From Arthrobacter sp. 135MFCol5.1 (GTDB taxonomy: Bacteria > Actinomycetota > Actinomycetes > Actinomycetales > Micrococcaceae): a stretch of DNA of 64,000 nt. The stretch covers positions 711,830 to 775,829 of the forward strand of contig NZ_KB895452.1 of assembly GCF_000374865.1 (NCBI RefSeq). Reading direction: 5' to 3'. How positions within the stretch are numbered: the first letter of the stretch is position 1; each line of letters begins with the position of its first letter. Position numbers and translations under genes: made by a program. The notes below the pieces were generated by a model. That model saw only the letters and a list, made by a program, of their open reading frames with translations, searched no databases and was not told the origin of the DNA. Below, piece by piece: positions 1-64,000 of the stretch.

Positions 1-323
1 GACCACGGCCAGGATCAGCGGCCGGAGGCGACCCGGCGAGTCATCCTCCAGCCAGAGAGTAAATCGTCCCCATCCGGGCCGGCCAGGGCGGGCCGCGCTG
101 CGTTGTTTTTGAGCTGTATCCATCTGTCCGTTCCTCAGCCTGCACCCCGGGCTTCCTCCACGGCCGGGCCCATCTCCGGGGCGGGTACCGCCGAGAAAAA
201 AGAGTACGCCCCCGCCGCCCGGGGACCGCACCGGCGCGGCCGGGAAACCGGCATTCTGGGGAAATTGCCAGCTTGGCCCTGTAGGGTAGCGGAAACCTGT
301 CCCCTCCCGAAGGTCATTTCGTC
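1..323. other. Upstream region, possible partial gene on minus strand
   Basis: No complete gene is visible here. On the minus strand one frame stays open from about position 110 to the window edge and becomes hydrophobic near position 1 (reading ...RLRPLILAVV), so it could be the 5-prime part of a gene lying outside the window. I cannot place its start. The region also holds the promoter and leader of the LCP gene that starts at 324. Confidence 0.3.
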
Positions 324-1859
324 GTGTTCGGTTCCAGAAAATCTCCCGGCCCGGAACAGGAAGGCTCCACTCCCGTTGCCTATCCGGGCCAAGGCGAGCT
401 GTACGCCGCCAGTTCCCGCCACAGCAGGCCCCGCCGCCGTGCCCCGCGCTGGGTCAAGGCTGTGGTCGCCGTCGTCTCCGTGCTCCTCCTCGGCGTCCTG
501 GCGTTCGGCGGCTACTGGGCCTGGCGCCTGCAGTCCAACATCAGCACCGCGGCGCTGACCGCCGGTGGCGAACGCACCGAAGGTGCGGTCAATGACAGCA
601 CGGACCGGATGCAGATCCTGGTGCTGGGCTCGGACACCCGGAGCGGGAACAACAGCGAGTACGGCAGCGCGGACGATTCCTCCGGCTACGGACAGTCCGA
701 CGTAATGATGCTGCTGGACATCTCGGCGGACAACAAACACGTCAACGTGGTGAGCTTTCCCCGCGACCTCCTGGTGAACATCCCGGCCTGCACGGACCCG
801 AAGACCGGCCAGAAGTATCCCGCACAGCAGGGCGCCATGATCAACAGCGCCATGAAGCAGGCTGGAATCGGCTGCGCAGTGGACACCGTGAACAAGCTCA
901 CCGGCCTGGAGATCGACCACTTCATGATGGCCGATTTCAACGCCGTCAAGGAACTGTCCAACGCGGTGGGCGGCGTGGACGTATGTGTCAGCGACGCCGT
1001 GGACGATCCCGATTCCGGGCTGCACCTGCCCGCCGGCACCTCCCAGGTGCAGGGTGAACAGGCGCTGGCGTTCCTGCGCACCCGGCATGGTTTCGCCAAC
1101 GGCGGGGACCTGGGCCGGATCAAGGCCCAGCAGGGATTCCTGGCCTCGCTGACCCGCAAACTCAAGTCCGAGGGAACACTCAGCAACCCGCAAAAGGTAC
1201 TGACCATCGCTGATACGGTCACCAAGAACCTGACCGTGGATTCGGGGCTGTCCTCCGTGCCGTCGCTGCTGACCATCGCCAACCGGCTGAAGAACATCGA
1301 TCCGGCGAGCGTCAACTTCATCACCACTCCCACCGTCCCGGCACCGCAGGACCCCAACAGGCTGGCCCTGGACGAGCCGGCGGCCGCCAACTTCTTCGCT
1401 GCACTGCGCAGCAATCCGGACCTGAGCCAGCCGGCCACCGCCGCCCCCACCCAGGCACCCGCGACACCCGCGGCACCCGCCTACGACAAGGCGCTGCAGC
1501 CGGTATCCGTTGCCAACGGCACCGGCGTGACGGCCCGAAGCACTGCCATCGCCGGCCTGTTGGCCGACGCCGGCTTCACCAAGGTGACCAAGCTCCAGGC
1601 CACCGTCCGCACCCAGACCATGGTCTACTACAGCGCCGGGTATGAAGACGTGGCAGCGGACGTCGCCGCACTGTTCGGCCTGCCGGCCGGCAGCGTCCAG
1701 CAGGTGGCCAACATCCAGGGCGTGCAGCTCTCTGCCGGCACCGACTTCGTGACGGGCACCAAGCCCGCCACACCGCCGTCGTCAGCTGATTCCGGGAGCG
1801 TGGTGGCGCAGACCGGAAGCGACCAGACCTGCCAGGCCACCAACACCTCCGGCTACTAG
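324..1859 (+). CDS. LCP (LytR-CpsA-Psr) family cell-wall glycopolymer ligase with LytR_C domain
   Basis: The 511-residue protein has a cytoplasmic N-terminus, one membrane segment near residues 43-66 (VVAVVSVLLLGVLAFGGYWA) and a large extracellular part. The LCP catalytic domain spans about 95-270, with the family motifs ILVLGSDTR, SDVMMLLDI, SFPRDLLVNIP and FLRTRHGFANGGDLGR, whose Arg and Asp residues bind the lipid-pyrophosphate substrate in known members. A LytR_C domain follows at about 390-475 after an Ala/Pro linker. LCP enzymes transfer undecaprenyl-linked glycopolymers (arabinogalactan, teichoic acid or capsule) to peptidoglycan. The GTG start is preceded by GAAGG at 309-313. The exact substrate cannot be told from sequence. 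Confidence 0.93.
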   Translation: MFGSRKSPGPEQEGSTPVAYPGQGELYAASSRHSRPRRRAPRWVKAVVAVVSVLLLGVLAFGGYWAWRLQSNISTAALTAGGERTEGAVNDSTDRMQILVLGSDTRSGNNSEYGSADDSSGYGQSDVMMLLDISADNKHVNVVSFPRDLLVNIPACTDPKTGQKYPAQQGAMINSAMKQAGIGCAVDTVNKLTGLEIDHFMMADFNAVKELSNAVGGVDVCVSDAVDDPDSGLHLPAGTSQVQGEQALAFLRTRHGFANGGDLGRIKAQQGFLASLTRKLKSEGTLSNPQKVLTIADTVTKNLTVDSGLSSVPSLLTIANRLKNIDPASVNFITTPTVPAPQDPNRLALDEPAAANFFAALRSNPDLSQPATAAPTQAPATPAAPAYDKALQPVSVANGTGVTARSTAIAGLLADAGFTKVTKLQATVRTQTMVYYSAGYEDVAADVAALFGLPAGSVQQVANIQGVQLSAGTDFVTGTKPATPPSSADSGSVVAQTGSDQTCQATNTSGY

Positions 1860-1881
1860 CAACCCGGGGACCGTCGCAGTC

Positions 1882-1927
1882 CCCAAAGTACACAGTTGCC
1901 TGAATACAGCCAGCTATGTACTTTGGG
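1882..1927. promoter_or_regulatory. 11-bp inverted repeat upstream of cmtR
   Basis: CCCAAAGTACA at 1882-1892 and its exact reverse complement TGTACTTTGGG at 1917-1927 flank a 24-bp spacer just before the cmtR start at 1931. ArsR/CmtR proteins repress their own operons by binding inverted repeats in this position. The wide spacing is unusual for one dimer site, so two half sites, a larger operator or a leader hairpin are all possible. Confidence 0.5.
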
Positions 1928-1930
1928 ATC

Positions 1931-2257
1931 ATGCAAACCCTCACGCAGGCTCCCGTGCTGGCCCGGTTCGGCTACGCGGTCTCAGACCCAACCCGCGCCC
2001 GTGTCCTCCTGGCGCTTTCCGGGGCAGCCTCGTACCCCTCGGACCTGGCGGACAGCCTCGGCGTGTCACGGCAGAGCATGTCCAACCACCTGGCGTGCCT
2101 GCGCGGCTGCGGCTTGGTGGTTGCTGTTCCGGACGGCCGGCGCACACGCTACGAGCTCGCGGATGCCCGGATCGGCCACGCCATCACGGACCTGATCAAC
2201 GTGGTCCTGGCCGTGGACCCCACCTGCTGCGGCCCCGACGGGAACGTGGCGCGATGA
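1931..2257 (+). CDS. cmtR: ArsR/SmtB family metal sensor, CmtR type
   Basis: A 108-residue winged-helix repressor. The recognition region contains SNHLACLRGCGLV, which matches the Cys-x3-Cys site of mycobacterial CmtR (Cd/Pb sensor), and a CC pair sits near the C-terminus (DPTCCGPDG), where CmtR has its third Cys ligand. Numbered from the 1931 ATG these are C56, C60 and C99/C100. An ATG at 1916 would add five residues but lies inside the inverted repeat; length comparison with CmtR favours 1931. The stop overlaps the next ATG by ATGA, so sensor and transporter are one operon. Likely inducers are Cd(II), Pb(II) or Zn(II). Confidence 0.87.
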   Translation: MQTLTQAPVLARFGYAVSDPTRARVLLALSGAASYPSDLADSLGVSRQSMSNHLACLRGCGLVVAVPDGRRTRYELADARIGHAITDLINVVLAVDPTCCGPDGNVAR

Positions 2258-2961
2258 CAGCACTCCACATGCCCGGCACGGAACGCCGGCGGGTCCTCAG
2301 CCGCCGGATCCGGCTCTTTGCAGCGGCCACCATCACCTACAACGTCATCGAGGCCGCCGTGGCGCTGTGGGCGGGCGGGGTGGCCGACTCCTCGGCCCTG
2401 ATCGGCTTCGGGCTGGACTCGGTGATCGAGGTGGCGTCCGCACTGGCGTTGTCCTGGCAGTTCTCCGCCAAGGACCCGGAGCGGCGCGAGCACCTGACGC
2501 TGCGGATCATCGCCGTGTCCTTCTTTGCCCTTGCCGCGTTCGTTGCCGTGGACGCCGTCCGCTCGCTGGCAGGCGCGGGAGAAGCGCAGCACTCGGTTCC
2601 CGGCATCGTCATCGCGGCCCTGAGCCTGGCCGTCATGCCCGTCCTGTCCTGGGCCCAGCGCCGTGCCGGCCGCGAACTCGGCTCCCGGACGGCAGTGGCC
2701 GATTCGAAGCAGACCCTGCTGTGCACCTACCTCTCCGCCGTGCTGCTGGTTGGCCTGGTCCTGAACAGCGCCTTGGGCTGGTGGTGGGCGGACGCCGGGG
2801 CAGCACTGGTCATTGCGGCAATCGCCGTCCGTGAAGGCGTCAGCGCGTGGCGCGGGGACCCCTGCTGCGCGGTTCCGCACGCGGAGCAGGACCCGGCCGG
2901 CGACGACTGCTGCGGGCCGGCTCCGCAGTCCTTGGGCATGCCCACCATGAGGAAAGGCTGA
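2254..2961 (+). CDS. Cation diffusion facilitator-like transporter with Cys/His-rich tail
   Basis: A 235-residue integral membrane protein of the cation-efflux superfamily with about five hydrophobic segments. SSALIGFGLDSVIE in the N-terminal half resembles CDF TM2 with its metal-site Asp. Unlike typical CDF exporters it lacks the cytoplasmic C-terminal metallochaperone-like domain and ends in a short tail with CCAVPH and DDCCGP, a plausible soft-metal binding motif matching the CmtR specificity. It begins inside the cmtR stop codon (ATGA), implying translational coupling. Substrate is inferred from context to be Cd, Pb or Zn. Confidence 0.85.
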   Translation: MTALHMPGTERRRVLSRRIRLFAAATITYNVIEAAVALWAGGVADSSALIGFGLDSVIEVASALALSWQFSAKDPERREHLTLRIIAVSFFALAAFVAVDAVRSLAGAGEAQHSVPGIVIAALSLAVMPVLSWAQRRAGRELGSRTAVADSKQTLLCTYLSAVLLVGLVLNSALGWWWADAGAALVIAAIAVREGVSAWRGDPCCAVPHAEQDPAGDDCCGPAPQSLGMPTMRKG

Positions 2962-2964
2962 CCC

Positions 2965-3888
2965 GTGGGCAGCGGACACAGCCACTCCCACGGCGGAGCC
3001 GACCACCACGGCCAGCGCGGAAAGCTGCTGCTGGTTTTCGGCATCACGTTTACCGTGATGCTGGCCGAGATCCTCGGAACGGTCCTGACCGGAAGCCTGG
3101 CCCTGCTGGCGGACGCCGGGCACATGTTCACCGATTCCGCGGGGCTCCTCATTGCCGTGATTGCGGCATCCCTTGCCCTGAAGCCTGCCACCCACACCCG
3201 CACCTGGGGTTACAAGCGCGCCGAAATCATCGCCGCGGCCGGGCAGGCCGCATTGCTGCTGGGCGTGGGCGGATTCGTCATTGTGGAGGGCATCCGCCGG
3301 CTGTTTGCCCCTCCCGAGGTGGGCGGCTCCCTCATGCTGTGGTTCGGCGTCATCGGCCTGGCCGGCAACGCGGTGGGGCTTGTGGTGCTCGCCTCCGGCC
3401 GTCACCACAACTTCAACATGAAGGCCGCGTTCCTCGAGGTGCTCAACGACGCCCTGGGTTCCATCGCGGTGATCGTGGCAGCACTGGTCATCGCCCTGAC
3501 CGGCTGGACCCGGGCGGACGCCGTCGTGTCCCTGCTGATCGGTGCGCTGATCATCCCGCGCACCCTCAGCCTGCTCCGGGACACCGTGAACGTGCTGATG
3601 GAAAGTACTCCCCCGGGCCTGGACCTGGCCAAAGTACGGGAACACATCCTGGCCCTGCCGCACGTCATCGACGTCCACGACCTGCACGCTTCACTGGTGG
3701 CCTCGGGCGTTCCGGTGTTGTCCGCCCACGTCACCGTGCAGGATCAGTGCATGCGCGACGGGCACTCGGCAAGCATCCTGGCCGACCTGCAACGCTGCGT
3801 GGCCAAGGACTTCGACGTCAGCATCGAGCATTCCACCTTCCAGATCGAACCCGCTGCGCACCGTGACCAGGAAAGCATCCAGCACTGA
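2965..3888 (+). CDS. CDF family zinc/cadmium efflux protein (CzcD/ZitB-like)
   Basis: A 307-residue exporter starting at GTG 2965, three bases after the preceding stop. The N-terminus is His-rich (HSHSHGGADHHG), as in CzcD/ZitB proteins. LADAGHMFTDS is the TM2 HxxxD motif, and ALGSIAVIVAAL with an upstream HHNFNMKAAFLEVLNDA segment forms the matching TM5 metal site region. A cytoplasmic C-terminal domain (about 210-290) contains the usual HVIDVHDLHA and AHVTV motifs. It is the third gene of the cmtR operon, giving the cell two different CDF pumps under one sensor. Confidence 0.92.
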   Translation: MGSGHSHSHGGADHHGQRGKLLLVFGITFTVMLAEILGTVLTGSLALLADAGHMFTDSAGLLIAVIAASLALKPATHTRTWGYKRAEIIAAAGQAALLLGVGGFVIVEGIRRLFAPPEVGGSLMLWFGVIGLAGNAVGLVVLASGRHHNFNMKAAFLEVLNDALGSIAVIVAALVIALTGWTRADAVVSLLIGALIIPRTLSLLRDTVNVLMESTPPGLDLAKVREHILALPHVIDVHDLHASLVASGVPVLSAHVTVQDQCMRDGHSASILADLQRCVAKDFDVSIEHSTFQIEPAAHRDQESIQH

Positions 3889-3939
3889 CGGCACAGGCCG
3901 CCTGCCGGCCGGGCCTTCGGCCGCCGGGAGCAGAGTGGC

Positions 3940-5109
3940 TCAGGCGGCCACCGGCTCCTTGGTGCGTTCCCGTGGTACCGGCCCGACGGCGGGTTCCAGC
4001 TTTGCGTTGGCCCACTGCCGGAGCGGCCGCTCCACAAAGCGGAACGACGCGTACGCCACCAGCACGGTGAGGACCGCGGTCAGCGCGATCCGGAGGGGCA
4101 ACGCCGGGATCAGCCGCATCAGCAACAGGTACACCGGCAAGTGCCAGAGGTACATCGCATACGACAGGTCGCGGCCGGGGTTGGCAAGCCACGGGTGGCT
4201 CAGGATCCGTGCCAGGAACCCTGCCGGCTCAAGCACCAAGGCTCCTATCAGCACCGCTGACAACAGGGCGAGCACCGCGGGCCCGGCAGCCCAGAAAACC
4301 GTGAACCACACGCCAGGCGTGTCAGGTTCCCGGAACAGGAACAGGGCGGCCCCCAGAGTAATGGCCGCCAGCGGGGCTCCCCAACGGGCCACGGACACCA
4401 ACCCACCGTGCAGCCGGGAGCCGGTCCGCACGGAAGTGAACAGCAGGGCCAGTGCGCAGCCAATCAGCAGCTCGTCGGCGCGGGTATCCGGGCCGTTGTA
4501 GATCCGGGCCAGCGGCTGGCCCTCGGTGACCAGCAGGATCCGGTTCAGCAGGAACGCGCCGGCCACCGCCAGCGTGGCGAAGGCGACGGTGCGGACCTTC
4601 CACAACCGGAGCATCACCAGCAGCAGGAGCGGCCACACCAGGTAGAACTGCTCCTCAACGGCCAGGGTCCAGGTGGGGCCCAGCGTTTCCCCGGCGATGG
4701 AGTCGCCGAACACGCCAAAGTGCGCCAGGTTCATCACGTAGGCCGCGGCCGGCAGGACGAACCCCGCCTGTCCGCCCCAGCCCGAGGCCGGGAACAGGAG
4801 GCCTGCCACGAGGATCACCGCGCAGAGCGCCAGCAACGCCGGCCAGAGCCGGGCCAGGCGCTTGGCGTAGAAGATGCCCAGGTGGAGGCGGCCGGTGGTG
4901 CTCCACTCCTTCATGATCAGCAGCGTGATCACGAAGCCGCTGAGCGTGAAGAAGACGTCGACGCCGATGGATCCCCCGGGGACAAGATCGGTGGCCGTGT
5001 GAAAAAAGAACACTCCCGCCACGGCGATGGTGCGGAGCCCGTCCAGGGCATGCTTGCGCCCGGCGATGAGCCCCGTTCCGGGCAAGGCCGGGCGCTCCGC
5101 GGCTGACAA
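3940..5109 (-). CDS. Acyltransferase 3 family membrane protein (OafA/YrhL-like)
   Basis: An approximately 390-residue multi-spanning membrane protein. It opens with HALDGLRTIAVAGVFFFHT, the Acyl_transf_3 signature with the catalytic His, and continues with GGSIGVDVFFTLSGFVI and EEQFYLVWPLLL, also family signatures. Such enzymes O-acylate cell-surface sugars or lipids. The start is uncertain: the frame is open up to an ATG at 5211, but that has no ribosome binding site; GTG 5136 and TTG 5109 are closer to the usual family N-terminus, and an AT-rich stretch at 5140-5160 may hold the promoter. I use TTG 5109. It converges on the CDF gene. Confidence 0.88.
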   Translation of the reverse strand: MSAAERPALPGTGLIAGRKHALDGLRTIAVAGVFFFHTATDLVPGGSIGVDVFFTLSGFVITLLIMKEWSTTGRLHLGIFYAKRLARLWPALLALCAVILVAGLLFPASGWGGQAGFVLPAAAYVMNLAHFGVFGDSIAGETLGPTWTLAVEEQFYLVWPLLLLVMLRLWKVRTVAFATLAVAGAFLLNRILLVTEGQPLARIYNGPDTRADELLIGCALALLFTSVRTGSRLHGGLVSVARWGAPLAAITLGAALFLFREPDTPGVWFTVFWAAGPAVLALLSAVLIGALVLEPAGFLARILSHPWLANPGRDLSYAMYLWHLPVYLLLMRLIPALPLRIALTAVLTVLVAYASFRFVERPLRQWANAKLEPAVGPVPRERTKEPVAA

Positions 5110-5217
5110 AATTCCACTGCTTGACCTAAAAACCACTAAGCAAGCATATATAACGTTTCCATAACTGCCCTGTGTGGAAGCTGGGCGGACGCTGAAAACG
5201 GGTCCCAACATCGTGGC

Positions 5218-5246
5218 TTGTGGCCGGCCGGCGCGCCTTCTACATT
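5218..5246 (+). promoter_or_regulatory. Predicted sigma-A-type promoter of a leaderless transcript
   Basis: TTGTGG (5218-5223) and TACATT (5241-5246) are separated by exactly 17 bp. The predicted transcription start falls at or next to the ATG at 5253, and no ribosome binding site precedes that ATG. Leaderless mRNAs are common in actinobacteria. Confidence 0.45.
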
Positions 5247-5252
5247 GAACAC

Positions 5253-5990
5253 ATGGTGGACCAGGACATGGCAGAAGATTTCGAGCGGCTCGTCGAACTG
5301 ATCGGCGGCACGGAAGACATCAAATCCGTGTTGGACGCCATCACCACGTTTGCGGCGGCCACCATGACGGACACCACCGGCACGCCTATTGAATGCGCCG
5401 TGACCCTGCGCCGCCGCAAGCACACGGCCACCATTGGCGGCAGCAGCGATACTGCGGTGGTGCTGGACAGGATCGAGCAGACACTGGGAGACGGGCCCTG
5501 CGTCGACGCGCTGGAGACCGGCGTCCCCGTCCTGCTGGGTGACGTGGACTCCGACCCCCGGTGGCCCGAGTACCGCCAGGCCCTCGCAGCCGCGGGCATC
5601 GCCAGCGCGCTGGGGGTGCCCATGAAACTGCAGGACGACGCCGGGGCCGTCCTGGATTTTTTCGCACCCGCCAGCGGGCTCTTCAGTGAGCGGGCGGTGT
5701 CCGAGGCGGTACGGTTTGCGGACATGGCGGGCATGGCCCTGCGCCTGGCTATCCGGATAGCGTCCGCGGACCAGCGTGCCGAGCACTTGAAGGCCGCGAT
5801 GGACACCAGGACCGCGATTGACGTGGCCTGCGGGATCATCATGGCGCAAAACCAGTGCAGCAAGGACCAGGCGTTTGAAGTACTCCGCCGGGCCTCCAAC
5901 ACGCGGAACCAAAAGCTCAACGATCTTGCCCAGTCGCTGGTGGACCGGTTCACGGGCTCCCAGCCCACAGCCGCCTACTTCGAGGATTGA
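5253..5990 (+). CDS. GAF and ANTAR domain RNA-binding antiterminator-type regulator
   Basis: About 245 residues. A GAF sensor domain covers roughly residues 20-165, and an ANTAR domain the C-terminal part (RTAIDVACGIIMAQNQCSKD ... FEVLRRASNTRNQKL), with the conserved alanine, glycine and aromatic/basic positions of the three-helix fold. ANTAR proteins bind paired hexaloop hairpins in nascent RNA and prevent termination; here the GAF domain would sense a small ligand or redox signal. The frame is open from 5220, but ATG 5253 is best supported because it lies 6 bp after a predicted -10 box. It is divergent from the acyltransferase and has no obvious operon partner. Confidence 0.87.
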   Translation: MVDQDMAEDFERLVELIGGTEDIKSVLDAITTFAAATMTDTTGTPIECAVTLRRRKHTATIGGSSDTAVVLDRIEQTLGDGPCVDALETGVPVLLGDVDSDPRWPEYRQALAAAGIASALGVPMKLQDDAGAVLDFFAPASGLFSERAVSEAVRFADMAGMALRLAIRIASADQRAEHLKAAMDTRTAIDVACGIIMAQNQCSKDQAFEVLRRASNTRNQKLNDLAQSLVDRFTGSQPTAAYFED

Positions 5991-5998
5991 GGTTGCAC

Positions 5999-6020
5999 GC
6001 CGGCGGCGTTCCCCGCCGGC
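5999..6020 (+). terminator. Hairpin after the ANTAR gene
   Basis: GCCGGCGG (5999-6006), a 6-nt loop and CCGCCGGC (6013-6020) form a perfect 8-bp GC stem nine bases after the stop. There is no U-tract, as is usual in actinobacteria. Confidence 0.6.
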
Positions 6021-6057
6021 CCGGGAGCCAGCGACGCTGCTGACTCCCGGAGTGTAC

Positions 6058-6113
6058 GGCGTGGATGTGGCCCACCCCCGAATCATGGATTTCCCTTGGG
6101 CCACATCCGCGCC
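6058..6113. repeat. Large inverted repeat, 17-nt arms with one mismatch
   Basis: Arm 6058-6074 (GGCGTGGATGTGGCCCA) and arm 6097-6113 (TGGGCCACATCCGCGCC) pair over 16 of 17 positions around a 22-nt loop. It lies between the convergent ANTAR and monooxygenase genes, so it may be a bidirectional terminator, but it is longer than the simpler hairpin at 5999 and could also be a protein-binding palindrome. The rest of the interval 6021-6293 shows no gene. Confidence 0.6.
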
Positions 6114-6293
6114 AGCTAGGGGGGAGGCGGATGCACGCCCGGAAGGGGCTCGGGTGTTGTGGGGAGAACGGTCACGGATATCCTCAGACGGTGCGTTGCT
6201 GGCCGTCTGCCTGACCTTGGGCCAGCCTACAAGCACCTGCCTTCCGGCAACAACGTGCAAGCGCACAATTTTCTGTCAAGATCATGCAAGGAT

Positions 6294-7742
6294 TCAGCGG
6301 GCTGGACCCAACCACTCCGCCATCGCTTCCGGCAGGCCCGACGCCGAGTGCCCGCCGGCCCAGGCCACGTAGCCGTCCGGACGCACCAGCACTGCAGTGG
6401 GTGCAGGCACCACGCCCAGCACCGGAAGCTCCCACGCGCCGTCGTACGTCCCGGAAACCTGCCGCACCCGCCCAGTCCACGCACCCGCGTCCAGGCCGGC
6501 ACCGCCCAGTTCCAGCAGCACTGGCCGCGCCTGGTGCAACAGCTCATAAACCCGCACGGATCCCCCAACGGTGGCGATATCCAGGTCGGGCATCCGGCGT
6601 CCCACGAGGGGGTGGCCCGTGCCAGGACCGTAGGCGACGTCGAGGCCGGTGACCAGTGCCGTCACCGGATCGGCAGCGCCCTCGCGGCGGAGGACCTCGT
6701 CCAGCAGGTCCCGCAGCGCCTCCTGCCGGGGATCGGCCTTCTGGAACAGGGACTGCGCCATGGTGTATTTGAGCGCGCGGGCGCCTGCCGGGTGGCGTTC
6801 GGCATGGTAGGTGTCCAGCAGGTGGTCCCCGGCTATTCCGCGGACCACCTGCGCCAGCTTCCAACCGAGGTTCACGGCATCCTGGAGGCCCAGGCCAATG
6901 CCCTGCCCGCCGGTCGGGGAATGGACGTGGGCGGCGTCGCCGGCCAACAGGACGCGGCCCTTCCGATAGGACTCCGCCTGCCGGGTGGCGTCCGTGAAAC
7001 GCGAGAGCCAGGCAGGGCTGTGCACGCCGAAGTCCGTGCCGAACACATCGGTCAAGGCGCGGCGCAGGTCCTCCAGCGTGGGCTCGGTGGCGGGACCCAG
7101 CTCCGCTTCTGTCACCACCACCCGGACCATGCCGTCTCCCATCGGGTACAGCCCGTGGGTGCCGCGGGCATCCACTGTGCCCTGCTGCACGGGTTCGCCG
7201 GCCACCTTCACCTCCGCGATCAGGCTGCTGCGGGTGGCGTCCGGGCCGGGGAAGTTGATCCCCGCCGAGCGCCGCACCACGCTGCGTCCGCCGTCGGTGC
7301 CCACCACAAACCTGGCCCGCACGGGTCCGCCGCCGGCGAGCTGGACGTCGGCGCCGTCGTCGTCCGCAACCACGCCGGTGACCTCCACGCCCCGCCGGAC
7401 CTGCACGCCCAGCTCCTCTGCCCAGCCCAGCAGCAGCCGCTCGATGTGGTTCTGGAACAGAGCCAGCGTGAACGGGTGGCGCGTGGGCAGGCCGGCCAGG
7501 TCCAGCTGGGTGGCGCCAAACGTTGCCGCCTGAACGGTCTTACCCTCGGCGAGGAACCGCTCCGCGATGCCGCGCTGGTCCAGCAGTTCAATGGTTCGCG
7601 CGTGGATTCCACCGCCGCGGGAACCGGCCAGTTCCTGGGACGGCCGCCGCTCCAACACCAGCGCCTCCACGCCCGCCAGGCGCAATTCCGCCGCGAGCAT
7701 CAACCCCGTGGGCCCGCTCCCCACAATCACCACATCATGCAT
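6294..7742 (-). CDS. FAD-dependent aromatic monooxygenase, rifampicin monooxygenase-like
   Basis: A 482-residue group A flavoprotein hydroxylase. The N-terminal Rossmann motif is VGSGPTGLMLAAEL, followed by the LERRP acidic/arginine end of the FAD fold, and the second FAD motif is LLAGDAAHVHSPTGGQGIG near residue 280. The C-terminal 100 residues have the thioredoxin-like fold usual in phenol hydroxylase and Rox enzymes. The start sequence MHDVVIVGSGPTGL and overall length resemble rifampicin monooxygenase Rox, but related enzymes act on other aromatics, so drug inactivation is an inference. No regulator is adjacent. Confidence 0.88.
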   Translation of the reverse strand: MHDVVIVGSGPTGLMLAAELRLAGVEALVLERRPSQELAGSRGGGIHARTIELLDQRGIAERFLAEGKTVQAATFGATQLDLAGLPTRHPFTLALFQNHIERLLLGWAEELGVQVRRGVEVTGVVADDDGADVQLAGGGPVRARFVVGTDGGRSVVRRSAGINFPGPDATRSSLIAEVKVAGEPVQQGTVDARGTHGLYPMGDGMVRVVVTEAELGPATEPTLEDLRRALTDVFGTDFGVHSPAWLSRFTDATRQAESYRKGRVLLAGDAAHVHSPTGGQGIGLGLQDAVNLGWKLAQVVRGIAGDHLLDTYHAERHPAGARALKYTMAQSLFQKADPRQEALRDLLDEVLRREGAADPVTALVTGLDVAYGPGTGHPLVGRRMPDLDIATVGGSVRVYELLHQARPVLLELGGAGLDAGAWTGRVRQVSGTYDGAWELPVLGVVPAPTAVLVRPDGYVAWAGGHSASGLPEAMAEWLGPAR

Positions 7743-8283
7743 GTTGTCCCCGCCCGTTCCTGCACCCGCCAGCCGGGATGCGGCACCCAGTATGCGTCAG
7801 CCCGGGGGCCTTGCGGCAAGCCCCCCGGAGCGCGGTACCTTGGAAATACAGGGAAGACTGCCGCCCCAAAAGCAGGCGTGCCGCCTTCTCCAGGTTGGGG
7901 GTCCCTGAGAAGGCGGCACTGCGTCCAAAGTACTTGCCGGCGCCTGCGGCACAGCCCGCCAACTGCGCTTTCGGCCGAAACTTTAACGATTCCTTTACGC
8001 CGGGCGGAACGGCCCGCCCCCAGGACGCGCGTGCGTCATCGACCAATGGGCACGCCGTTTACGCCGAATTCACCCGCCTTTACACCTGTCAAGACTGTTT
8101 GCGCCACACCGATCCTCCGTACGCTGTGGCGTAGGCCGCACAGCGGCCAAGGACGCCACACAGCGCCGTTCCGGTGCTGCACACAGGGCATAGCCCCGAC
8201 TTTGCATGGCGAACGGTCTCCTCCCCGTCTTGGTGGTGCGCCAACCACATTGCTCAATTCAGGCAAAAATGGAGAAACCAAAA
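7743..8283. other. Intergenic region between monooxygenase and secreted-protein gene
   Basis: No convincing gene is seen in these 540 bases; the open frames have no family features. It holds the 13-bp-arm hairpin at 7878-7919, a smaller inverted repeat (CGCCACA at 8102-8108 and TGTGGCG at 8125-8131), and must contain the promoters of both divergent genes. Confidence 0.5.
7878..7919. terminator. Perfect 13-bp stem hairpin
   Basis: GTGCCGCCTTCTC (7878-7890) and GAGAAGGCGGCAC (7907-7919) pair perfectly around a 16-nt loop. Read on the minus strand, a TTTT run follows within ten bases, so a minus-strand terminator is possible, but no minus-strand gene ends nearby. It could equally be a regulatory RNA structure. 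Confidence 0.45.
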
Positions 8284-8778
8284 ATGAGGAAAATACTAGT
8301 GCGCCTGCTTCTGGCGACGCTCTTGGCAGCGATGGCGCTGCTCGCTCCACAAGCGGTCCAGGCCGCCCCGCCGGTCCCGGCGTATCCTGCGTGCCCCGGT
8401 TTTGACGTCACGCTCAGTTCGACCGGTGGGACACAGGACGTCCGCATGACACGAATCAAGGACGGAATCATCTACACCGTCGTCGCCGGCCGTGGAACAA
8501 CCATCACGGTGACCAATGCCGAATCCGGAAAGTCAGTAACGTTCGGCACGAAGGGTTCGGTCACCAGGAGCGCCACGGACATCGCCACCGGCGACATTAC
8601 GTGGTCGCTGTCCGGCGCAAACCTGGTCCTGTTGTTCGACAAGGTTGACCTCGGCGGACCGTCCACCATCCTGTACACCGGTGTGGTCAAGTACACCACT
8701 GACAGCAACTACACCCTGACCCAGCCCTTCCAGCAGCAGTCAGGCACGCAGCGGAACATCTGCGCTGAGCTGGGCTAG
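8284..8778 (+). CDS. Small secreted protein, paralogue of the gene at 26007-26504
   Basis: 164 residues with a clear Sec signal peptide (basic start, hydrophobic core LLLATLLAAMALLA, AQA/AA-type cleavage near residue 30). The mature part carries only two cysteines, one at its beginning (CPGFDV) and one five residues from the end (CAELG), suggesting a closing disulfide. Shared positions with the second copy include the CxxFD start, a TAG/VAG-R/K-G turn, a GSV segment, LVLLF/LILF, D-GPTT/GPST and the CA-LG ending. ATG 8284 has GGAG at 8271-8274; an in-frame ATG at 8269 overlaps that site. Function unknown. Confidence 0.8.
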   Translation: MRKILVRLLLATLLAAMALLAPQAVQAAPPVPAYPACPGFDVTLSSTGGTQDVRMTRIKDGIIYTVVAGRGTTITVTNAESGKSVTFGTKGSVTRSATDIATGDITWSLSGANLVLLFDKVDLGGPSTILYTGVVKYTTDSNYTLTQPFQQQSGTQRNICAELG

Positions 8779-8839
8779 GCGGACACTCGTCCGGGCGGCG
8801 GCATAAACTCCGCTGCCCGGGCGAACTTTTTTAGAGCGT

Positions 8840-8866
8840 TGTCGATCCGGGCTTCCCCCGCGCGTC
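8840..8866 (+). promoter_or_regulatory. Candidate ECF42-type promoter
   Basis: TGTCGA (8840-8845) and CGTC (8863-8866) are separated by 17 bp, upstream of the YCII/ECF42 pair. This fits the TGTCGA / CG(A/T)C-type motif reported for the ECF42 group, so the sigma factor may drive its own operon. The downstream gene has a good ribosome binding site (GGGAG 8911-8915). Confidence 0.55.
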
Positions 8867-8921
8867 GTATGGGTAGGGGCTCCAACAGTGGGCTCTTATT
8901 GACAAGCGAAGGGAGTTCAAA

Positions 8922-9257
8922 ATGTCCAAGTATCTGATCCTGATTTACCAGGACGAAGCGGTGACCAGGCAGGCCGAAGGCGAGTCGATCAGCGCCAACT
9001 ACCAGGAGTTCATGGAACGCCGCGGAGCGTCCCTGATCAGCGGCGCCGCCCTCCACCCGTCCTCCACGGCGACATCCATCCGGCGCGACGGGGCCGGCGG
9101 GTTCGTGGTGACGGACGGCCCCTTTGCCGAGTCGAAGGAGACCCTGGGCGGCTACTATCTGGTGGAGGCGGCCGACCTCGACGAAGCGCTCCAGATCGGC
9201 AAGGAGGTGCCCGCCGGCGTCGGGGTTGAGGTGTGGCCGGTCCGGGTGGTCAGCTGA
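8922..9257 (+). CDS. YCII-related protein with DGPF motif
   Basis: A 111-residue dimeric alpha-beta barrel protein of the YCII/DGPF family. The defining motif appears as VTDGPFAESKETLGGYY, followed by the helix EAADLDEALQIG. Its biochemical role is not established; in actinobacteria DGPF proteins are characteristically encoded with, and controlled by, ECF42 sigma factors, exactly as here. The TGA stop overlaps the sigma factor ATG by one base (TGATG), indicating coupling. Confidence 0.92.
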   Translation: MSKYLILIYQDEAVTRQAEGESISANYQEFMERRGASLISGAALHPSSTATSIRRDGAGGFVVTDGPFAESKETLGGYYLVEAADLDEALQIGKEVPAGVGVEVWPVRVVS

Positions 9258-10504
9258 TGGCGCGGGCCGCCGGCTCGGAGGTTGCAGCCGCGGTTGCCCA
9301 TGCGCACCGCCGGGAGTGGGCGTTCGTGCTGGCGGCCACGGTGCGGGTTGCCGGGGACATTGACGCCGCTGAGGAAGCCGTCCAGGACGCGTACGCCAGC
9401 GCCTTGTCCACGTGGGGCGGGAACGGCATCCCGAGCAATCCCGGGGCTTGGCTGACGGTGACAGCACGACGACGGGCTTTGGATATGCGGCGCCGTGCGG
9501 CAACGGCGCAACGGGCTCTGCCCAAGCTCCTTGGCCGTGAGGACGACGACGGCGGGTTCACAGATGGGGACGATATTCCGGATGACCGGCTGAGGCTGAT
9601 TTTTACCTGTTGCCACCCTGCCCTTCCCTTTGAGGCACGGGTGGCCTTGACGCTGCGGCTGCTCTGCGGACTGTCCACGGCCGAGGTGGCGCGGGCGTTC
9701 TTGGTCCCCGAGGCCACCATGGCGGCCCGCATCACCCGGGCGAAGAAGAAGATCACGGCCGCTCACATCCCCTACCGGGTGCCGTCGGCGGACGAGCTGC
9801 ACGAGCGCGTGGACGGAGTCCTGTCGGTGGTGTACCTCGTGTACACCACCGGGCACACGGCGCCGTCAGGAGCCGACCTGATGCGCCGGGACCTTGCCGA
9901 GCGCGGCGTGGAGCTTGCCCGGCTGCTGCGTGAACTGCTTCCTGCCGACCCCGATGTGGCCGGGCTCCTGGCCCTGGTCCTGCTGACAGAGGCGCGGCGG
10001 GATGCCCGGGTGGACGGGAACCGGGACCTCGTCCTGTTGGAGAACCAGGACCGGTCCAAGTGGGACCGGCACGCCGTCACGGAGGGAGTGGCGCTCCTGC
10101 GCGAGGCGCTGGCGTCCCGGCCGCCCGGCCGCTTTGCCCTCATGGCAGCCATCGCTGCCGTCCATGACGAGAGCGGGTCCTGGTCCGGCACCGACTGGCA
10201 GGAGATCCTTGGCCTTTACGACCTGCTGATGGAGCGGTGGCCCTCCCCCGTGGTCCGGCTCAACCGGGCCATCGCCCTGGGCTTCGCGGTGGGGCCGTCC
10301 GAGGGGCTGGCAGAACTCGATGCGCTTGGCGCCGAGCCGCAGCTTGCAAGGTACCCGTACCTGGCTGCGGCGCGCGGTGACTTCCTGGTCCGGCTGGGCC
10401 GGCCGGATGAGGCGCGGGTGGCGTTCGAGGAGGCATTGATCCTGACGGACAACGAAGCCGAGCAGCGTTTCCTCCGTGCCCGCCTGTCCGGCCTGGCCGG
10501 CTGA
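9257..10504 (+). CDS. ECF42-group RNA polymerase sigma factor with C-terminal TPR-like extension
   Basis: 415 residues, far longer than a normal ECF sigma factor. Sigma region 2 is near residues 10-80 (EEAVQDAYASAL, PGAWLTVTARRRALD) and region 4 near 130-165 (LCGLSTAEVARAFLVPEATM, RITRAKKKI). The remaining 240 residues are helical DUF6596/TPR-like repeats, which replace the usual anti-sigma factor control in this group and are needed for activity in studied members. The ATG at 9257 overlaps the upstream stop and is preferred over GTG 9233. The gene ends before a strong terminator. Confidence 0.92.
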   Translation: MARAAGSEVAAAVAHAHRREWAFVLAATVRVAGDIDAAEEAVQDAYASALSTWGGNGIPSNPGAWLTVTARRRALDMRRRAATAQRALPKLLGREDDDGGFTDGDDIPDDRLRLIFTCCHPALPFEARVALTLRLLCGLSTAEVARAFLVPEATMAARITRAKKKITAAHIPYRVPSADELHERVDGVLSVVYLVYTTGHTAPSGADLMRRDLAERGVELARLLRELLPADPDVAGLLALVLLTEARRDARVDGNRDLVLLENQDRSKWDRHAVTEGVALLREALASRPPGRFALMAAIAAVHDESGSWSGTDWQEILGLYDLLMERWPSPVVRLNRAIALGFAVGPSEGLAELDALGAEPQLARYPYLAAARGDFLVRLGRPDEARVAFEEALILTDNEAEQRFLRARLSGLAG

Positions 10505-10544
10505 CGCCGCCAGTTGCCGGTTCGCCGTGGCCCGCGGCAAAGGG

Positions 10545-10568
10545 AAAGCCCCTCCTAGGAGGGGCTTT
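10545..10568 (+). terminator. Intrinsic terminator of the YCII-ECF42 operon
   Basis: A fully palindromic 24-nt sequence, AAAGCCCCTCC (10545-10555) with TA and GGAGGGGCTTT (10558-10568), about 40 bases after the sigma factor stop. Confidence 0.85.
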
Positions 10569-10815
10569 CAACGTAGTGGTTGTCACTTGGCTTCCGATAG
10601 TGGTCGGTGTTGATGCACTCCCCCTTCCCGGACGCCCCCGGGCGCCCATCCGGACTATGACCTAAATCACTTTATAGACCTCCGGCTAGGGCGTAAAGAC
10701 CCTAATCGAAAAAAGGCACGGCGTTCGACGGCGGGGCGCGGCCGGCGTCTGACATCGCAGCGACCGGTGCCCAAGCCAGCGACCGGGCATTATGCTTCTG
10801 ACGGAGGGCAGAACT

Positions 10816-11445
10816 GTGAACAAAAACCGGCTTGAGGCGTTCAGCGATGGCGTGCTGGCAATCATCATCACCATCATGGTGCTGGAGCTGCGAGTACCTG
10901 AGGAGCCCACCTGGCATGGCGTCGCCGGGGTGCTGCCCACCTTGCTCAGCTACCTGCTCAGCTTCGTCTATGTGGGGATCTACTGGAACAACCACCACCA
11001 CCTGATCCAGATTGCGGACCGCGTCAACGGTGCCATCCTCTGGGCCAACCTGCACCTGCTGTTCTGGCTCTCCCTGTTCCCCTTCACCACCCGGTGGATG
11101 GATGAGTCCGGGTTCGTAGAGGTGCCGGTGCTGGTCTACGGCATCAACCTTCTCGCCGCAGCCATCGCTTTCTACATCCTGGAGCAGGCACTCATCCGCG
11201 AACAGGGCAAAACCGGGGCCGTCGCCCAGGCCCTGGGGCGCGACTGGAAAGGCAAGGCCTCGCCACTGATCTACCTCGTCGGCATAGCCCTGACCCTCGC
11301 CCAGCCGCTCCTGGGTATCGCCGTGTACACGGTGGTGGCGCTGATCTGGCTGGTCCCGGACCGCCGCGTGGAGCACTTCGTGTACCGCGCCCACCAGCCC
11401 GGCGACGCCAACGGCCGGGACCTCCCCGGCCACACCACGCCCTAG
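10816..11445 (+). CDS. TMEM175/DUF1211 family potassium channel-like membrane protein
   Basis: A 209-residue protein with about six membrane segments. The opening NKNRLEAFSDGVLAIIITIM contains the FSD(G/A) signature of prokaryotic TMEM175 channels, in which TM1 forms the pore. Bacterial members have one such unit and assemble as tetramers, giving potassium leak conductance. The GTG at 10816 has GGAGGG seven bases upstream and is preferred over upstream in-frame codons. It stands alone; the structured region following its stop codon begins immediately at 11446. Confidence 0.88.
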   Translation: MNKNRLEAFSDGVLAIIITIMVLELRVPEEPTWHGVAGVLPTLLSYLLSFVYVGIYWNNHHHLIQIADRVNGAILWANLHLLFWLSLFPFTTRWMDESGFVEVPVLVYGINLLAAAIAFYILEQALIREQGKTGAVAQALGRDWKGKASPLIYLVGIALTLAQPLLGIAVYTVVALIWLVPDRRVEHFVYRAHQPGDANGRDLPGHTTP

Positions 11446-11541
11446 GTTTCCTTTCGGCGGGACCTATTCCTCTGGTCCGGGACCATCCCCGGAGATGCAC
11501 TGGTACCAGCAGGTGCCAGTGCATCCCGCCCGAAAGGAAAC
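11446..11541 (+). promoter_or_regulatory. Predicted multi-branched RNA leader enclosing the downstream ribosome binding site
   Basis: GTTTCCTTTCGGCGGGA (11446-11462) pairs with TCCCGCCCGAAAGGAAAC (11524-11541), apart from one bulged G. Inside it GATGCACTGGTACC (11494-11507) pairs with GGTGCCAGTGCATC (11512-11525, one wobble; it shares two bases with the outer arm), and a small TGGTC/GACCA hairpin sits at about 11472-11485. The result is a three-way-junction-like fold whose right outer arm contains the AAAGGAAA Shine-Dalgarno of the ORF at 11547. It may act as a terminator for the channel gene, a translational switch, or both. I recognise no known riboswitch class. Confidence 0.55.
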
Positions 11542-11546
11542 GCAGA

Positions 11547-11627
11547 ATGGCCAAGGACACCGCGCTGGCCGCCGAGGGGACTCCCGAAGCAGCCCCGGGG
11601 TCACGATGGGAAGCCGTGGCAACGTGA
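11547..11627 (+). CDS. Short 26-codon ORF, possible leader peptide
   Basis: ATG 11547 follows a good ribosome binding site (AAAGGAAA) and encodes 26 residues beginning MAKDTALAAEG and ending in ...WEAVAT. Its TGA (11625-11627) overlaps the GTG of the next gene as GTGA. The peptide is Ala/Glu-rich and has no membrane segment. Because the downstream gene has no ribosome binding site of its own, this ORF probably couples its translation to the structured leader. It could alternatively be the original N-terminus before a frameshift. Confidence 0.5.
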   Translation: MAKDTALAAEGTPEAAPGSRWEAVAT

Positions 11628-11986
11628 CAGCCACGAAACACAATCCGTCCGCCGTGGCAGCAATCAAGGCAGTCCACACTCTCGCGTGGCTGTCGATTGA
11701 GCTATGCGTCGTCTACGTGCTCGTCACCGGCTTGGCCGGGCGGACCGACAAGCGCGTCGGCGTGGCGGCGGCAGTGGTCGCCGCCGAAACCCTGGTATTT
11801 GCCGCCAACGGATTCCATTGCCCCCTCACCGGCCTCGCGAAACGGTACGGCGCCGAAACCGGCTCGGTCACGGACATCTACCTGCCAAAATGGTTCGCCC
11901 ACAACCTTCCGGCCATCCACACTCCCCTGCTGGTGCTGATGGCCTACCTCCACATAAGGAACATCCGCCGAGGGCTGGCCGGCTAA
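11624..11986 (+). CDS. Small four-segment membrane protein, DUF2784-like
   Basis: 120 residues from GTG 11624. Hydrophobic stretches lie near residues 15-40, 47-65 and 92-110; between them is the motif NGFHCPLT and a TDIYLPKWFAHNLP segment. The HCPLT motif is reminiscent of DUF2784 membrane proteins, but I cannot assign a function. There is no ribosome binding site before the GTG; translation probably depends on the overlapping 26-codon ORF. An ATG at 11606 in the same frame is an alternative start. Confidence 0.72.
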   Translation: MTATKHNPSAVAAIKAVHTLAWLSIELCVVYVLVTGLAGRTDKRVGVAAAVVAAETLVFAANGFHCPLTGLAKRYGAETGSVTDIYLPKWFAHNLPAIHTPLLVLMAYLHIRNIRRGLAG

Positions 11987-12026
11987 GGGCCAACCTACCG
12001 GCGGCGCTCGTCGAACGTGGAGGAGC

Positions 12027-13535
12027 TCAGATGTCCGCCAGCAAGGACGTGGGGTTTTCGATGGCGTCCGCCACGAAGCGGAGGAAGCCGCCGGCGGTGC
12101 CACCGTCGCACACCCGGTGGTCGAAGGTGAGGGTGAGCTCGGTGACCTTGCGGACAGCGAGCTCACCGTTGACCACCCAGGGCTTGTCGATGATGCGGCC
12201 CACGCCGAGGATGCCCACCTCCGGGTGGTTGATGATGGCAGCGGATCCGTCCACGCCGAATACGCCGTAGTTGTTCAGGGTGAAGGTGCCGCTGCCGAGT
12301 TCGGCGGGTGTCGCCTTGCCGTCCCGGGCCACCTGCGTGAGGCGGCGGATTTCCGCGTCCAGTTCCCGGGCGCTGAGTTTCTCGGCGCCGCGGACGGAAG
12401 GCACCACGAGGCCGCGTTCGGTCTGGGCCGCGAAGCCGAGGTTGATCCCGTCGAACGAGACGATCTCCTGCGAGCCGTCCTCCGCTGTTTCGATCCGCGT
12501 GTTCAGTTCCGGGTACTTCTTCAGCCCGGCGGTGACGAACCGGGCGATGAAGGCGAGCAGGCCCGGAGCTTCCCCACCCTTGGCTTTGAGTCCTTCCCGC
12601 AGCTCCATCAACGCCGTGGCATCCACATCCACCCACACGGTCGCTTCCGGGATTTCCGAGCGGCTGCGCGCCATGTTTGCGGCCACTGCCTTCCGGACAC
12701 CGCGGACAGGAGTGCGGGCGGAGACGGCAAGACCCGTGCGGGGGTCTGCGGTTTTGGTTTCGACAGGCTCAACCGCCGGGGTGCGCCTGGTTTCCGCCGG
12801 CTCGACCGCCGGGGTGGAGATGGCCGCTTCGACGTCGCGGCGCATGATGAGGCCACTGTCGCCGGAGCCTTGGAGGCCGCCGAGATCGACGCCGTGCTCC
12901 CGGGCCATGCGCCGGACCAGCGGTGAAATCACCGCGCCGAGCTTGCCGGGGACGCGGGTGCGCAGGAGGCTGAGGTCGTCCTCGGTGGTGTTGACAGGCT
13001 TGGTTTCGACAGGCTCAACCACCGAGAGCGCGGCTTTGGGAGCACGGGTGCGCCGGGCAACGCCGTGACCGCCGGGAGTGCCATAACCGATCAACACATT
13101 CCCCGACCCGGCCTTCTCCTCTTCCCGGTAAGTCTCGGCTGCAGCCTCTGAGGCAGCTGGCGCGGATGATGCCGCCCCGGGAGTGGCATCGGGCCTTCCT
13201 GAGCCGGACGACATGCTGCTTGCAGCATGGTCGTCCGGCGAAGGGGCGGGGGCGGCGTCATCCGCGTCAGCCCCACCGGCGACACCAGTAAAGAGCGGCG
13301 TCACCGAGATCAGCGGCTTCCCCACATCCAGGGTCTCCCCCGGCTTCCCGTGCAGCTCGGTGACGATCCCCGCGTACGGGGACGGAACCTCGACGGCGGA
13401 CTTTGCGGTTTCCACCTCGGCGATCGGCTGGTCAACAACAATCGTGTCCCCCACCGAAACGTGCCAGGCAACGAGTTCGGCTTCGGTCAGGCCCTCGCCC
13501 AGGTCCGGCAACAAAAACACACGTGCTTGGCTCAT
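12027..13535 (-). CDS. bkdC: Dihydrolipoamide acyltransferase (E2) of a branched-chain 2-oxoacid dehydrogenase complex
   Basis: 502 residues. The lipoyl domain occupies about 1-78 with the lipoylated lysine in EVETAKSAVEV (K45). A long variable linker follows, then a peripheral-subunit-binding domain (ISPLVRRMAREHGVDL ... SGLIMRRDVE) and the catalytic acyltransferase domain ending with the active-site HRVCDGGTAGGF. It receives acyl groups from E1 and passes them to CoA. ATG 13535 has GGGAG upstream inside the E1-beta gene and is preferred over a codon at 13550. Third gene of an E1a-E1b-E2 operon. The linker contains in-frame copies of a genomic repeat. Confidence 0.93.
   Translation of the reverse strand: MSQARVFLLPDLGEGLTEAELVAWHVSVGDTIVVDQPIAEVETAKSAVEVPSPYAGIVTELHGKPGETLDVGKPLISVTPLFTGVAGGADADDAAPAPSPDDHAASSMSSGSGRPDATPGAASSAPAASEAAAETYREEEKAGSGNVLIGYGTPGGHGVARRTRAPKAALSVVEPVETKPVNTTEDDLSLLRTRVPGKLGAVISPLVRRMAREHGVDLGGLQGSGDSGLIMRRDVEAAISTPAVEPAETRRTPAVEPVETKTADPRTGLAVSARTPVRGVRKAVAANMARSRSEIPEATVWVDVDATALMELREGLKAKGGEAPGLLAFIARFVTAGLKKYPELNTRIETAEDGSQEIVSFDGINLGFAAQTERGLVVPSVRGAEKLSARELDAEIRRLTQVARDGKATPAELGSGTFTLNNYGVFGVDGSAAIINHPEVGILGVGRIIDKPWVVNGELAVRKVTELTLTFDHRVCDGGTAGGFLRFVADAIENPTSLLADI
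12756..12778 (-). repeat. REP-like palindromic repeat inside the E2 gene, copy 1
   Basis: The plus strand reads GGTTTCGACAGGCTCAACCG followed by CCG, a sequence related to dispersed repeats of Arthrobacter-group genomes. Read on the coding strand it gives VEPVETK in the E2 linker. A degenerate copy at about 12789-12811 encodes VEPAETR. Confidence 0.65.
13002..13024 (-). repeat. REP-like palindromic repeat inside the E2 gene, copy 2
   Basis: The plus strand reads GGTTTCGACAGGCTCAACCA followed by CCG, differing from copy 1 at one base. On the coding strand it gives VVEPVETKP, again in the flexible linker between the lipoyl and E1/E3-binding domains. Confidence 0.65.
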
Positions 13536-13537
13536 GG

Positions 13538-14650
13538 TCAGTTCTCCCACTGAAGGTCGTCGACGGCGTCGAGGATGCGGTCCACGCCGGGCAGGTAGTA
13601 CTTCTCGAGTTTGGGCGCCGGGTACGGGACGTCGAACCCGGTGACCCGGCGGATGGGCGCGGCCAAGTAGTGGAAGCAGCGTTCCTGGACCCGGGCCACG
13701 ATCTCGGAGGACACGGACGCGAAGCCGTGTGCCTCGGCGATCACCACGGCCCGGCCGGTCTTCCGGACGGACTCACACACGGTGGCGTCGTCGAACGGCA
13801 CGATGGTCCGCACGTCGATGACTTCCAGCGAGCGCCCTTCCAGCGCGGCCGCTTCGGCGGCGGCGAGCGCGGTGGGGACGGACGGGCCGTAGGCAATCAG
13901 CGTGGCATCCGTTCCGGGACGGGCGACGGCGGCCCGGCCTTCGGAGGTGTGTCCCGTCGTCGTGCCTTCCGCATGAAGGCGCCGCAGCTCACCCAAGTCC
14001 ACCTGGTCCTTGGTCCAGTACATCTTCTTGGGTTCCATGAAGATGACGGGGTCGTCGGAGTCGATGGCTTCGCGGAGCATCCGGTAGCCGTCCGCCACGG
14101 TGGCGGGGGTGTACACCTTCAGGCCGGCGGTGTGGGCGTAGTAGGACTCGGAGGAATCGCAGTGGTGTTCCACTCCGCCGATGCCGCCGCCGTACGGGAT
14201 GCGGATGACCAGGGGCAGTCTCACGGCCCCCTTGGTGCGGTTGTGCATCTTGGCCACGTGGCTGACAATCTGCTCGAACGCGGGGTACGCGAACGCGTCG
14301 AACTGCATCTCGATCACCGGGCGCATCCCGTTGATCGCCATGCCGACGGCCATGCCCACAATGCCGGATTCGGCCAGCGGAGTGTCGAAGCAGCGCTGTT
14401 CGCCGAACGTGGCGGTGAGGCCGTCGGTGATGCGGAAGACGCCGCCCAGCATGCCCACGTCCTCGCCGAAGACCAGGACGGAGGAGTCGGCGTGCATGGC
14501 GTCGGCGAGCGCCGTGTTCAGGGCCTTGGCCATGGTGACCGGCTGCGGGCCGGCGGCTTCGGCGGACGCCGCCGCGGAGGCTGCGGCCCGGGCGGTGGCG
14601 GCGGAAACGTTGCCGTTGGCCTCGGACGAGGTGGTGATGGTGGGGCTCAC
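13538..14650 (-). CDS. bkdB: 2-oxoacid dehydrogenase E1 subunit beta
   Basis: 370 residues with the transketolase-like fold: AKALNTALADAMHADSSVLV at the start, FGEDVGMLGGVFRIT, the DTPLAESGIVGMAVGMA segment and EMQFDAF near the TPP site, and a C-terminal transketolase_C domain. With E1-alpha it forms the thiamine diphosphate enzyme that decarboxylates the 2-oxoacid. The GTG start overlaps the E1-alpha TGA as GTGA. The N-terminal 35 residues are Ala-rich and may be extra. Confidence 0.94.
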   Translation of the reverse strand: MSPTITTSSEANGNVSAATARAAASAAASAEAAGPQPVTMAKALNTALADAMHADSSVLVFGEDVGMLGGVFRITDGLTATFGEQRCFDTPLAESGIVGMAVGMAINGMRPVIEMQFDAFAYPAFEQIVSHVAKMHNRTKGAVRLPLVIRIPYGGGIGGVEHHCDSSESYYAHTAGLKVYTPATVADGYRMLREAIDSDDPVIFMEPKKMYWTKDQVDLGELRRLHAEGTTTGHTSEGRAAVARPGTDATLIAYGPSVPTALAAAEAAALEGRSLEVIDVRTIVPFDDATVCESVRKTGRAVVIAEAHGFASVSSEIVARVQERCFHYLAAPIRRVTGFDVPYPAPKLEKYYLPGVDRILDAVDDLQWEN

Positions 14651-15873
14651 TTGCCGGCCTCCTGTGAATCGGTAGCAGCTGCGTCGCGGGCGAGTTCGTC
14701 GGCGAGCATGGCGGATTCTTCCGCCAGCTGCGGTGTCTGCCGGTCGAAAACGTGGCGGAACAGTTCCTGCGGGTCGACGGGAACATCCTCGCTGAGGCCT
14801 TCGCGGAGCTGCGCGGCAACGGCCTCGGCGTGTTCACGGATGCGGGCCTCGCCGTCGTCGTCCAACAACCCGCGGTCCGTGAGGTACGTGCGCATCCTGT
14901 TGACCGGGTCCTTGGCCCGCCACTCGGCAACCTCGCTGTTTTCGCGGTAGCGGGTGTCGTCGTCGGCGTTCGTGTGGGCCTGCATGCGGTACGTGTTCGC
15001 TTCCACCAGCAGCGGACCGGAGCCTTCTCGGGCGAGCTTGACGGCGCGGTCCAGGACGGCCAGGAGCGCCACGACGTCGTTTCCGTCCACGCGCTCGCCG
15101 GCCATGCCGTAGCCCACGGCCTTGTGCGCGAGCGACGGCGCCACAGACTGGTGCGCCAGCGGCACCGAGATGGCGTACTTGTTGTTCTGGACGAAGAAGA
15201 TCACCGGCAGGTGGAAGACGGCGGCGAAGTTGAGGGCCTCATGAAAGTCACCTTCGCTGGTGGCTCCGTCGCCGCACATGGCCAGGACCACGGTGTCCTC
15301 GCCGCGGAGCTTGGCGGCGTGGGCCACCCCCACGGCGTGCAGCAGCTGGGTGGTCAGCGGGGTGCACTGGATGCCCACCTTGTTTTCGAGGGGGTCGTAA
15401 CCGCCGTGCCAGTCGCCGCGGAAAATGGTCATCACCTGCACCGGGTCCACGCCACGGGTCATGACGGCCACGGCGTCACGGTAGGTGGGGAACATCCAGT
15501 CGGCGTCGGAGAGGCACAGGGCGGCGGCAACCTGGCAGGCTTCCTGCCCGTGGCTGGAGGGGTAGACGGCCATCCGGCCCTGCCGGACCAAGGCGGAGTT
15601 CTGGTCGTTGACGCGGCGGCCGACGACGAGTTGCTCGTAGGCTGCCAGCAGTTCCTTGTCGCCGGGCACGGGGTATTCGTGGCCGGGCTGGGTGCCCTGC
15701 TCACCTTCGGGGATGAGCCGGCCGTCCGGGTCTACCATCTGGATCTGGTGCCGGGCGGGGAGCATGTAGTCCTCCACCGTGATGCCGAACTTCTTCACAG
15801 CTTCGGTCAGCGCGTTTCCTGCTGGCTCGGTGCTGGTGGTGTCCGGCGCGGTGTGGTCTGCGGAGATCGTCAT
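14647..15873 (-). CDS. bkdA: 2-oxoacid dehydrogenase E1 subunit alpha
   Basis: 408 residues, first gene of the operon. The TPP/magnesium-binding motif is CGDGATSEGDFHEALN followed by FFVQNN; YPSSHGQEACQVA and the RVDGNDVVALLAVLDRA segment are also typical. The residues and order favour a branched-chain 2-oxoacid dehydrogenase over pyruvate dehydrogenase, and the adjoining divergent Lrp-type regulator supports this. The ATG has GAAGGACGG upstream. No E3 gene lies in the operon; a shared dihydrolipoamide dehydrogenase elsewhere is expected. Confidence 0.93.
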   Translation of the reverse strand: MTISADHTAPDTTSTEPAGNALTEAVKKFGITVEDYMLPARHQIQMVDPDGRLIPEGEQGTQPGHEYPVPGDKELLAAYEQLVVGRRVNDQNSALVRQGRMAVYPSSHGQEACQVAAALCLSDADWMFPTYRDAVAVMTRGVDPVQVMTIFRGDWHGGYDPLENKVGIQCTPLTTQLLHAVGVAHAAKLRGEDTVVLAMCGDGATSEGDFHEALNFAAVFHLPVIFFVQNNKYAISVPLAHQSVAPSLAHKAVGYGMAGERVDGNDVVALLAVLDRAVKLAREGSGPLLVEANTYRMQAHTNADDDTRYRENSEVAEWRAKDPVNRMRTYLTDRGLLDDDGEARIREHAEAVAAQLREGLSEDVPVDPQELFRHVFDRQTPQLAEESAMLADELARDAAATDSQEAGK

Positions 15874-16033
15874 TGGTCCGTCCTTCGGTTGCCACTATTC
15901 GCTCCCAGTATGGTCTCGCAGCAGGTTTCGTATCTACCGGGTGGGCAAATCGTGGAGAAGCTGCTTCAAAGTGCCTACTATGGGAGACGATTTGTAACTG
16001 TGACGTGGATTACCGACGGGAGCCGTGGACAAA
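15874..16033. promoter_or_regulatory. Divergent bkd / Lrp-type regulator control region
   Basis: This short region must carry both promoters. GAAGC-T-GCTTC at 15957-15967 is a perfect palindrome with a single central base, a candidate half of an Lrp-type operator. TACTAT at 15976-15981 could be a -10 box for the regulator. Confidence 0.4.
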
Positions 16034-16495
16034 ATGCCGGGCAAGGATGCAGCAGCCGAGGTCCCGCTGGACGACATTGACCGCCGAATCATCAGTGAGC
16101 TCACCCGGGACGGACGGATGTCCGTGACCCAGGTGGCGGAAAACGTGCACATCTCCCGGGCACATGCCTACTCGCGGATCGCCCGGCTGACCGGCGACGG
16201 GGTGCTGACCCGCTTCACCGCACTGGTAGACCCCATCAAGGCAGGGCTGAAGTCATCGGCCTATGTCACCCTCAAGCTGAAGCAGGACTCCTGGCGGGAA
16301 CTTAGGGACCAGCTGGGCGCCATCCCGGAGGTACACCATATCGCCCTGGTGGGCGGTGATTTCGACGTGATCCTCCTGGTCCGGGCCGTGGACAACATCG
16401 ACCTTCGCCGGGTCATTTTCGACCAACTGCAGACCATGCCGGGCGTCCTGGATACGCAGACTTTCCTGGTGTTCGAGGACGTGGATACGCGGTAG
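16034..16495 (+). CDS. Lrp/AsnC family regulator, probable regulator of the bkd operon
   Basis: About 153 residues. An N-terminal HTH (DDIDRRIISELTRDGRMSVT, VAENVHISRAHAYSRI) is followed by a RAM ligand-binding domain (KSSAYVTLKLK, VHHIALVGGDFDVILLVRA). Lrp-type BkdR proteins respond to branched-chain amino acids and regulate adjacent 2-oxoacid dehydrogenase genes, which are divergently transcribed here. The frame allows GTG 16025 or ATG 16034; GGGAG at 16018-16022 is too close to the GTG, so I choose the ATG. Confidence 0.9.
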   Translation: MPGKDAAAEVPLDDIDRRIISELTRDGRMSVTQVAENVHISRAHAYSRIARLTGDGVLTRFTALVDPIKAGLKSSAYVTLKLKQDSWRELRDQLGAIPEVHHIALVGGDFDVILLVRAVDNIDLRRVIFDQLQTMPGVLDTQTFLVFEDVDTR

Positions 16496-16761
16496 AAGCG
16501 GGCTAAGTCGCCGACCACCCCTTGCCGTCGGCGCCGGGAGGTGATGCCGACGCGCAGGGCAGGGCGTTGCCCACCCGTGCGAGTACCCGCCCGCCGATCC
16601 AAGTAGCGATCAATTCCAGTCGCTGGAAATTCGGGTACCACTACGTGTTGTTGCGCCCCTTTGCGTTCGCAAATATTGGGTCATCGATCCACCGGAAGGC
16701 ACCTCGATGGAGCCACCTATGGGGGAACGGGTTCTCAATCACACACACAAGGAGTCTTTCC
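16496..16761 (+). promoter_or_regulatory. Leader of the SipW-signal operon with two palindromes
   Basis: No gene is apparent. TTCCAG-TCG-CTGGAA (16614-16628) and TTTGCG-TT-CGCAAA (16660-16673) are short palindromes that could be operators. A strong ribosome binding site (AAGGAG, GGAG at 16751-16754) precedes the ATG at 16762. The long leader suggests regulated or stabilised expression. Confidence 0.4.
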
Positions 16762-17217
16762 ATGCGCCCAATGACCAAGAAGAACAAGATCGCCGCCGTC
16801 GCCATGTCCGCAGCCCTGGTGGCTGTTGGTGGCGGTGCCGCGTATGCCTACTGGAGCACCAACGGTTCGGGTACCGGCAACGCGGCCGCCTCGTCCGGGA
16901 CGAAGGACGTCGTCCTGCACACCTCGTTCGCCGCTGACATCGCACCAGGCGAGACGAGGGCCGTGACCTACACGGCTGACAACCCGAACACGTCCAGCAC
17001 TGTCGTCGGTTCCTTGACCCCGAGTGTCGTGACGAGCGACCCGACCAACTGTCTCGCCAGCTGGTTTACGGTCGACGCGTCCAACACACCGACGACCGTT
17101 TTGGCAAATACGACCGGAACGACTGTTGGTACCGGCACCTTGACCTTCAAAGACACCGCCACCAATCAAGATGCCTGCAAGAGCGCCACTATCACCGTGA
17201 ACGTCAGCAGCAAGTAA
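16762..17217 (+). CDS. Exported protein with SipW-type signal peptide, possible major fibre subunit
   Basis: 151 residues. The N-terminus (KKNKIAAVAMSAALVAVGGG, then AAYAYWST) has the A-Y/F-A-Y/F-W ending typical of SipW-dependent signal peptides in TasA/camelysin-type proteins. The mature part is a beta-rich Thr/Ser domain with an NPN motif and cysteines in DPTNCLASW and NQDACKSAT. The same NPN ... C ... C(K/Q)GAT pattern recurs in the next two genes. A terminator-like hairpin right after this gene suggests it is made in excess over the downstream proteins, as for a major subunit. No cell-wall sorting motif. Polymer formation is inferred. Confidence 0.75.
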   Translation: MRPMTKKNKIAAVAMSAALVAVGGGAAYAYWSTNGSGTGNAAASSGTKDVVLHTSFAADIAPGETRAVTYTADNPNTSSTVVGSLTPSVVTSDPTNCLASWFTVDASNTPTTVLANTTGTTVGTGTLTFKDTATNQDACKSATITVNVSSK

Positions 17218-17230
17218 ACCAACAGCCAGT

Positions 17231-17254
17231 CGGGGGCGGCGCAATCCGCCCCCG
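17231..17254 (+). terminator. Hairpin between first and second gene of the SipW-signal operon
   Basis: CGGGGGCGG (17231-17239) and CCGCCCCCG (17246-17254) enclose a 6-nt loop, 13 bases after the stop. It could be a partial terminator that sets subunit ratios. Confidence 0.7.
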
Positions 17255-17294
17255 GCTTGCCGTCGTCTGCACCAAGGAACAAGGGGGGCACAAG

Positions 17295-18431
17295 GTGCAC
17301 AAGCAGGACGGGCCATCGCGGCACGGCACACGGAACGGCATCAAGGCGGCGTTCATCGCGTTGTTGTTGCTGCTGGCAAGTGCGGGGGCGCTGATCGCGG
17401 CATCGAACAATCCAAAGCCGGGCATCACTGTGCAGGTCTCCCCTGCCAGCCAGTCCGTCCAGCAGGGCCAGCCGGCAACCTACACGGTGACGGTGACGTC
17501 CACCGGAGGCTTCAGCGGAGCCGTCAACCTGGCCACCGCGGGACTCCCGGCCGGCGCGGCAGGCGCCTTCACGCCGTCGTCCGTCACCCTGACCTCCGGC
17601 AGCACCTCGACCGCAACGCTGAACGCCACCACCAGCGCCAGCACCCCGGCCGGAACCAATGCCCTGACCATTACCGGGACCAGCGGCAAGGTGTCCGGCA
17701 GCGTGGAGGCCAGCCTCACCGTGAATTACAAGATGTCCTCCGCGCTCTCGGTGGCCGCCACACCGGATTCCGTCACCGTCCCACCCGGTGCAACGGCCGT
17801 CTACACGCTGCAGTTGGCCCGCAACAACTTCCCCGCCGCAGTATCCTTCAGCGTCCAGGGCGGACTGCCCGCCGGCGCCACGGCAACGTTCTCTCCCACA
17901 CCGACAACCGGCAACTCGAGCACGCTCCAGGTGGCAACCACGGCCGCCTCACCAACCGGCAGCTACAACCTGTACCTGGTGGGGACCGGAAAGGACGCCG
18001 CCGGGAAGTCGCAGTACGCCTACGCGAACGTCCAACTGGTCTTGGATTCAACCATCAAGCAGTTCACCCTCTCCGGTAACGTGCCCGGGACTCTGTCGCC
18101 CGGTACCTCGGCCGCACTGGACCTGCAGATCAGCAACCCGAACAACAAGTCTGTTTCCCTGACCAACCTGTCCGTAGCTATCGCGGGGGTTACCAGGAGC
18201 GCGGATGCCACAGCGAGGAACCTGGCGTGCACGGCGGCCGATTTCGCCCTCACCCAGTACAGCGGCCCGTACCCCCTGATGGCGCCGACTGGCAGCAGTT
18301 CGCTGTCCGGTCTCCGCCTGGCACAGTCTGCTTGGCCGCGGGTGGGGATGCTGGACAGTTCCAGGAACCAGGACGGTTGCAAAGGCGCAACCCTCCAGCT
18401 CACGTACTCGGGATCAGGACAGGGGAACTGA
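17295..18431 (+). CDS. Exported Ig-like-repeat protein of the SipW-signal operon
   Basis: 378 residues from GTG 17295 (GGGGGG upstream). A signal peptide or membrane anchor lies near residues 18-37 (AAFIALLLLLASAGALIAAS), lacking the AYAYW ending of its neighbours. Two homologous beta domains of about 90 residues follow (VQVSPASQSVQQGQPATYTV and the parallel PDSVTVPPGATAVYTLQL), then a C-terminal domain with NPNNKS, two cysteines and NQDGCKGATLQL, resembling the first and third gene products. It may link or nucleate the fibre. Function unknown. Confidence 0.75.
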   Translation: MHKQDGPSRHGTRNGIKAAFIALLLLLASAGALIAASNNPKPGITVQVSPASQSVQQGQPATYTVTVTSTGGFSGAVNLATAGLPAGAAGAFTPSSVTLTSGSTSTATLNATTSASTPAGTNALTITGTSGKVSGSVEASLTVNYKMSSALSVAATPDSVTVPPGATAVYTLQLARNNFPAAVSFSVQGGLPAGATATFSPTPTTGNSSTLQVATTAASPTGSYNLYLVGTGKDAAGKSQYAYANVQLVLDSTIKQFTLSGNVPGTLSPGTSAALDLQISNPNNKSVSLTNLSVAIAGVTRSADATARNLACTAADFALTQYSGPYPLMAPTGSSSLSGLRLAQSAWPRVGMLDSSRNQDGCKGATLQLTYSGSGQGN

Positions 18432-18432
18432 G

Positions 18433-18921
18433 ATGACCAGCATCCACAGGCATCGCGGCATCAAGGCCGCGGCCCTCGCCGGGCTCCTGGCCACTGCCGG
18501 CGCCGGTACCGCCTACGCCTACTGGTCCGCGGCAGGCGGAGGCTCCGGGTCCGCCGCGGCCGGCACCATGCAGGCAGTCACCGTCGACGCCCTGGTGGCC
18601 GGCGACAACCCGAAGACGGCCCTCATCCCGGGCGGCAGCGCCGACGTCGTGCTCCGCCTGACCAATCCCAACCCCTATTCGGTGCAGGTTTACGGCGTCA
18701 CTGCGAACGGCCCCGCCGCCGCTGATGCCGCGCATCCGGGCTGCACCACCACCGGTGTCCGCTTCGCGGGTGCCGCGCCGCTCACTCCCGCAACGTACGT
18801 TGCCGCCAACTCATCAGCACTCATCACCCTCCCCGGAGCGGCCACCATGGACACCACTTCCCTCGCCGCCTGCCAGGGCGCAACCTTCAGCGTCCCCGTG
18901 ACGGCGGAGGTGCGGAAATGA
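18433..18921 (+). CDS. Exported protein with SipW-type signal peptide, minor subunit candidate
   Basis: 162 residues starting one base after the preceding stop, with AGGGGA just upstream. The signal peptide (RGIKAAALAGLLATAGAGTA then YAYWSAAGG) again has the AYAYW ending. The mature domain contains NPNPYSVQVYGV, GCTTTGV and LAACQGATFSV, the same NPN/two-cysteine scheme as the first gene. The ATGA overlap with the next gene shows tight coupling. Confidence 0.78.
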   Translation: MTSIHRHRGIKAAALAGLLATAGAGTAYAYWSAAGGGSGSAAAGTMQAVTVDALVAGDNPKTALIPGGSADVVLRLTNPNPYSVQVYGVTANGPAAADAAHPGCTTTGVRFAGAAPLTPATYVAANSSALITLPGAATMDTTSLAACQGATFSVPVTAEVRK

Positions 18922-21035
18922 GGTTCCTCCTGCTGCGCCGCCCGTCCCGCCGGCTGCCCTGGATCGTTACCGCCCTGCTGCTCCTGCTGGGAACGGGCAC
19001 CGCCGCCTACGCGTTTTGGGCCTCAAGCACCAGCAGCAGCAACGCGGCCGCCGCTGCAGACACGCTCTCACCAGGATCGAAGCCTGCGGTCACCGCCGCC
19101 GGCTCCGCATTAACGGTCACCTGGGCCGGCGGCACCACGGTGAACGGACGCGCCGCCACCGGCTACACCGTTGCACGCTATTCGGCGGCCACCGGCGGCA
19201 CGGCTACCCCTGCCACGGGCGGCTGTGCCGGGACCGTCACCACGCTTACCTGCACGGAACTGTCTGTGCCCGGCGGCATCTGGTACTACACAGTGACGCC
19301 TGCGATTGCCCTGTGGACCGGCGCCGAGAGCCCGCGAAGCAACGGCACCAGCAGTGACTCCACCGCACCGGTGGCCACCGTTTCCGGAATCTCGCCCACG
19401 CCCAACGCGGCCGGCTGGAACACCACAAGCCCCGTCAGCGTGACGGTCACGGCAGATGACGGGGCCGCCGGGTCCGGCGTCGCCTCCATTTCCTACGTGC
19501 TCGACGGCGGCGCGCAGCAGACGGTCAGCGGCGCTGTGGCCAATGTCCCCGTCAGCGGCGACGGGACCCACACGCTCACATACTTCGCCACGGACAAGGT
19601 GGGCAATGCAGGGTCCGCGCAGAGCCAGACAGTGCGGATCGACACCCAGGCACCAGCCGCGCCGGCGTTCACCCCTCCGGCGTACGTGAATGCCGGCAAC
19701 GTTGGAGCGGTGCCGCTGACAGGCACCGCTGAGGCGGGGTCCAAGGTGACGCTTGTTGCCAGCGATCCGGGTTCCGCGCATTCCATTTCGGCCACGGTGA
19801 CGGCATCGGGGACGGGTACCTGGTCTGCATCCCTGGACTTGACCAGCCTGAACCAAGGCGCAGTCACCTACTCGGCCACGGCCACGGACGCCGCGGGCAA
19901 TACCAGCCCGGCCAAGACGGCTACTTCCACCAAGGACACGGTGGCTCCGGCCGCAGCGCAGTTCTCGAGCGTGCCGCAATACGTGAACAGTGCCGGGGTT
20001 GGTTCGGTTCCCGTCGCCGGCACCGCTGAAACCGGCGCGGTGGTGACCGTTTCGGCGATGAGCCCGGGTTCAGCCGCGGTGGTTACCGGCACGGCGACTG
20101 CCACCGCTTCAGGCTGGGCGGTGAATCTCAACCTCACGTCCCTGAGGGACGGAACGGTGACGTACACGGTCACCGTGACGGACTCCGCGGGCAACGCCAG
20201 CGTCCCTGCCACTACGACGGACACGAAGGACACCGTGGCACCCGTCCTGACCATCACGGCGCCGATGTACGTGAACCTCAGCAACTACACGGCCGTCCAA
20301 ATTAGCGGCACGACAGATACAACCGGGCTTATTACGGTCACTGCCAGAAGCAGCGTGGCACCCAGCGTCACAAAGCAGGTATCGGCTTCAGGCGCCTCCT
20401 GGTCCACCAGCATGGACTTGGCCTCGCTCGATCAAGGCATCCTGACGTTCACAGCATCTCTTACCGACGCGGCCGGTAACACGGGCAGCGCAACCGCGGC
20501 GAGCTCCACCACAAAGGACACAGTGGCACCCACAATCATGAGTATAGTGCTGGCCAATGGTGGCACCGTTGGGACAGCAGACGCAGGAGACACAATCACT
20601 ATCGTGTATTCGGAGTTCATGGACGCTACCAAGTTCTGCTCCTCCTGGACTACTCCCGGAACCCAAAATCTCAACGCCAACAACGACGTTACGGTCACGT
20701 TCAACCACACCAGCTCAACCAACTCGATGACGGTATCCAGCAAAACGTGCACCCTGAACGTTGGAACTATCTCGCTAGGCGCTACTGCGAACTATGCATC
20801 GACAACCTCGCCGGTGGTCTTCGTCGGCGCGAATGCTGGCGCCAGTACGGTGAGCTGGAACCCTGCTACCAACACACTGATCGTGAGACTGGGTAGCCCT
20901 AAGAACAACACCGGCGCGCAGGGAACCAACATTGCGGCAGACGTCCCCGTCTACACAGCTAGTTCAAGCCTCACGGACGCGGCAGGCAACCCCTTCGCTA
21001 CGGCCAACAGCCCGTCAGGGGCATCGCGGTTCTGA
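18918..21035 (+). CDS. Large exported repeat protein with SipW-type signal peptide
   Basis: 705 residues. The signal is basic, then LPWIVTALLLLLGTGTAAYA followed by FWASS, ending in the A-F-W form. A fibronectin-like domain (about 55-145) is followed by a HYR/Ig-like domain and three tandem Ig-like repeats of about 90 residues, each ending in TDAAGNT/TDSAGNA plus a DTVAP linker. The last 180 residues differ (GDTITIVYSEFMD) and resemble SwmB-type calcium-stabilised beta domains. No LPxTG or other anchor is visible. Likely a surface or matrix adhesin working with the three smaller proteins. Confidence 0.82.
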   Translation: MRFLLLRRPSRRLPWIVTALLLLLGTGTAAYAFWASSTSSSNAAAAADTLSPGSKPAVTAAGSALTVTWAGGTTVNGRAATGYTVARYSAATGGTATPATGGCAGTVTTLTCTELSVPGGIWYYTVTPAIALWTGAESPRSNGTSSDSTAPVATVSGISPTPNAAGWNTTSPVSVTVTADDGAAGSGVASISYVLDGGAQQTVSGAVANVPVSGDGTHTLTYFATDKVGNAGSAQSQTVRIDTQAPAAPAFTPPAYVNAGNVGAVPLTGTAEAGSKVTLVASDPGSAHSISATVTASGTGTWSASLDLTSLNQGAVTYSATATDAAGNTSPAKTATSTKDTVAPAAAQFSSVPQYVNSAGVGSVPVAGTAETGAVVTVSAMSPGSAAVVTGTATATASGWAVNLNLTSLRDGTVTYTVTVTDSAGNASVPATTTDTKDTVAPVLTITAPMYVNLSNYTAVQISGTTDTTGLITVTARSSVAPSVTKQVSASGASWSTSMDLASLDQGILTFTASLTDAAGNTGSATAASSTTKDTVAPTIMSIVLANGGTVGTADAGDTITIVYSEFMDATKFCSSWTTPGTQNLNANNDVTVTFNHTSSTNSMTVSSKTCTLNVGTISLGATANYASTTSPVVFVGANAGASTVSWNPATNTLIVRLGSPKNNTGAQGTNIAADVPVYTASSSLTDAAGNPFATANSPSGASRF

Positions 21036-21054
21036 TCTTGCCGTGGCGTGCACC

Positions 21055-21090
21055 AGCGGCTCCCCTTCGATTCGTCGTCGGGGAGCCGCT
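21055..21090 (+). terminator. Terminator of the SipW-signal operon
   Basis: AGCGGCTCCCC (21055-21065) pairs perfectly with GGGGAGCCGCT (21080-21090) around a 14-nt loop, 20 bases after the stop; a TTTT run follows within ten bases. Confidence 0.75.
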
Positions 21091-21168
21091 ACACGTTTTC
21101 GACAACGATGTTCCCTGCGCAGCCCAGATATCGGGCGGCAGGCAGTTCGGATCGAGTTGGTTTGCCGG

Positions 21169-21264
21169 TCACTTCCGGCGGCGCACCACCAGCACGATGT
21201 ACAGAGCAACAGCCACCGCCACCAATGCTCCGACGCTGAGCCCCAAGCTTGCATTGTTGAGCAT
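21169..21264 (-). CDS. 31-residue single-span membrane protein
   Basis: ATG at 21264 is preceded by a strong GGAGGA eight bases upstream on the minus strand. The peptide is MLNNASLGLS, then a hydrophobic helix (VGALVAVAVALYIVLVV) and a basic RRRK end, giving an N-out/C-in topology. It is convergent with the SipW-signal operon and divergent from the gene at 21436. Function unknown; the ribosome binding site and clean composition argue that it is real. Confidence 0.6.
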   Translation of the reverse strand: MLNNASLGLSVGALVAVAVALYIVLVVRRRK

Positions 21265-21435
21265 GCTGCGACTCCTCCGAAGAGCAAATGGCCGTTGAAA
21301 CTTCAGGATACGTCCGGCCTCTGAGAAGGCGATGAACAAATCCGTTCCCGGTCCGCCCGAAACTGATAAACGCTGTGGTTCAATGGCGGTTGTGCCCCAC
21401 AGCACAGTCAGGACCCCGAACACCAGGAGGACAGT

Positions 21436-21642
21436 ATGGCTGGAATCAATGCGAAGTTCGACAAGGAATACCTCGACAAAGGCATCGACGACTTGGCTGC
21501 GGCGCCGGTCGAAGCACTGAAGGGCCTTTCCGAGGGCGACGCCCAAAAGCTCAAAGAGGCGCTGAACATCAAGACCGTCAAGGACTTGGGGACCAACAAG
21601 TTCTTCCTCTGGGCCCAGGCCGTCTCCAAGCTCGCGGAGTAG
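21436..21642 (+). CDS. Small helix-hairpin-helix-like protein
   Basis: 68 residues, predicted all-helical and soluble. LKGLSEGDAQKLKEALNIKT and VKDLGTNKFFLWAQ resemble a helix-hairpin-helix motif, as found in small DNA-binding or protein-interaction modules. AGGAGG lies five bases before the ATG and a strong terminator follows, so it is a monocistronic, probably well-expressed gene. No function can be assigned. Confidence 0.75.
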   Translation: MAGINAKFDKEYLDKGIDDLAAAPVEALKGLSEGDAQKLKEALNIKTVKDLGTNKFFLWAQAVSKLAE

Positions 21643-21665
21643 CGGGCACAGGCACAGAATCCGAA

Positions 21666-21699
21666 GGAAGCCCCTGGCGCACACATGCCAGGGGCTTCC
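21666..21699 (+). terminator. Intrinsic terminator
   Basis: GGAAGCCCCTGGC (21666-21678) and GCCAGGGGCTTCC (21687-21699) form a perfect 13-bp stem with an 8-nt loop, 24 bases after the small helical-protein gene. Confidence 0.85.
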
Positions 21700-21846
21700 T
21701 GCTGGTCAGGGGCACAAACACCAACGTCCAGAGGTCCAAGAATCTCCACAGCGGTTGCACAGCGGAGCCCTACATCGGGAACAGCCGGGGCCCGGATGCT
21801 TGATTCATCCCCCTCCAGCGGAGGGCCAACCCAGAAGGAGCCCCAC

Positions 21847-22266
21847 ATGAAGACCACCTTAAAGTCAGCGATCGCCAGCCTCGCCCTCGCAGCAGCCATC
21901 GGCGGTGGTGCCTTGGCCAGTGCGGCGTTGCCGGCCAATGCCGCCACTACGGACTCGAGCACCAGCCAGTCCAGCACCGGCACGTCCACCAGTCAGGCTC
22001 CGCGGGACGAATCAAAGGGCGGCCACCAGGCCAACGGCATCACGGAGACGCTCCTCACCGGGGACACCGCGACCAAAGTGACGAACGCCGCCCTGGCGGC
22101 GAACCCCGGCGCCACCATCCAGCGCGTGGAAAACGACGCCGAAAGCGCCACCTACGAGGCCCACATCATCACGTCGGATGGAACGCGCGCCACCGTCTAC
22201 CTGGACGCCTCCTTCACCGTGACTTCCACGGAAACCGGCGGCCCCGGCGGCGGCCCGCAGGGCTGA
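21847..22266 (+). CDS. Secreted PepSY-like domain protein
   Basis: 139 residues from ATG 21847 with AAGGAG upstream. A Sec signal peptide (IASLALAAAIGGGALASAAL, cleavage near ANA) precedes a Ser/Thr-rich linker and one PepSY-like domain: TGDTATKVTNAALAANPGA, then RVENDAESATYEAHI and TVYLDASF. PepSY domains often act as inhibitors or sensors outside the cell. The C-terminus is Gly/Pro-rich. Followed by a bidirectional terminator shared with the convergent metalloprotease gene. Confidence 0.8.
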   Translation: MKTTLKSAIASLALAAAIGGGALASAALPANAATTDSSTSQSSTGTSTSQAPRDESKGGHQANGITETLLTGDTATKVTNAALAANPGATIQRVENDAESATYEAHIITSDGTRATVYLDASFTVTSTETGGPGGGPQG

Positions 22267-22298
22267 CCCGGACGCACGGTAACCCAACAGGAAACCCA

Positions 22299-22337
22299 TT
22301 GAGCCCGGCACCCTTTTCACAAGGGTGCCGGGCTCAA
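22299..22337. terminator. Bidirectional terminator with perfect 17-bp stem
   Basis: TTGAGCCCGGCACCCTT (22299-22315) and AAGGGTGCCGGGCTCAA (22321-22337) pair perfectly around a 5-nt loop, between convergent genes. Confidence 0.9.
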
Positions 22338-22357
22338 AGGTGCAACCGGTCCGGTGG

Positions 22358-24823
22358 TCAGCCGGCGCTGGAAGTTGGCGCCGGAACAGGCGTGGCACCG
22401 TACCCGGCGTCATTGGTGGGTGCCGGCGTCGCACCCGTAACGGCCGACGTCGGCTGCCCGCCTTCCACGTACTGGCCCGCCGGTGCCGTGGCCGCCCCGG
22501 TCCCTGCCGGCGCAGGTGCGGCGGTACCGGCGGGTGCTGTCGCGGGAACCGCAGCAGGGCTGTCCACCGCCGGGGCGGTGGGCCCCGTGGAGGGAACGCC
22601 GCTGGGGCCCGCGGACGCCGGGGACGTTGCCACCGAGGTCCCTCCGGCCGCGGAATTGCCCTTGACGATGGACGTGATCTGGTCTTTGTATCCGGACAGC
22701 GTGGCTTGGATCTCGGAGAGCGGCACGTCCTGGATGTGCCTCCCGTAGTCGGCGATCTGCGCCCACAATGCCTCGAGCTGCTGCTTGGCGGCCGCATCCA
22801 GCGGACCGTCGATCGTGAGGACAAGCTGGCTGGCCAGCGCATAGGTCAGGCAGTCCAGGCAGTTGTAGTTGGCGGCCGCGGAGAGGTTCTGCGGCACGAT
22901 GACATCGGCCTGCCCCACCACCAGCACCACCTGGAAACCCACGGCCACGGCCGCGCACCCTGTGCAGTTGGCGAAAGCGTAGGCCTCGTTGGTGCTGGTC
23001 ACAGGCTCGCCGTCCTCGGCCCATACGAGCGCGAATGCCAAGCTGTAGGCCACGGAGCCGTCGGTGGTGTTGACGGCGAGCGCCTGGTTTCCGTCGGCGG
23101 CCGGCGCGGCTGGCCGGTCGAACGGGAACACCCAGGACGGAGCGGATGCGGGCGAGGCACCGCCGGACGCAGTGGCGGACGTTGCACCCGCCGGGGATCC
23201 GCCAACGGGCACCAAAACCAAGCTCAGCTGCGGGTTGTCCCGGGTGGGCTTGGCGGCTCCAGCGGGCCACAACGCAAGGGTCCGTCCGGCACTGCCCTGC
23301 CGCAACGCCCCACTGTCGCGGACGGGAAGGATGGCCCGGGTGGCGTCACCGAGCGTCCCGCGTTCGTACGCCTGGACCGGACGGTACGTCCCGCCGTCGG
23401 GCCACCACGCCCAGGCCAGCCCGGCGAGCAGGACGGCCACGGCACCCATGGCGATGGTCCGCTGGACCAGCTTGCCGCGGGTCTTCTGCCACAGCCCCGT
23501 CACCAGCTGCCGCAGCAGCCGCACCACGATGTAAAGGACGCCCAGCACCGGCACCGCCACCACCACCATGGCCAGCGCCCGCACCGCCACGCCCGCGAAG
23601 TCACCAGCGGAAAGGCTGGCAGCGAGCTGTTCCTGCTGCTTCCCCGCGCTGGCCCAGCCCGTGGCCAGCAGCCTGGGCAGGGACAGCACCATCATCACCA
23701 TGCTGAAGAGCAGTACAGGCACGGTGACCAGGACCCAGGCGGTGACGACGGCGCGTGCCCAGGGCTTGAGCACCTTGCTTTCCGGGTTTCCCCACCGCCA
23801 CGGCAGGATCCCCAGGAGGGTGGGTTTGATCCGTTGGAAGAGGTCCGGCACCCCGGTGGCGTCGGCGAGGATGTGGTACCCGTCGTACTTCACCAGCGGG
23901 ATCAGCTGGCGGACCATCTGCAGGATCTGGGTAACCACCACCAGCAGCAGCGCGTCGAAGCCGGTGGCCCACCACAGCCCCATGATGGCCACCGCCACGA
24001 TCGCGTTGAAGTACAGGCCGCCGAGGTCGGTGCGGATCCTGCCGCCGCGGCCCAGCCGGTAGGAGTCGGTGACGTCGGTGAAGAATGCCGGCCACAAAAG
24101 ATACAGCCCGGCCCCCATGGCGCCGGGGGTTGCGCCGCCCTTGCGGGTGGCGGCGGCGTGGCCGAATTCGTGGAAGCCGGCAGAGAGGATGGTGACGGCG
24201 AGGATCAGCAACAGGAGGGCGGGCTGGGCAAACGCCTCGTGGGTGGCCGAGCCCAGGCCCTTGACCATGAGCACCCACCAGCAGGCCGCCAGGAACGCCG
24301 CGGTCACGGCCACCACGATCAGCGGGTTGAACAGGACAGCGAACGGCGCGGTGATCCTGCGGGTCCGTTCGGGATCCGTCACGATGTAGCGGAACCGCAG
24401 GCCCAGCAGCGGGTTGGACTTCTTGACCTCGGGCTGGCTGCCGTCGGCAAGCCGGAGCAGGCCCATCGGGAGCAGCTGCGAATCCATCAGGGTGCGGACG
24501 TTCTCCGCGCTGACCAGCCGCCCGGATCCCTCGCTGGCGTGCCGGGCGATTCCGTCGAGGTCCCGGTTCCCGTCCGCCGCTTCCAGCACCAGGTACAGCA
24601 GCCGGGTGAGCTGGAGGGTCTGGCCGTCGCCGCGGCGCACCAGGGCGGGCGGCTCACGGTAGCCGGAGCCCTCAGCCGTGCCAAGCAGCTGCACGCCGTC
24701 GGCCAGGGCCGGAAGGTGGGCTCCCGCCGTCGTACGTCCTTGGCCCGGCGGTTCCTGGGCGAGGGAAACGCGTGACGACGGCGGGCCCGCCTCGGGAGGC
24801 GGGCCGCCGTGGGTTTGGGTCAT
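22358..24823 (-). CDS. Membrane M50-like zinc metalloprotease with PqqD-like N-terminal domain
   Basis: 821 residues. Residues about 45-125 resemble a PqqD/RRE peptide-recognition domain (PALVRRGDGQTLQLTRLLYL and a winged-helix pattern). Multiple membrane segments follow. HEFGH at 218-222 is the HExGH zinc motif, and KYDGYH near 314 supplies the third ligand Asp as in M50 proteases. After about residue 470 comes an extracytoplasmic domain with two CxxC pairs (NCTGC and NCLDC, about 50 residues apart) and an Ala/Pro/Thr-rich tail. Six bases separate it from the upstream repeat-protein gene, its probable substrate. Confidence 0.82.
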   Translation of the reverse strand: MTQTHGGPPPEAGPPSSRVSLAQEPPGQGRTTAGAHLPALADGVQLLGTAEGSGYREPPALVRRGDGQTLQLTRLLYLVLEAADGNRDLDGIARHASEGSGRLVSAENVRTLMDSQLLPMGLLRLADGSQPEVKKSNPLLGLRFRYIVTDPERTRRITAPFAVLFNPLIVVAVTAAFLAACWWVLMVKGLGSATHEAFAQPALLLLILAVTILSAGFHEFGHAAATRKGGATPGAMGAGLYLLWPAFFTDVTDSYRLGRGGRIRTDLGGLYFNAIVAVAIMGLWWATGFDALLLVVVTQILQMVRQLIPLVKYDGYHILADATGVPDLFQRIKPTLLGILPWRWGNPESKVLKPWARAVVTAWVLVTVPVLLFSMVMMVLSLPRLLATGWASAGKQQEQLAASLSAGDFAGVAVRALAMVVVAVPVLGVLYIVVRLLRQLVTGLWQKTRGKLVQRTIAMGAVAVLLAGLAWAWWPDGGTYRPVQAYERGTLGDATRAILPVRDSGALRQGSAGRTLALWPAGAAKPTRDNPQLSLVLVPVGGSPAGATSATASGGASPASAPSWVFPFDRPAAPAADGNQALAVNTTDGSVAYSLAFALVWAEDGEPVTSTNEAYAFANCTGCAAVAVGFQVVLVVGQADVIVPQNLSAAANYNCLDCLTYALASQLVLTIDGPLDAAAKQQLEALWAQIADYGRHIQDVPLSEIQATLSGYKDQITSIVKGNSAAGGTSVATSPASAGPSGVPSTGPTAPAVDSPAAVPATAPAGTAAPAPAGTGAATAPAGQYVEGGQPTSAVTGATPAPTNDAGYGATPVPAPTSSAG

Positions 24824-24829
24824 CTTGGC

Positions 24830-25516
24830 TTACTGCTGCAGGTTGGACGTCTGGCCGGCTGTGGCGTTGGCCTCGCCGTCGATGTGCTGCGAAATGGTGG
24901 CGCTCTGGTCCGAGATGGCGTACGCCTGGCTGTCGATGGAACCGATGTTCGCGGCAACGGCCGCATCGATGGGGGCGGCGACGTTGGCGTTCGCGGCCAC
25001 GGCACCGTTGATGGGGGCGGCGATGGCGGCGTCGGCGTCCAGGTTCACGTCCACGTTCAGCAGGTTGCCGTTCAGCGCGCCCGCTGCGTCGGTGACGCCA
25101 CCGGTGCTTGTGGGGGCAGGTGCTGTTCCGGTGGTCCCATCCGTGGTTCCGGTGGTGCCAGCATCGGTGGTGCCTGTGCCCGTCTCGGTGGTGCCGTCGC
25201 CCTGGCCGATCACGCTGTCCTGGGCGGAGTCGGCATTGGCGTCGGCCACGATGCCCTGGTCAATCGCGGCGTCCTGGTTCGAGAGCGCCTGCGCGTCAGA
25301 GCCGAAGGAGAGAATGTTGGCCGAGGCTGCCGCGTCGATGGGGGCCGCCACGTTCGCGTTGGCGGCTACGGCCAGGTCGATGGGAGCCGCAGCGTTAATG
25401 CCCAGGTCCAGGTCCGCGTTCAGGTCCAGGACGGACGCCACTTCCTTGTCCGGCAGGGCGGTGGCCTGCTCAGACATCAGTTCATCATCGGTGAGGGGAC
25501 GCAGTTCGTTGTCCAT
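24830..25516 (-). CDS. Repeat-rich protein without signal peptide, candidate substrate of the adjacent M50 protease
   Basis: 228 residues from ATG 25516 (GGAGG upstream). The first 30 residues are acidic and leader-like (LTDDELMSEQATALPDKEV), with no hydrophobic signal. The rest is two homologous modules: N-terminal (about 38-105) with AAPIDLAVAANANVAAPIDA and C-terminal (about 150-228) with AAPINGAVAANANVAAPIDA, each followed by a similar Ala/Asp/Gln stretch. A Thr/Gly linker separates them. Composition is strongly biased to A, N, D, I and V. I do not recognise the family. The tight spacing with the M50/PqqD-like protease suggests recognition through the leader and processing or membrane delivery. 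Confidence 0.78.
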   Translation of the reverse strand: MDNELRPLTDDELMSEQATALPDKEVASVLDLNADLDLGINAAAPIDLAVAANANVAAPIDAAASANILSFGSDAQALSNQDAAIDQGIVADANADSAQDSVIGQGDGTTETGTGTTDAGTTGTTDGTTGTAPAPTSTGGVTDAAGALNGNLLNVDVNLDADAAIAAPINGAVAANANVAAPIDAAVAANIGSIDSQAYAISDQSATISQHIDGEANATAGQTSNLQQ

Positions 25517-25656
25517 GCTTGAGAGACCTCCGGTGCGGCGCGGGTGCTCTGCCCCCAGCGGGCAGCCCGCGCCCCACAATAGTAAGCATGATTAGCAGTT
25601 TTGCGAAGCACTGACAGGGTCCCGGCGGCGGAGGCCGGCCTCAGCGGCTTCGTGGC

Positions 25657-25869
25657 CTACTTCTGCTCGGGGATCCAGGCAGGTGCTTCCGCTCCAGTGC
25701 CTGTGAGATTGTCGCAACGCACGAGCTGGGACCCGATCCTTTCCAGCGGGCAGTCCACGTATGTAGTCAGTGGATTGTCCCCGGAGTCGGATGAATTGGC
25801 AGTTCCTCCTCCGGTGAGGAAGAGCGCAGGGAAAAGGGCGGCAATGACTAAGTTGTGTTGTGCGATCAT
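25657..25869 (-). CDS. Small secreted protein with two cysteines
   Basis: 70 residues from ATG 25869, with GGAG six bases upstream. A signal peptide (HNLVIAALFPALFLTGGGTA) is followed by a short mature part containing VDCPLERIGSQLVRCDNLTG and ending in APAWIPEQK. The two cysteines, 13 residues apart, could form a disulfide. A second ATG at 25881 would overlap the ribosome binding site. Function unknown. Confidence 0.6.
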   Translation of the reverse strand: MIAQHNLVIAALFPALFLTGGGTANSSDSGDNPLTTYVDCPLERIGSQLVRCDNLTGTGAEAPAWIPEQK

Positions 25870-26006
25870 GGCTGTCTCCAAGTACGGCGTGAACTGTAAT
25901 GGGTGGCCAGCCCAAGAGAGTGGCGGGAAATGCCGGCTATTGAAGCACTTCGCCGCGACCTTGTTGCGCTGGCCCGGTGACTGCCGTGTGGCGTCCTGTG
26001 GCCTTG

Positions 26007-26504
26007 CTAGCCCAGCACAGCGCAGACGTCCACGGCTTGCCCTGAGGTGCTGGTCAACGTGAACACGCCAGTGGCGGGATCGACCGTGTAAACGATGGTC
26101 CCGATGTATTGGGTGGTGGTTGGGCCAGCCGGAACGTCGGTGGGGAAGAGAATCAATCCGTTATGGCCACTTGCGCTGACGGTAAAGGAACCGTCAGCGT
26201 TGTACGTGGTCTTCGATACCGAGCCGCTCGTGTTGAAAGAAATGGACCGCCGGTTTGCCAGGTTTGTATAGGTAAGCAGGACGCCCTTTCCCGCCGTAAT
26301 GGTACGGACCTTGCTTCCGTCCCTGTCGTAGAAGTCTTTTGTCTGCAAATTACCTCCGGAGCTCTGGAGTTGCAGGTCAAAGTTTGCACAGCCCAAACCT
26401 GCAGGCAGGATGAGGGAATCGTCCGCGCGGGCTGGTTGGGCCGTGGCAACCGCGGTGGCCGTCAGCAGCGCAACGAGCGCAAAGGGCTTGGCTCTATTTT
26501 TCAT
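26007..26504 (-). CDS. Small secreted protein, paralogue of the gene at 8284-8778
   Basis: 165 residues with a signal peptide (FALVALLTATAVATAQPARA). The mature part matches the 8284 protein along its length: CANFDLQL, TAGKGVLLTYTN, SGSVSKT, LILF, DVPAGPTTTQYIGTIVYTVD and a CAVLG ending. Only the terminal two cysteines are conserved. The two genes lie 17 kb apart in opposite orientation. No known domain is recognised. Confidence 0.8.
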   Translation of the reverse strand: MKNRAKPFALVALLTATAVATAQPARADDSLILPAGLGCANFDLQLQSSGGNLQTKDFYDRDGSKVRTITAGKGVLLTYTNLANRRSISFNTSGSVSKTTYNADGSFTVSASGHNGLILFPTDVPAGPTTTQYIGTIVYTVDPATGVFTLTSTSGQAVDVCAVLG

Positions 26505-26808
26505 GATTCTTCTCTATTCAAAATTGGGTGCTGGTGCGATGTCTCTTTCCGGAAATGGAGTGTGCCTGCACGCTTCCGGGCAAGCCGTGCGACCGGCCCT
26601 GGATCGCCGCCTCCCTGGGATGCAGGCGGCTCCAGTTCAATAGATGCAGGACAGCGAGGTAAGTTTCTGTGCCCGCTATGTCCAGCTTAGAAAAGTTTGC
26701 GGGCTGTTTCCCTAAGCAGTTCTACGTACTGGAAGGAACACTAAACAGGGGCTTAAATGGGTAGCATCGCGGCTGTTGTTGGGCGCCGCCTGGATCTAAG
26801 ATTCTCGC
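26505..26808. promoter_or_regulatory. Divergent intergenic region upstream of the LuxR gene
   Basis: No gene is seen. TGTTGT (26774-26779) and TAAGAT (26797-26802) are 17 bp apart, six bases before GTG 26809, which lacks a ribosome binding site; this fits a leaderless promoter. The promoter of the secreted-protein gene must lie near 26510-26560 on the other strand. Confidence 0.4.
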
Positions 26809-27612
26809 GTGGTTCGCAATGACGCGCTTTACAAATTGTGGCTGGAGTTCTTGGGGGACGTCCTTCAGGGGCCGCCGGCCGCGTCCACGCACTACGAGGC
26901 ACAGCTTCTTAAGCTCATGGCCGAGTCGTTCAACGGTTCGTTTGCATCGCGGAACCACGTGAGCCCGGAGTGGGAGAACCATATCCTTTCCTGTTGGCCG
27001 CTCGACTACATTCCGAACGACCCTCCGGGCGGGTACGACTTCAGGCAACAACCGCTGCTTCGCTGGTTTGTGTTCACCGGGCAGACCGCGCCGCAGTCCT
27101 ACGGCCGGGTCCCCGCCGCGTTGGCCAGCGACCACCAGAAAGGGGTTTGGGAAGACTTGTCCCGCCCCTGGGGCGTTAACCATCAGCTCTCCATACCGCT
27201 GCGACTCGGTGGCCCCGACCATAACGCCTACCTTGTCTCCCGGCCTGACAGTGACTTCACTGAACAGGAGATGGCGCTGGCCGGACTGCTGCAACCCGTG
27301 CTCACCGGGCTGTCCCTCCAACTGAGTGTTGCCGCGGCTCAGGCCAACCTGGTCCCGAAGAGCTCAGCACATGATTTGACGGGTCGTGAGCTGACAATCC
27401 TCACGCTCCTGAGTGAGGGTCTAACGGCAGAAGCACTCGCCAGGCGGCTCACCATATCGCCACGCACTGCCACCAAACACCTTGAGCATATTTACCGCAA
27501 ACTGGACGTGCGTGACCGGCTCATGGCAGTCCAAAAAGCACGCCTGTTGGGCATCCTGGCACCAACACCTGAGATCCCGGCCGGAGCGCCGTCGAAGCGC
27601 AGCTGCACGTAG
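26809..27612 (+). CDS. LuxR family transcriptional regulator
   Basis: 267 residues. The N-terminal 170 residues have no domain I can name, though the layout (FTEQEMALAGLLQPVL before the HTH) resembles a GAF-type sensor. The C-terminal LuxR HTH is clear: LTGRELTILTLLSEGLTAEA, LARRLTISPRTATKHLEHIY, RKLDVRDR. The natural end would be near residue 250; the last ~17 residues (after LLGIL) are antisense to the remnant of another gene and probably acquired by a junction. Divergent from the small secreted-protein gene at 26504. Confidence 0.87.
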   Translation: MVRNDALYKLWLEFLGDVLQGPPAASTHYEAQLLKLMAESFNGSFASRNHVSPEWENHILSCWPLDYIPNDPPGGYDFRQQPLLRWFVFTGQTAPQSYGRVPAALASDHQKGVWEDLSRPWGVNHQLSIPLRLGGPDHNAYLVSRPDSDFTEQEMALAGLLQPVLTGLSLQLSVAAAQANLVPKSSAHDLTGRELTILTLLSEGLTAEALARRLTISPRTATKHLEHIYRKLDVRDRLMAVQKARLLGILAPTPEIPAGAPSKRSCT

Positions 27613-27698
27613 TCGTTGAGGACGAACTCCACCGAGTACAGCCGGTCCCCCACCAGCCATGACAGCAATTCATTCGGCACGTAAGGCTTCCCCTCCAT
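27556..27698 (-). pseudogene. Remnant of a small hypothetical gene, truncated at the LuxR gene
   Basis: Minus-strand ATG 27698 opens a frame reading MEGKPYVPNELLSWLVGD then VEFVLNDYVQLRFDG, which has the look of a true protein N-terminus. After about 45 residues the frame runs antisense into the LuxR HTH-coding region and loses protein character. I infer that a deletion or insertion joined the 3-prime end of the LuxR gene to the middle of this gene. Confidence 0.5.
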
Positions 27699-27865
27699 GG
27701 CCTCATACCCCTTTCACAGTGCCCGAAAGACGACTCTAACCAAGGGAGCGTCAATGTGGGTTTGAGCAGCGTGAAGATGGGTGACCAGCACAAATGTGGG
27801 TACGGCCCAGCCATGGGGGGAATACGTCACGCGGTTTAGCGACCCCACCAGGAAGGGACCCCGGA

Positions 27866-28927
27866 TTGGAATCACTGCCCCTTGCAGTCCTCCTGCTCAT
27901 CTTTGCCGCCGCTGCGGCCGTGATCTGGGTGGCCGGGATCCAGCTGTCCAAACAGACGGACATCCTCGATGACCGCCTGCACCTGGGCTCCGCGCTGGGC
28001 GGCCTCATCCTGCTGGCCATCGCCACCAACCTGCCCGAAATCGCCATCACCGTCTCCGCAGCCCTGGCCAACAACATTGGCGTGGCCGTGGGCAACATCC
28101 TGGGCGGCATTGCCATCCAGACGGTGGTGCTGGTGGTCCTGGATGCCCTGGGCACCAAAGGCGGCCACCCGCTGAGCTACCGCGCGGCATCCCTGACGCT
28201 GGTGATCGAGGCGGTCACCGTCGTCGCCGTCCTGGGTGTGGTGATCGCCGGCAGCCAGATGCCCGGCAACCTGGTGGCGTTCCGGCTCACGCCCGCCGCG
28301 GTCCTCATTGCTGTGTTCTGGATTGTTGGCCTGATCCTGGTGCAGCGCTCCCAGAAGGACCTGCCCTGGCACCAGCAAGGGGACGCCCCCGGGGCGCAGG
28401 ACAAACCACGGGGCCACTCCAAGAAGCAGAACAGCGAGAAGAACAAGCACCTGCGCACCGGCACCTCGGTGCTGATCTTCAGCGCCGCCGCGCTTGCCAC
28501 CCTGGGCGCCGGCGTGGTGCTGGAACGCAGCGGTGATGCGATCGCCGGAAACATCGGACTCTCCGGGGTGCTGTTCGGTGCCACGTTCCTGGCGCTGGCA
28601 ACCTCACTGCCGGAGATCTCCACCGGGCTCACGTCCGTGAAGCAGGGGGACTACAAACTCGCGTTCAGCGACATCTTCGGCGGCAACGCCTTCCTTCCGG
28701 TGCTGTTCCTGGTGGCGGTGCTGATCACGGGCAAGCCGGTACTCCCCCAAGCCCAGTCAACGGACATCTACCTCACCGCATTGGCCATCCTCCTCACCCT
28801 CGTCTACCTGCTGGGGATCCTCTTCCGGCCGCAAAAGAAGCTGCTGGGCATGGGCGTGGACTCCCTGCTGGTCCTGGTGTTGTACCTGATCGGCGTTGCC
28901 GGGCTGTTCGCCGTCGCGGCTTCCTAG
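27866..28927 (+). CDS. CaCA family sodium/calcium-type cation antiporter
   Basis: About 353 residues with some ten membrane segments. The two alpha-repeats are clear: LLAIATNLPEIAITVSAA with GNILGG in the first half, and FLALATSLPEISTGLTSV with DIFGGNAF in the second. A charged cytoplasmic loop near residues 165-200 (rich in Lys, Gln and His) separates them. Members exchange calcium for Na+ or H+. TTG 27866 is chosen because GGAAGGG lies eight bases upstream and the first membrane helix begins right after it. Confidence 0.9.
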   Translation: MESLPLAVLLLIFAAAAAVIWVAGIQLSKQTDILDDRLHLGSALGGLILLAIATNLPEIAITVSAALANNIGVAVGNILGGIAIQTVVLVVLDALGTKGGHPLSYRAASLTLVIEAVTVVAVLGVVIAGSQMPGNLVAFRLTPAAVLIAVFWIVGLILVQRSQKDLPWHQQGDAPGAQDKPRGHSKKQNSEKNKHLRTGTSVLIFSAAALATLGAGVVLERSGDAIAGNIGLSGVLFGATFLALATSLPEISTGLTSVKQGDYKLAFSDIFGGNAFLPVLFLVAVLITGKPVLPQAQSTDIYLTALAILLTLVYLLGILFRPQKKLLGMGVDSLLVLVLYLIGVAGLFAVAAS

Positions 28928-28969
28928 AGCCGGCCGCTGTTCGTTGTCCCGGATGTCGTCTCGTGATGG

Positions 28970-29485
28970 TCATTGCTTGGCCGGCGCCTGGTTGACCTTG
29001 TCCTGGATGGCCTTGGCTTCCTTCTGGATCTTGTCCCCGTAGCCGCCGTTGAGGGCGGTGTCCTTGATCTTGGCGGCTGCGGCATCACGGTCTGAGGCTG
29101 CGGCCGCTTCCAGGGTCTTCAGGTCCGCCTGCAGGTTGGCCGGCAGCTTGCCGAAGGCCTGGGCGCGGTGGATCAGGGCGTACGCGATCACGTGGGCCTT
29201 GTCCCCAAAGCCGTCGCCGCCCTTGATGTCCACACGGAGTTCGTTGCGGAGCGAACGGACGAACGGGTGGGCGGCGTGCTTGGCGTTGCCGGAACCGGAC
29301 CCGGAGCCTGCTGACGGCGAGGCGGACGGGGAGGCCGACGGCGCCGGGCTCTGGCCGTCCGCGAATGCGGCCGTGGCCCCAAAGACGGCCCCGCCCACCA
29401 GGACAACGCCGGCCGCGACGGCGCCTCCGCGGACCGCCCAAAAGCGTGCGGTGCGGTTGCGGGACGTGCTGGGTGTGGTGTTCAT
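28970..29485 (-). CDS. Exported or membrane-anchored hypothetical protein
   Basis: 171 residues. A signal anchor near residues 20-42 (GGAVAAGVVLVGGAVFGATA) precedes a Ser/Pro/Gly-rich spacer and a helical domain (VRSLRNELRVDIKGGDGFGD, YALIHRAQAFGKLP, LKTLEAAAASDRDAAAAKIK). GAGGAG precedes the ATG. It is divergent from a two-component system, and the shared intergenic region has tandem response-regulator-like repeats, so it is a candidate target. No known family recognised. Confidence 0.77.
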   Translation of the reverse strand: MNTTPSTSRNRTARFWAVRGGAVAAGVVLVGGAVFGATAAFADGQSPAPSASPSASPSAGSGSGSGNAKHAAHPFVRSLRNELRVDIKGGDGFGDKAHVIAYALIHRAQAFGKLPANLQADLKTLEAAAASDRDAAAAKIKDTALNGGYGDKIQKEAKAIQDKVNQAPAKQ

Positions 29486-29576
29486 GGTGTACTCCTCGGC
29501 GTTTCATGCCCGGACGTTCCGGGCGCTGCAGGTTGTGCGTCTCCTACTCTGGCGCTCCCACATCCGGCGGGTGTTC

Positions 29577-29598
29577 GGGGAATGTAAGGGGAACGTAA
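29577..29598 (+). promoter_or_regulatory. Tandem 11-bp direct repeat, candidate OmpR-type regulator site
   Basis: GGGGAATGTAA (29577-29587) is followed immediately by GGGGAACGTAA (29588-29598), ten of eleven positions identical and in phase at one helical turn. OmpR/PhoB regulators bind such head-to-tail repeats. It sits between the exported-protein gene and the response-regulator gene. Confidence 0.55.
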
Positions 29599-29650
29599 AG
29601 TCGCGCGTCCGTGGCCGCTGGCCGGAGCTGCCGCAGCGTTCAATAGATAC

Positions 29651-30361
29651 ATGGAACAACCAACAGCGGCCAGCGCCCCGCCGTCCCGCGGCCTGGTGCT
29701 GATCGTTGAGGACGAGCGCGCCATCGCCGATGTGCAGCGGATCTACCTGAGCCGGGCAGGTTTCGGCGTGCACGTGGAAACTACCGGCCAAGGGGGCCTG
29801 GACCGGATCCGGGGCCTGCGGCCGGTGGCGGTGGTGCTGGACGTTGGCCTGCCGGACATCGACGGGATCGAGGTGTGCCGGCGTCTGCGTGCGCGGAACG
29901 ACTGGACGCCCATCATCTTCGTCACCGCCCGCGACGACGAAGTGGACATGCTGCTGGGGCTGGAGCTGGGCGCGGACGACTACATGACTAAACCGTTTTC
30001 TCCCCGTGAGCTGGTGACCCGGCTCAAGACGGTCCTGCGGCGAAGCGACGGGATTCCGCGCCGGGGCGTCCTCCGCGCAGGGCCGGTAACCCTGGACCCG
30101 GAAGCCCGCACCGCGGCAGTGGACGGCTCGCCGGTGGAGCTGACCGCGCGGGAATTCGATGTGCTTGCCTACCTGATGGCCAGCCCGGGCCGGGTGTTCA
30201 GCCGGGAGCAGCTGCTCTCCGCGGTGTGGGGGCAGGCGGACTATTCGGCGGGACGAACTGTGGACGTCCACATCGCCCAGCTGCGTTCAAAGCTGGGTCC
30301 CGGGAACCCGCTGCGCACCCGGCGGGGCGTGGGCTACTCCGCGGACGCGGAGGGATCGTGA
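29651..30361 (+). CDS. OmpR/PhoB family response regulator
   Basis: 236 residues. The receiver domain holds the acidic pair VEDE, the phosphorylated aspartate in VLDVGLPD (D64) and the lysine in YMTKPF (K114). The C-terminal winged-helix domain has ELTAREFDVLAYLMASPGRV and RTVDVHIAQLRSKLG. No ribosome binding site is obvious before the ATG. The TGA overlaps the GTG of the kinase gene as GTGA, so the pair is translated together. Confidence 0.94.
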   Translation: MEQPTAASAPPSRGLVLIVEDERAIADVQRIYLSRAGFGVHVETTGQGGLDRIRGLRPVAVVLDVGLPDIDGIEVCRRLRARNDWTPIIFVTARDDEVDMLLGLELGADDYMTKPFSPRELVTRLKTVLRRSDGIPRRGVLRAGPVTLDPEARTAAVDGSPVELTAREFDVLAYLMASPGRVFSREQLLSAVWGQADYSAGRTVDVHIAQLRSKLGPGNPLRTRRGVGYSADAEGS

Positions 30362-31845
30362 GCGCCCATACAAGTACGACGGCGGCGCCGGAGCAGCAGT
30401 CACGCCGCGCGCGGGCTCCCTGGCTGCGTTCCCTCGCGGGCCGCACCACCCTGGTGACCGCCGTCGTCGCGGTTTTGGCGGCCCTGGTCACCGGCAGCGT
30501 GGCCTTCCCGCTGATCCGTTCCGCCGCCGTGGCACAGGCCCGGGAACAACTGTCCCGGCAGGCCGATGCGTTCAGCGCGGCACCGGTGGCGTCCCAGGCG
30601 CTGGACCTGCGGGAACGCCATTTGCTGGGCCCGGACAATTACGACCTCGCCAGCATCACCCCGTCCGGCACGGTCACCGGCGTGGCCGGCCGGATCCTGG
30701 GTATGGACGAGGTGCAACCGGTCCTCTCGGGGCAGAAAGTCTCCCGCACCCTTACCCGCGGCGGCGTCCAGTACCTGGTGGAGGCCAGGCCGCTGGCCAA
30801 GGGCGGCGGCATCGCCTTGATCCGGCCCCTGGCGGACGTCAACGCAACCTCCGCCCGGCTCCTCCAGCCCATGCTGCTGGCTTTGGCCGCGGGGCTGCTC
30901 ATCGCGGTGCTGGCGGGAACGCTGCTGGCGCGGTGGCTCTCCGGCCCGCTGGTCCGGACCGCGGCGGCGGCGCGGCGGATGGCCCGGGGCGAGCGGACCG
31001 TGCAGCTCAGCCCGGCAGGGGTTACCGAGGTCCGGGCCGTGGGCGAGGCCATCAACACGCTGGACCACGCGCTGCTGGCCAGTGAAAGCAGGCAACGGGA
31101 GTTCCTGCTGTCCATTTCGCATGAGATCCGCACCCCGCTGACGGCCCTGCGCGGCTACGCCGAAGCCCTCCAGGACGGCCTGATCCCGCCCGAGGACACG
31201 GTGCGCGTTGGGCAGACCCTCGCCGCCGAAACCGACCGGCTGGACGGCTTCGTCCGCGACCTGCTGGCCCTGGCCCGGCTGGAGGCGGACGACTTCTCCC
31301 TGGACATCCAGCCCGTCGACGTTCCCGCCGTTCTTGAACAAGCCCAACGTGCCTGGCACCCGGCCGCAGCGCAGGCGGGCGTGGACCTGGTGCTGGACGT
31401 GCCCGCCGCGGACCCCGCCGGACCGTTGCTGGCCAGCACGGATGCGCAGCGGCTCCGCCAGCTCATTGATGGGCTGATCGGCAACGCCCTGCGCGTCACC
31501 CCGGCGGGGAAACCGCTGGTCCTGCAGGTCCGGACAGAGGGCGTGGCTTCTTCCCCCGGCCCGGCACCCGGGAACGGCCAGCTGGCAGGCCCGCCGGGCG
31601 TCGTCGCCATCCTGGTCCGTGACAGCGGCCCGGGCCTGACTCCGGAGGATGCCGCCGTCGCCTTTGACCGCGGTGTCTTAGCGCGCCGGTACGACGGACA
31701 GCGCCCCACCGGCACCGGCCTGGGCCTGTCCATCGCCTCCCGGCTGGCGCAGCGCATGAACCTCCGGCTGACTGTGGAACCAGCCACCCCGGAGCACCCG
31801 GGGGCCTGCTTCTGCATCCGGCTGCCCCGCGCAACCGCCGCGTAG
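30358..31845 (+). CDS. Sensor histidine kinase
   Basis: 495 residues from GTG 30358. Two membrane helices (about 30-54 and 171-191) enclose an extracellular sensor domain of about 110 residues; HAMP follows at 192-245. The H-box is LLSISHEIRTPLTALRGY (H255), the N-box is near LIDGLIGNALRVTP, and the G-boxes are VRDSGPGL and GTGLGLSIASRLA. The ligand is unknown. It should phosphorylate the upstream regulator. Confidence 0.94.
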   Translation: MSAHTSTTAAPEQQSRRARAPWLRSLAGRTTLVTAVVAVLAALVTGSVAFPLIRSAAVAQAREQLSRQADAFSAAPVASQALDLRERHLLGPDNYDLASITPSGTVTGVAGRILGMDEVQPVLSGQKVSRTLTRGGVQYLVEARPLAKGGGIALIRPLADVNATSARLLQPMLLALAAGLLIAVLAGTLLARWLSGPLVRTAAAARRMARGERTVQLSPAGVTEVRAVGEAINTLDHALLASESRQREFLLSISHEIRTPLTALRGYAEALQDGLIPPEDTVRVGQTLAAETDRLDGFVRDLLALARLEADDFSLDIQPVDVPAVLEQAQRAWHPAAAQAGVDLVLDVPAADPAGPLLASTDAQRLRQLIDGLIGNALRVTPAGKPLVLQVRTEGVASSPGPAPGNGQLAGPPGVVAILVRDSGPGLTPEDAAVAFDRGVLARRYDGQRPTGTGLGLSIASRLAQRMNLRLTVEPATPEHPGACFCIRLPRATAA

Positions 31846-31941
31846 GCCCGTGCAGGCCCGGCGGCAGGGCAGGGAGGTACGACGGCGGCGCGCACCACGG
31901 TGCATGCGGGAACCTTCAGCACCCGGCGGAAGGGGCCGCCG

Positions 31942-34146
31942 TTACCTGCTCTTGGCGGGCTGCGGGCCGGGGGCGCTGACCAGGCTCTGCGGCGGGGCGT
32001 CAAAGTTCCCGTGATCGAAGAGGCCCACCACGCCCTGCATGTACTGCGCCCATTGCGGTCCGGCAATGTAGGCCCCGTCCACTGCCGGATAGAACTTTCC
32101 GTTGACGGTGATGTTGCGCCCCAGCCGGCTGGGTCCGCCGTTGAAGGGGTCGCCGAAGAACGACGCCGTGGCCAGCCCCTTGGTGTAGCCCACCACCCAG
32201 GTCTGGTTGTTGTACTCGTTGGTGCCCGTCTTGGCGGCGTCCGGAACCCCCAGCTTCTGCGGAATCAGCAGGCCCGAACCCTTGGTGAGGACGTCCTGGA
32301 GGACGTTGGTGACGGCTTTGGCCACGTCCGGATTCAGGGAGCCTGGCTGGCAGGACGGTGCCTGTCCGCCGATCTTCTTGCCTTGGGCGTCGTCCACTTC
32401 CGTGATGGAGATGGGTGCGCAGTAGGTGCCGTTGGCGGCGAAGGTTGCGAAGGCGTTCGCCATGGTCAGGGGGGCAACGTTCTGGCTGCCCAGGATGTTG
32501 CCCAGGGTGGAGAGGTCGATCTTTTGGTCGTGCCCGCTGCCCAGGTGCAGCCCTATGGCATCTGCCGCACGCTGGACGTCGCAGAAATCGTTCAACCCGG
32601 CCAGCGACGCGAACGTTGCCGTGTTGATCGACTGGTAGATGCCTTCCCGGACCGTCATGGGCCGGTACCAGTTGGGCTCATCGTTTTGCAGGTCGGAGGA
32701 TTGCGGCACGGTGCTGTCGAACCAGCCCTGGACGGGGTGGCAGGTTGTCTTCCACGGGTAGTTGATGCCGTAGCGGCGCTTGGAGGCATCGACCACCTGG
32801 TTGCTGGACTTGCCCTCCCCCAGCCACGCAGCGAGGGTGACGGGCTTCATCGTGGAACCGGGCTGCATCCCGCCAACACCGCCGAGGCTGTTCCCGGCGG
32901 CGTCGCTGCTGTCCACGTTGAAGTTGTAGTCGGAGACGAACCCGCTGCCTTCGTCCGGCAGCTTCCTGGAGTTCTGCGCCATGGACAGCACCTTCCCGGT
33001 ACCGGGTTCGATGGTGACCAGGGATGCGCCCCATTTGTCCGGATTGGCGCCGGCCGTGGCGTCCACCTGGGACTGGGCCGGTCCTTGCAGCCGCGGGTCC
33101 AGGGTGGTCTTGATGGTCAGGCCGCCCGCCATGATCTTCTGGTCCCGTTCATCCTGCGTGGCGCCGTAGGCGGGGTCGTTTTCGATCTGGTGGAGCACGT
33201 AGTCGCAGAAGTACTGGGCCTGGGAGGCGTAGGCGCACCCTTGCTTGGGTGGATTGACCTTGAGCTGGAGGGGTGTGTTCACGGCGTCGTCGTGCTGCTG
33301 CTGGTCGATGTAGCCGTGCTGCAGCATGGCGTCCAGCACCAGGTCACGCCGTGTTTTCGCGGCCTCGGGGTGGACGGTGGGGTCATACAGCGAGGGGCCG
33401 TTGACCAGTCCGGCCAGCAGCGCCCCCTGCGGCAGCGTGAGGTCCTTGGCGTCGACGGAGAAGAAGTACTGGCTGGCCGCCTCGATCCCGTAGGCGTTCG
33501 CGTTGAAACCCACCACGTTCAGGTACCCGGCGAGGATCTGGTCCTTCGAGTACTTTTCTTCGAGGCCGATGGCGAGCTTCATCTCCTGGACTTTCTGGTC
33601 CAGGCCTTTCTGCCCGTTCAGCACCACCTGGGCGTCCTTGCCCTGGGCAATCAGGTTTTCGTTGAGCATGTTGGTGACGTACTGCTGCGTCAGCGTTGAG
33701 GCCCCCTGGTGGCCGCCGCCGGCGTCAATGACCAAGGCACGGAAGATGCCCTCGGGATCGATGCCGCCGTGCTGGTAGAACCGGTAGTCCTCAATGGCCA
33801 CGATGGCGTTCTTGATGTTGGGGGACATCTGGTCCAGGGAAATCCGGGTCCGGTTCTCACTGAACAGGGTGGCAATCAGTGACCCGTCAGCGGCCAGCAC
33901 GCGCGTCATCTGGGCCGGTGGCGCCGAGAACACGTCGTTGGGCAGGTCGGTCTTGAGCGCGGCGGCGCCGTCAGCCACTGCCGTCTCGGTCACCGCCGCC
34001 GCGGGCATCATCAGGCCCGCCACCAGGGCGCCACAGAGCGCGCTGACGCCCAGGAAAAGCGTGATCCAGCCCAGGGTGGTTCCGGTGGCGCGGAAAAGGT
34101 TGGGGCGCTTGGCAGGTTCCCACGCGGCAGGGAATTCCTTGGGCAT
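31942..34146 (-). CDS. Class A penicillin-binding protein (transglycosylase/transpeptidase)
   Basis: 734 residues. A cytoplasmic start and one membrane helix (residues ~25-50) are followed by the GT51 domain, with EDYRFYQHGGID and QGASTLTQQYVTNML, and the transpeptidase domain, with the active-site SxxK in QPGSTMKPVTL, the SIN motif in YQSINTATF and KTGTNEY. It polymerises and cross-links peptidoglycan. It lies alone on the minus strand and converges with the histidine kinase gene. Confidence 0.95.
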   Translation of the reverse strand: MPKEFPAAWEPAKRPNLFRATGTTLGWITLFLGVSALCGALVAGLMMPAAAVTETAVADGAAALKTDLPNDVFSAPPAQMTRVLAADGSLIATLFSENRTRISLDQMSPNIKNAIVAIEDYRFYQHGGIDPEGIFRALVIDAGGGHQGASTLTQQYVTNMLNENLIAQGKDAQVVLNGQKGLDQKVQEMKLAIGLEEKYSKDQILAGYLNVVGFNANAYGIEAASQYFFSVDAKDLTLPQGALLAGLVNGPSLYDPTVHPEAAKTRRDLVLDAMLQHGYIDQQQHDDAVNTPLQLKVNPPKQGCAYASQAQYFCDYVLHQIENDPAYGATQDERDQKIMAGGLTIKTTLDPRLQGPAQSQVDATAGANPDKWGASLVTIEPGTGKVLSMAQNSRKLPDEGSGFVSDYNFNVDSSDAAGNSLGGVGGMQPGSTMKPVTLAAWLGEGKSSNQVVDASKRRYGINYPWKTTCHPVQGWFDSTVPQSSDLQNDEPNWYRPMTVREGIYQSINTATFASLAGLNDFCDVQRAADAIGLHLGSGHDQKIDLSTLGNILGSQNVAPLTMANAFATFAANGTYCAPISITEVDDAQGKKIGGQAPSCQPGSLNPDVAKAVTNVLQDVLTKGSGLLIPQKLGVPDAAKTGTNEYNNQTWVVGYTKGLATASFFGDPFNGGPSRLGRNITVNGKFYPAVDGAYIAGPQWAQYMQGVVGLFDHGNFDAPPQSLVSAPGPQPAKSR

Positions 34147-34575
34147 GGGTGTCTCCGGTTCCGCGCGTGGTGGTACAGCACCGGTTGCCAGCTCCCCGCG
34201 TCACATCACGCCGGCAACCGTCTTTTCACCCTACTCCGCGAACTCGGCGGAATCGGGCCGGAACTCCGGGACCGAGGGATACTGCCAGCCAATTCACAGG
34301 AACCAGGAGCCGGACCTGGAGGCCACCATCCCCAGGCCCAAGGCAGCCAGGATTCCGCTGCTCCCGCGTTCCACGGACCGGCTCCCCCGGGGCCGCTGGA
34401 GCCACGTCACTGGAGCCATGGGCACCATCGTGGCGGAGCCCGCCGTCGGACGCCAACGCGCGCATGTCAGGGCACGACGGCGGCCTCCCGGCAAGGGCTG
34501 TCGCGGGCGGCCAGAGCGGCACTAGAGTCGGTAGCAGACCACCCTGCTTTTCCTCAACGAACCCCAGGAGTCCCC
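34147..34575. other. Intergenic region between PBP and VOC genes
   Basis: No convincing gene is seen; the open frames have no family features. CGGTTGCC (34182-34189) and GGCAACCG (34213-34220) form an 8-bp inverted repeat just upstream of the PBP gene. The region must carry two divergent promoters. Confidence 0.5.
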
Positions 34576-35340
34576 ATGCCCCAGCCCACGTTTGCCCCCG
34601 GTGATCCTTGCTGGATCGACCTCATGACCTCGGACACTGAACGGGCCCGCGAGTTCTATTCGCGGCTGTTCGGCTGGACCTACCAGGAAGGCGACCAAGA
34701 GACATACGGCGGTTACATCACCGCCCTGGCCAATGGTTTGCCGGTGGCCGGGATGATGAAGAACGACGGAGAATCCGGCTACCCGGACGTGTGGACCACC
34801 TATCTCCGGGTGGAGGACATCAAGGCCACAGCGGCGGCTGCCCACGCGGCCGGCGGCCAAGTTTTCATGCCGCCCATGGAGGTCCCGGAGCAGGGGCACA
34901 TGGCCATGTTTGGTGACACGGGCGGCGCGGCCGTGGGCGCATGGCAGTTCGGCGGCCACACCGGGTACCAGGCGAAGGGCGAACCCGGCACCCCCTACTG
35001 GCACGAACTCCACACCCGCGGTTACGCTCCGTCGGTGAAGTTTTACCAGGACGTCTTCGGCTGGGAAACGGAGGTCTTGAGCGACACGGAGGACTTCCGT
35101 TACACCACGCTCGGATCCGGTGAATCATCACGGGCCGGCATCATGGATGCCACCTATCTTCCCGAGGGTGTTCCGTCGAACTGGCAGGTGTATTTCGCGA
35201 TTGGGAACGCCGATACGGGCGTGGACATGGCTACGTCCCTGGGTGGCACGGTGATCCATCCGCCCGAGGATACGCCGTTTGGCCGCATTGCCGCCCTGGC
35301 CGATCCCACGGGAGCGCTGTTCAGGATCGCCCAACGGTAG
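34576..35340 (+). CDS. VOC (glyoxalase-like) family protein with two domains
   Basis: 254 residues comprising two VOC units: the first begins PCWIDLMTSDTERAREFYSR and the second PYWHELHTRGYAPSVKFYQD. The second ends with FGRIAALADPTGALFRIAQ. The two-unit layout and GWTYQEGDQE segment resemble CFP30B/27-kDa antigen-like actinobacterial VOC proteins. Substrate unknown. CAGGAG lies upstream of the ATG. Confidence 0.9.
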   Translation: MPQPTFAPGDPCWIDLMTSDTERAREFYSRLFGWTYQEGDQETYGGYITALANGLPVAGMMKNDGESGYPDVWTTYLRVEDIKATAAAAHAAGGQVFMPPMEVPEQGHMAMFGDTGGAAVGAWQFGGHTGYQAKGEPGTPYWHELHTRGYAPSVKFYQDVFGWETEVLSDTEDFRYTTLGSGESSRAGIMDATYLPEGVPSNWQVYFAIGNADTGVDMATSLGGTVIHPPEDTPFGRIAALADPTGALFRIAQR

Positions 35341-35404
35341 GCAGTCGAGGCCCCGTTGGATAAGCGCCGCGCGGCAAAGCGCCGGGCAGGCGCCGGGCAC
35401 GGCG

Positions 35405-35608
35405 CTAATTGATCAGGTAACTGTCCTCGGCGTCGTGCCCGGGCGCGGGCTTCACGAACGGCAGCGAGCTCACCACCGTCTTCACCCCGATCACGGGCAG
35501 CAGTACAGCCGCGGCCGCCACGGACAACGCCGTGAACCCAACGAGTTCCAGCGTCTCGCGCTTCGGCAAGCGGCGACGGCGGCGCCCACCATCCATGAGA
35601 TCCATCAT
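35405..35608 (-). CDS. Small single-span membrane protein
   Basis: 67 residues: an Arg/Lys-rich start (GGRRRRRLPKRETLE), one hydrophobic helix (LVGFTALSVAAAAVLLPVIG) and a short outer tail. ATG 35608 is followed by in-frame ATGs at 35605 and 35596, so the start is uncertain. Function unknown. Confidence 0.6.
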   Translation of the reverse strand: MMDLMDGGRRRRRLPKRETLELVGFTALSVAAAAVLLPVIGVKTVVSSLPFVKPAPGHDAEDSYLIN

Positions 35609-35695
35609 GCTGACGAGGCTACGAGCGTGCCGCCGGGATGTCCCCGGTACCGGCTACCTGTCTTTCGCACCGGGCACTACTCAGACGATCATCAG

Positions 35696-35848
35696 CTACT
35701 GTCTGCGGCGGGCACCGTCAGCCGTGGACAGGTAGCTGTCATAGCAGTCCCGGGAGCAAAACACCGCAGTGGGAGAGGGAGGGAGGACCAAGCCGCAGAC
35801 CTTGCACTTTGGCTTGGGACGAAAACTCCGAAGCACGGTTTTCAGCAT
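35696..35848 (-). CDS. 50-residue zinc-ribbon protein
   Basis: From ATG 35848 the peptide is basic (MLKTVLRSFRPKPKC) and has four cysteines as CKVCG and CSRDC, spaced C-x2-C-x12-C-x3-C, typical of a small zinc finger. The frame is open further upstream to 35980 but that part is not protein-like. No function assigned. Confidence 0.62.
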   Translation of the reverse strand: MLKTVLRSFRPKPKCKVCGLVLPPSPTAVFCSRDCYDSYLSTADGARRRQ

Positions 35849-35948
35849 GAATGCAGGATATGCAGCCGCCCGAAAAATGTGATCAGTAACCGATACCTGA
35901 ATCCGGCGGCCGGGATACCTGCCCCGGCGCCGGAAAATAACGAACTGG

Positions 35949-37361
35949 TTACCGGTACCCGTCCACGATTGCCGCGGCAATCTCCTTGTACGCCCGCCGC
36001 GTTTCCGGCTTGAGCACGTCCAGGGTGACCAGGTCGCCGTCGGCCACGCCGCGGTCGTGCGGCACGGCGATCAGTTCGCGGCAGATCCCGGACAGGTGTT
36101 CCTCGATGGCGTCCTTGTCCACCCGGGAGGACACCTCGTCCTTGTCCGTGATCACCACGATCGCGTTCCGGGCCAGGTCCTCGTACCCGTGGCTGGCCAG
36201 CCAATGCAGGGTGCTGCGGGCCCGCTTGGCGCCGGAGACGGCGTAGCCTGCGGCGATCACCAGGTTGTCTGCCGACTGCAGGATCCCGCTCATCGCGTTG
36301 TGCGTCACGCCGGTGCCGCAGTCGGTCAGCGCCACGGAGTAGTAGCTGGAGATGAGCTTGCGGATCCGCAGGTATTCCTCGGCGGTCAGCGAGTCCGAGA
36401 CCTCCGGGTCCTGCTCCCCCGCGATCAGGTGCAGCCGGCCGGCGTGGTGCATGTACCGGGCCAGGGCGGTGAGGGAGTCGATGGATTCGATGTTCTCCAG
36501 CAGGTCCGTGATGGTCCGCGGGCTGGACTGCTGGTAGATGCCCTCGCCCAGGGCGCGTTCCACGAGGTCGCCGGAGTCCGGGTTGGCGTCGATGGCGCAC
36601 GGCGCGTCACCGCGGTATTCGGCCAGGGTCAGGCCCACGCCCACCGTGGTGGAGGTCTTGCCGATGCCGCCCTTGAGGCTCAGGACGGCGGTGTTGTAGC
36701 TGCCCTGGAGCTGCCGGGAAATCCGGCGGCCCAGCTCGTCCTCCTGGCGCTGCTTGGGTCCGGGGCCCAGGTTCCAGGCGCCGCCGGTGAGGTTGTACAG
36801 CGCCCCGCGGAACCCGCCCACGGGCCGCGGCTTCTGTTCCTTGACGAACAGGCCGGGCGAGCTGATGAAGTCCGGCATGGGGCTTTCCGCGATTGTGTCG
36901 GCCACGGTGGGCCGGCTGCGGCGGAATGACGGAGTGTCCGACGACGGCGCTGCCGCTTCCGGAGCAACGCCGCCGGCGCGGCGGGCTGGCTCAGCCGCGG
37001 CAGGTTCGGCGGTTCCCGGCCGGGAGGTGCCCGGCACGGAGGCGATGGGTTCGGCGGGCGTCGACACCGGCGCAGCGGGCGGGGCTGCGGGTGCCGGCGG
37101 CGGGGTGCGGGTGGGGGCCGGGGCGCGGGACGGCTTGGTGGCGTCGGCTGCGGCGGCCGCCTCGGCCCAGGACGTGCGGCGCGTCACCGGCTTTCCGGCG
37201 TCGTTCTGGCTGGAAGGGGAAGGGGTTACTGCTGGCATGGTTCCTGTCCAGGCATCGTCCACTGTTCCGTCGGCACGACGAAGGTCGCGGCGTCGGCGCA
37301 GTTGCGGCTGCCCTGCATCCTCTGCTGGGGCGCCTGCATTCTGATCCGCCGGTTGTGGCAT
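35949..37361 (-). CDS. MinD/ParA-like P-loop ATPase with proline-rich N-terminus
   Basis: 470 residues. The first 200 are disordered, rich in Pro, Ala and Thr. The ATPase domain starts near 210 with the deviant Walker A KGGIGKTS, followed by CAIDANPDSGDL and LTDCGTG (Walker B region). The arrangement resembles EspI-type or SCO-type MinD-like proteins of actinobacteria, which regulate type VII secretion or cell polarity. No ESX genes are in the window, so the partner is unknown. Confidence 0.85.
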   Translation of the reverse strand: MPQPADQNAGAPAEDAGQPQLRRRRDLRRADGTVDDAWTGTMPAVTPSPSSQNDAGKPVTRRTSWAEAAAAADATKPSRAPAPTRTPPPAPAAPPAAPVSTPAEPIASVPGTSRPGTAEPAAAEPARRAGGVAPEAAAPSSDTPSFRRSRPTVADTIAESPMPDFISSPGLFVKEQKPRPVGGFRGALYNLTGGAWNLGPGPKQRQEDELGRRISRQLQGSYNTAVLSLKGGIGKTSTTVGVGLTLAEYRGDAPCAIDANPDSGDLVERALGEGIYQQSSPRTITDLLENIESIDSLTALARYMHHAGRLHLIAGEQDPEVSDSLTAEEYLRIRKLISSYYSVALTDCGTGVTHNAMSGILQSADNLVIAAGYAVSGAKRARSTLHWLASHGYEDLARNAIVVITDKDEVSSRVDKDAIEEHLSGICRELIAVPHDRGVADGDLVTLDVLKPETRRAYKEIAAAIVDGYR

Positions 37362-37511
37362 GTCTGTCCCCCCGGACGATCGGCAAACTGTTATGCAGCA
37401 CTAGTTCAAACAGTAAGTCTACGGGCTATGCCGGGAGCATCCGGCCCCGGGCGGCGGCCGCCTGTTCCTTTTGGCACTGTTGCTCGCAGGGTCCGGGCGG
37501 ATCATATTCAC

Positions 37512-38075
37512 ATGAGAAGGATCATGTGGTGCGTGACCGCAGCCATCATTGCCACTTTCGCTTTCGGCAGCATCTACGTCACGTTCCAGCAAATCGGACG
37601 CCGTGCGGCCAACACCGCTCCCGCGGCGGCAGCGGCGGCGCGGCTCCAGCAAGAGGGCCCCGACACGGCGGCCGGCCCCTGGCTGGAACTGGCGCCGGAC
37701 AGCGGCGTCTTCCTCATTGTTTACGGAGAGGACAACACCCCGCTCTCCAGCACGGTCACGCTGCACGGGACCATTCCGGTAGTACCCACCGGCGTGCTTG
37801 AGGCGGCGCGGACGCTGGGTACGGACACGGTGACGTGGCAGCCGGAGACCGGCCTGCGGATGGCAATCGTTGCGCGGGAGGCGGCCGGCAAGGTGGTGGT
37901 GGCCGGCCAGTCGCTGGCGCCGGTGGAAGCCAGTGACCGGATGACCTTGCTGATCCTTGCCGCCGGTTGGCTGGGCAGCATGGTGGTCATTTCAGGGGCC
38001 CTCGGCGCGGCAACGCTGATGGACCGCAGGGCAGGCAGAGGTCCTTGGCGCCGCACACGGGAACCAGCCGGGTAA
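37512..38075 (+). CDS. Two-span membrane protein resembling a histidine-kinase sensor module without the kinase
   Basis: 187 residues. Membrane helices near 5-25 and 147-170 enclose an extracellular domain with a pattern common in sensor kinases (DSGVFLIVYGEDNTPL, PTGVLEAARTLGTDTVTWQP, VVVAGQSLAPVE). No HAMP or kinase domain follows; the protein ends shortly after the second helix. ATG 37524 is an alternative start. Function unknown. Confidence 0.75.
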   Translation: MRRIMWCVTAAIIATFAFGSIYVTFQQIGRRAANTAPAAAAAARLQQEGPDTAAGPWLELAPDSGVFLIVYGEDNTPLSSTVTLHGTIPVVPTGVLEAARTLGTDTVTWQPETGLRMAIVAREAAGKVVVAGQSLAPVEASDRMTLLILAAGWLGSMVVISGALGAATLMDRRAGRGPWRRTREPAG

Positions 38076-38184
38076 GAATGGCAAAGATTCTTCCGCGGGC
38101 TGCATCCGGGCAGGGCATTCGGCCGGTAGTAGGGGTTGTAAGCGGAACCTCGGCCCCCATCGGGGCCCCTCATTAGGAGTTGGA

Positions 38185-38895
38185 ATGCGCAAGACACTTT
38201 CTGCAGTCGCAGGAGCAACGACGCTGCTGGCAGCACTCGCTTTCGCCACCCCCGCCCAGGCGTCCGGCCGGCACCACGACCATGACGGAACGGCCAAACT
38301 CTCCGTCCTCCACGGCGTCCCGGGCCTGACAGTGGACGTCTGGGTGGACGGCAAGCTCACCCTGAACAACTTCACGCCGGGCACCCTGGCCGGGCCGCTG
38401 GAGGTTCCGGACGGAGACCACAAAATTGCCATTACGGGCGCCGACGCGACCAGCGCCGACAACCCGGTGATCGGCCCGGTCACCGTGGACCTCAAGGCCG
38501 GCAGGGACTACACGGCGGTGGCGCACCTGGCCGCGGACGGGACCCCCACCGCCACGCTTTTCAAGAACAACACCAAGCCCAGCCCTGACGGCAAGGGGAA
38601 GCTGACCGTCCGGCACGTCGCGGCCGCCCCGGCCGTCGATGTCCTGGCCGGCGGGACCGCCGTCGTCAAGGGGCTCACCAACCCGAACCAGAAGACCCTC
38701 ACCCTGAAGGAAGGAACCGTCTCTGCCTCGGTGGCGGCAGCGGGAACCACCACCCCGCTCATCGGTCCCGCCGACGTGAACATCGCCGAGGGCAAGAACA
38801 CGATCGTGTACGCCTGGGGCAGCCTGGCCGATAACACCCTGGGCGTGGCCGTCCAGGTGGTGGACTCCGCCTCACGCGGACGCGACTGCGACTAA
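38185..38895 (+). CDS. Secreted DUF4397 domain protein
   Basis: 236 residues with a signal peptide (TLSAVAGATTLLAALAFATP, cleavage near AQA). Two DUF4397 repeats follow: LSVLHGVPGLTVDVWVDG with NNFTPGTLAGPLEVPDGDH, and LTVRHVAAAPAVDVLAGG with a parallel ending. The His/Asp-rich start of the mature protein (RHHDHD) may bind metal. TAGGAG precedes the ATG. Role unknown; usually cell-surface. Confidence 0.9.
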   Translation: MRKTLSAVAGATTLLAALAFATPAQASGRHHDHDGTAKLSVLHGVPGLTVDVWVDGKLTLNNFTPGTLAGPLEVPDGDHKIAITGADATSADNPVIGPVTVDLKAGRDYTAVAHLAADGTPTATLFKNNTKPSPDGKGKLTVRHVAAAPAVDVLAGGTAVVKGLTNPNQKTLTLKEGTVSASVAAAGTTTPLIGPADVNIAEGKNTIVYAWGSLADNTLGVAVQVVDSASRGRDCD

Positions 38896-38925
38896 CCCCC
38901 GCAGTCCGGCCGCACGCACCTGCAA

Positions 38926-38969
38926 CTTGTCCCCGGCGGCGCCGGCACCCTGGCGCCGCCGGGGACAAG
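38926..38969. terminator. Terminator with perfect 18-bp stem
   Basis: CTTGTCCCCGGCGGCGCC (38926-38943) pairs with GGCGCCGCCGGGGACAAG (38952-38969) around an 8-nt loop, 30 bases after the DUF4397 gene. Confidence 0.9.
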
Positions 38970-39070
38970 CACGGGGGTACCCGCCAGTGCCATGAGCCCG
39001 TAGCGGGCCGTCCCGTGCAGCGGCATAATGGGGCTTCCAATCAGGCCCATTGCCGCCCAAGGAGCATCCG

Positions 39071-39361
39071 ATGGAGGCTGCCGCCACCCGAGAATGGGAC
39101 CCCGGCCTCGACCCGGCGTTTGCCGGCGGGGACGAGAACGCCCTCGCGGAGGCCGTGGCCGACCGGCTGATCCTTGACGATGAACTGGAACACTTGGGAG
39201 ACCCCCAACAGGCGATACTCAGGCTGGCGTTCTACGATGACTTGACCCACGATCAGATCTCGTCGCGGCTCAACCTGCCGCTCGGAACCGTCAAAAGCCA
39301 TATCCGGCGCAGCCTGGCCCGGCTGCGCACCCGCCTGGAGGTGGAGCATGGAACACCTTGA
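39071..39361 (+). CDS. Shortened ECF sigma factor retaining region 4 but lacking region 2
   Basis: 96 residues from ATG 39071 (AAGGAG upstream). The first 28 residues match the start of SigK-like ECF factors ([15 protein letters not shown]), but the frame then jumps directly to the linker and region 4: [57 protein letters not shown]. The roughly 100 residues of region 2, which contact core RNA polymerase and the -10 element, are absent although the frame is intact. The anti-sigma gene overlaps the 3-prime end by 14 bases. It may be a deletion relic or an anti-sigma titrator. Confidence 0.82.
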
Positions 39362-40268
39362 CGCGGAACTGTTGGGCCTCATGGCCCTGGGCGAGACACC
39401 GGGCACGGAGGCCGACGCTCACCACCTGGCCACCTGTCCGGAGTGCGCCGCAACCCTGCGGAGTTTCCGGCGGGTCACCGACATCGCCACCCTGGATACT
39501 GCGGGCATCGTGCTCGAACAACCCAGCGCCAGGACCTGGACGGCCATCCATCAGGCCTTGGGACTTTCACCGGCGCTGGCAGCGGATCCCCTGGCCGGGC
39601 CCGATCCCGTGGCCACGCCCGGGAGCCAGGCGGCCCAGCCGGCCGCCCCGCCTGACGAGGTGGAGACACCGTCAACGCCCGACGACGGCAAGGTTGCCGC
39701 ACCCATTCCGCTGCGGCCGGGTGCCAGGGACCGGCGCCGACCCGGGCTGTGGATGGCAACCGCCGCCGCCGGGATCATCCTCGGCACGGCCGCCGGGTGG
39801 ACCGCTGCGGGGGTCCTGGGACAAGGGGGTACGCCGTCGCCCGGCCCCGCCCGGTCAGGTCCGGTTGCGAGGGTCCTCGCCGAAACGCCGCTGACTCCCC
39901 TGGCCGCGCATACGGGCAGCGGCGAGGCACAGATGGAACAACTGCCCGACGGGACCCGCCAACTCACCATCCATCTCTCCGCCGAGCAGACTTCGGGGTA
40001 CCGGGAGGTGTGGGTGGCCACCAGCGATCTCTCGGGAATGGTCAGCCTGGGCGTCCTCGCCAACGATACGGGCTCGTTCACCATCCCCACCGGCATCGAC
40101 TTGGCCCAGTATCCGGTGGTGGACATCTCAAACCAGGCGTACAACGGAAATCCGGCACATTCGGACGACAGCGTCGCCCGGGGAAAGCTCAGTCCCAAGG
40201 CCGGAGACCGGGATATCCCGGCGACGGCGGTGCTCCCCCGGCCGGGATGGATGCTTAGTGGTGGGTGA
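39348..40268 (+). CDS. RskA-like anti-sigma factor
   Basis: 306 residues. The cytoplasmic zinc-associated anti-sigma domain has the H-x3-C-x2-C motif HHLATCPEC, followed by a Pro/Ala linker, one membrane helix (about 137-160, [20 protein letters not shown]) and an extracellular RskA-type domain ending in [22 protein letters not shown] and HSDDSVARG. Normally it would hold an ECF sigma factor and release it after regulated proteolysis. Its neighbour lacks sigma region 2, so its true partner may be elsewhere. Confidence 0.9.
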
Positions 40269-40374
40269 GTGCTGCCGCCACGACGGCGACGGTGAGCACC
40301 AGCAGAACAGTCAGGACAGCGTAGCCCACCCACTTGGGACGGCCTTTGTGGGGGTTGATATCGACATACGGCAT
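40255..40374 (-). CDS. 39-residue membrane protein
   Basis: From ATG 40374 the peptide reads MPYVDINPHKGRPKW then one hydrophobic helix ([20 protein letters not shown]) and THH. It starts one base after the stop of the 52-residue gene, so they are co-transcribed. Its stop overlaps the convergent anti-sigma gene by 14 bases. Function unknown; size suggests a small subunit of a membrane complex. Confidence 0.6.
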   Translation of the reverse strand: MPYVDINPHKGRPKWVGYAVLTVLLVLTVAVVAAALTHH

Positions 40375-40375
40375 G

Positions 40376-40534
40376 TCAGCGCTTAATACCTCGGGGTGCG
40401 GGACGGACGGGGATCCGGAGTGCGCGGCGCTTAAGCCGCAGCATCTGGTAGAGGACTGCAAAGGGGATTAACAGGGTGCCGAGCAGTGCGCCAAGCGCCA
40501 TTGCGTAGTCGGAAAAAGCCACAACAGTCTCCAT
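40376..40534 (-). CDS. 52-residue membrane protein
   Basis: From ATG 40534: METVVAFSDYA, one helix (MALGALLGTLLIPFAVLYQM) and a strongly basic tail (LRLKRRALRIPVRPAPRG). A TTG 63 bases upstream is in frame but reads as a promoter -35 (TTGACG) on this strand. First gene of a two-gene operon of tiny membrane proteins. Function unknown. Confidence 0.6.
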   Translation of the reverse strand: METVVAFSDYAMALGALLGTLLIPFAVLYQMLRLKRRALRIPVRPAPRGIKR

Positions 40535-40612
40535 TGGTGATAGTGAGCCCCCGCATAGACCCAACCAGATGAAACCCAAAGTGACAAATTGCGTCAAAAA
40601 CTCAAGGTTTCC

Positions 40613-40987
40613 TCAAGATGATTGACGCAGCCATCCCACCGTACTGAAGACGAGCGGCAACTGGGCCAGGGCGTAAACAGCGTGGAACAGGTAATGACTG
40701 AGTGTTTGTTCCGGCAGGAACGGGAGGAACGGCAAGGGAAGAACGCTGATCAGCCCCCCGCCAAAGAAATGCAGCAGCCCCCAGCCCAGCATGGCCAGGG
40801 TGGCCGCGTGCCGGGCCGGCGTGAACCACCCGGCCACCAGCAGGGCAGTAACGAGTAACGGGATGAAGGATTCGGGGCTGAGAAGGCCTTGTCCGGGCAG
40901 CTCGGCGAGATTATGGATGAACAGCCCCGACCAGCCGATTATTGCGGTCAGCGGCACAGCCGGTAACGGGGCCGTTGTAAGGCTCAT
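40613..40987 (-). CDS. Small multi-span membrane protein
   Basis: 124 residues with about four hydrophobic segments (PLTAIIGWSGLFIHNLAELP, FIPLLVTALLVAGWF, LAMLGWGLLHFFGGGLISVL, YLFHAVYALAQLPLVF). Its ATG overlaps the stop of the alpha/beta hydrolase gene as ATGA, so it is co-translated with it. No family recognised. Confidence 0.75.
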   Translation of the reverse strand: MSLTTAPLPAVPLTAIIGWSGLFIHNLAELPGQGLLSPESFIPLLVTALLVAGWFTPARHAATLAMLGWGLLHFFGGGLISVLPLPFLPFLPEQTLSHYLFHAVYALAQLPLVFSTVGWLRQSS

Positions 40988-41823
40988 GCCGCTGCCTGCC
41001 GGTTCAGGGTCTCTGACCAGAAGGCAAGGACGTGCTGGGTGACTTCGTTAGGTGCCAGCAGGAGCGGGGCCACGTGTCCGGCCCCGGTCACGCGTGCAAA
41101 CCGCCCGTCCGGAACACTGCGTGCTGCGCGCTCCGCCTGCTCAGGGTCATTCATGGGATCGTCCCGGCCCACCAGCATCAGCGTGGGGACCCGAAGCAGA
41201 GGCAGGACCGGACGGAGGTCAGGGCGCTCCAGCATCACTGACTGCATGGCCCAGTATTTGCCCTGTTTGGTGCCGCGGCGGAACGCATCGCGCACCGCTT
41301 CGGCAGCGGCCGGCGATGTCTTCGCCACATCATGCCCGGCCAGCGCCTCCACTATGGTCCCGCTGAACGGTCCCGGACCCAGGACCCGGTAAAGGTAGAC
41401 CAGTAGCGAAGTCTGCAGGCGCTCTGCACGGGAGAACGGATAGGCGGGCGTGCCGATCGTGGTCAGTGTTCGGATGCGCGCGGGGAACGTGCGGGCGAAA
41501 ACGATGCCTACGTGCCCGCCCCAGGCATTGCCCACCCAGTCCACAGGCGAAGACACGCCTGACGCATCCAGGACCTGGGCGGCTGCAGTGGCGCATTCCT
41601 CGAGGGAATAGCGCCTGCGGGGTCCGGGGCTGCCGCCGTGCCCCGGCCCGTCAACCAAAAACAGTTCACGATGCCGGCCCAGATCCTCCAAGACGCCATC
41701 GAAGGTTTGACTATCCACAAAGAGGCTGTGCCACAACAATGCAGGCGCACCGGCGCCGGTCCGGCGGACCATCAGGGGACCCAGCGTTGTATCAATCAGG
41801 GTTGGCGAAGTTTCCGAAGACAT
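40984..41823 (-). CDS. Alpha/beta-hydrolase fold protein with alanine at the nucleophile position
   Basis: 279 residues from ATG 41823 (GGAGG upstream). The fold is clear: oxyanion region LLWHSLFVDS, DGPGHGGSPGP, and the nucleophile elbow WVGNAWGGHVG. At the elbow the usual G-x-S-x-G reads G-N-A-W-G, so Ala100 replaces the catalytic serine. The acid (LVGRDDPMN) and histidine (GAGHVAPL) regions remain. It may be a non-hydrolytic member, for example a binding or signalling protein, or use another mechanism. Operon with the membrane protein at 40613 and divergent from a MarR regulator. Confidence 0.86.
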   Translation of the reverse strand: MSSETSPTLIDTTLGPLMVRRTGAGAPALLWHSLFVDSQTFDGVLEDLGRHRELFLVDGPGHGGSPGPRRRYSLEECATAAAQVLDASGVSSPVDWVGNAWGGHVGIVFARTFPARIRTLTTIGTPAYPFSRAERLQTSLLVYLYRVLGPGPFSGTIVEALAGHDVAKTSPAAAEAVRDAFRRGTKQGKYWAMQSVMLERPDLRPVLPLLRVPTLMLVGRDDPMNDPEQAERAARSVPDGRFARVTGAGHVAPLLLAPNEVTQHVLAFWSETLNRQAAA

Positions 41824-41875
41824 TACAGCCTCCAAACGGTCGTGTACTTCACACCAGGTAATCGGCCGAATTTAC

Positions 41876-41888
41876 TTCGGATTCCGAA
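41876..41888. promoter_or_regulatory. Palindromic candidate MarR operator
   Basis: TTCGGA-T-TCCGAA is a perfect 13-bp palindrome between the divergent hydrolase and MarR genes. TAAAGT at 41899-41904 may be the -10 box of a leaderless MarR transcript, which would place the palindrome over the -35 region. Confidence 0.5.
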
Positions 41889-41911
41889 CCTTCTGGGATA
41901 AAGTCTCCTCC

Positions 41912-42397
41912 GTGCCCATGCCGTCGTCAAGTGATTCCGACCACCCGCGGAGACTCCCCGTAGGCCAGCTGCTCGTGCGCCTTCTGGCTGAGTTCCGGCG
42001 CGAGCTTCTGGACGAAGCGGAATCCCATGGCTATGGCGACATCCGCCTGGCCCACCTCCAGATCACGGGCAATGTTGGCACCAAGGGAATCCGGCTGACA
42101 GCCCTGGCAGAGCGGGCCCAGCTCAGCCTTGCTGCCACGTCAGAACTGGTTAACGAGCTGCAGGCGCTGGGATACCTCGAACGCCGGCCAGACCCTTCCG
42201 ATGCCCGGGCGAAACTCATCTTCCCGTCCCCCCGGGGACTGACGATGCTGCGGGAAGCATCGGCCAAGGTCCAGGCGTTGGAACAGCTGTGGGGTTCCTA
42301 CGCGGGCAAGCAGCGCTTCGAAGCAGCCCTGCAGACTCTTCAAGACGTCTTGGACGCCACACGGGAATCGGGTAGGCAGGATCGGGGGCCGGCCTAA
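41912..42397 (+). CDS. MarR family transcriptional regulator
   Basis: 161 residues with a winged-helix core: GIRLTALAERAQLSLAATSE, LVNELQALGYLERRPDPSDA and RAKLIFPSPRGLTML, the last being the beta wing. GTG 41912 or ATG 41918 could start it; no ribosome binding site is visible. It probably represses the divergent hydrolase/membrane-protein operon through the palindrome at 41876. Confidence 0.9.
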   Translation: MPMPSSSDSDHPRRLPVGQLLVRLLAEFRRELLDEAESHGYGDIRLAHLQITGNVGTKGIRLTALAERAQLSLAATSELVNELQALGYLERRPDPSDARAKLIFPSPRGLTMLREASAKVQALEQLWGSYAGKQRFEAALQTLQDVLDATRESGRQDRGPA

Positions 42398-42482
42398 AAC
42401 GGTTCCGCCCGGAGGACGCCCAAGGCGCCCCCTCCTCAGCCCTCTCTGAGCGACCCCGGAGGACCGCCGGACGACATTTAGG

Positions 42483-43814
42483 ATGGGAGACAAAAACCGC
42501 AGGCCACCAGGGGGTTCCGCTTTGCCTGAAGAGCAGTCCACGGACAATTCCGTGACCCGCCGGGGGGCCATGGCGGACCGGTTCAAGTCCTGGGCACTCC
42601 CCGTGGCCGCCGCAGTGTTGGCCGTGGGATTCGGGGTGGCCGGCATCTCCAACGGGCTGGCTGACCGGAACCGGGACACCCCGGCGTCGGACCAAAGCAC
42701 AGCGGGCCAGGCCTCCACGGACCAAAGCCTGCCCGTCTGTGAGGTGGCGGACCGCGCCAGCCTGGTGCCGTCGTCGGGAGCGCTCTTTGGGGTGAACCTG
42801 GACTTGGCGGCCAAACCGCTGGCCCAATACGCCGCGGACCTGGGGCACAAGCCTGCCGTGACCGTCTCCTTTGTGGACTTCCCCTACACGGACCAGGACC
42901 GCACCAACCTGCAGCAGGCCGCGGCCCAGATCCGCAACGACGGGCAGATGATGCTGCTGACCCTCGAACCCAAGACCGGCCTGTCCGCCGTCACCCCCGA
43001 CGCCATCGCCGGCCTGGTCAAGGACCTGGCGAACATCAACGGCCAGGGCGTGCCGGTAATCGTCCGCTTTGGGCACGAGATGAACGGTTTCTGGTTCCCG
43101 TGGGCGCAGCAGCCGATTGAGTACCGGGCGGCCTTCACCAGGGTGGCTGACGCTGTCCATGCGGGGGCGCCGGGCTCGGCCATGATGTGGGCGCCGTCCT
43201 ACGCCGGCGGCTACGCCTACCCCGGCCGCCTCAACGACGCGCAGCCCGGGACGCCGGACTTCGCGGCCCTGGACACCAACCACGACGGCGTCCTCACCAT
43301 CGCGGATGACCCTTACGCCCCGTATTACGCCGGGGACGCCGCGGTGGACTGGGTGGGCCTGTCCCTCTTCCACTGGGGTGCCACATACCCGTGGGGCGCC
43401 AACGCCGTGCCGGAGGCCAACAAGTTCGCGGACCAGCTCACCGGCACCTACAACGGGACCAACGGGGACGAGCGGTCCCTGCCGGACTTTTACGGCGAGT
43501 ACGCGGTGAACCACAACAAGCCGCTGGCCATCCCGGGAACGGCTGCCCTATACAACCCTGCGGTGGGTGGCGCGTCCGAGGCGGAGATCAAGCGCGCCTG
43601 GTGGGAGCAGGTGTTCGGCGCCCAGACCCACGCCCGGTTCCCGCAGCTGAAGATGATCAACTGGTTCGAGTGGGACAAGGACGAGGCCGAAGTGAACGGC
43701 CGGATCGACTGGACCGTCACCACCTCCCCGGCCGTCCGGGACGCCTTCACCGCGGCACTCCCGGACTGGCTCAAGTACGGCGCAGGGACCAACTGCCGCC
43801 CGGCCGGGTCGTAG
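42483..43814 (+). CDS. GH26-like membrane-anchored glycoside hydrolase, predicted nucleophile missing
   Basis: 443 residues: cytoplasmic start, one membrane helix (about 37-58, ALPVAAAVLAVGFGVAGIS) and an extracellular barrel. VIVRFGHEMNGFWFPW is the GH26 acid/base motif (E199). An EF-hand-like calcium loop (DTNHDGVLTIADD) lies in the barrel. At the beta-7 nucleophile site the sequence is KPLAIPGTAALYN, with Gly352 (codon GGA, 43536-43538) where the tandem copy has Glu (GAA). It is therefore probably not a normal retaining hydrolase and may bind polymer. The next gene is two bases downstream. Confidence 0.82.
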   Translation: MGDKNRRPPGGSALPEEQSTDNSVTRRGAMADRFKSWALPVAAAVLAVGFGVAGISNGLADRNRDTPASDQSTAGQASTDQSLPVCEVADRASLVPSSGALFGVNLDLAAKPLAQYAADLGHKPAVTVSFVDFPYTDQDRTNLQQAAAQIRNDGQMMLLTLEPKTGLSAVTPDAIAGLVKDLANINGQGVPVIVRFGHEMNGFWFPWAQQPIEYRAAFTRVADAVHAGAPGSAMMWAPSYAGGYAYPGRLNDAQPGTPDFAALDTNHDGVLTIADDPYAPYYAGDAAVDWVGLSLFHWGATYPWGANAVPEANKFADQLTGTYNGTNGDERSLPDFYGEYAVNHNKPLAIPGTAALYNPAVGGASEAEIKRAWWEQVFGAQTHARFPQLKMINWFEWDKDEAEVNGRIDWTVTTSPAVRDAFTAALPDWLKYGAGTNCRPAGS

Positions 43815-43816
43815 CC

Positions 43817-45067
43817 GTGGGGAAATCTCCTACCGGGGACGATGATTCCAGGAAAGAGAACAGGGCAGAACTGCGCCGGGCGTTCGTGCTGCCCGTTCTG
43901 ATCGGGCTGGTGGCTTTGGGCGTTGCCGGATGGAACTTCGCCAATGACCTCTCCCAGCGGCAGTCGCAGTCATCCCCGGCGGCGTCCACGTGCGAGGTGG
44001 AGCCCCGCGCGTCGCTTGCCCCGGCTGACGGCGCCCTGTTGGGCGTGAACCTGGACTTCCACTCCAAGCCGCTGGCCACGTTCGCCGCGGACCTGGGCCA
44101 TAAGCCGGCAGTCAGCGTGTCCTTCACCGGCTTCCCGCTGACAGCCAAGGATGAGGATGACCTTGCCAAGGCGGTGGACCAGATCCGCGCCGACGGCCAC
44201 ATGATGCTCCTGACCCTGGAGCCCGCCGACGGGTTGTCCACCGTTACCGACGCCACCGCCACGGCCCTGGCGAAGGACCTGGACCGGTTCAACAAGAACG
44301 ACGTCCCGGTGATCGTCCGGTTCGCCCACGAAATGAACGGCTCCTGGTACGCCTGGTCGCAGCAGCCGCTGGAGTACGTGGCCGCCTTCAAGACCCTCGC
44401 CACTGCGGTGCACACCAACGCACCGGGGTCCGCCATGATGTGGGCGCCGAACTATGGCGGCGGCTACCCGTTCGCCGGCGGCAAATATGAGGCCAAGCCG
44501 GGCACCGCGGATTTCGCCGCCCTGGACACCAACCACGACGGCGTGATCACCATGGCGGACGACGCCTACGCCCCGTACTACCCGGGTGACGACGCGGTGG
44601 ACTGGGTGGGGATGTCCCTGTACCACTGGGGCGCGACGTACCCGTGGGGCGAGAACGAAATCCCGGAGGCGAATAAGTTCGCGGACCAGTTGACGGGCAA
44701 CTACGACGGCGCCAACGGCGATGACAGCCTGCTGCCTGATTTCTACGGCGTGTACGGCAAGGACCACAACAAGCCCGTTGCCATCCCGGAAACCGCTGCC
44801 CTGTACAACCCTGCGGTGGGTGGCGCTTCCGAGGCGGAGATCAAGCGCGCCTGGTGGGAGCAGGTGTTCGGCGCGCAGACCCACGCGCAGTTCCCCAACC
44901 TGAAGATGATCAACTGGTTCGAGTGGGACAAGAACGAGGCCGAAGTCAATGGCCGGATCGACTGGACCATCACCAACACCCCCGCCATCCGGGACGCCTT
45001 CACCGCGGCGCTGCCGGACTGGCTGCACTACGGGTCCGGGACCAATTGCAGCCCCGCAGGGTCCTAG
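43817..45067 (+). CDS. GH26-like membrane-anchored glycoside hydrolase
   Basis: 416 residues from GTG 43817. Membrane helix at about 22-42 (FVLPVLIGLVALGVAGWNFA), then the barrel with the acid/base E172 in FAHEMNGSWYAW and the nucleophile E325 in KPVAIPETAALYN. The calcium loop DTNHDGVITMADD and the ending TNCSPAGS match the upstream copy, and long stretches such as NPAVGGASEAEIKRAWWEQV are identical, so the pair arose by tandem duplication. Known GH26 enzymes cut mannans or beta-glucans; here it may trim the polymer made by the convergent operon, as BcsZ does for cellulose. Confidence 0.85.
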   Translation: MGKSPTGDDDSRKENRAELRRAFVLPVLIGLVALGVAGWNFANDLSQRQSQSSPAASTCEVEPRASLAPADGALLGVNLDFHSKPLATFAADLGHKPAVSVSFTGFPLTAKDEDDLAKAVDQIRADGHMMLLTLEPADGLSTVTDATATALAKDLDRFNKNDVPVIVRFAHEMNGSWYAWSQQPLEYVAAFKTLATAVHTNAPGSAMMWAPNYGGGYPFAGGKYEAKPGTADFAALDTNHDGVITMADDAYAPYYPGDDAVDWVGMSLYHWGATYPWGENEIPEANKFADQLTGNYDGANGDDSLLPDFYGVYGKDHNKPVAIPETAALYNPAVGGASEAEIKRAWWEQVFGAQTHAQFPNLKMINWFEWDKNEAEVNGRIDWTITNTPAIRDAFTAALPDWLHYGSGTNCSPAGS

Positions 45068-45082
45068 GTCAAAGCACCCAAA

Positions 45083-45475
45083 CTAGGGGTGCAGCAGCCC
45101 GTTGACGACGGCGCCCCCGGCTTTCCGGACGGCGGCGACGGCGGGTGCCAGGACCTCGAGCAGGGGTTCCGCGGCTGCCCAGTCGCCCCGGCACATCAGC
45201 GCCTCCATGGTTTCGGCGAGCGCCGCCAGTTGCAGGGCGCCGACCATGGTGGAGGTGACTTTGAGGCTGAGCGCCCGGTCCATGGCGGTGTCCCAGTCGC
45301 CACCGCGGACGGCGTGGCACACTGACGCCAGCCGGTCCGGCAGCATCTCCAGGTAGGTGCCCAGGAACGCGTGCGCGCCGGCGGGGCTGTCCAGCTCCTC
45401 CCCCAGGTCCCGGACGTGCCGGGGGTCCAGCACAGGAAGGGCCAGCGGGTCCAGCACGGAAAGGTGCGCGCTCAC
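45083..45475 (-). CDS. Hpt-like four-helix protein lacking the phospho-accepting histidine
   Basis: 130 residues, helical. ALSLKVTSTMVGALQLAALA aligns with the Hpt signature A-H-x-L-K-x-x-S-x-x-x-G-A, but the histidine position is Leu69. GTG 45475 overlaps the TGA of the glycosyltransferase gene (GTGA), so it is the last gene of the exopolysaccharide operon. It probably cannot carry phosphate and may act by binding a regulator or the synthase. Assignment to the Hpt fold is from motif pattern only. Confidence 0.65.
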   Translation of the reverse strand: MSAHLSVLDPLALPVLDPRHVRDLGEELDSPAGAHAFLGTYLEMLPDRLASVCHAVRGGDWDTAMDRALSLKVTSTMVGALQLAALAETMEALMCRGDWAAAEPLLEVLAPAVAAVRKAGGAVVNGLLHP

Positions 45476-47493
45476 GCGGACCACCGCCCGTCGTCGTGGT
45501 ACTCCTCGTCCAGGCCGTGCGGGGTCTTCTCCCATTTGTGCGGGCTGGAGAGCATCTGCCAGGCCGCCCGCCAGGCGGCCACGGCGTGCAGCACCCAGTA
45601 CGCCGGGTTGAGCAGCGCGAAGATGGCGATCCGCCAGCCGTGCCGCCGCCAGGTGGCGACGCCGGACACCAGGATCATCATGGCGTTGCCGAACAGCATG
45701 GACACCACCCCGCCCAGCAGCAGCCATTCGGGCAGCACCAGGCCCACGAAGTTGTAGCCAACATAGGTGACCACGGTGAAGCCGAGCACCAGCGGGTAGG
45801 CCAGGAACGCCAGCGGGGTGCCCAGGATCAGGCCCAGGAAGCCGACGGCGCCGGCCACCCCGGTGCGTTTGACGTACCGGACGGTGTTGCGGGTGTTCAC
45901 TGCCGCGGTGACCATGTAGCCCTTGATCCAGCGGGTGCGCTGCTTGATCCAGGCCGGCACCTGCGAGCAGGCCTCCTCCCAGGTGGTGGAGTTGATGACG
46001 CCCACCCGGTAGCCTTCGACGGCGGCGCGGAGCCCCAGGTCCGCGTCCTCGGTGACGTTCCACGGATCCCAGGCGCCGACGAGCCGCAGCAGCCGCGTGT
46101 CGAAGTGGTTGGAGGTGCCGCCCAGCGGCAGCGGGATGCCGGAGCGGTCCAGGCCCGGGAGCATGGAGTCAAACCAGTGCGTGTATTCGATGGCGAAGAG
46201 CCGGGTGAGCACGTTCTGGTCCGCGTTGAAGTAGTTCAGGGCGGCCTGCACGCAGATCAGCGGCCGCCGGCCCGGAGCCAGGTAGCGGCGTTCGAAGGCG
46301 TCCTGCCGGAACGCGTCAATGGCCGCGCGGAGCTGTCCCGGGTCCGGCCGGTCCTCGGCGTCGTAAATCACCACGTACTCGCCGCGCGCGAAGGTGAGGC
46401 CGTAGTTGCAGGCCCGGGGCTTGGTCTGCGGCTCGCCGCGGGGCACCACCAGGATCCGCACGTATTCGGGCGGCCGGGAGCGCTTGGCGGCCTCGATGGT
46501 TTCAGTGTCGTCCTCTTCCAGCAGCACCAGCACATCCAGCTTGGAGCGCGGATAGTCCAGCTGCCCCAGGTTGGCCAGCAGCTTGTTGATGATGTTGGCC
46601 TCGCGGAACACCGGGATCAGGATGGTGTAGACGGGCAGCTCGCCGTCCGGGATCCGCCCTGCCAGTCCGGACGGATCCCCCAACGCCCCGGTCCCTACGC
46701 CGCGCCGTTCCAGTTCCCGGGCTTGTGCCTTGGCGGCGGCCCCGTCATGCAGCGCGTCGAACGGCTGGCGGAGGCTGGCCAGGGTCTTGAAGCCGATGCT
46801 CACCAGGAACACCACGTTCACGGCGGTGAGCAGCACGATCACGGTCAGCTGCGCATCGAGGAGCAGGCCGCCCAGCAGGCAGCTGAGCAGGACGGCGGGC
46901 AGGAGCCGCTGCCACAGGTTCAGGGCGGTGCGGGCGGAGCCGTCCGGTTGTTCCTCGGCCAGGCGTTCGGCGGATTCGTAGAGCAGGTGGTTGCGGAAGG
47001 CACGCTGGATGGAGTGGTTGATGTCCCAGTCGGTGGTGGTGCGGAACACCACCTGTTCGGCCCCGGGGATGCGGAGGGCGGCGCGGCGGATCTCGTCGCT
47101 GGGTTTGACGGCGGTGGCCACGGTGAGGACGCCGTCCTCCAGGTGCCAGGGCAGCCAGCCGGGCTCGGACACTTCGGTGAAGCTCAGCTGCTCCAGCAGG
47201 GCGTCGTCCGAGGGGTGCTGCACCAGGTCCACCAGGGGCGCATCCCATTGCTCGGCCAGCACCTGGTAGACGTGCCGCCGGTTCAGCCCGGTTTCCAGGA
47301 TGATGTGCCGGCCCAGCAGGCCGCCTTCGATATTGGCACGCTCCAGGGCGCGGTCCAGCTGCTCCGGGGTGATCAGCCCTGCCCGGAGCAGGGACTGGCC
47401 CAGCGCCACGGACTGCACGCCCACGCCGTCGTCGTAGGAACCGGCGGGCCCACCGGCGCGGGCGGTGGAGAGGACCGGGGCCTGCTCTGCCAT
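45472..47493 (-). CDS. Processive family 2 glycosyltransferase with N-terminal MshEN domain
   Basis: 673 residues. About 30-170 is a MshEN/GspE-N-like domain (GQSLLRAGLITPEQLDRALE, LLGRHIILETGLNRRHVYQV, LAEQWDAPLVDL), a fold that binds cyclic di-GMP in several proteins. Two membrane helices precede the GT2 domain (YTILIPVFREANIINKL, VLLEEDDTET, VIYDAEDRPDP, TEDADLGLR) with the QxxRW-type product motif QRTRWIKG, then more membrane helices. This resembles NfrB-type and cellulose-synthase-like enzymes. It should polymerise a beta-linked glycan and export it, possibly under c-di-GMP control. ATG 47493 overlaps the upstream stop by one base. Confidence 0.88.
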   Translation of the reverse strand: MAEQAPVLSTARAGGPAGSYDDGVGVQSVALGQSLLRAGLITPEQLDRALERANIEGGLLGRHIILETGLNRRHVYQVLAEQWDAPLVDLVQHPSDDALLEQLSFTEVSEPGWLPWHLEDGVLTVATAVKPSDEIRRAALRIPGAEQVVFRTTTDWDINHSIQRAFRNHLLYESAERLAEEQPDGSARTALNLWQRLLPAVLLSCLLGGLLLDAQLTVIVLLTAVNVVFLVSIGFKTLASLRQPFDALHDGAAAKAQARELERRGVGTGALGDPSGLAGRIPDGELPVYTILIPVFREANIINKLLANLGQLDYPRSKLDVLVLLEEDDTETIEAAKRSRPPEYVRILVVPRGEPQTKPRACNYGLTFARGEYVVIYDAEDRPDPGQLRAAIDAFRQDAFERRYLAPGRRPLICVQAALNYFNADQNVLTRLFAIEYTHWFDSMLPGLDRSGIPLPLGGTSNHFDTRLLRLVGAWDPWNVTEDADLGLRAAVEGYRVGVINSTTWEEACSQVPAWIKQRTRWIKGYMVTAAVNTRNTVRYVKRTGVAGAVGFLGLILGTPLAFLAYPLVLGFTVVTYVGYNFVGLVLPEWLLLGGVVSMLFGNAMMILVSGVATWRRHGWRIAIFALLNPAYWVLHAVAAWRAAWQMLSSPHKWEKTPHGLDEEYHDDGRWSA

Positions 47494-49199
47494 CAGTTGA
47501 CGGTCCTTTCGTAGATCCGGTGGGTGGGGCTGGAGAACACCACGGCGTAGCGGGCGTTGAACGTGGGGCTGGCGCTGATGGCCTGGTGCACCAGGTCCGT
47601 GAACCCGGAGTCCAGGGGCGCGTCCTCGCCTTCGACGTTCACCAGCACCCATTTGGCGTACTTGGCCGGGTCCTGCAGGGCGGGGCCAAAGTGGTCGCCG
47701 GCGGCCCGGTTGTAGATGTTGGCGAGCGGGATCCCCATCATGGGGAGCACGGCGTTTCCGCGGGCGCTTTCGTCCAGGAGGATCCCGCCGCCGTCGTAAT
47801 GCTGTTTCAGCCAGCGGGCCGCGGCGAAGGAGTAGGTGTTGGAATCGTGGGACATACGGCCCTCGGCCAGGATGGCCATCCTGGCTGCGGGGTCCTGCAG
47901 CCACCACGCGTTTTGCCCGGCCAGGGCGAGCAGGAGGAACGCCACAATCCAGGAACGGGTCCGACGGCGGCGGGTCACCTGGTGCACGAATGCCGCCACG
48001 AGCACGGCGGCCAGGGGCAGCGCGGTGAGGGCGAAGCGGTTGTTCCACCAGGTGCTGGGGAGCGAGTGATCGTTGTTGATGGCGGTCTGGCCCAGGTAGA
48101 GGCTGAGCAGGGCGAAGGCGTAAGCGCTGCCGGTGACGGCCACCAGCAGGGTGCTGGTGGCCAGTCCGCGCCGGTACACCACCACCAGGGCGCCGCAGGC
48201 CGCGGCGGCGAGCACTACGATGCCCAGGGTTTCGAGCAGGGACCAGTGGAACGTCCAGAGGGTCAGGCCCAGGTTGCCCTTGGTGGGGAGCAGGCCGCCG
48301 TCGGTGATGTTCTTCTGCTGGGCGTAGGCGGAGTACTGGCCGAACATGAATTCCAGCGGGTTGCCGTAGATGGCCCAGTTGTAGGAGAGCCACCACAGGA
48401 CAGCGGCGGCGGGGACCATGGCGTAGGCGGCGGCCATCTTGGTGGCCTCGCGCCATTGGCGGGAGCGGCGGAGCTCGGTGATCAGGACGAACAGGGTGCC
48501 GGTGAGCACCAGCGCCCAGCCTTCGTAGCGGGAGAGCACGGCGGCGCCGGAGGGGATCCCGGCGAACACGGCCAGCTCGCCGGCGCTCATGCGGCGGCGG
48601 CTGGTGGCCCAGTGCGCCAGGCCCGCCATGCCGGCCACCAGGCACATGAGCAGGACGGGTTCGGTGAGGGCGGTGGTGTAGGTGTACAGGACGGCGGGGT
48701 TGGCCAGGAGGACCAGCACGGCGGCCAGCCGGCCGGTGCGCCCGTAGCCCAGGAGGGCGCAGATCCGGTAGAGCCCGGAGGCGGTGGCGGCCAGGGCGAT
48801 GATGCCCAGCACGCAGGCGCCCCAGCCGCTGCTGAACATCCAGAGGTTGATGATGAACGGCATGAGCAGCAGGTGCGGCATGGGCAGCCACACGGTGCCG
48901 AGCTGTTCGAATCCGGGGGCTTTGCTGTCGAACACGCGCCGGGCGATGGTGAGGTGGCTTTGCGCATCCGAGTAGTCCAGGTTGCTGCCCTGCCCGGTGG
49001 TGTAGAGGCAGGCGAGGAAGCCGACGGCGGCCGCCACCACGGCGATGGCGGCCGTCCCGGGCACGCGGCGCCCGGCAGCCGGGGCACCCAGGGCGGTCCA
49101 CGTGCGGCGCAGCCACGGGGCCCGCTCCCCCGCCGGTGCGGCCGGTCCGGCCGGCGCGTCCGTCAGGGGCGCCGGGGCCGCCTGCAGGTCACTGGCCAT
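47493..49199 (-). CDS. GT-C-like multi-span membrane protein of the exopolysaccharide operon
   Basis: 568 residues from ATG 49199, with about eleven membrane helices. The first outer loop holds LDYSDAQSHLTIARRVFDSK, an acidic motif after TM1 as in polyprenyl-phosphate sugar (GT-C) transferases, and a second loop has SRYEGWAL. The last 130 residues form a soluble outer domain. It could add or supply lipid-linked sugars. Overlaps the BcsB-like gene upstream by 11 bases. Confidence 0.8.
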   Translation of the reverse strand: MASDLQAAPAPLTDAPAGPAAPAGERAPWLRRTWTALGAPAAGRRVPGTAAIAVVAAAVGFLACLYTTGQGSNLDYSDAQSHLTIARRVFDSKAPGFEQLGTVWLPMPHLLLMPFIINLWMFSSGWGACVLGIIALAATASGLYRICALLGYGRTGRLAAVLVLLANPAVLYTYTTALTEPVLLMCLVAGMAGLAHWATSRRRMSAGELAVFAGIPSGAAVLSRYEGWALVLTGTLFVLITELRRSRQWREATKMAAAYAMVPAAAVLWWLSYNWAIYGNPLEFMFGQYSAYAQQKNITDGGLLPTKGNLGLTLWTFHWSLLETLGIVVLAAAACGALVVVYRRGLATSTLLVAVTGSAYAFALLSLYLGQTAINNDHSLPSTWWNNRFALTALPLAAVLVAAFVHQVTRRRRTRSWIVAFLLLALAGQNAWWLQDPAARMAILAEGRMSHDSNTYSFAAARWLKQHYDGGGILLDESARGNAVLPMMGIPLANIYNRAAGDHFGPALQDPAKYAKWVLVNVEGEDAPLDSGFTDLVHQAISASPTFNARYAVVFSSPTHRIYERTVN

Positions 49200-51210
49200 G
49201 GACGGTGTCCGCGGCGGCCTGTTCCAGGGCGTCGGCGTGGGCCCGGGCGGCGCGGCGGTGGCGACGCCGGAGCAGGACCCGGGTGCCTGCGGCCAGGATG
49301 AGCGCGGCGGCTGCGGCGGCGAGCCAGAGTGCCAGCGGTCGGAAACCGTCCGTGACTTCGGCCTGCGGGGTGATGGCATTGGTCTCCAGCAGCACGGGGT
49401 TGCCGGTGGTCTGGGTGACCAGGAGGTTGCGGGACAGGGAGCTCCAGCCGCCGGGCTGCTGCTGGATGTAGCTGGCCAGGCTGGCCTGCAGGGTTCCGGG
49501 GGTGGCTGCTGCCTTCGCCGTGGCGTCGGCGGTGTCCGGGGCCCAGCCGCCCAGGAGCAGGAGGTTGCGGCCGTTGTGTTCGTAGGCTTCCAGGGCGCCG
49601 TAGGCGGCGGTGGTGCCTACGCCGTATTCAATGTCCTTGCTGGAGACGGTGCGGAACCCAGCGAGCCGGAGCGGGGCGCCTGCCTGTTCGGCGGTGGCGG
49701 GGGTGGCGCCCACCAGGAGGCCGGAGTCGCTGGAGTCCAGCAGGGCGGCGGGAGTGGTGAGGCGGACGTCCAGGAGGGCGTCGTTGTCGCGTTGGAGGGA
49801 GAACGCCAGCGTGGCGGCGTTGATTGTGTTTTCCTGGGCGGTAGCGCCGGCGTCGAACGCGATGGGGAGGGTGGTGCCCAGGACCTGGGGGAAGCGGGCG
49901 AAGCCGGGCTTGATGGAGTGGCCGCGCTGTGCGGTGAGTTTGCTGCCGGTGGTGTCCACGGTCAGTTCCATGGGGAGCAGGCCCGCTGGCCCGGAGCAAT
50001 CGCCGCCGGCGGGGAGGGCGGTGAGGCGCAGGCGGAGCCCGTTGCGGGACTGGATGTGGCCGGCGGGGACGTCCGCGGTGATGTCGAAGGTGTCGCCATT
50101 GAGGGTTTGGGAGCTGAGCAGGTAGTCGTTCCAGTAGACGGAGAGTGCGGCCTGCCCGCCGGTGGGGATGGCGGTGTGGGTGCCGCGGAGCTGGAGGCTG
50201 ATGGCGGAGACGGGGCCGCCGAACTGGGACTGGTTGACGCCCAGGTAGGTTTCCTGGGTTCCGTAGCCGGCCAGCCGGATGGCCTGGGCGCCCAGGTCCG
50301 TAAAGGTTTGTTCGGGTCCGGCGGCGGCGGGGACGGTGGCGGTCATGCCGGTGACGGTGGCGCCGTCCGCCAGGGCGGATTTGGTGTCTGCCAGGGCGCG
50401 GGCGGCGGTGCGGAGGCCCTCGCCGGTGCCGGTGATGTTCAGGGCGGGGCGGCCGGCCTGGGTGCCGAGCGTGGTGCTGGGGTCGCCGTCCGTGCTGCTG
50501 ATGGTGATGATGCGGGAGCCGGCGGGGAGGGCGGCGGCCTGGGCGTCCATGTCCTGCGGCGGCACGAGCTTGAGTGCGGCGTCCGGGTAGCGGTGGGCCA
50601 TGGCGGCGGAGGCGGCGAGGATGGCGGCGGAGAGGTCCGTGGCGGGTTCGGCCGGGACGGGAATGAGGATGGCGGGCACGGAGGGGGCCAGGAATTCGGC
50701 CACGGTGGTGGGCGCGGTTTCGGTGCCCTGGGTGGTGAGGCTGAGGCTGCTGAGCGTGGCGGTGGACTGGGTGGCGGTGCAGACGTCCCGGACGGCGGGG
50801 GTGTATTCGAGGGCCAGGACCAGCTGGTGGTCGGTGAGGTCCGCCGCGCTGACGGGGGCGTCCAGGGCGATGGTTCCCTTGGCGGGTGCTTCGAGGAGGG
50901 TCCTGCCCTGGGCGCTGACGCGGATGGTGCCGGTGGTGGGCTGGCCGGTGACGGCGATGCTGCCGGTGATGCGGGCGGGCTGCAGGCCGGGGGCCACCGG
51001 GACGGCGAGCTGCTGGCCGGATTGGCCGGGCATGGCCGAGACGGAGCCCAGGCTGGCGTTGGCGGTGGCCGGGTTGGTGTGGGTGGCGGCGACGCGTTCC
51101 GCGGGTGCTGCGGCGGGAGCGGCCGCTGCGGCAGTGGCGGGCTGGAATGGGACGGCGGCAAGCAGGGCGCAGGTGAGAACAACGCTCCCTGCCCGGAGAC
51201 GTGAGAGCAT
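49189..51210 (-). CDS. BcsB-like exported polysaccharide synthase subunit
   Basis: 673 residues from ATG 51210. Signal peptide at 1-28 (RLRAGSVVLTCALLAAVPFQ), then two carbohydrate-binding/flavodoxin-like units of the BcsB type (AVSVYWN-like segment ALSVYWNDYLLSSQTL and FDITADVPAGHIQSRNGLRL), and a C-terminal membrane anchor (LALWLAAAAAALILAAG) with a basic tail. BcsB helps the nascent glucan cross the envelope next to the GT2 synthase. First gene of the minus-strand operon ending with the Hpt-like protein. Confidence 0.82.
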   Translation of the reverse strand: MLSRLRAGSVVLTCALLAAVPFQPATAAAAAPAAAPAERVAATHTNPATANASLGSVSAMPGQSGQQLAVPVAPGLQPARITGSIAVTGQPTTGTIRVSAQGRTLLEAPAKGTIALDAPVSAADLTDHQLVLALEYTPAVRDVCTATQSTATLSSLSLTTQGTETAPTTVAEFLAPSVPAILIPVPAEPATDLSAAILAASAAMAHRYPDAALKLVPPQDMDAQAAALPAGSRIITISSTDGDPSTTLGTQAGRPALNITGTGEGLRTAARALADTKSALADGATVTGMTATVPAAAGPEQTFTDLGAQAIRLAGYGTQETYLGVNQSQFGGPVSAISLQLRGTHTAIPTGGQAALSVYWNDYLLSSQTLNGDTFDITADVPAGHIQSRNGLRLRLTALPAGGDCSGPAGLLPMELTVDTTGSKLTAQRGHSIKPGFARFPQVLGTTLPIAFDAGATAQENTINAATLAFSLQRDNDALLDVRLTTPAALLDSSDSGLLVGATPATAEQAGAPLRLAGFRTVSSKDIEYGVGTTAAYGALEAYEHNGRNLLLLGGWAPDTADATAKAAATPGTLQASLASYIQQQPGGWSSLSRNLLVTQTTGNPVLLETNAITPQAEVTDGFRPLALWLAAAAAALILAAGTRVLLRRRHRRAARAHADALEQAAADTVHGQ

Positions 51211-51328
51211 GCCTCCACCTTGGCGGGGCGAACTCAATTTACCCTGCGGTCTACCCTCAAGGTTGACTCAAGAATGGGTGTTGGTGCAGGTCAGGGGTGA
51301 TTTTTGGCTCTGTGTGCCGGTGGCGCGG

Positions 51329-51472
51329 TTAGCGCTCCACCGCCATCAGGACCACCCCGATGGTGGCAACGGCCAAGGCAGCCAGTGCCACGTAGGAGAT
51401 GTACCGCAGCCTGCGCTGCCGTACATCCCGCTTCGAATAGCGAACGTCGTAACTTCCCCCGTGCCGGCTCAT
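51329..51472 (-). CDS. 47-residue membrane protein
   Basis: From ATG 51472: MSRHGGSYDVRYSKRDVRQR, a basic cytoplasmic start, then one hydrophobic helix (YISYVALAALAVATIGVVLM) and AVER. It lies between the BcsB-like and MBL genes on the same strand. No ribosome binding site is clear. Function unknown. Confidence 0.55.
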   Translation of the reverse strand: MSRHGGSYDVRYSKRDVRQRRLRYISYVALAALAVATIGVVLMAVER

Positions 51473-51522
51473 GCGCTGACCATAGGGAGCAAACCTCAAG
51501 ATTGGCTGTGAACGGTGGTTTG

Positions 51523-52350
51523 TTACGAGGCGTCGTGGCTGCTGCGCCAGTTCTCCTGGAGCCGTTTGATGAACCACCGGGACTGTTCGGGCCCGTAAGG
51601 CAGGACGGGAATGGCCTTGGTGGCATCGTTGGGGGTGTCGCGAATGGACTGGCGGGCCTGGCGGACGGCGGTGGTCATGGTGTTGGCCATGGTTTTGACG
51701 AACTGGTCGCTGCAGGGCTTGCCGTGGCCGGGGATCAGAAATTCGTAGCGGTGGCGCAGGGCGGAGATGTGCCGGAGGGCGTCGGCCCATTCCTCGGGGT
51801 AGGAGTCCTCGAAGGAGGGGTGGGCACCTTGTTCCACCAGGTCACCGACGTAGAGTGTGGTGGGCGTTCCCACCAGGAGATCACCGTCCGTGTGGCCTCG
51901 GCCCAGGTAAAACAGCGTTGCCGTGAGGCCGCCCAGGTCCACCAGGACGGGCTGGTCCTTGACGATGGCGTTGGGGACCACGAGCTCGACGTTCTCGCCC
52001 TCGCCGGCGGCCATCTCGGGCTCCAGCGTTCCAACGTGCCGGCGCTGAACGTCACCGCGCTGGTCAATTTCGGTGGCGCAGTTCTGATGGGCCCAGAATT
52101 CTGTCACCCCAGCTTCGGCGAAGACCGCGTTGCCGAAGAAGTGGTCGTAGTGGGCGTGGGTGTTGACGACCACTAGTGGCAGGTCCGTCTTTTCCCTGAC
52201 TGCGTCCAGGATCTCGCGTCCCTGGCGGGGCCCGCATCCGGTGTCGATGACCATGGCGCGTTCGGAGCCAACGAGCAGGCCCGTATTCAGCAAGGATCCT
52301 TCAGTGACCAGTACATAGTTGTCCGTGCCGACTTCGAGCCATTCCGACAT
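51523..52350 (-). CDS. Metallo-beta-lactamase fold hydrolase
   Basis: 275 residues from ATG 52350 (GGAG six bases upstream). The zinc ligands are seen in NTHAHYDHFFGN (HxHxDH), later FYLGRGHTDGD and LIPGHGKP. The family includes quinoprotein-relay SoxH-like and lactonase-type enzymes; the substrate cannot be predicted. The frame is open upstream to 52551 but without protein character. Last gene before the base composition changes. Confidence 0.9.
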   Translation of the reverse strand: MSEWLEVGTDNYVLVTEGSLLNTGLLVGSERAMVIDTGCGPRQGREILDAVREKTDLPLVVVNTHAHYDHFFGNAVFAEAGVTEFWAHQNCATEIDQRGDVQRRHVGTLEPEMAAGEGENVELVVPNAIVKDQPVLVDLGGLTATLFYLGRGHTDGDLLVGTPTTLYVGDLVEQGAHPSFEDSYPEEWADALRHISALRHRYEFLIPGHGKPCSDQFVKTMANTMTTAVRQARQSIRDTPNDATKAIPVLPYGPEQSRWFIKRLQENWRSSHDAS

Positions 52351-52802
52351 TGTTTCTCCGTACCTCCGGCAAAGCAGTGTGCGTTCGTCTTGGTGACCGA
52401 TTGTACCCATGCAGCTCACGATGCCTGCGAGAGGTCCGCTTGACTCCGATACCACTGCGAAAGTACCCGGTCGACAGCAAAATGCACGGCGTGCGCTCGT
52501 CACGAGATTAGTTGATAGGCAAAACAATCCAACAAACTTGGCCCGGTGCACACCTCAGGGCATCAGAATCAACATGAAGTCGCCCCACCTAACTGAAGCC
52601 GCCAACGAATCATCAGGAGGCGGCCGACGCTTCCCGCGTTGGCGACATTCCAGATATCCCACCTATCGCATGAACCCAACCAAGGGTTGTTTCGACTCGA
52701 AGTGGGAGTTTCGCTTCCAGCAACATGGGTACAATCGTAAGCAATCGAAAATGCCGTCTTGGTCGCATGTGGGATCAGGAAACGACACAGGGGGCCCACA
52801 CT
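52351..52802. other. Intergenic region at the left boundary of the low-GC polysaccharide locus
   Basis: No gene is convincing. Base composition drops clearly from here rightward. CGCCAACG (52600-52607) and CGTTGGCG (52637-52644) form an 8-bp inverted repeat that may be an operator for the polysaccharide locus. The promoter of the Wzz-Wzc gene must lie here. Confidence 0.45.
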
Positions 52803-54287
52803 TTGGATCTACGCGAATACCTGCGAACGCTGCGGCGCAATTGGGTAATTGTCTCAGCTTTCGTTCTCGCTGGACTACTGGGTGGCGGGGCGGCCTCAGT
52901 TCTGACCGTGCCGACCTACACCGCAGAAACTCAACTCTTTGTTGCCATCCAAAGTTCGGGAACGGTACAGGAACTTCAACAGGGCAATACGTTCAGCCAA
53001 GCAAGGGTTCAGTCCTATGTGAAGACAGTCAGCTCGCCTATCGTTTTGCAGCCTGCGATCGACTCACTTGGGCTTAACATGACACCTGACAGGCTTGCCC
53101 AGAAGGTTAAGGCCACTACCGACCTGAATACCGTCCTTGTATCAATTGCCGTCACCGACAGTTCGCCAGTTCAGGCAGCGGCACTTGCCCAAGCCGTAGC
53201 AAACAGCCTCGTGAAGGCCGTCGATACACTCGAGAAACCCCGCAATGGAGGTTCATCTCCAGTAAGTCTTTCGGTCATCACTCCAGCAACTGCTCCCACA
53301 AAGCCGTCGGCGCCAAACACACAACTGAACCTGCTGTTGGGTCTCGTGGGGGGCCTGGCTCTCGGCGTCGGAGCCGCCATAGTGCGCGGTGCTATGGACA
53401 GCAGGATTCGTGGGGAAGCTGACCTCCGGACTGTGACCGATGCCCCCCTCTTGGGTGGAATAGCCTTCACCCCTGATGCCACACGCAAACCCCTCCTCAC
53501 TCAAATTTCACAACAAAGTCCTCGTGCGGAATCGTTCCGTCAGCTTCGAACAAACCTACAGTTTGCCAACGTCGCGGGACACGCCAAATCAATTCTCGTA
53601 ACCTCCTCACTGCCCGGCGAAGGTAAAAGCACCACAGCTTCAAACCTTGCCATCGCGATTTCGCAATCTGGTCAGACCGTGTGCCTCATTGACGCAGACC
53701 TTCGACGCCCAATGGTGGGCGAGTATCTAGGACTGGACCGAAGTGCTGGACTTACGACAGCGCTCATAGGTGCTGCTGAAGTCGACGAACTCCTCCAGCC
53801 TTGGGGCGAGGGGAGCCTGTTTGTGCTCACATCGGGACAAATTCCGCCTAATCCTAGCGAGTTGTTGGGTTCGCAGGACATGGGTTCTCTCGTAGCCAGA
53901 CTGGAGGAAGCCTTCGACGTCGTGATCATCGACGCACCTCCCCTGCTGCCCGTAACAGATGCCGCCGTGTTGTCCCAGCATGTCGGGGGCGTAGTCGTCG
54001 TTGTTGGCACCCAAAAGCTAAAGCAGGGCGATCTTCAGAAATCGCTCAACGCCCTGGAAATGGTTGGTTCAAATCTTTTGGGAGTCGTACTCAACAGACT
54101 GCCGGCCAAGGGACCTGACGCTTATTCCTACTCGTATTATGGCTCCGACGACAGCTACAACGGATTAGGAAGGCGCAAGAAGGGCCAAAAAACAATCGTT
54201 GTCGAACGCGCTCTTTCGGGCTCAGACTTCTCCATGCCCCGCCCGGCACGAGCTTTTCCGGATCGTGCTTCAACAACTCAACTTTAG
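52803..54287 (+). CDS. Wzz-Wzc type polysaccharide co-polymerase and tyrosine kinase
   Basis: About 494 residues from TTG 52803, with GGGGG eight bases upstream; ATG 52767 is an alternative. The N-terminal Wzz domain starts LREYLRTLRRNWVIVSAFVL, with a second membrane helix near residue 180 (NLLLGLVGGLALGVGAAI). The BY-kinase domain has Walker A SLPGEGKSTT, A-prime CLIDADLRRP and Walker B VVIIDAPPLLP. A Tyr cluster (YSYSYYGSDDSYNG) near the C-terminus is the autophosphorylation site. It controls chain length and activity of the Wzx/Wzy system encoded to the right. Confidence 0.92.
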   Translation: MDLREYLRTLRRNWVIVSAFVLAGLLGGGAASVLTVPTYTAETQLFVAIQSSGTVQELQQGNTFSQARVQSYVKTVSSPIVLQPAIDSLGLNMTPDRLAQKVKATTDLNTVLVSIAVTDSSPVQAAALAQAVANSLVKAVDTLEKPRNGGSSPVSLSVITPATAPTKPSAPNTQLNLLLGLVGGLALGVGAAIVRGAMDSRIRGEADLRTVTDAPLLGGIAFTPDATRKPLLTQISQQSPRAESFRQLRTNLQFANVAGHAKSILVTSSLPGEGKSTTASNLAIAISQSGQTVCLIDADLRRPMVGEYLGLDRSAGLTTALIGAAEVDELLQPWGEGSLFVLTSGQIPPNPSELLGSQDMGSLVARLEEAFDVVIIDAPPLLPVTDAAVLSQHVGGVVVVVGTQKLKQGDLQKSLNALEMVGSNLLGVVLNRLPAKGPDAYSYSYYGSDDSYNGLGRRKKGQKTIVVERALSGSDFSMPRPARAFPDRASTTQL

Positions 54288-54538
54288 AGAAAACCAAGAT
54301 GGGTACCGCATACTGGCTCACAACAGCAGGTGCAAGATCGGGCATGACGCCCGCGTACCGCTCGCCACTCCGCGCGCCATTAAAGCAGTGCTGACGCCGC
54401 GGGCCCGGAATGCTTCCACGCATAGGGAAACTCCGCGTGAAGTATTGTACTCCCGGCCACGAATTCTTGACCCTGTGTCTTCACGGTGGCTCGAGCAGTT
54501 GCCGCAGGTTGCCCGCAATGAAGCAACTGTCGGTAACC

Positions 54539-55485
54539 GGGGTCTTCGCGGTTCGTGACTATTTTTTGCCGTGATGGGTGTTCACGCCGCTGTTCTGGCG
54601 GCACTGTGCAACAGGATACGCGTTTTTGGTTTTAAGCGCTGGTGAATGCCCGCCCTGTCCTTTTGATGTGTTTGATGGCGCTGTTGTTTACCTCCACTTC
54701 CGCTGTTGTCCCGCCGCTGACAATGAGGATTTCGATCTCCTTCCATCACCGACAGACGGTCCGCCAGAGCCGGCGCGTGTCCGGCCGCGTTACAGTTCGA
54801 CCAGAACCAGCAGCCGATCTTTCGCGGCGGCGCGTCGACAAGAGAGCCGGTAGACAGCAAGGCTCGGAGCTGTTCTTTGACCAGCCACGCGTCCTGCATC
54901 TTCCAGATGGCATCCTCGGTCGCGAACACGGACCAGCCTGTCCCGGACCCGGTCCGAAAGCGTATCCGCGGCCCACGGGAGCAGGCGCCCATTGGCCCAG
55001 ACCGGGTCGACGAATCGTCCTCTCGGGCTATGGGCCTGCTGCGTGAGCCGTTGCCGGGCTTCAGTAAGCCTGTCGTTGCCGAGCTAGACCAAGTGAAACG
55101 CGTCGACTGAGCCGGCGGTGCGTGGCAGCCACGTTCGCAGGGCTTGCGGAACGCCGCCGAGCAATCGCTCGCGACGGCCTGCACGCCCAGGCACCAGTCC
55201 TGCGGCCGGGGCGAACAGCCAGTCCCCGACGCCTTCGCTGTCGAGGCCGTTCGCGATTCCGAGAACTTGTCCGGTGTCGAGGTCGACGATGATCGTCATC
55301 CATGGTTCGTAGAGTTCCGAAGCCCTGGTGTCCCCGCCGCAGAATCGCACGGACCGGTAGCGGTGTTCATCGATGACGGGCATCCACGATGCAGCGTCGA
55401 TAGCGGCAGCATCAGCGCCGCGGAGTCTCGAGCCCGACGGACCAGCCCCGGAGAAAACTGAAAGCCTCGGCGGCCCCCAGAGCAT
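54539..55485 (-). pseudogene. Decayed ISL3-family transposase
   Basis: Pieces of an ISL3 transposase are readable on the minus strand in different frames: VIDEHRYRSVRFCGGDTRAS, WMTIIVDLDTGQVLGIANGL and VDAFHLV near 55085-55390; VKEQLRALLSTGSL near 54850; EIEILIVSGGTTAEV with NNSAIKHIKRTGRAFTSA then, after a shift, KTRILLHSAARTAA near 54595-54740. Several frameshifts and a missing N-terminal zinc-finger part show it is inactive. GGGGTCTTCGCGGTTCGTGA at 54539-54558 looks like one terminal inverted repeat; I cannot find the other. Confidence 0.8.
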
Positions 55486-55879
55486 CGCTGAGCGACGAGT
55501 GTACAGTCATTCCGAGTTAGGGACTCCGCGCGCCGGGGGTCTCGCCTAACAGCGGCTCCAACGTTGATTGAGGGACTTTACGCGAATTCCTGCAGCGTCG
55601 ACTCTCTCCGCGAATTTTGGCTACCAACTCCAACGCCTAAACGTATGCACCGCGACGCTTATTAGCCGCCAAGTCTGCGCATCCATATTTTCGAGCATCG
55701 CCGCCAGCAACCTCTTAACACTCCCCGAAAATCGCTCACCAGATGGGTACGAGTTTTTCGTGGTGAGCCTCGGGGAGGCATCCGCTACCTATCCGGTCCA
55801 ATCGGAACCCGACGGTACGCCCCCAACGCGATCACTCAAGCTCGAACTGCTAGCGGCGTCAACGGCCACTACCCACGAC
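55486..55879. other. Region between the ISL3 remnant and the Wzy gene
   Basis: An open frame at 55568-55918 on the plus strand has no recognisable features and overlaps the end of the polymerase gene; I do not call it. No promoter or RNA structure is evident. It may be part of the decayed insertion or a lost gene. Confidence 0.4.
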
Positions 55880-57118
55880 TTAGGCAGACTTGCCAACGGC
55901 TGCTTTTGCCTTGATTAAACCCTCAGAGGCCGTCTGCGGAGGTCGCAGACCCGCAAACAAGATAAAAGGCAGCGCAATTGTAGCAAAATTCGGAAGAGGG
56001 TGAGCATAATTCATGAGAATCAGATGCCCCCCCAACCAGGCCAATACGACCGTCCATCGAGCGTCCGCCTGACTCCGCTTGCGCACAAAGCCAGCGAAAA
56101 GACCGATGAGAAGAAAACCGACAAGAACGCCGAAGGCGCCGAAATCCATATAAAATCCTCCAATCCCCCCCATCGCAAGACCAAAGCCCTCGAAATTAAA
56201 GCCTACGACGTGCTTCAAAAAGACTCCGGGGGATGGCTGCTCGCCAGGTAGTGGCGCCAGAATTGGGCTGAAGAAAACACTCCCCAATGGAAAATCTACT
56301 TTTGAAGGAATATTATCCAGAATAAGCCCCATGGCCGTCGATGTACCAGTCATATAATCGATGACAGGAGCAAAATACTTAATTGGCCCCTCATAGCCCA
56401 TTCGCGCTAGATCATTATCGTAAGAAGAACCCCATGTAGTGAAATTCCGCACATATCCAGCAATACTTACCACGGCTAGCAGTAAAACAGCAGAAATCGC
56501 AATAGGAACAGTCTTTGTATAATTCTTTAGCAGGTAGAAAACACCGACACCCAGGAGCGGAAAGACGGCAGTGCCGCGATTACCGAAAAGTAGAATTACA
56601 CCAATCAAGCCAAGAGCCAAAGCAACTAGACCAAAGTTCCGTCGAAACGATGAATCAGCATTAAGTCCTACAAGCGCCAGCACAATTGCGGCCTGGAGCG
56701 ATGCCACCATTATTGTAGATATATAGCCATTGGAAAGAATTTCGACTCGCAAAACAGCTACGTTGCTCGACAGGACCGGCACTCCGTGCGTAGCTAAAAG
56801 GTAGGATGCGCTGAGCAAGCCTACGAGACTTGACCAGATCAAAAAGCGATCTCTTATAACAACGCTGAAATTCGGCGGGTAGGCTAGCGCCCCGCGCACA
56901 AAAACACGGCCAAGCATGATGCTGACTACTGCTAGCAGCAACAACCACCACTGGACGGGCGCAGAGTCTGACCTCCCAAAAAATATAGACAGGCTGCCGT
57001 ACACGGCCATCACGGGGACAACGATAACCAGCACTTCCCGTGCACGCAGTATCCCAGCCAAAAGTGGCCACGTGCAGGCCGCCCCTAACATGAGTATAAG
57101 AAGCGGAGCGTACTCCAT
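55880..57118 (-). CDS. Oligosaccharide repeat-unit polymerase (Wzy-like)
   Basis: 412 residues with about twelve membrane helices (LLILMLGAACTWPLLAGILR, WWLLLLAVVSIMLGRV, IVLALVGLN and others) and a large outer loop near residues 220-320 (GYVRNFTTWGSSYDNDLARM). The layout matches O-antigen/EPS polymerases, whose primary sequences are poorly conserved. It would join repeat units outside the membrane. Last gene of the minus-strand cluster starting at 63621. Confidence 0.8.
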   Translation of the reverse strand: MEYAPLLILMLGAACTWPLLAGILRAREVLVIVVPVMAVYGSLSIFFGRSDSAPVQWWLLLLAVVSIMLGRVFVRGALAYPPNFSVVIRDRFLIWSSLVGLLSASYLLATHGVPVLSSNVAVLRVEILSNGYISTIMVASLQAAIVLALVGLNADSSFRRNFGLVALALGLIGVILLFGNRGTAVFPLLGVGVFYLLKNYTKTVPIAISAVLLLAVVSIAGYVRNFTTWGSSYDNDLARMGYEGPIKYFAPVIDYMTGTSTAMGLILDNIPSKVDFPLGSVFFSPILAPLPGEQPSPGVFLKHVVGFNFEGFGLAMGGIGGFYMDFGAFGVLVGFLLIGLFAGFVRKRSQADARWTVVLAWLGGHLILMNYAHPLPNFATIALPFILFAGLRPPQTASEGLIKAKAAVGKSA

Positions 57119-57170
57119 TAGTTCTCCTCTTCTTTAGTCGACTCGTGCCCGTGGGACTCGAGGGACGGGG

Positions 57171-58391
57171 CTATCCTCTATGCCGTCCAGCCGCGCTTCC
57201 ACGCGACATTAGGCAGAGCAATACCAAGTTTACAGCGACACCGGCAACGGAGGCCCACGCCATGCCCGTTGCATTCCAAGTAGGTGCAAACAGCCAGCCT
57301 AGGAAAATAATGGTCACAATGCCTGAAATTGCGGCGACACTGTTCTCATGGGCTCTAGCTCGAGAAATATTCATTTGAATGAAAAAAATACTCAAACCCA
57401 TCAACCCAATGGATATTAGCAGGATTCTCGAGATTCTGATACTTTCATCATATAGCGGGCCAAAAAGAATTGATATTACTATTGGCGACATGAGCTCTAG
57501 ACATATAACGCCGACAAGCGTGACGAAAAAAATTCCTGATAGCTTACGCCCATGCTTCCACGGGTTTGCTTGAACTGCCCTCAGTCCACCTACTCCCCGG
57601 AGAGAGAGTGTGTGCAAAAGTGGATAAAGCATGTAGGCGTAGCTGAACGCTACCGCGTAGTAGCCGCCGACCACCGGGCCAAGTAGTATCACCACCAAGA
57701 GCTGATCTATTCGGCTCAGTCCGACCTCGCCAACCTGTCCGGGTAATGCGCCTAAGCCATATCTCGGGCTTTTCGGAAAATATCCGTCCGAGCTTCTCCA
57801 GGCCAGAGGTCGAAACAGGACAAGTGTGCTGACTAAATTAGCCACAAAATATACCGTGCATACCGAGCTTAGAGTGAGGCCTTTCGCTGCAAACAAGAGC
57901 ACCACGCCCGATAGCGTAATAGCTCCATTTAGAATGCTGTTACGACTAATAAGATCTAATCGAGAAAGTGAAATTGCACCACCGAGAACCGAATTCCGAT
58001 AGGTCGCCATTCCCGAAGTTCCCAGTAGGATGAAAACGACTAGTAACTGAGCTGGGTCAGCATTGGGTAGAAAAACAAACACCCCCAAGGCGGCTGTAAG
58101 CGATATTCCCAAAGATATCCATGTTCGAGACAGTAACCACTTATAAGCCGACGGGGCGTCTACGCCATGAACCACCATCGCTCTAAACTGAGCATTAGTT
58201 CCAAATCCAGCCACAATGGGAAGAAGCGCGAAGACCACGAGAATGGTTGCTAATATTCCTCGGTCTTCCGGGCCTAACTGTCGCGCGATAAGCGGGCCAG
58301 TTATCAACTGCGTTGCAAGAGCCAAGTACTGGGAGCCGGCCAGTATAACTGTTTTCCATGACTTCACTATTCCAGCAGCGCCTCTAGACAA
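57171..58391 (-). CDS. Polysaccharide flippase (Wzx-like, MATE/MOP superfamily)
   Basis: 406 residues with about twelve membrane helices. The start KSWKTVILAGSQYLALATQL and GPLIARQLGPEDRGILAT are typical of polysaccharide_synt flippases. It would move undecaprenyl-linked repeat units across the membrane. Its first 25 bases overlap the end of the pyruvyl transferase gene, indicating one operon. Confidence 0.87.
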   Translation of the reverse strand: MSRGAAGIVKSWKTVILAGSQYLALATQLITGPLIARQLGPEDRGILATILVVFALLPIVAGFGTNAQFRAMVVHGVDAPSAYKWLLSRTWISLGISLTAALGVFVFLPNADPAQLLVVFILLGTSGMATYRNSVLGGAISLSRLDLISRNSILNGAITLSGVVLLFAAKGLTLSSVCTVYFVANLVSTLVLFRPLAWRSSDGYFPKSPRYGLGALPGQVGEVGLSRIDQLLVVILLGPVVGGYYAVAFSYAYMLYPLLHTLSLRGVGGLRAVQANPWKHGRKLSGIFFVTLVGVICLELMSPIVISILFGPLYDESIRISRILLISIGLMGLSIFFIQMNISRARAHENSVAAISGIVTIIFLGWLFAPTWNATGMAWASVAGVAVNLVLLCLMSRGSAAGRHRG

Positions 58392-59491
58392 CGTTTAGTG
58401 TTCAGTTGAGCTTGGGCTCCCAACCTGATGCGCACATCCTCTCTCAGGCTGGCTGGGATGCCAAGAGCACGGTTCACAGATGTCGGAAGGTCACTAAGAT
58501 CAAATACGACGGGGCAAAGCTCCGAAGCCCACGTTTCAACATACGCCTCCAGCTTTGATACACCGCCCAGTGCAATCGTCGGTGTTCCGACGGCCACCGA
58601 GGTAATGTGCCCATGAAGGCTTGTGCCTATAAACACTGTCGCCTTGGTGATAGCCGATTTGATGTCTTCTACGTTGCGCACCTCCAGCAGGCCAACGGAT
58701 GGAAACCGCGACCGCAATCTCTCATAAGCTGTCAAGTCGCTGTGGCCGGCCGCCAACCCGATAGGCAGGAAATCAATGTTGAAGCCGGCCTTCAAGAGTT
58801 CCGTCAGAGCAGAAACAACTTGTGGAAGGCGGTGCCGGAGCCAGTTATCGGATGCTTGGAAGACGACTTGGCGAGCATCGGCTTGAGATAGTACTTCGGG
58901 AGTATCTAGCGACATTGCTGCTACCGAATCGGGCGAAAGCAAAGAGGGGACGTCTACACTGTCGAGATTTGCTGCGGTGGTTCGATCACGAACAGTCACA
59001 AGTTTGGAAGCACGAAGTGCCTCCGCAATTACCTCCTGTTCAGCCACGGAGAGCCTCGCAATGTCCGCGCCACCTACCGCGTGGTAGACCACGGGGATCG
59101 CTTCGCAGACGTCCCTGGGTGGAATGTATGGACGCTCCCACGATGAGAATCGAGCAGCTCGGGCGACATAATCCAACATACCCAGTGGAAGGAAGCGATA
59201 GGCAGCACGATAGGCAAGGTCAAGACGCTCACTGCGCAGCTGCCAATCAACGGCAAACCAAGAGGCAGTCAGCACATCTCCTCCCCCGACGATAATTCCC
59301 TCAACGCTGCTTGTTTCTGACTTGAGGGCGCTCCGCACTGGAACGGTCAAATGACCTCCAACGCTGGACAGATCACTCCCAGCAATTGCGGTGTGGACCA
59401 ACTCACTCTCAGCTACTCGATCAATCATGTGAGCAAATAGTAAATCGCCATAATTAAATCGGTCGTACGCACCGAGCGAAATAATGCTCAT
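58367..59491 (-). CDS. Polysaccharide pyruvyl transferase family protein
   Basis: 374 residues. ISLGAYDRFNYGDLLFAHMI at the start, GIIVGGGDVLT and the late segment VFIGTSLHGHITSVAVGTP are the PS_pyruv_trans hallmarks. It would add a pyruvate ketal to a sugar, giving an acidic polymer. It lies between the GT2 and flippase genes in the locus. Confidence 0.88.
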   Translation of the reverse strand: MSIISLGAYDRFNYGDLLFAHMIDRVAESELVHTAIAGSDLSSVGGHLTVPVRSALKSETSSVEGIIVGGGDVLTASWFAVDWQLRSERLDLAYRAAYRFLPLGMLDYVARAARFSSWERPYIPPRDVCEAIPVVYHAVGGADIARLSVAEQEVIAEALRASKLVTVRDRTTAANLDSVDVPSLLSPDSVAAMSLDTPEVLSQADARQVVFQASDNWLRHRLPQVVSALTELLKAGFNIDFLPIGLAAGHSDLTAYERLRSRFPSVGLLEVRNVEDIKSAITKATVFIGTSLHGHITSVAVGTPTIALGGVSKLEAYVETWASELCPVVFDLSDLPTSVNRALGIPASLREDVRIRLGAQAQLNTKRCLEALLE

Positions 59492-59554
59492 TCACAAACC
59501 CACATTCACAGAAGACCAATAAGAAGAAAAAACATCAGCAAAAAATGACGCAAC

Positions 59555-60523
59555 TCATAATGCAGTCGAAGAGAAGGCTGCTTGGGCATATGCTCTAAAC
59601 TTTTCGCACTCCCTCAACCAATTCGACTTACGGCTACTGAAAATCGCTGCCTTTACCCTGTAGACCTGGGCCCGACTCCAATACAATGCCCAAACAGACA
59701 ACCGCCAAATCAGCCAGGTCATCCTGTTCGGCCTGAACTCTTGAACGTAATATTCGGCGAGGTTCTCAATCCACAATGTCCAAACAGGACCCGATCCTGC
59801 CTCACTTGAAGCCCCGACCACATGATGCGCCCTGGAGTTGTTCGAGTGAATCACGTCATAGCCGAGGGATCTTATTCGACGGCAGAACTCAATGTCCTCT
59901 GCATACATAAACCATTTCTCCGAAAGACCCCCAAGCTCTTGCCAAAGGTGACGCGGCGTAACGAAACACGCCCCTGAAACCCAGTCGACACTAGTGGACT
60001 TGTCGCTAGACTCACCGGCAGGGTAGAGATTGAACCCCTTGCAGGCTCCGGCAGTAGCTCTCCACCTTGAAAGTCCTGCAAGCTGAAAAAACATGTGGCG
60101 AGCAGTCGGTTCGTAGCCAGCAGACCTAACCGTCAAGCGCCCTTGAGGATGCTCAATCACAGGAGCAAGTACGCCAATATTCTTATTGGCTTCGATTTCT
60201 GACAACATGCTATCAATTTGCTCACCGTTTACGATACAGTCGGGATTCAGCAAAAGTATGAAGTCTCCTCGGGCGGACCTAGATGCCAGATTAACCGCTT
60301 TTGCAAACCCTAGATTTGTATCACTAGGTATGGTGGTTGAATCGGGAAAAAAAGACTTCACAACAGGAAGTGACTCGTGGTTTGAAGAATTGTCAATCAC
60401 GATGATCTCGTAATCTGACTTGATGCCCTGCAAGGCAGCCAAACTGTCGCCTATAAACTTTTCACTGTTGTAAGCAACGATTATGATCGACACCCGTGGG
60501 TGATCAGAAGATACAGGAGTCAC
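59555..60523 (-). CDS. Family 2 glycosyltransferase, rhamnosyltransferase-like
   Basis: 322 residues. VSIIIVAYNSEKFIGDSLAA starts the GT-A domain, with LLLNPDCIVN as the DxD region, VSGACFVTPRHLW and FMYAEDIEFCRRIRSLGYD, as in WbbL-type rhamnosyltransferases. The GTG start overlaps the upstream GT4 stop as GTGA. Confidence 0.9.
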   Translation of the reverse strand: MTPVSSDHPRVSIIIVAYNSEKFIGDSLAALQGIKSDYEIIVIDNSSNHESLPVVKSFFPDSTTIPSDTNLGFAKAVNLASRSARGDFILLLNPDCIVNGEQIDSMLSEIEANKNIGVLAPVIEHPQGRLTVRSAGYEPTARHMFFQLAGLSRWRATAGACKGFNLYPAGESSDKSTSVDWVSGACFVTPRHLWQELGGLSEKWFMYAEDIEFCRRIRSLGYDVIHSNNSRAHHVVGASSEAGSGPVWTLWIENLAEYYVQEFRPNRMTWLIWRLSVWALYWSRAQVYRVKAAIFSSRKSNWLRECEKFRAYAQAAFSSTAL

Positions 60524-61641
60524 TTATTCTCTCCCCCAATTGAATCGCCGTAAAACTCATCGAAAATCCGATAGACGTCATTCCGGTACCGTTCCTCATC
60601 AAACAAAAATTCAAATCGTGCCCGTGCTGCGCGCCCGATGCTCGAGAGCTCAGACGCATTCAGTCGATCAATCAACCGAGCAAGGGCATCGGAGTCTCCG
60701 GGCTCAAATAACCATCCAGTAATTCCGTCATCTACGATCTCAAGCAAACCTCCAGCAGCACTCCCAATCACAGCTTTGCCCGCAGCTGCCGCCTCAATCG
60801 CGATGGTCGGAAGAGGATCTGGCTGTGTGCTCGGGACAACAACTACGTCGCAACTCCTTAGATATGGTGTGACGTCATCGGTCTCTCCGTAGACCTGTAC
60901 AGAACTCGGACGGTTGAGACTCGCAACGATTCTCGGGACGTCAACGCTTCGACCACTGGGAGGCGGTCCACCCAGCACCATAAGAGTGGCATCCTCGCGC
61001 TCAAGTTTGTTCCAGGCAGCCAGTAGAGTCTCGTGGCCTTTCCAGGCATTCCACCGACTGGCAACGAGAACTCGAAGACCCGTAGGAGGACTGCCGTCTG
61101 AACCACTCACTCTTGGAAGTCCAAATCCGTTGTAGACAACGGTCGTCTTCCGTCTTAGAGACTGTGCGAGGACGTGTTCAATTGCCTGGCTTACGCAAAT
61201 AATGCGGGAAGTAAACAGTAGAAAAGGGCTCAAAATTATTTTCTGAGCACCGGCGAGAAACTCGTGCAAGTGGAGTATGACTGGTATACCAAGCGCCCAT
61301 GCTACGGGTGCCAGTGGGGCAAGCGCTGCAGTATTGATATAGATGGCATCGGGACGCACTTTACGCAAAAGACGCGCCGCTCGAAGAAACCGCAAAGCTA
61401 GGCTGGGAACACTCAATATGTTCATATAGGCCCGACGAAGGACAGGTAAATCGACATGAGTTGCGGATATTCCGCGGGTCGTCAGTGCACTGGAAAGGAG
61501 ATGCCGCGGATAGTTGACGTCTGTGGGCAGCCACACCTTAATATCCCAGCGACCGCTAAGAGCCTCAATCGTTTTCAGGAGTACTTTGTCAGCACCGTAC
61601 ATTTCATCCGACGGGTGAACGACAAGAAGGGTCTTCGTCAT
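60520..61641 (-). CDS. Family 4 glycosyltransferase
   Basis: 373 residues with the GT-B fold. The N-terminal part reads LLVVHPSDEMYGADKVLLKT; the C-terminal nucleotide-sugar domain has VLVASRWNAWKGHETLLAAW, VVVPSTQPDPLPTIAIEAAA (the E-x7-E region) and GWLFEPGDSDALARLI. Sugar specificity is unknown. ATG 61641 overlaps the neighbour as ATGA. Confidence 0.91.
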   Translation of the reverse strand: MTKTLLVVHPSDEMYGADKVLLKTIEALSGRWDIKVWLPTDVNYPRHLLSSALTTRGISATHVDLPVLRRAYMNILSVPSLALRFLRAARLLRKVRPDAIYINTAALAPLAPVAWALGIPVILHLHEFLAGAQKIILSPFLLFTSRIICVSQAIEHVLAQSLRRKTTVVYNGFGLPRVSGSDGSPPTGLRVLVASRWNAWKGHETLLAAWNKLEREDATLMVLGGPPPSGRSVDVPRIVASLNRPSSVQVYGETDDVTPYLRSCDVVVVPSTQPDPLPTIAIEAAAAGKAVIGSAAGGLLEIVDDGITGWLFEPGDSDALARLIDRLNASELSSIGRAARARFEFLFDEERYRNDVYRIFDEFYGDSIGGENK

Positions 61642-62339
61642 TGGAGCGTCCGGATAGGTTTTGCAGGCACTCCGGCTACCAAAGTGTAGGGATCAACGCT
61701 TCGCGTTACCACCGCACCGGCAGCCACAACCGCCCCTCGCCCGATGGTGACCCCAGCTGTTACTACTGCACCGCTCGCAATCCAAACGTCATCCTCAATT
61801 GTTATTGGCTCCCAGGCTACGCCTTTATTTTTGATGGGTGTATTGATATCACTCATCTCGTGATTCTCGGAAAATAAACGAACACCTGGTCCTAGCATGA
61901 CATTATTTCCGATTTTTATGCCTCCGGAACATCCAATATAGCAATCGGGGCCGATACTCGAATGATCTCCCATCGTCAGCCCTTGACCAATATCTCGCGA
62001 GTAATAACTACTCGGCCGAATTTTTGCTCCAGCTCCAATTGAGACATTATTCCCGAACACCAGGCCGGCGGATGCCAGACCTTGAACCTCGGCCCTGTCC
62101 TCGGCGATGAAACCGTTTCCGACAGTAATAAGTTGAGGGTTAGAGATCCGAACCCCGCGACCGACTAGGGGCAGCCCTGAACAACGACCTAGTAGAAAAC
62201 GATGTACCGAACCCCGAACGGCCATTGGCGCGACTTTTGAAAGCAATTGAAGACTTACTCTCGTTGGCGAAGTCGACATTCCGGCCGCGCTCAGCCGATT
62301 TTTCTGTTCGATAAAGACTTTTCTAACTAACGCTTTCAT
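61638..62339 (-). CDS. Left-handed beta-helix O-acetyltransferase
   Basis: 233 residues with hexapeptide repeats (ISNPQLITVGNGF, MGDHSSIGPDCYIG, GGIKIGNNVMLGPGV, EDDVWIASGAVVTAGVTIGR, GAVVAAGAVVTRSV) and the catalytic His region RLFSENHEMSD. It resembles WcaF/NodL-type sugar O-acetyltransferases. It would decorate the repeat unit. Confidence 0.9.
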   Translation of the reverse strand: MKALVRKVFIEQKNRLSAAGMSTSPTRVSLQLLSKVAPMAVRGSVHRFLLGRCSGLPLVGRGVRISNPQLITVGNGFIAEDRAEVQGLASAGLVFGNNVSIGAGAKIRPSSYYSRDIGQGLTMGDHSSIGPDCYIGCSGGIKIGNNVMLGPGVRLFSENHEMSDINTPIKNKGVAWEPITIEDDVWIASGAVVTAGVTIGRGAVVAAGAVVTRSVDPYTLVAGVPAKPIRTLQ

Positions 62340-62478
62340 AACATCACGCCTTTAGGAACTATGGACGAGCTTCAGTCCATTAAATACTCGGACGAGAACT
62401 AATTGCACACCAGTAATAAAGAGCCCAGCTCCAGATTGTGCAGAAGTCTTTGACAAAAGAGCGAGTTGGATCGCCCCA

Positions 62479-63621
62479 TTAGTGGCGGGTCCCAGCGCTA
62501 ATAGCTTCAAGTGTGGATCTGCGGTCTCGAGCCTGGGCTGATCGGAGAGCCTTCTCGTAGGCAGAGCAAACAGATTCCCAGGTGTAGCCCTGAAGCACCC
62601 GTTCCAACGACAGTTTGGAGAGTCTTTCCTGCTCCTCTTTCGTCTCAATAACGCTCAGTACCGATCTAGCAATCCCCTTGGGCGTGGTGTCGCAAAAGAC
62701 ACCGTCCGGTCCGAGTACCTCTCGGTTATAGACCGTATCGCGTGCAACGACCGGGGCACCGTTGGCCATCGCTTGAACCAGAGCTGGGTTAGTACCCCCA
62801 ACGCTGTGACCATGAAAGTAAACACCGCAGTTCTTCCAGAGGGACAGCAGACGCTGATCATCCGCGATATGTCCAAGCCAGCGCACATTAGAGCTGCTCG
62901 CGGCGAGATTCTCGACGCTCTCCTCAAGCGGGCCACCATATCCGGAAGAACCCACGATAACCACTACATATTTCTGCGATAGTGTCCTTGCGGCCTCTAA
63001 GAATTCAGGCACTGTGTTTTCGGGTACGAAGCGAGCAACCATCAAAATATACTGCTTAAACGGCAGATTATCCTGTAGCGACTCTATCGACCCTTGTTCC
63101 CCGCCGTAGGGTATGAAGTTAGAATCGCGATTGAACTCGATTCTCCATCTGCGACCAATCTCCTTCGAGTCCGCGACGATACTTGTGGCGAAAAGCGCAG
63201 TAAGTCGCGCACCGAGTTTGAACACATTTTTGGCCAAGCCGCCCCATTTGGCTCGTTCCCATTCGATACCGTCGACATTGACGACGACGGGAATACCACG
63301 GAGTCGAAGCAGAGGTAGCCAAAAACCGTTGGCAACGTTCATCACGAGTGCCACGTCGGGTTTCTTCCATGCTGCGTGCAGACACGCCGTAAGACCGTAC
63401 GTAAGCGTGCTCAGAGACTTGTTTTCGATCCCGCGCGTATTGACGACGGAGACCCTCAAATCTGCCTCGGTCGGAAATTCTGTTTCCTTAGATCGCCCGT
63501 ACACGGTGACATCCCAGCCTTGGTCGGCGAGATAGGGAGCTAGCTTGCGAACGGCTGTCTCGAATCCGCCGTAGTAGCTTGGATAACCCCTTGTTCCGAT
63601 GATCGCGACCGTATGGCCCAC
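62479..63621 (-). CDS. DUF1972-type GT4 glycosyltransferase, rhamnosyltransferase-like
   Basis: 380 residues. The start VAIIGTRGYPSYYGGFETAV is the DUF1972 signature of GT4 enzymes that act early in EPS repeat-unit assembly. Other marks are VNVDGIEWERAKWGG, FIPYGGE, LMVARFVPENTVPEF and GGTNPALVQAMANGAPVVA. First gene of the minus-strand cluster; the stretch 62340-62478 after it has no gene. Confidence 0.92.
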   Translation of the reverse strand: MGHTVAIIGTRGYPSYYGGFETAVRKLAPYLADQGWDVTVYGRSKETEFPTEADLRVSVVNTRGIENKSLSTLTYGLTACLHAAWKKPDVALVMNVANGFWLPLLRLRGIPVVVNVDGIEWERAKWGGLAKNVFKLGARLTALFATSIVADSKEIGRRWRIEFNRDSNFIPYGGEQGSIESLQDNLPFKQYILMVARFVPENTVPEFLEAARTLSQKYVVVIVGSSGYGGPLEESVENLAASSSNVRWLGHIADDQRLLSLWKNCGVYFHGHSVGGTNPALVQAMANGAPVVARDTVYNREVLGPDGVFCDTTPKGIARSVLSVIETKEEQERLSKLSLERVLQGYTWESVCSAYEKALRSAQARDRRSTLEAISAGTRH

Positions 63622-63726
63622 GGTAAACCCCCATAAATTGACACTTCAAAGGCGCCTGCATAGTGCCGCCTCAGAGATTACCACTAAGTCTGGCACGCGA
63701 AGTTTTCGCTACGTAACCTGTACAGG

Positions 63727-64000
63727 GGACTGCCCCCGGTTTTGTTGACTCCTTGACCTAGCGAGCTTGTGCTCGTGGAAGGATGTTGACCATGCCCACG
63801 CCTTATGGGGCGGAGTTCCGCCAGGATGTTATTGATGTGGCCCGCAAGGGTGAGGCGCCTCTGGCGCAGATTGCGAAGGATTTCGGGCTTTCGATCACCA
63901 CGCTGAAGCGATGGATTGCCATCTCTGAGCGTAAAGATTCCGGGGCTGGCCCGGCGGCCGCTGAGTCGGCTGAGATGCGGGAGCTGAAGAAACGCAACCG
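63727..64000 (+). mobile_element. Left end of an IS3-family insertion sequence
   Basis: GGGGACTGCCCCCGGTTTTG at about 63726-63745, followed by TTGACTCC, resembles the terminal inverted repeat of IS3-group elements and precedes an IS3 OrfA. The exact first base is uncertain and the right end is outside the window. Confidence 0.6.
63792..64000 (+). CDS. IS3-family transposase OrfA, partial at window edge
   Basis: At least 69 residues from ATG 63792, truncated by the window end. EFRQDVIDVARKGEAPLAQI and AKDFGLSITTLKRWI form the helix-turn-helix of IS3/IS911-type OrfA, followed by the start of a leucine-zipper region (AEMRELKKRNR). GGAAGG lies upstream; an ATG at 63783 is also in frame. The catalytic OrfB should follow, joined by programmed -1 frameshifting. 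Confidence 0.88.
   Translation, partial: MPTPYGAEFRQDVIDVARKGEAPLAQIAKDFGLSITTLKRWIAISERKDSGAGPAAAESAEMRELKKRN

Follow-up and report, generated by a model that had tools for sequence, protein, structure and literature searches.

Introduction

The proteases of the daptide and epipeptide pathways are the closest described relatives of the gene pair analysed here. In the daptides, the passages of PMC10036551 concerned with the protease describe an RRE domain fused N-terminally to an intramembrane site-2 (M50) protease, with MpaP as the leader peptidase, and the fusions were found via short open reading frames (ORFs) that co-occur with them. For the epipeptides, the relevant passages of PMC10885120 and PMC7614699 present EpeP as a protease thought both to cleave and to export EpeX; those of PMC10885120 add that deletion of epeP does not fully abolish EpeX production, and they note the proteolytic and export systems for EpeX as unknown.

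Within a stretch of 64,000 nucleotides from Arthrobacter sp. 135MFCol5.1 (hereafter the window), the ORF list places two minus-strand genes 6 bases apart, measured from the stop of the first to the start of the second. The first encodes a repeat protein of 228 residues, made up of a leader, two modules and a Thr/Gly-rich linker (24830..25516, with its ATG at 25516), and the second an M50-type membrane protease of 821 residues (22358..24823), recognised from its ORF, family models, alignment, an AlphaFold2 model and structural alignment. A preliminary description of this DNA had reported the same two ORFs with the same spacing, and had added that no system of this form was known. This last statement needs to be narrowed. 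Since RRE-M50 fusions (in the daptide passages) and cutting and export by an M50 protease (in the epipeptide passages) are already described, the pair varies a known theme and has precedents; the pair itself does appear undescribed, as our search of open-licence PMC papers returned no account of it. What seems to be the new aspect is a protein-sized, hypervariable and probably unmodified cargo, for which the same open-licence search likewise gave no precedent.

Conservation of the gene pair

A scan of species genomes yielded 59 loci with homologues of the pair, mainly from Arthrobacter and Pseudarthrobacter, with further ones from a Microbacterium MAG, Geodermatophilaceae, Blastococcus, Nocardioidaceae and Frankiales. 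The repeat-protein homologue is found directly upstream of the M50 gene and on the same strand at 58 of the 59 loci, and the remaining locus (L054) begins within the M50 gene, so that adjacency holds at 58/58 of the loci where it can be tested. The preliminary description would have been contradicted had the two genes parted company elsewhere among actinobacteria, and they have not done so. The other genes of the window fare differently, with matches in at most 5 of the 59 loci (each spanning 8 kb on either side of the pair). The exception is the histidine kinase, matched at 9 loci with approximately 25% identity, as expected of paralogues; both this kinase and the PepSY gene of the window were included in the flank queries. 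An operon with the flanking genes was considered and ruled out, given that the flanks are not conserved over the 59 loci. Because the pair is kept and the flanking genes are not, the unit comprises the repeat-protein gene and the M50 gene only, and these two form a conserved two-gene unit.

The repeat protein is a single-copy protein of its own genome. When 150 genomes of the genus are compared at an E of 1e-20, 81 have it and 69 lack it. Among the 11 neighbours scanned between 16.5 and 31.8 kb of the window there is no peptide-modifying enzyme and no peptide exporter. One of these 11 encodes a Na/Ca exchanger.

The M50 protein and its relation to known proteases

The membrane core of the protease (residues ~144–476, 23396..24394, minus strand) is delimited by the helices of the model, by hydropathy and by alignment with the site-2 proteases RseP, SpoIVFB and MjS2P. 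It contains the HEFGH zinc motif at residues 218–222 (24158..24172, minus strand) and a DGY at residues 314–316 (23876..23884, minus strand), which we take, from what is generally held of M50 proteases, to be the probable third zinc ligand. These motifs, like the KYDGYH context of D314-G315-Y316 and the two CxxC pairs, had been picked out in the preliminary description and are all present. H218, E219, G221, H222, D314, G315 and Y316 are constant throughout an alignment of 56 rows (the F of HEFGH is not), and the zinc-site residues are, by this alignment, intact. Both elements of the M50/site-2 zinc site, HExxH and DG, thus lie in the membrane core with invariant residues and a matching fold. 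Relative to RseP, SpoIVFB and MjS2P, whose core fold it matches, the window protein adds an RRE-like domain and an outer CxxC domain, and it differs also in that its probable substrate is encoded next door.

The winged-helix N-terminus suggested earlier is predicted by AlphaFold2 to be of the RRE type, and it aligns with RRE structures. This putative RRE/PqqD-like domain (residues 35–128, 24440..24721, minus strand) has predicted strands at 45–49, 60–63 and 69–72 and helices at 74–82, 89–100 and 106–117, with pLDDT values of approximately 86–97. The predicted model has the winged-helix fold of the PqqD type, and similarity in sequence is barely detectable: Pfam gives no match to the window M50 protein and does not detect the winged helix, PqqD is found by sequence in one of 18 distant homologues (E 0.0084), and PF02163 is found in 9 of these 18 and not in the window protein. 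Structural alignment with VIA-align recovered both the RRE-like and the M50 domain. Foldseek with the whole model gave nothing at an E of 0.001 or better, and PDB sequence searches with the M50 protein and with the M50 alignment gave nothing convincing.

The likeness to the daptide protease MpaP/DapP (NF041824) lies in the RRE-M50 fusion and in small leader-bearing neighbours, the daptide leaders having the motif ELExMEAP in the passages concerned of PMC10036551. The window M50 scores 110.1 bits against NF041824, below the cut-off of 300. In contrast to the daptides, the window pair has no C-terminal Thr, an extra outer CxxC domain and a protein-sized cargo, and the daptide oxidative decarboxylase, aminotransferase and methyltransferase are all missing from the 11 window neighbours (16.5–31.8 kb). 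The likeness to the epipeptide protease EpeP/YydH/LiaK (NF058609) is that of an M50 membrane protease thought to cut and to export a leader-bearing peptide, as put in the relevant parts of PMC10885120, PMC12871923 and PMC7614699. Here the score is 33.1 bits against a cut-off of 225, and, unlike in the epipeptides, neither an epimerase family nor an immunity transporter family is common to most of the 27 loci of the clade described below. Both protease models also match all 18 distant homologues, whose best scores stay well below the cut-offs. Judged by these models, the M50 protein is related to the daptide and epipeptide proteases and a member of neither family.

The repeat protein

The first 26 residues of the repeat protein, MDNELRPLTDDELMSEQATALPDKEV (25439..25516, minus strand), form an acidic leader that is conserved in 35 aligned rows, is recognised, through intermediates, by the leader model discussed below and may bind the RRE-like domain. 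Three features given in the preliminary description are upheld here: the leader is acidic, with a net charge of −6 over residues 1–26, no signal peptide is apparent by eye, and the two modules are homologous (HHalign E 2e-26 between them). Module 1 comprises residues ~40–106 (25199..25399, minus strand) and module 2 residues ~151–228 (24833..25066, minus strand). In each, the first half is rich in Ala and Asn, and the conserved residues of the second half alternate, 12 of 17 lying at odd positions in the stretch 72–106 of module 1 and 15 of 16 at even positions in residues 195–228 of module 2. The parity statistic of the conserved residues was exceeded in 0 of 2000 permutations. Alternation of this kind is the pattern of beta-strands, which are accordingly predicted for the second halves of the modules. 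An AlphaFold2 model also has strands in the alternating regions and is usable as a hint only, its mean pLDDT being 48.7. The mature repeat protein is probably beta-rich, and it may form a polymer at the cell surface.

The cargo that would remain after removal of the leader has approximately 200 residues and no Cys, and it ends in NLQQ, hence the missing terminal Thr. Searches of Pfam and NCBIfam with the repeat protein gave no match, Pfam gave none in any of 35 homologues, and a PDB sequence search with the repeat alignment gave nothing convincing. NCBI names among the homologues include peptidoglycan-binding protein; this identity was rejected since none of the 35 members has a Pfam match, and hence none has such a domain. 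A relation of the window modules to chaplins was likewise rejected, with 40/40 and 28/40 column shuffles scoring as high and, again, no Pfam match in the 35 homologues.

Leader proteins of the wider M50 clade

To place the pair among its relatives, we screened 396 genomes of the phylum with the NF041824 model and fetched 63 M50 surroundings besides that of the window, 61 with an E below 5e-20 and two weaker matches. A profile seeded with the window protein separated 27 close M50s from 36 others. Within the clade the scores go down to 493 (L134), and the highest outside it is 418 (L182); given these values and the seeding with the window protein, the division depends less on the score than on a maximum-likelihood tree of 60 M50s. 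In this tree, from which four of the 36 loci were left out (two have no HExxH and two are too short), the rows that bear a leader, 27 when the window is counted with the 26 loci, fall on one side of a branch with 100/100 support. L133 lies inside this clade, and L182 and L183, the loci that exceed the NF041824 cut-off, lie outside it.

Beside 26 of the 27 clade M50s we find small proteins, from 1 to 4 per locus, with a common N-terminal motif of approximately LxxEELExQxxxxLPxRE. These were initially chosen by profile, motif and eye, and were tested afterwards with a leave-one-locus-out leader model, in which a neighbour of the M50 ranks first among the 36–180 ORFs of the locus in 26/26 cases (E 5e-16 to 5e-3). 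At the 36 other M50 loci and L133, the best E from the leader model is 0.8 or worse. One misread leader row (L125|11030) was part of the leave-one-out training and was excluded from the identity comparison and from later scorings with the leader model. L133 has no leader protein at its M50 locus, and its genome (G167) carries three on another contig, where they adjoin a separate CxxC protein away from the M50 contig. In a further genome (G006), three leader proteins stand at a contig end and the genome has no M50 match.

The relation between leader and core was measured in 42 proteins at 26 loci of this one M50 clade. The leaders are mostly acidic, with a mean net charge of −4.3 and a range from −8 to +3. 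By eye, the cores were sorted into eight types: one-module proteins, with NANVAAPVNAAVAANVLSDDSVAYANAEQDVDIDQ and Asn/Gln-rich variants; the fused two-module form, as in the window; a form with two Cys (L138, L140, L171); that of L167; a short hydrophobic form with LLGxPLxG (L139, L181, L177, L134); an Arg-rich form ending in Pro/Tyr (L137); that of L179; and Gly/His-rich forms (L178). Comparison across types gives an identity of 34% for leaders and 23% for cores, compared with 21% for shuffled cores (267 pairs); for proteins of the same type the values are 68% for cores and 48% for leaders. This is the picture given by a system that reads the leader and treats the core as cargo, and the combination of one leader type, unrelated cores and a single M50 clade supports recognition of the leader.

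The window protein belongs to this family in a less direct manner. Its leader, LTDDELMSEQATALPDKEV, is a diverged form of the clade leader. When the leader model is trained without the fused-type loci, the window protein is only 9th (E 6.8) and 3 of the 58 window-type homologues reach an E of 1e-3, so that this model fails to pick the window protein out; under the same training a leader protein is still first at 7/7 of the phylum-set loci that have the fused type (E 5e-5 to 0.09). Once the model also includes fused members from other genera, the window protein becomes first of 513 ORFs in the window (E 0.0022). The leader of the window protein is thus recognised only through fused-type intermediates. 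Its tie to the leader family rests also on the M50 tree and on module alignments, in which short cores match window-type modules with HHalign E values of 2e-13 and 1e-12, far above column shuffles. A conserved leader with a hypervariable core beside an RRE-like protein is therefore found for the family as such, and for the window protein by way of these intermediates.

The two-Cys cores of L138, L140 and L171 resemble chaplins (PF03777), with an HHalign probability of 60%, an E of 8.5e-5 for this one comparison and 0 of 40 column shuffles scoring as high. Chaplins are exported by Sec.

The nature of the products bears on how the family should be read. A true RiPP pathway, with the core modified by an enzyme whose gene lies elsewhere and the leader then removed by the M50 protein, would account for the RRE-like domain, the leader and the hypervariable core, all of which are RiPP traits, for the nearest protease models being those of RiPP proteases, and for the two Cys in some cores (L138, L140, L171, L178). 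We regard it as doubtful, as no modifying enzyme recurs at the 27 clade loci or stands among the 11 window neighbours, and the window cargo of some 200 residues is devoid of Cys. No family of peptide-modifying enzymes or peptide exporters is common to most of the 27 clade loci in a comparison of ORFs of at least 80 residues within 7 kb, which would miss small or diverged families. Since no tailoring enzyme recurs, the cargo is probably unmodified.

The processing could be as we propose below and the products nevertheless be bacteriocins or signalling peptides instead of structural surface proteins. The short hydrophobic cores with runs like LLGxPLxG (L139, L181, L177, L134) and the relation of the M50 protein to the epipeptide protease family would suit such products. 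The window cargo, with its two conserved strand-like modules and a linker, is unlike a small toxin, and the recurrent ORF groups of the clade loci include no immunity-like gene, which leads us to consider this unlikely. A small basic protein could be an immunity gene if the products were bacteriocins.

Regulated intramembrane proteolysis is a common mode of M50 proteases, and a LuxR-type regulator family is found near 8 of the 27 clade loci, so the repeat protein might serve as a sensor or regulator and be degraded by the M50 protein. This we find very improbable, given that Pfam recognises no domain in any of 35 members of the repeat-protein family and that several tandem leader proteins per locus, together with the hypervariability of their cores, fit cargo.

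The outer domain and the proposed mechanism

Residues 481–735 of the M50 protein (22619..23383, minus strand) make up an outer domain that is a separate protein at other loci and contains two CxxC pairs, C620/C623 (22955..22966, minus strand) and C655/C658 (22850..22861, minus strand), both invariant in a 5-row alignment of the domain. It is followed by a Pro/Ala/Thr-rich C-terminal tail (residues 736–821, 22361..22618, minus strand; pLDDT <50), which perhaps spans the cell wall. AlphaFold2 confidence over the outer domain is low (pLDDT mostly <60), the Foldseek and VIA-align lists give no fold for it, an absence that says little, and a PDB sequence search with the outer-domain alignment gave nothing convincing. 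A CxxC region, fused to the M50 or encoded apart, is found at 12 of the 27 clade loci and at 0 of the 36 other M50 loci; it is missing at the other 15 clade loci, where some contigs end nearby. L122 has the CxxC region and no M50 nearby. Because the separate copies of L123 and L169 start with an apparent Sec signal peptide (by eye), the CxxC domain is most likely located outside the membrane.

On balance we lean, by a little, towards a mechanism in which the leader docks on the RRE-like domain and is cut off by the M50 protein, with likely release of the beta-rich remainder at the surface. The acidic leader of the repeat protein would be bound in the cytosol by the RRE-like N-terminal domain and cleaved in the membrane by the M50 core near LPxKE/LPxRE. 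The remainder would then cross the membrane without a dedicated transporter and be received by the outer CxxC domain, and the modules would assemble on the cell surface. The pairing, the conservation of the leader, the variability of the core and the intact catalytic residues on which this proposal builds are observed; the RRE-like fold of the N-terminus is predicted; and binding of the leader, cleavage and export by the M50 protein are what we infer from them.

The M50 protein might instead be a leader peptidase only, and the core might leave the cell through an unlinked transporter or by some other general route. Export by the RRE-M50 proteins considered here is putative, the EpeX systems are noted as unknown in the part of PMC10885120 referred to above, and one ORF group that recurs at 4 of the 27 clade loci has an ABC-type ATPase as its member in L137. 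We think this rather unlikely: a peptide exporter is found neither at most clade loci nor among the 11 window neighbours, the flanks are not conserved over the 59 loci, and an outer domain that is fused or co-encoded suggests hand-over at the same protein.

Taken further, the proposed docking and cleavage would amount to a Sec-independent export system of actinobacteria, a picture that we offer only tentatively and would not yet bet on, in which one RRE-M50 protein reads and cuts one leader and passes diverse unmodified cargo, with short hydrophobic peptides at one end and two-module proteins of 200 residues at the other, on to a CxxC receiver that builds beta-rich surface polymers. If this is true, an intramembrane protease would both process and export whole proteins that carry a short, interchangeable leader, the leader logic of RiPPs would be widened beyond modified peptides, and the leader could be used as a tag. 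It would become directly testable whether EpeP and other M50 proteases also export the products of their cleavage. A role would also follow for many proteins that at present go by the names hypothetical, peptidoglycan-binding or putative peptide zinc metalloprotease; the scored candidates include 3858 and 3364 homologues, and the best 120 clade-profile matches listed include, where names are given, Gaiellaceae, Rubrobacteraceae, Thermoleophilaceae, Solirubrobacterales and Egibacteraceae.

Gene Neighbors of the M50 Proteases

The leader clade comprises the 27 related M50 loci that, with one exception, adjoin small leader proteins. Of the 36 M50 loci that do not belong to it, 19 carry a conserved Cys-rich, zinc-finger-like neighbor of about 70 residues (DCWHCRRTAVGTCRFCGR...; loci L141–L150, L152–L154, L156–L158, L162, L163, and L166), and this M50-linked pair is distinct from that of the leader clade.

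A small basic protein that itself has no leader adjoins the leader genes at four loci (L121:8612–8812, L123:10328–10555, L124:1804–2064, and L125:8607–8897) and the M50 gene at L133 (10263–10520). It shares a module with the leader proteins (HHalign E = 1.8e-7) and is perhaps a minor subunit, a chaperone or an immunity protein. The leader proteins themselves form a tandem of three at L178 (6014–7411), with Gly/His-rich cores whose C-terminal ends have two conserved Cys; the abundance of chaplin domains in this genome suggests that its genus is probably Streptomyces. Three leader proteins also lie at a contig end at L135 (a 5.6 kb contig of genome G006), where the genome as a whole gave no M50 match, which reflects either an assembly gap or an orphan set.

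Genes Surrounding the Window Pair

A LuxR/GerE regulator (26809–27612) is encoded near the window pair, and this copy was matched in none of the 59 loci of close window-pair homologues; a LuxR-type family occurs near 8 of the 27 leader-clade M50 genes (L134, L177, and six other loci). Several consecutive genes in the region 16522–21035 encode proteins that look exported; they have N-termini of the YAYWS type as well as Ig-like repeats and are reminiscent of TasA/camelysin-type surface proteins. Immediately beyond the point where the M50 gene ends, the opposite strand encodes a PepSY-like domain protein (21847–22266; NCBIfam E = 4.3e-11, under the cut-off).

Since G008, a genome of the same genus, holds both a leader system (L173) and an M50 protease above the daptide cut-off (L183; model NF041824, 300 bits), the leader system and a daptide-type M50 coexist in one genome.
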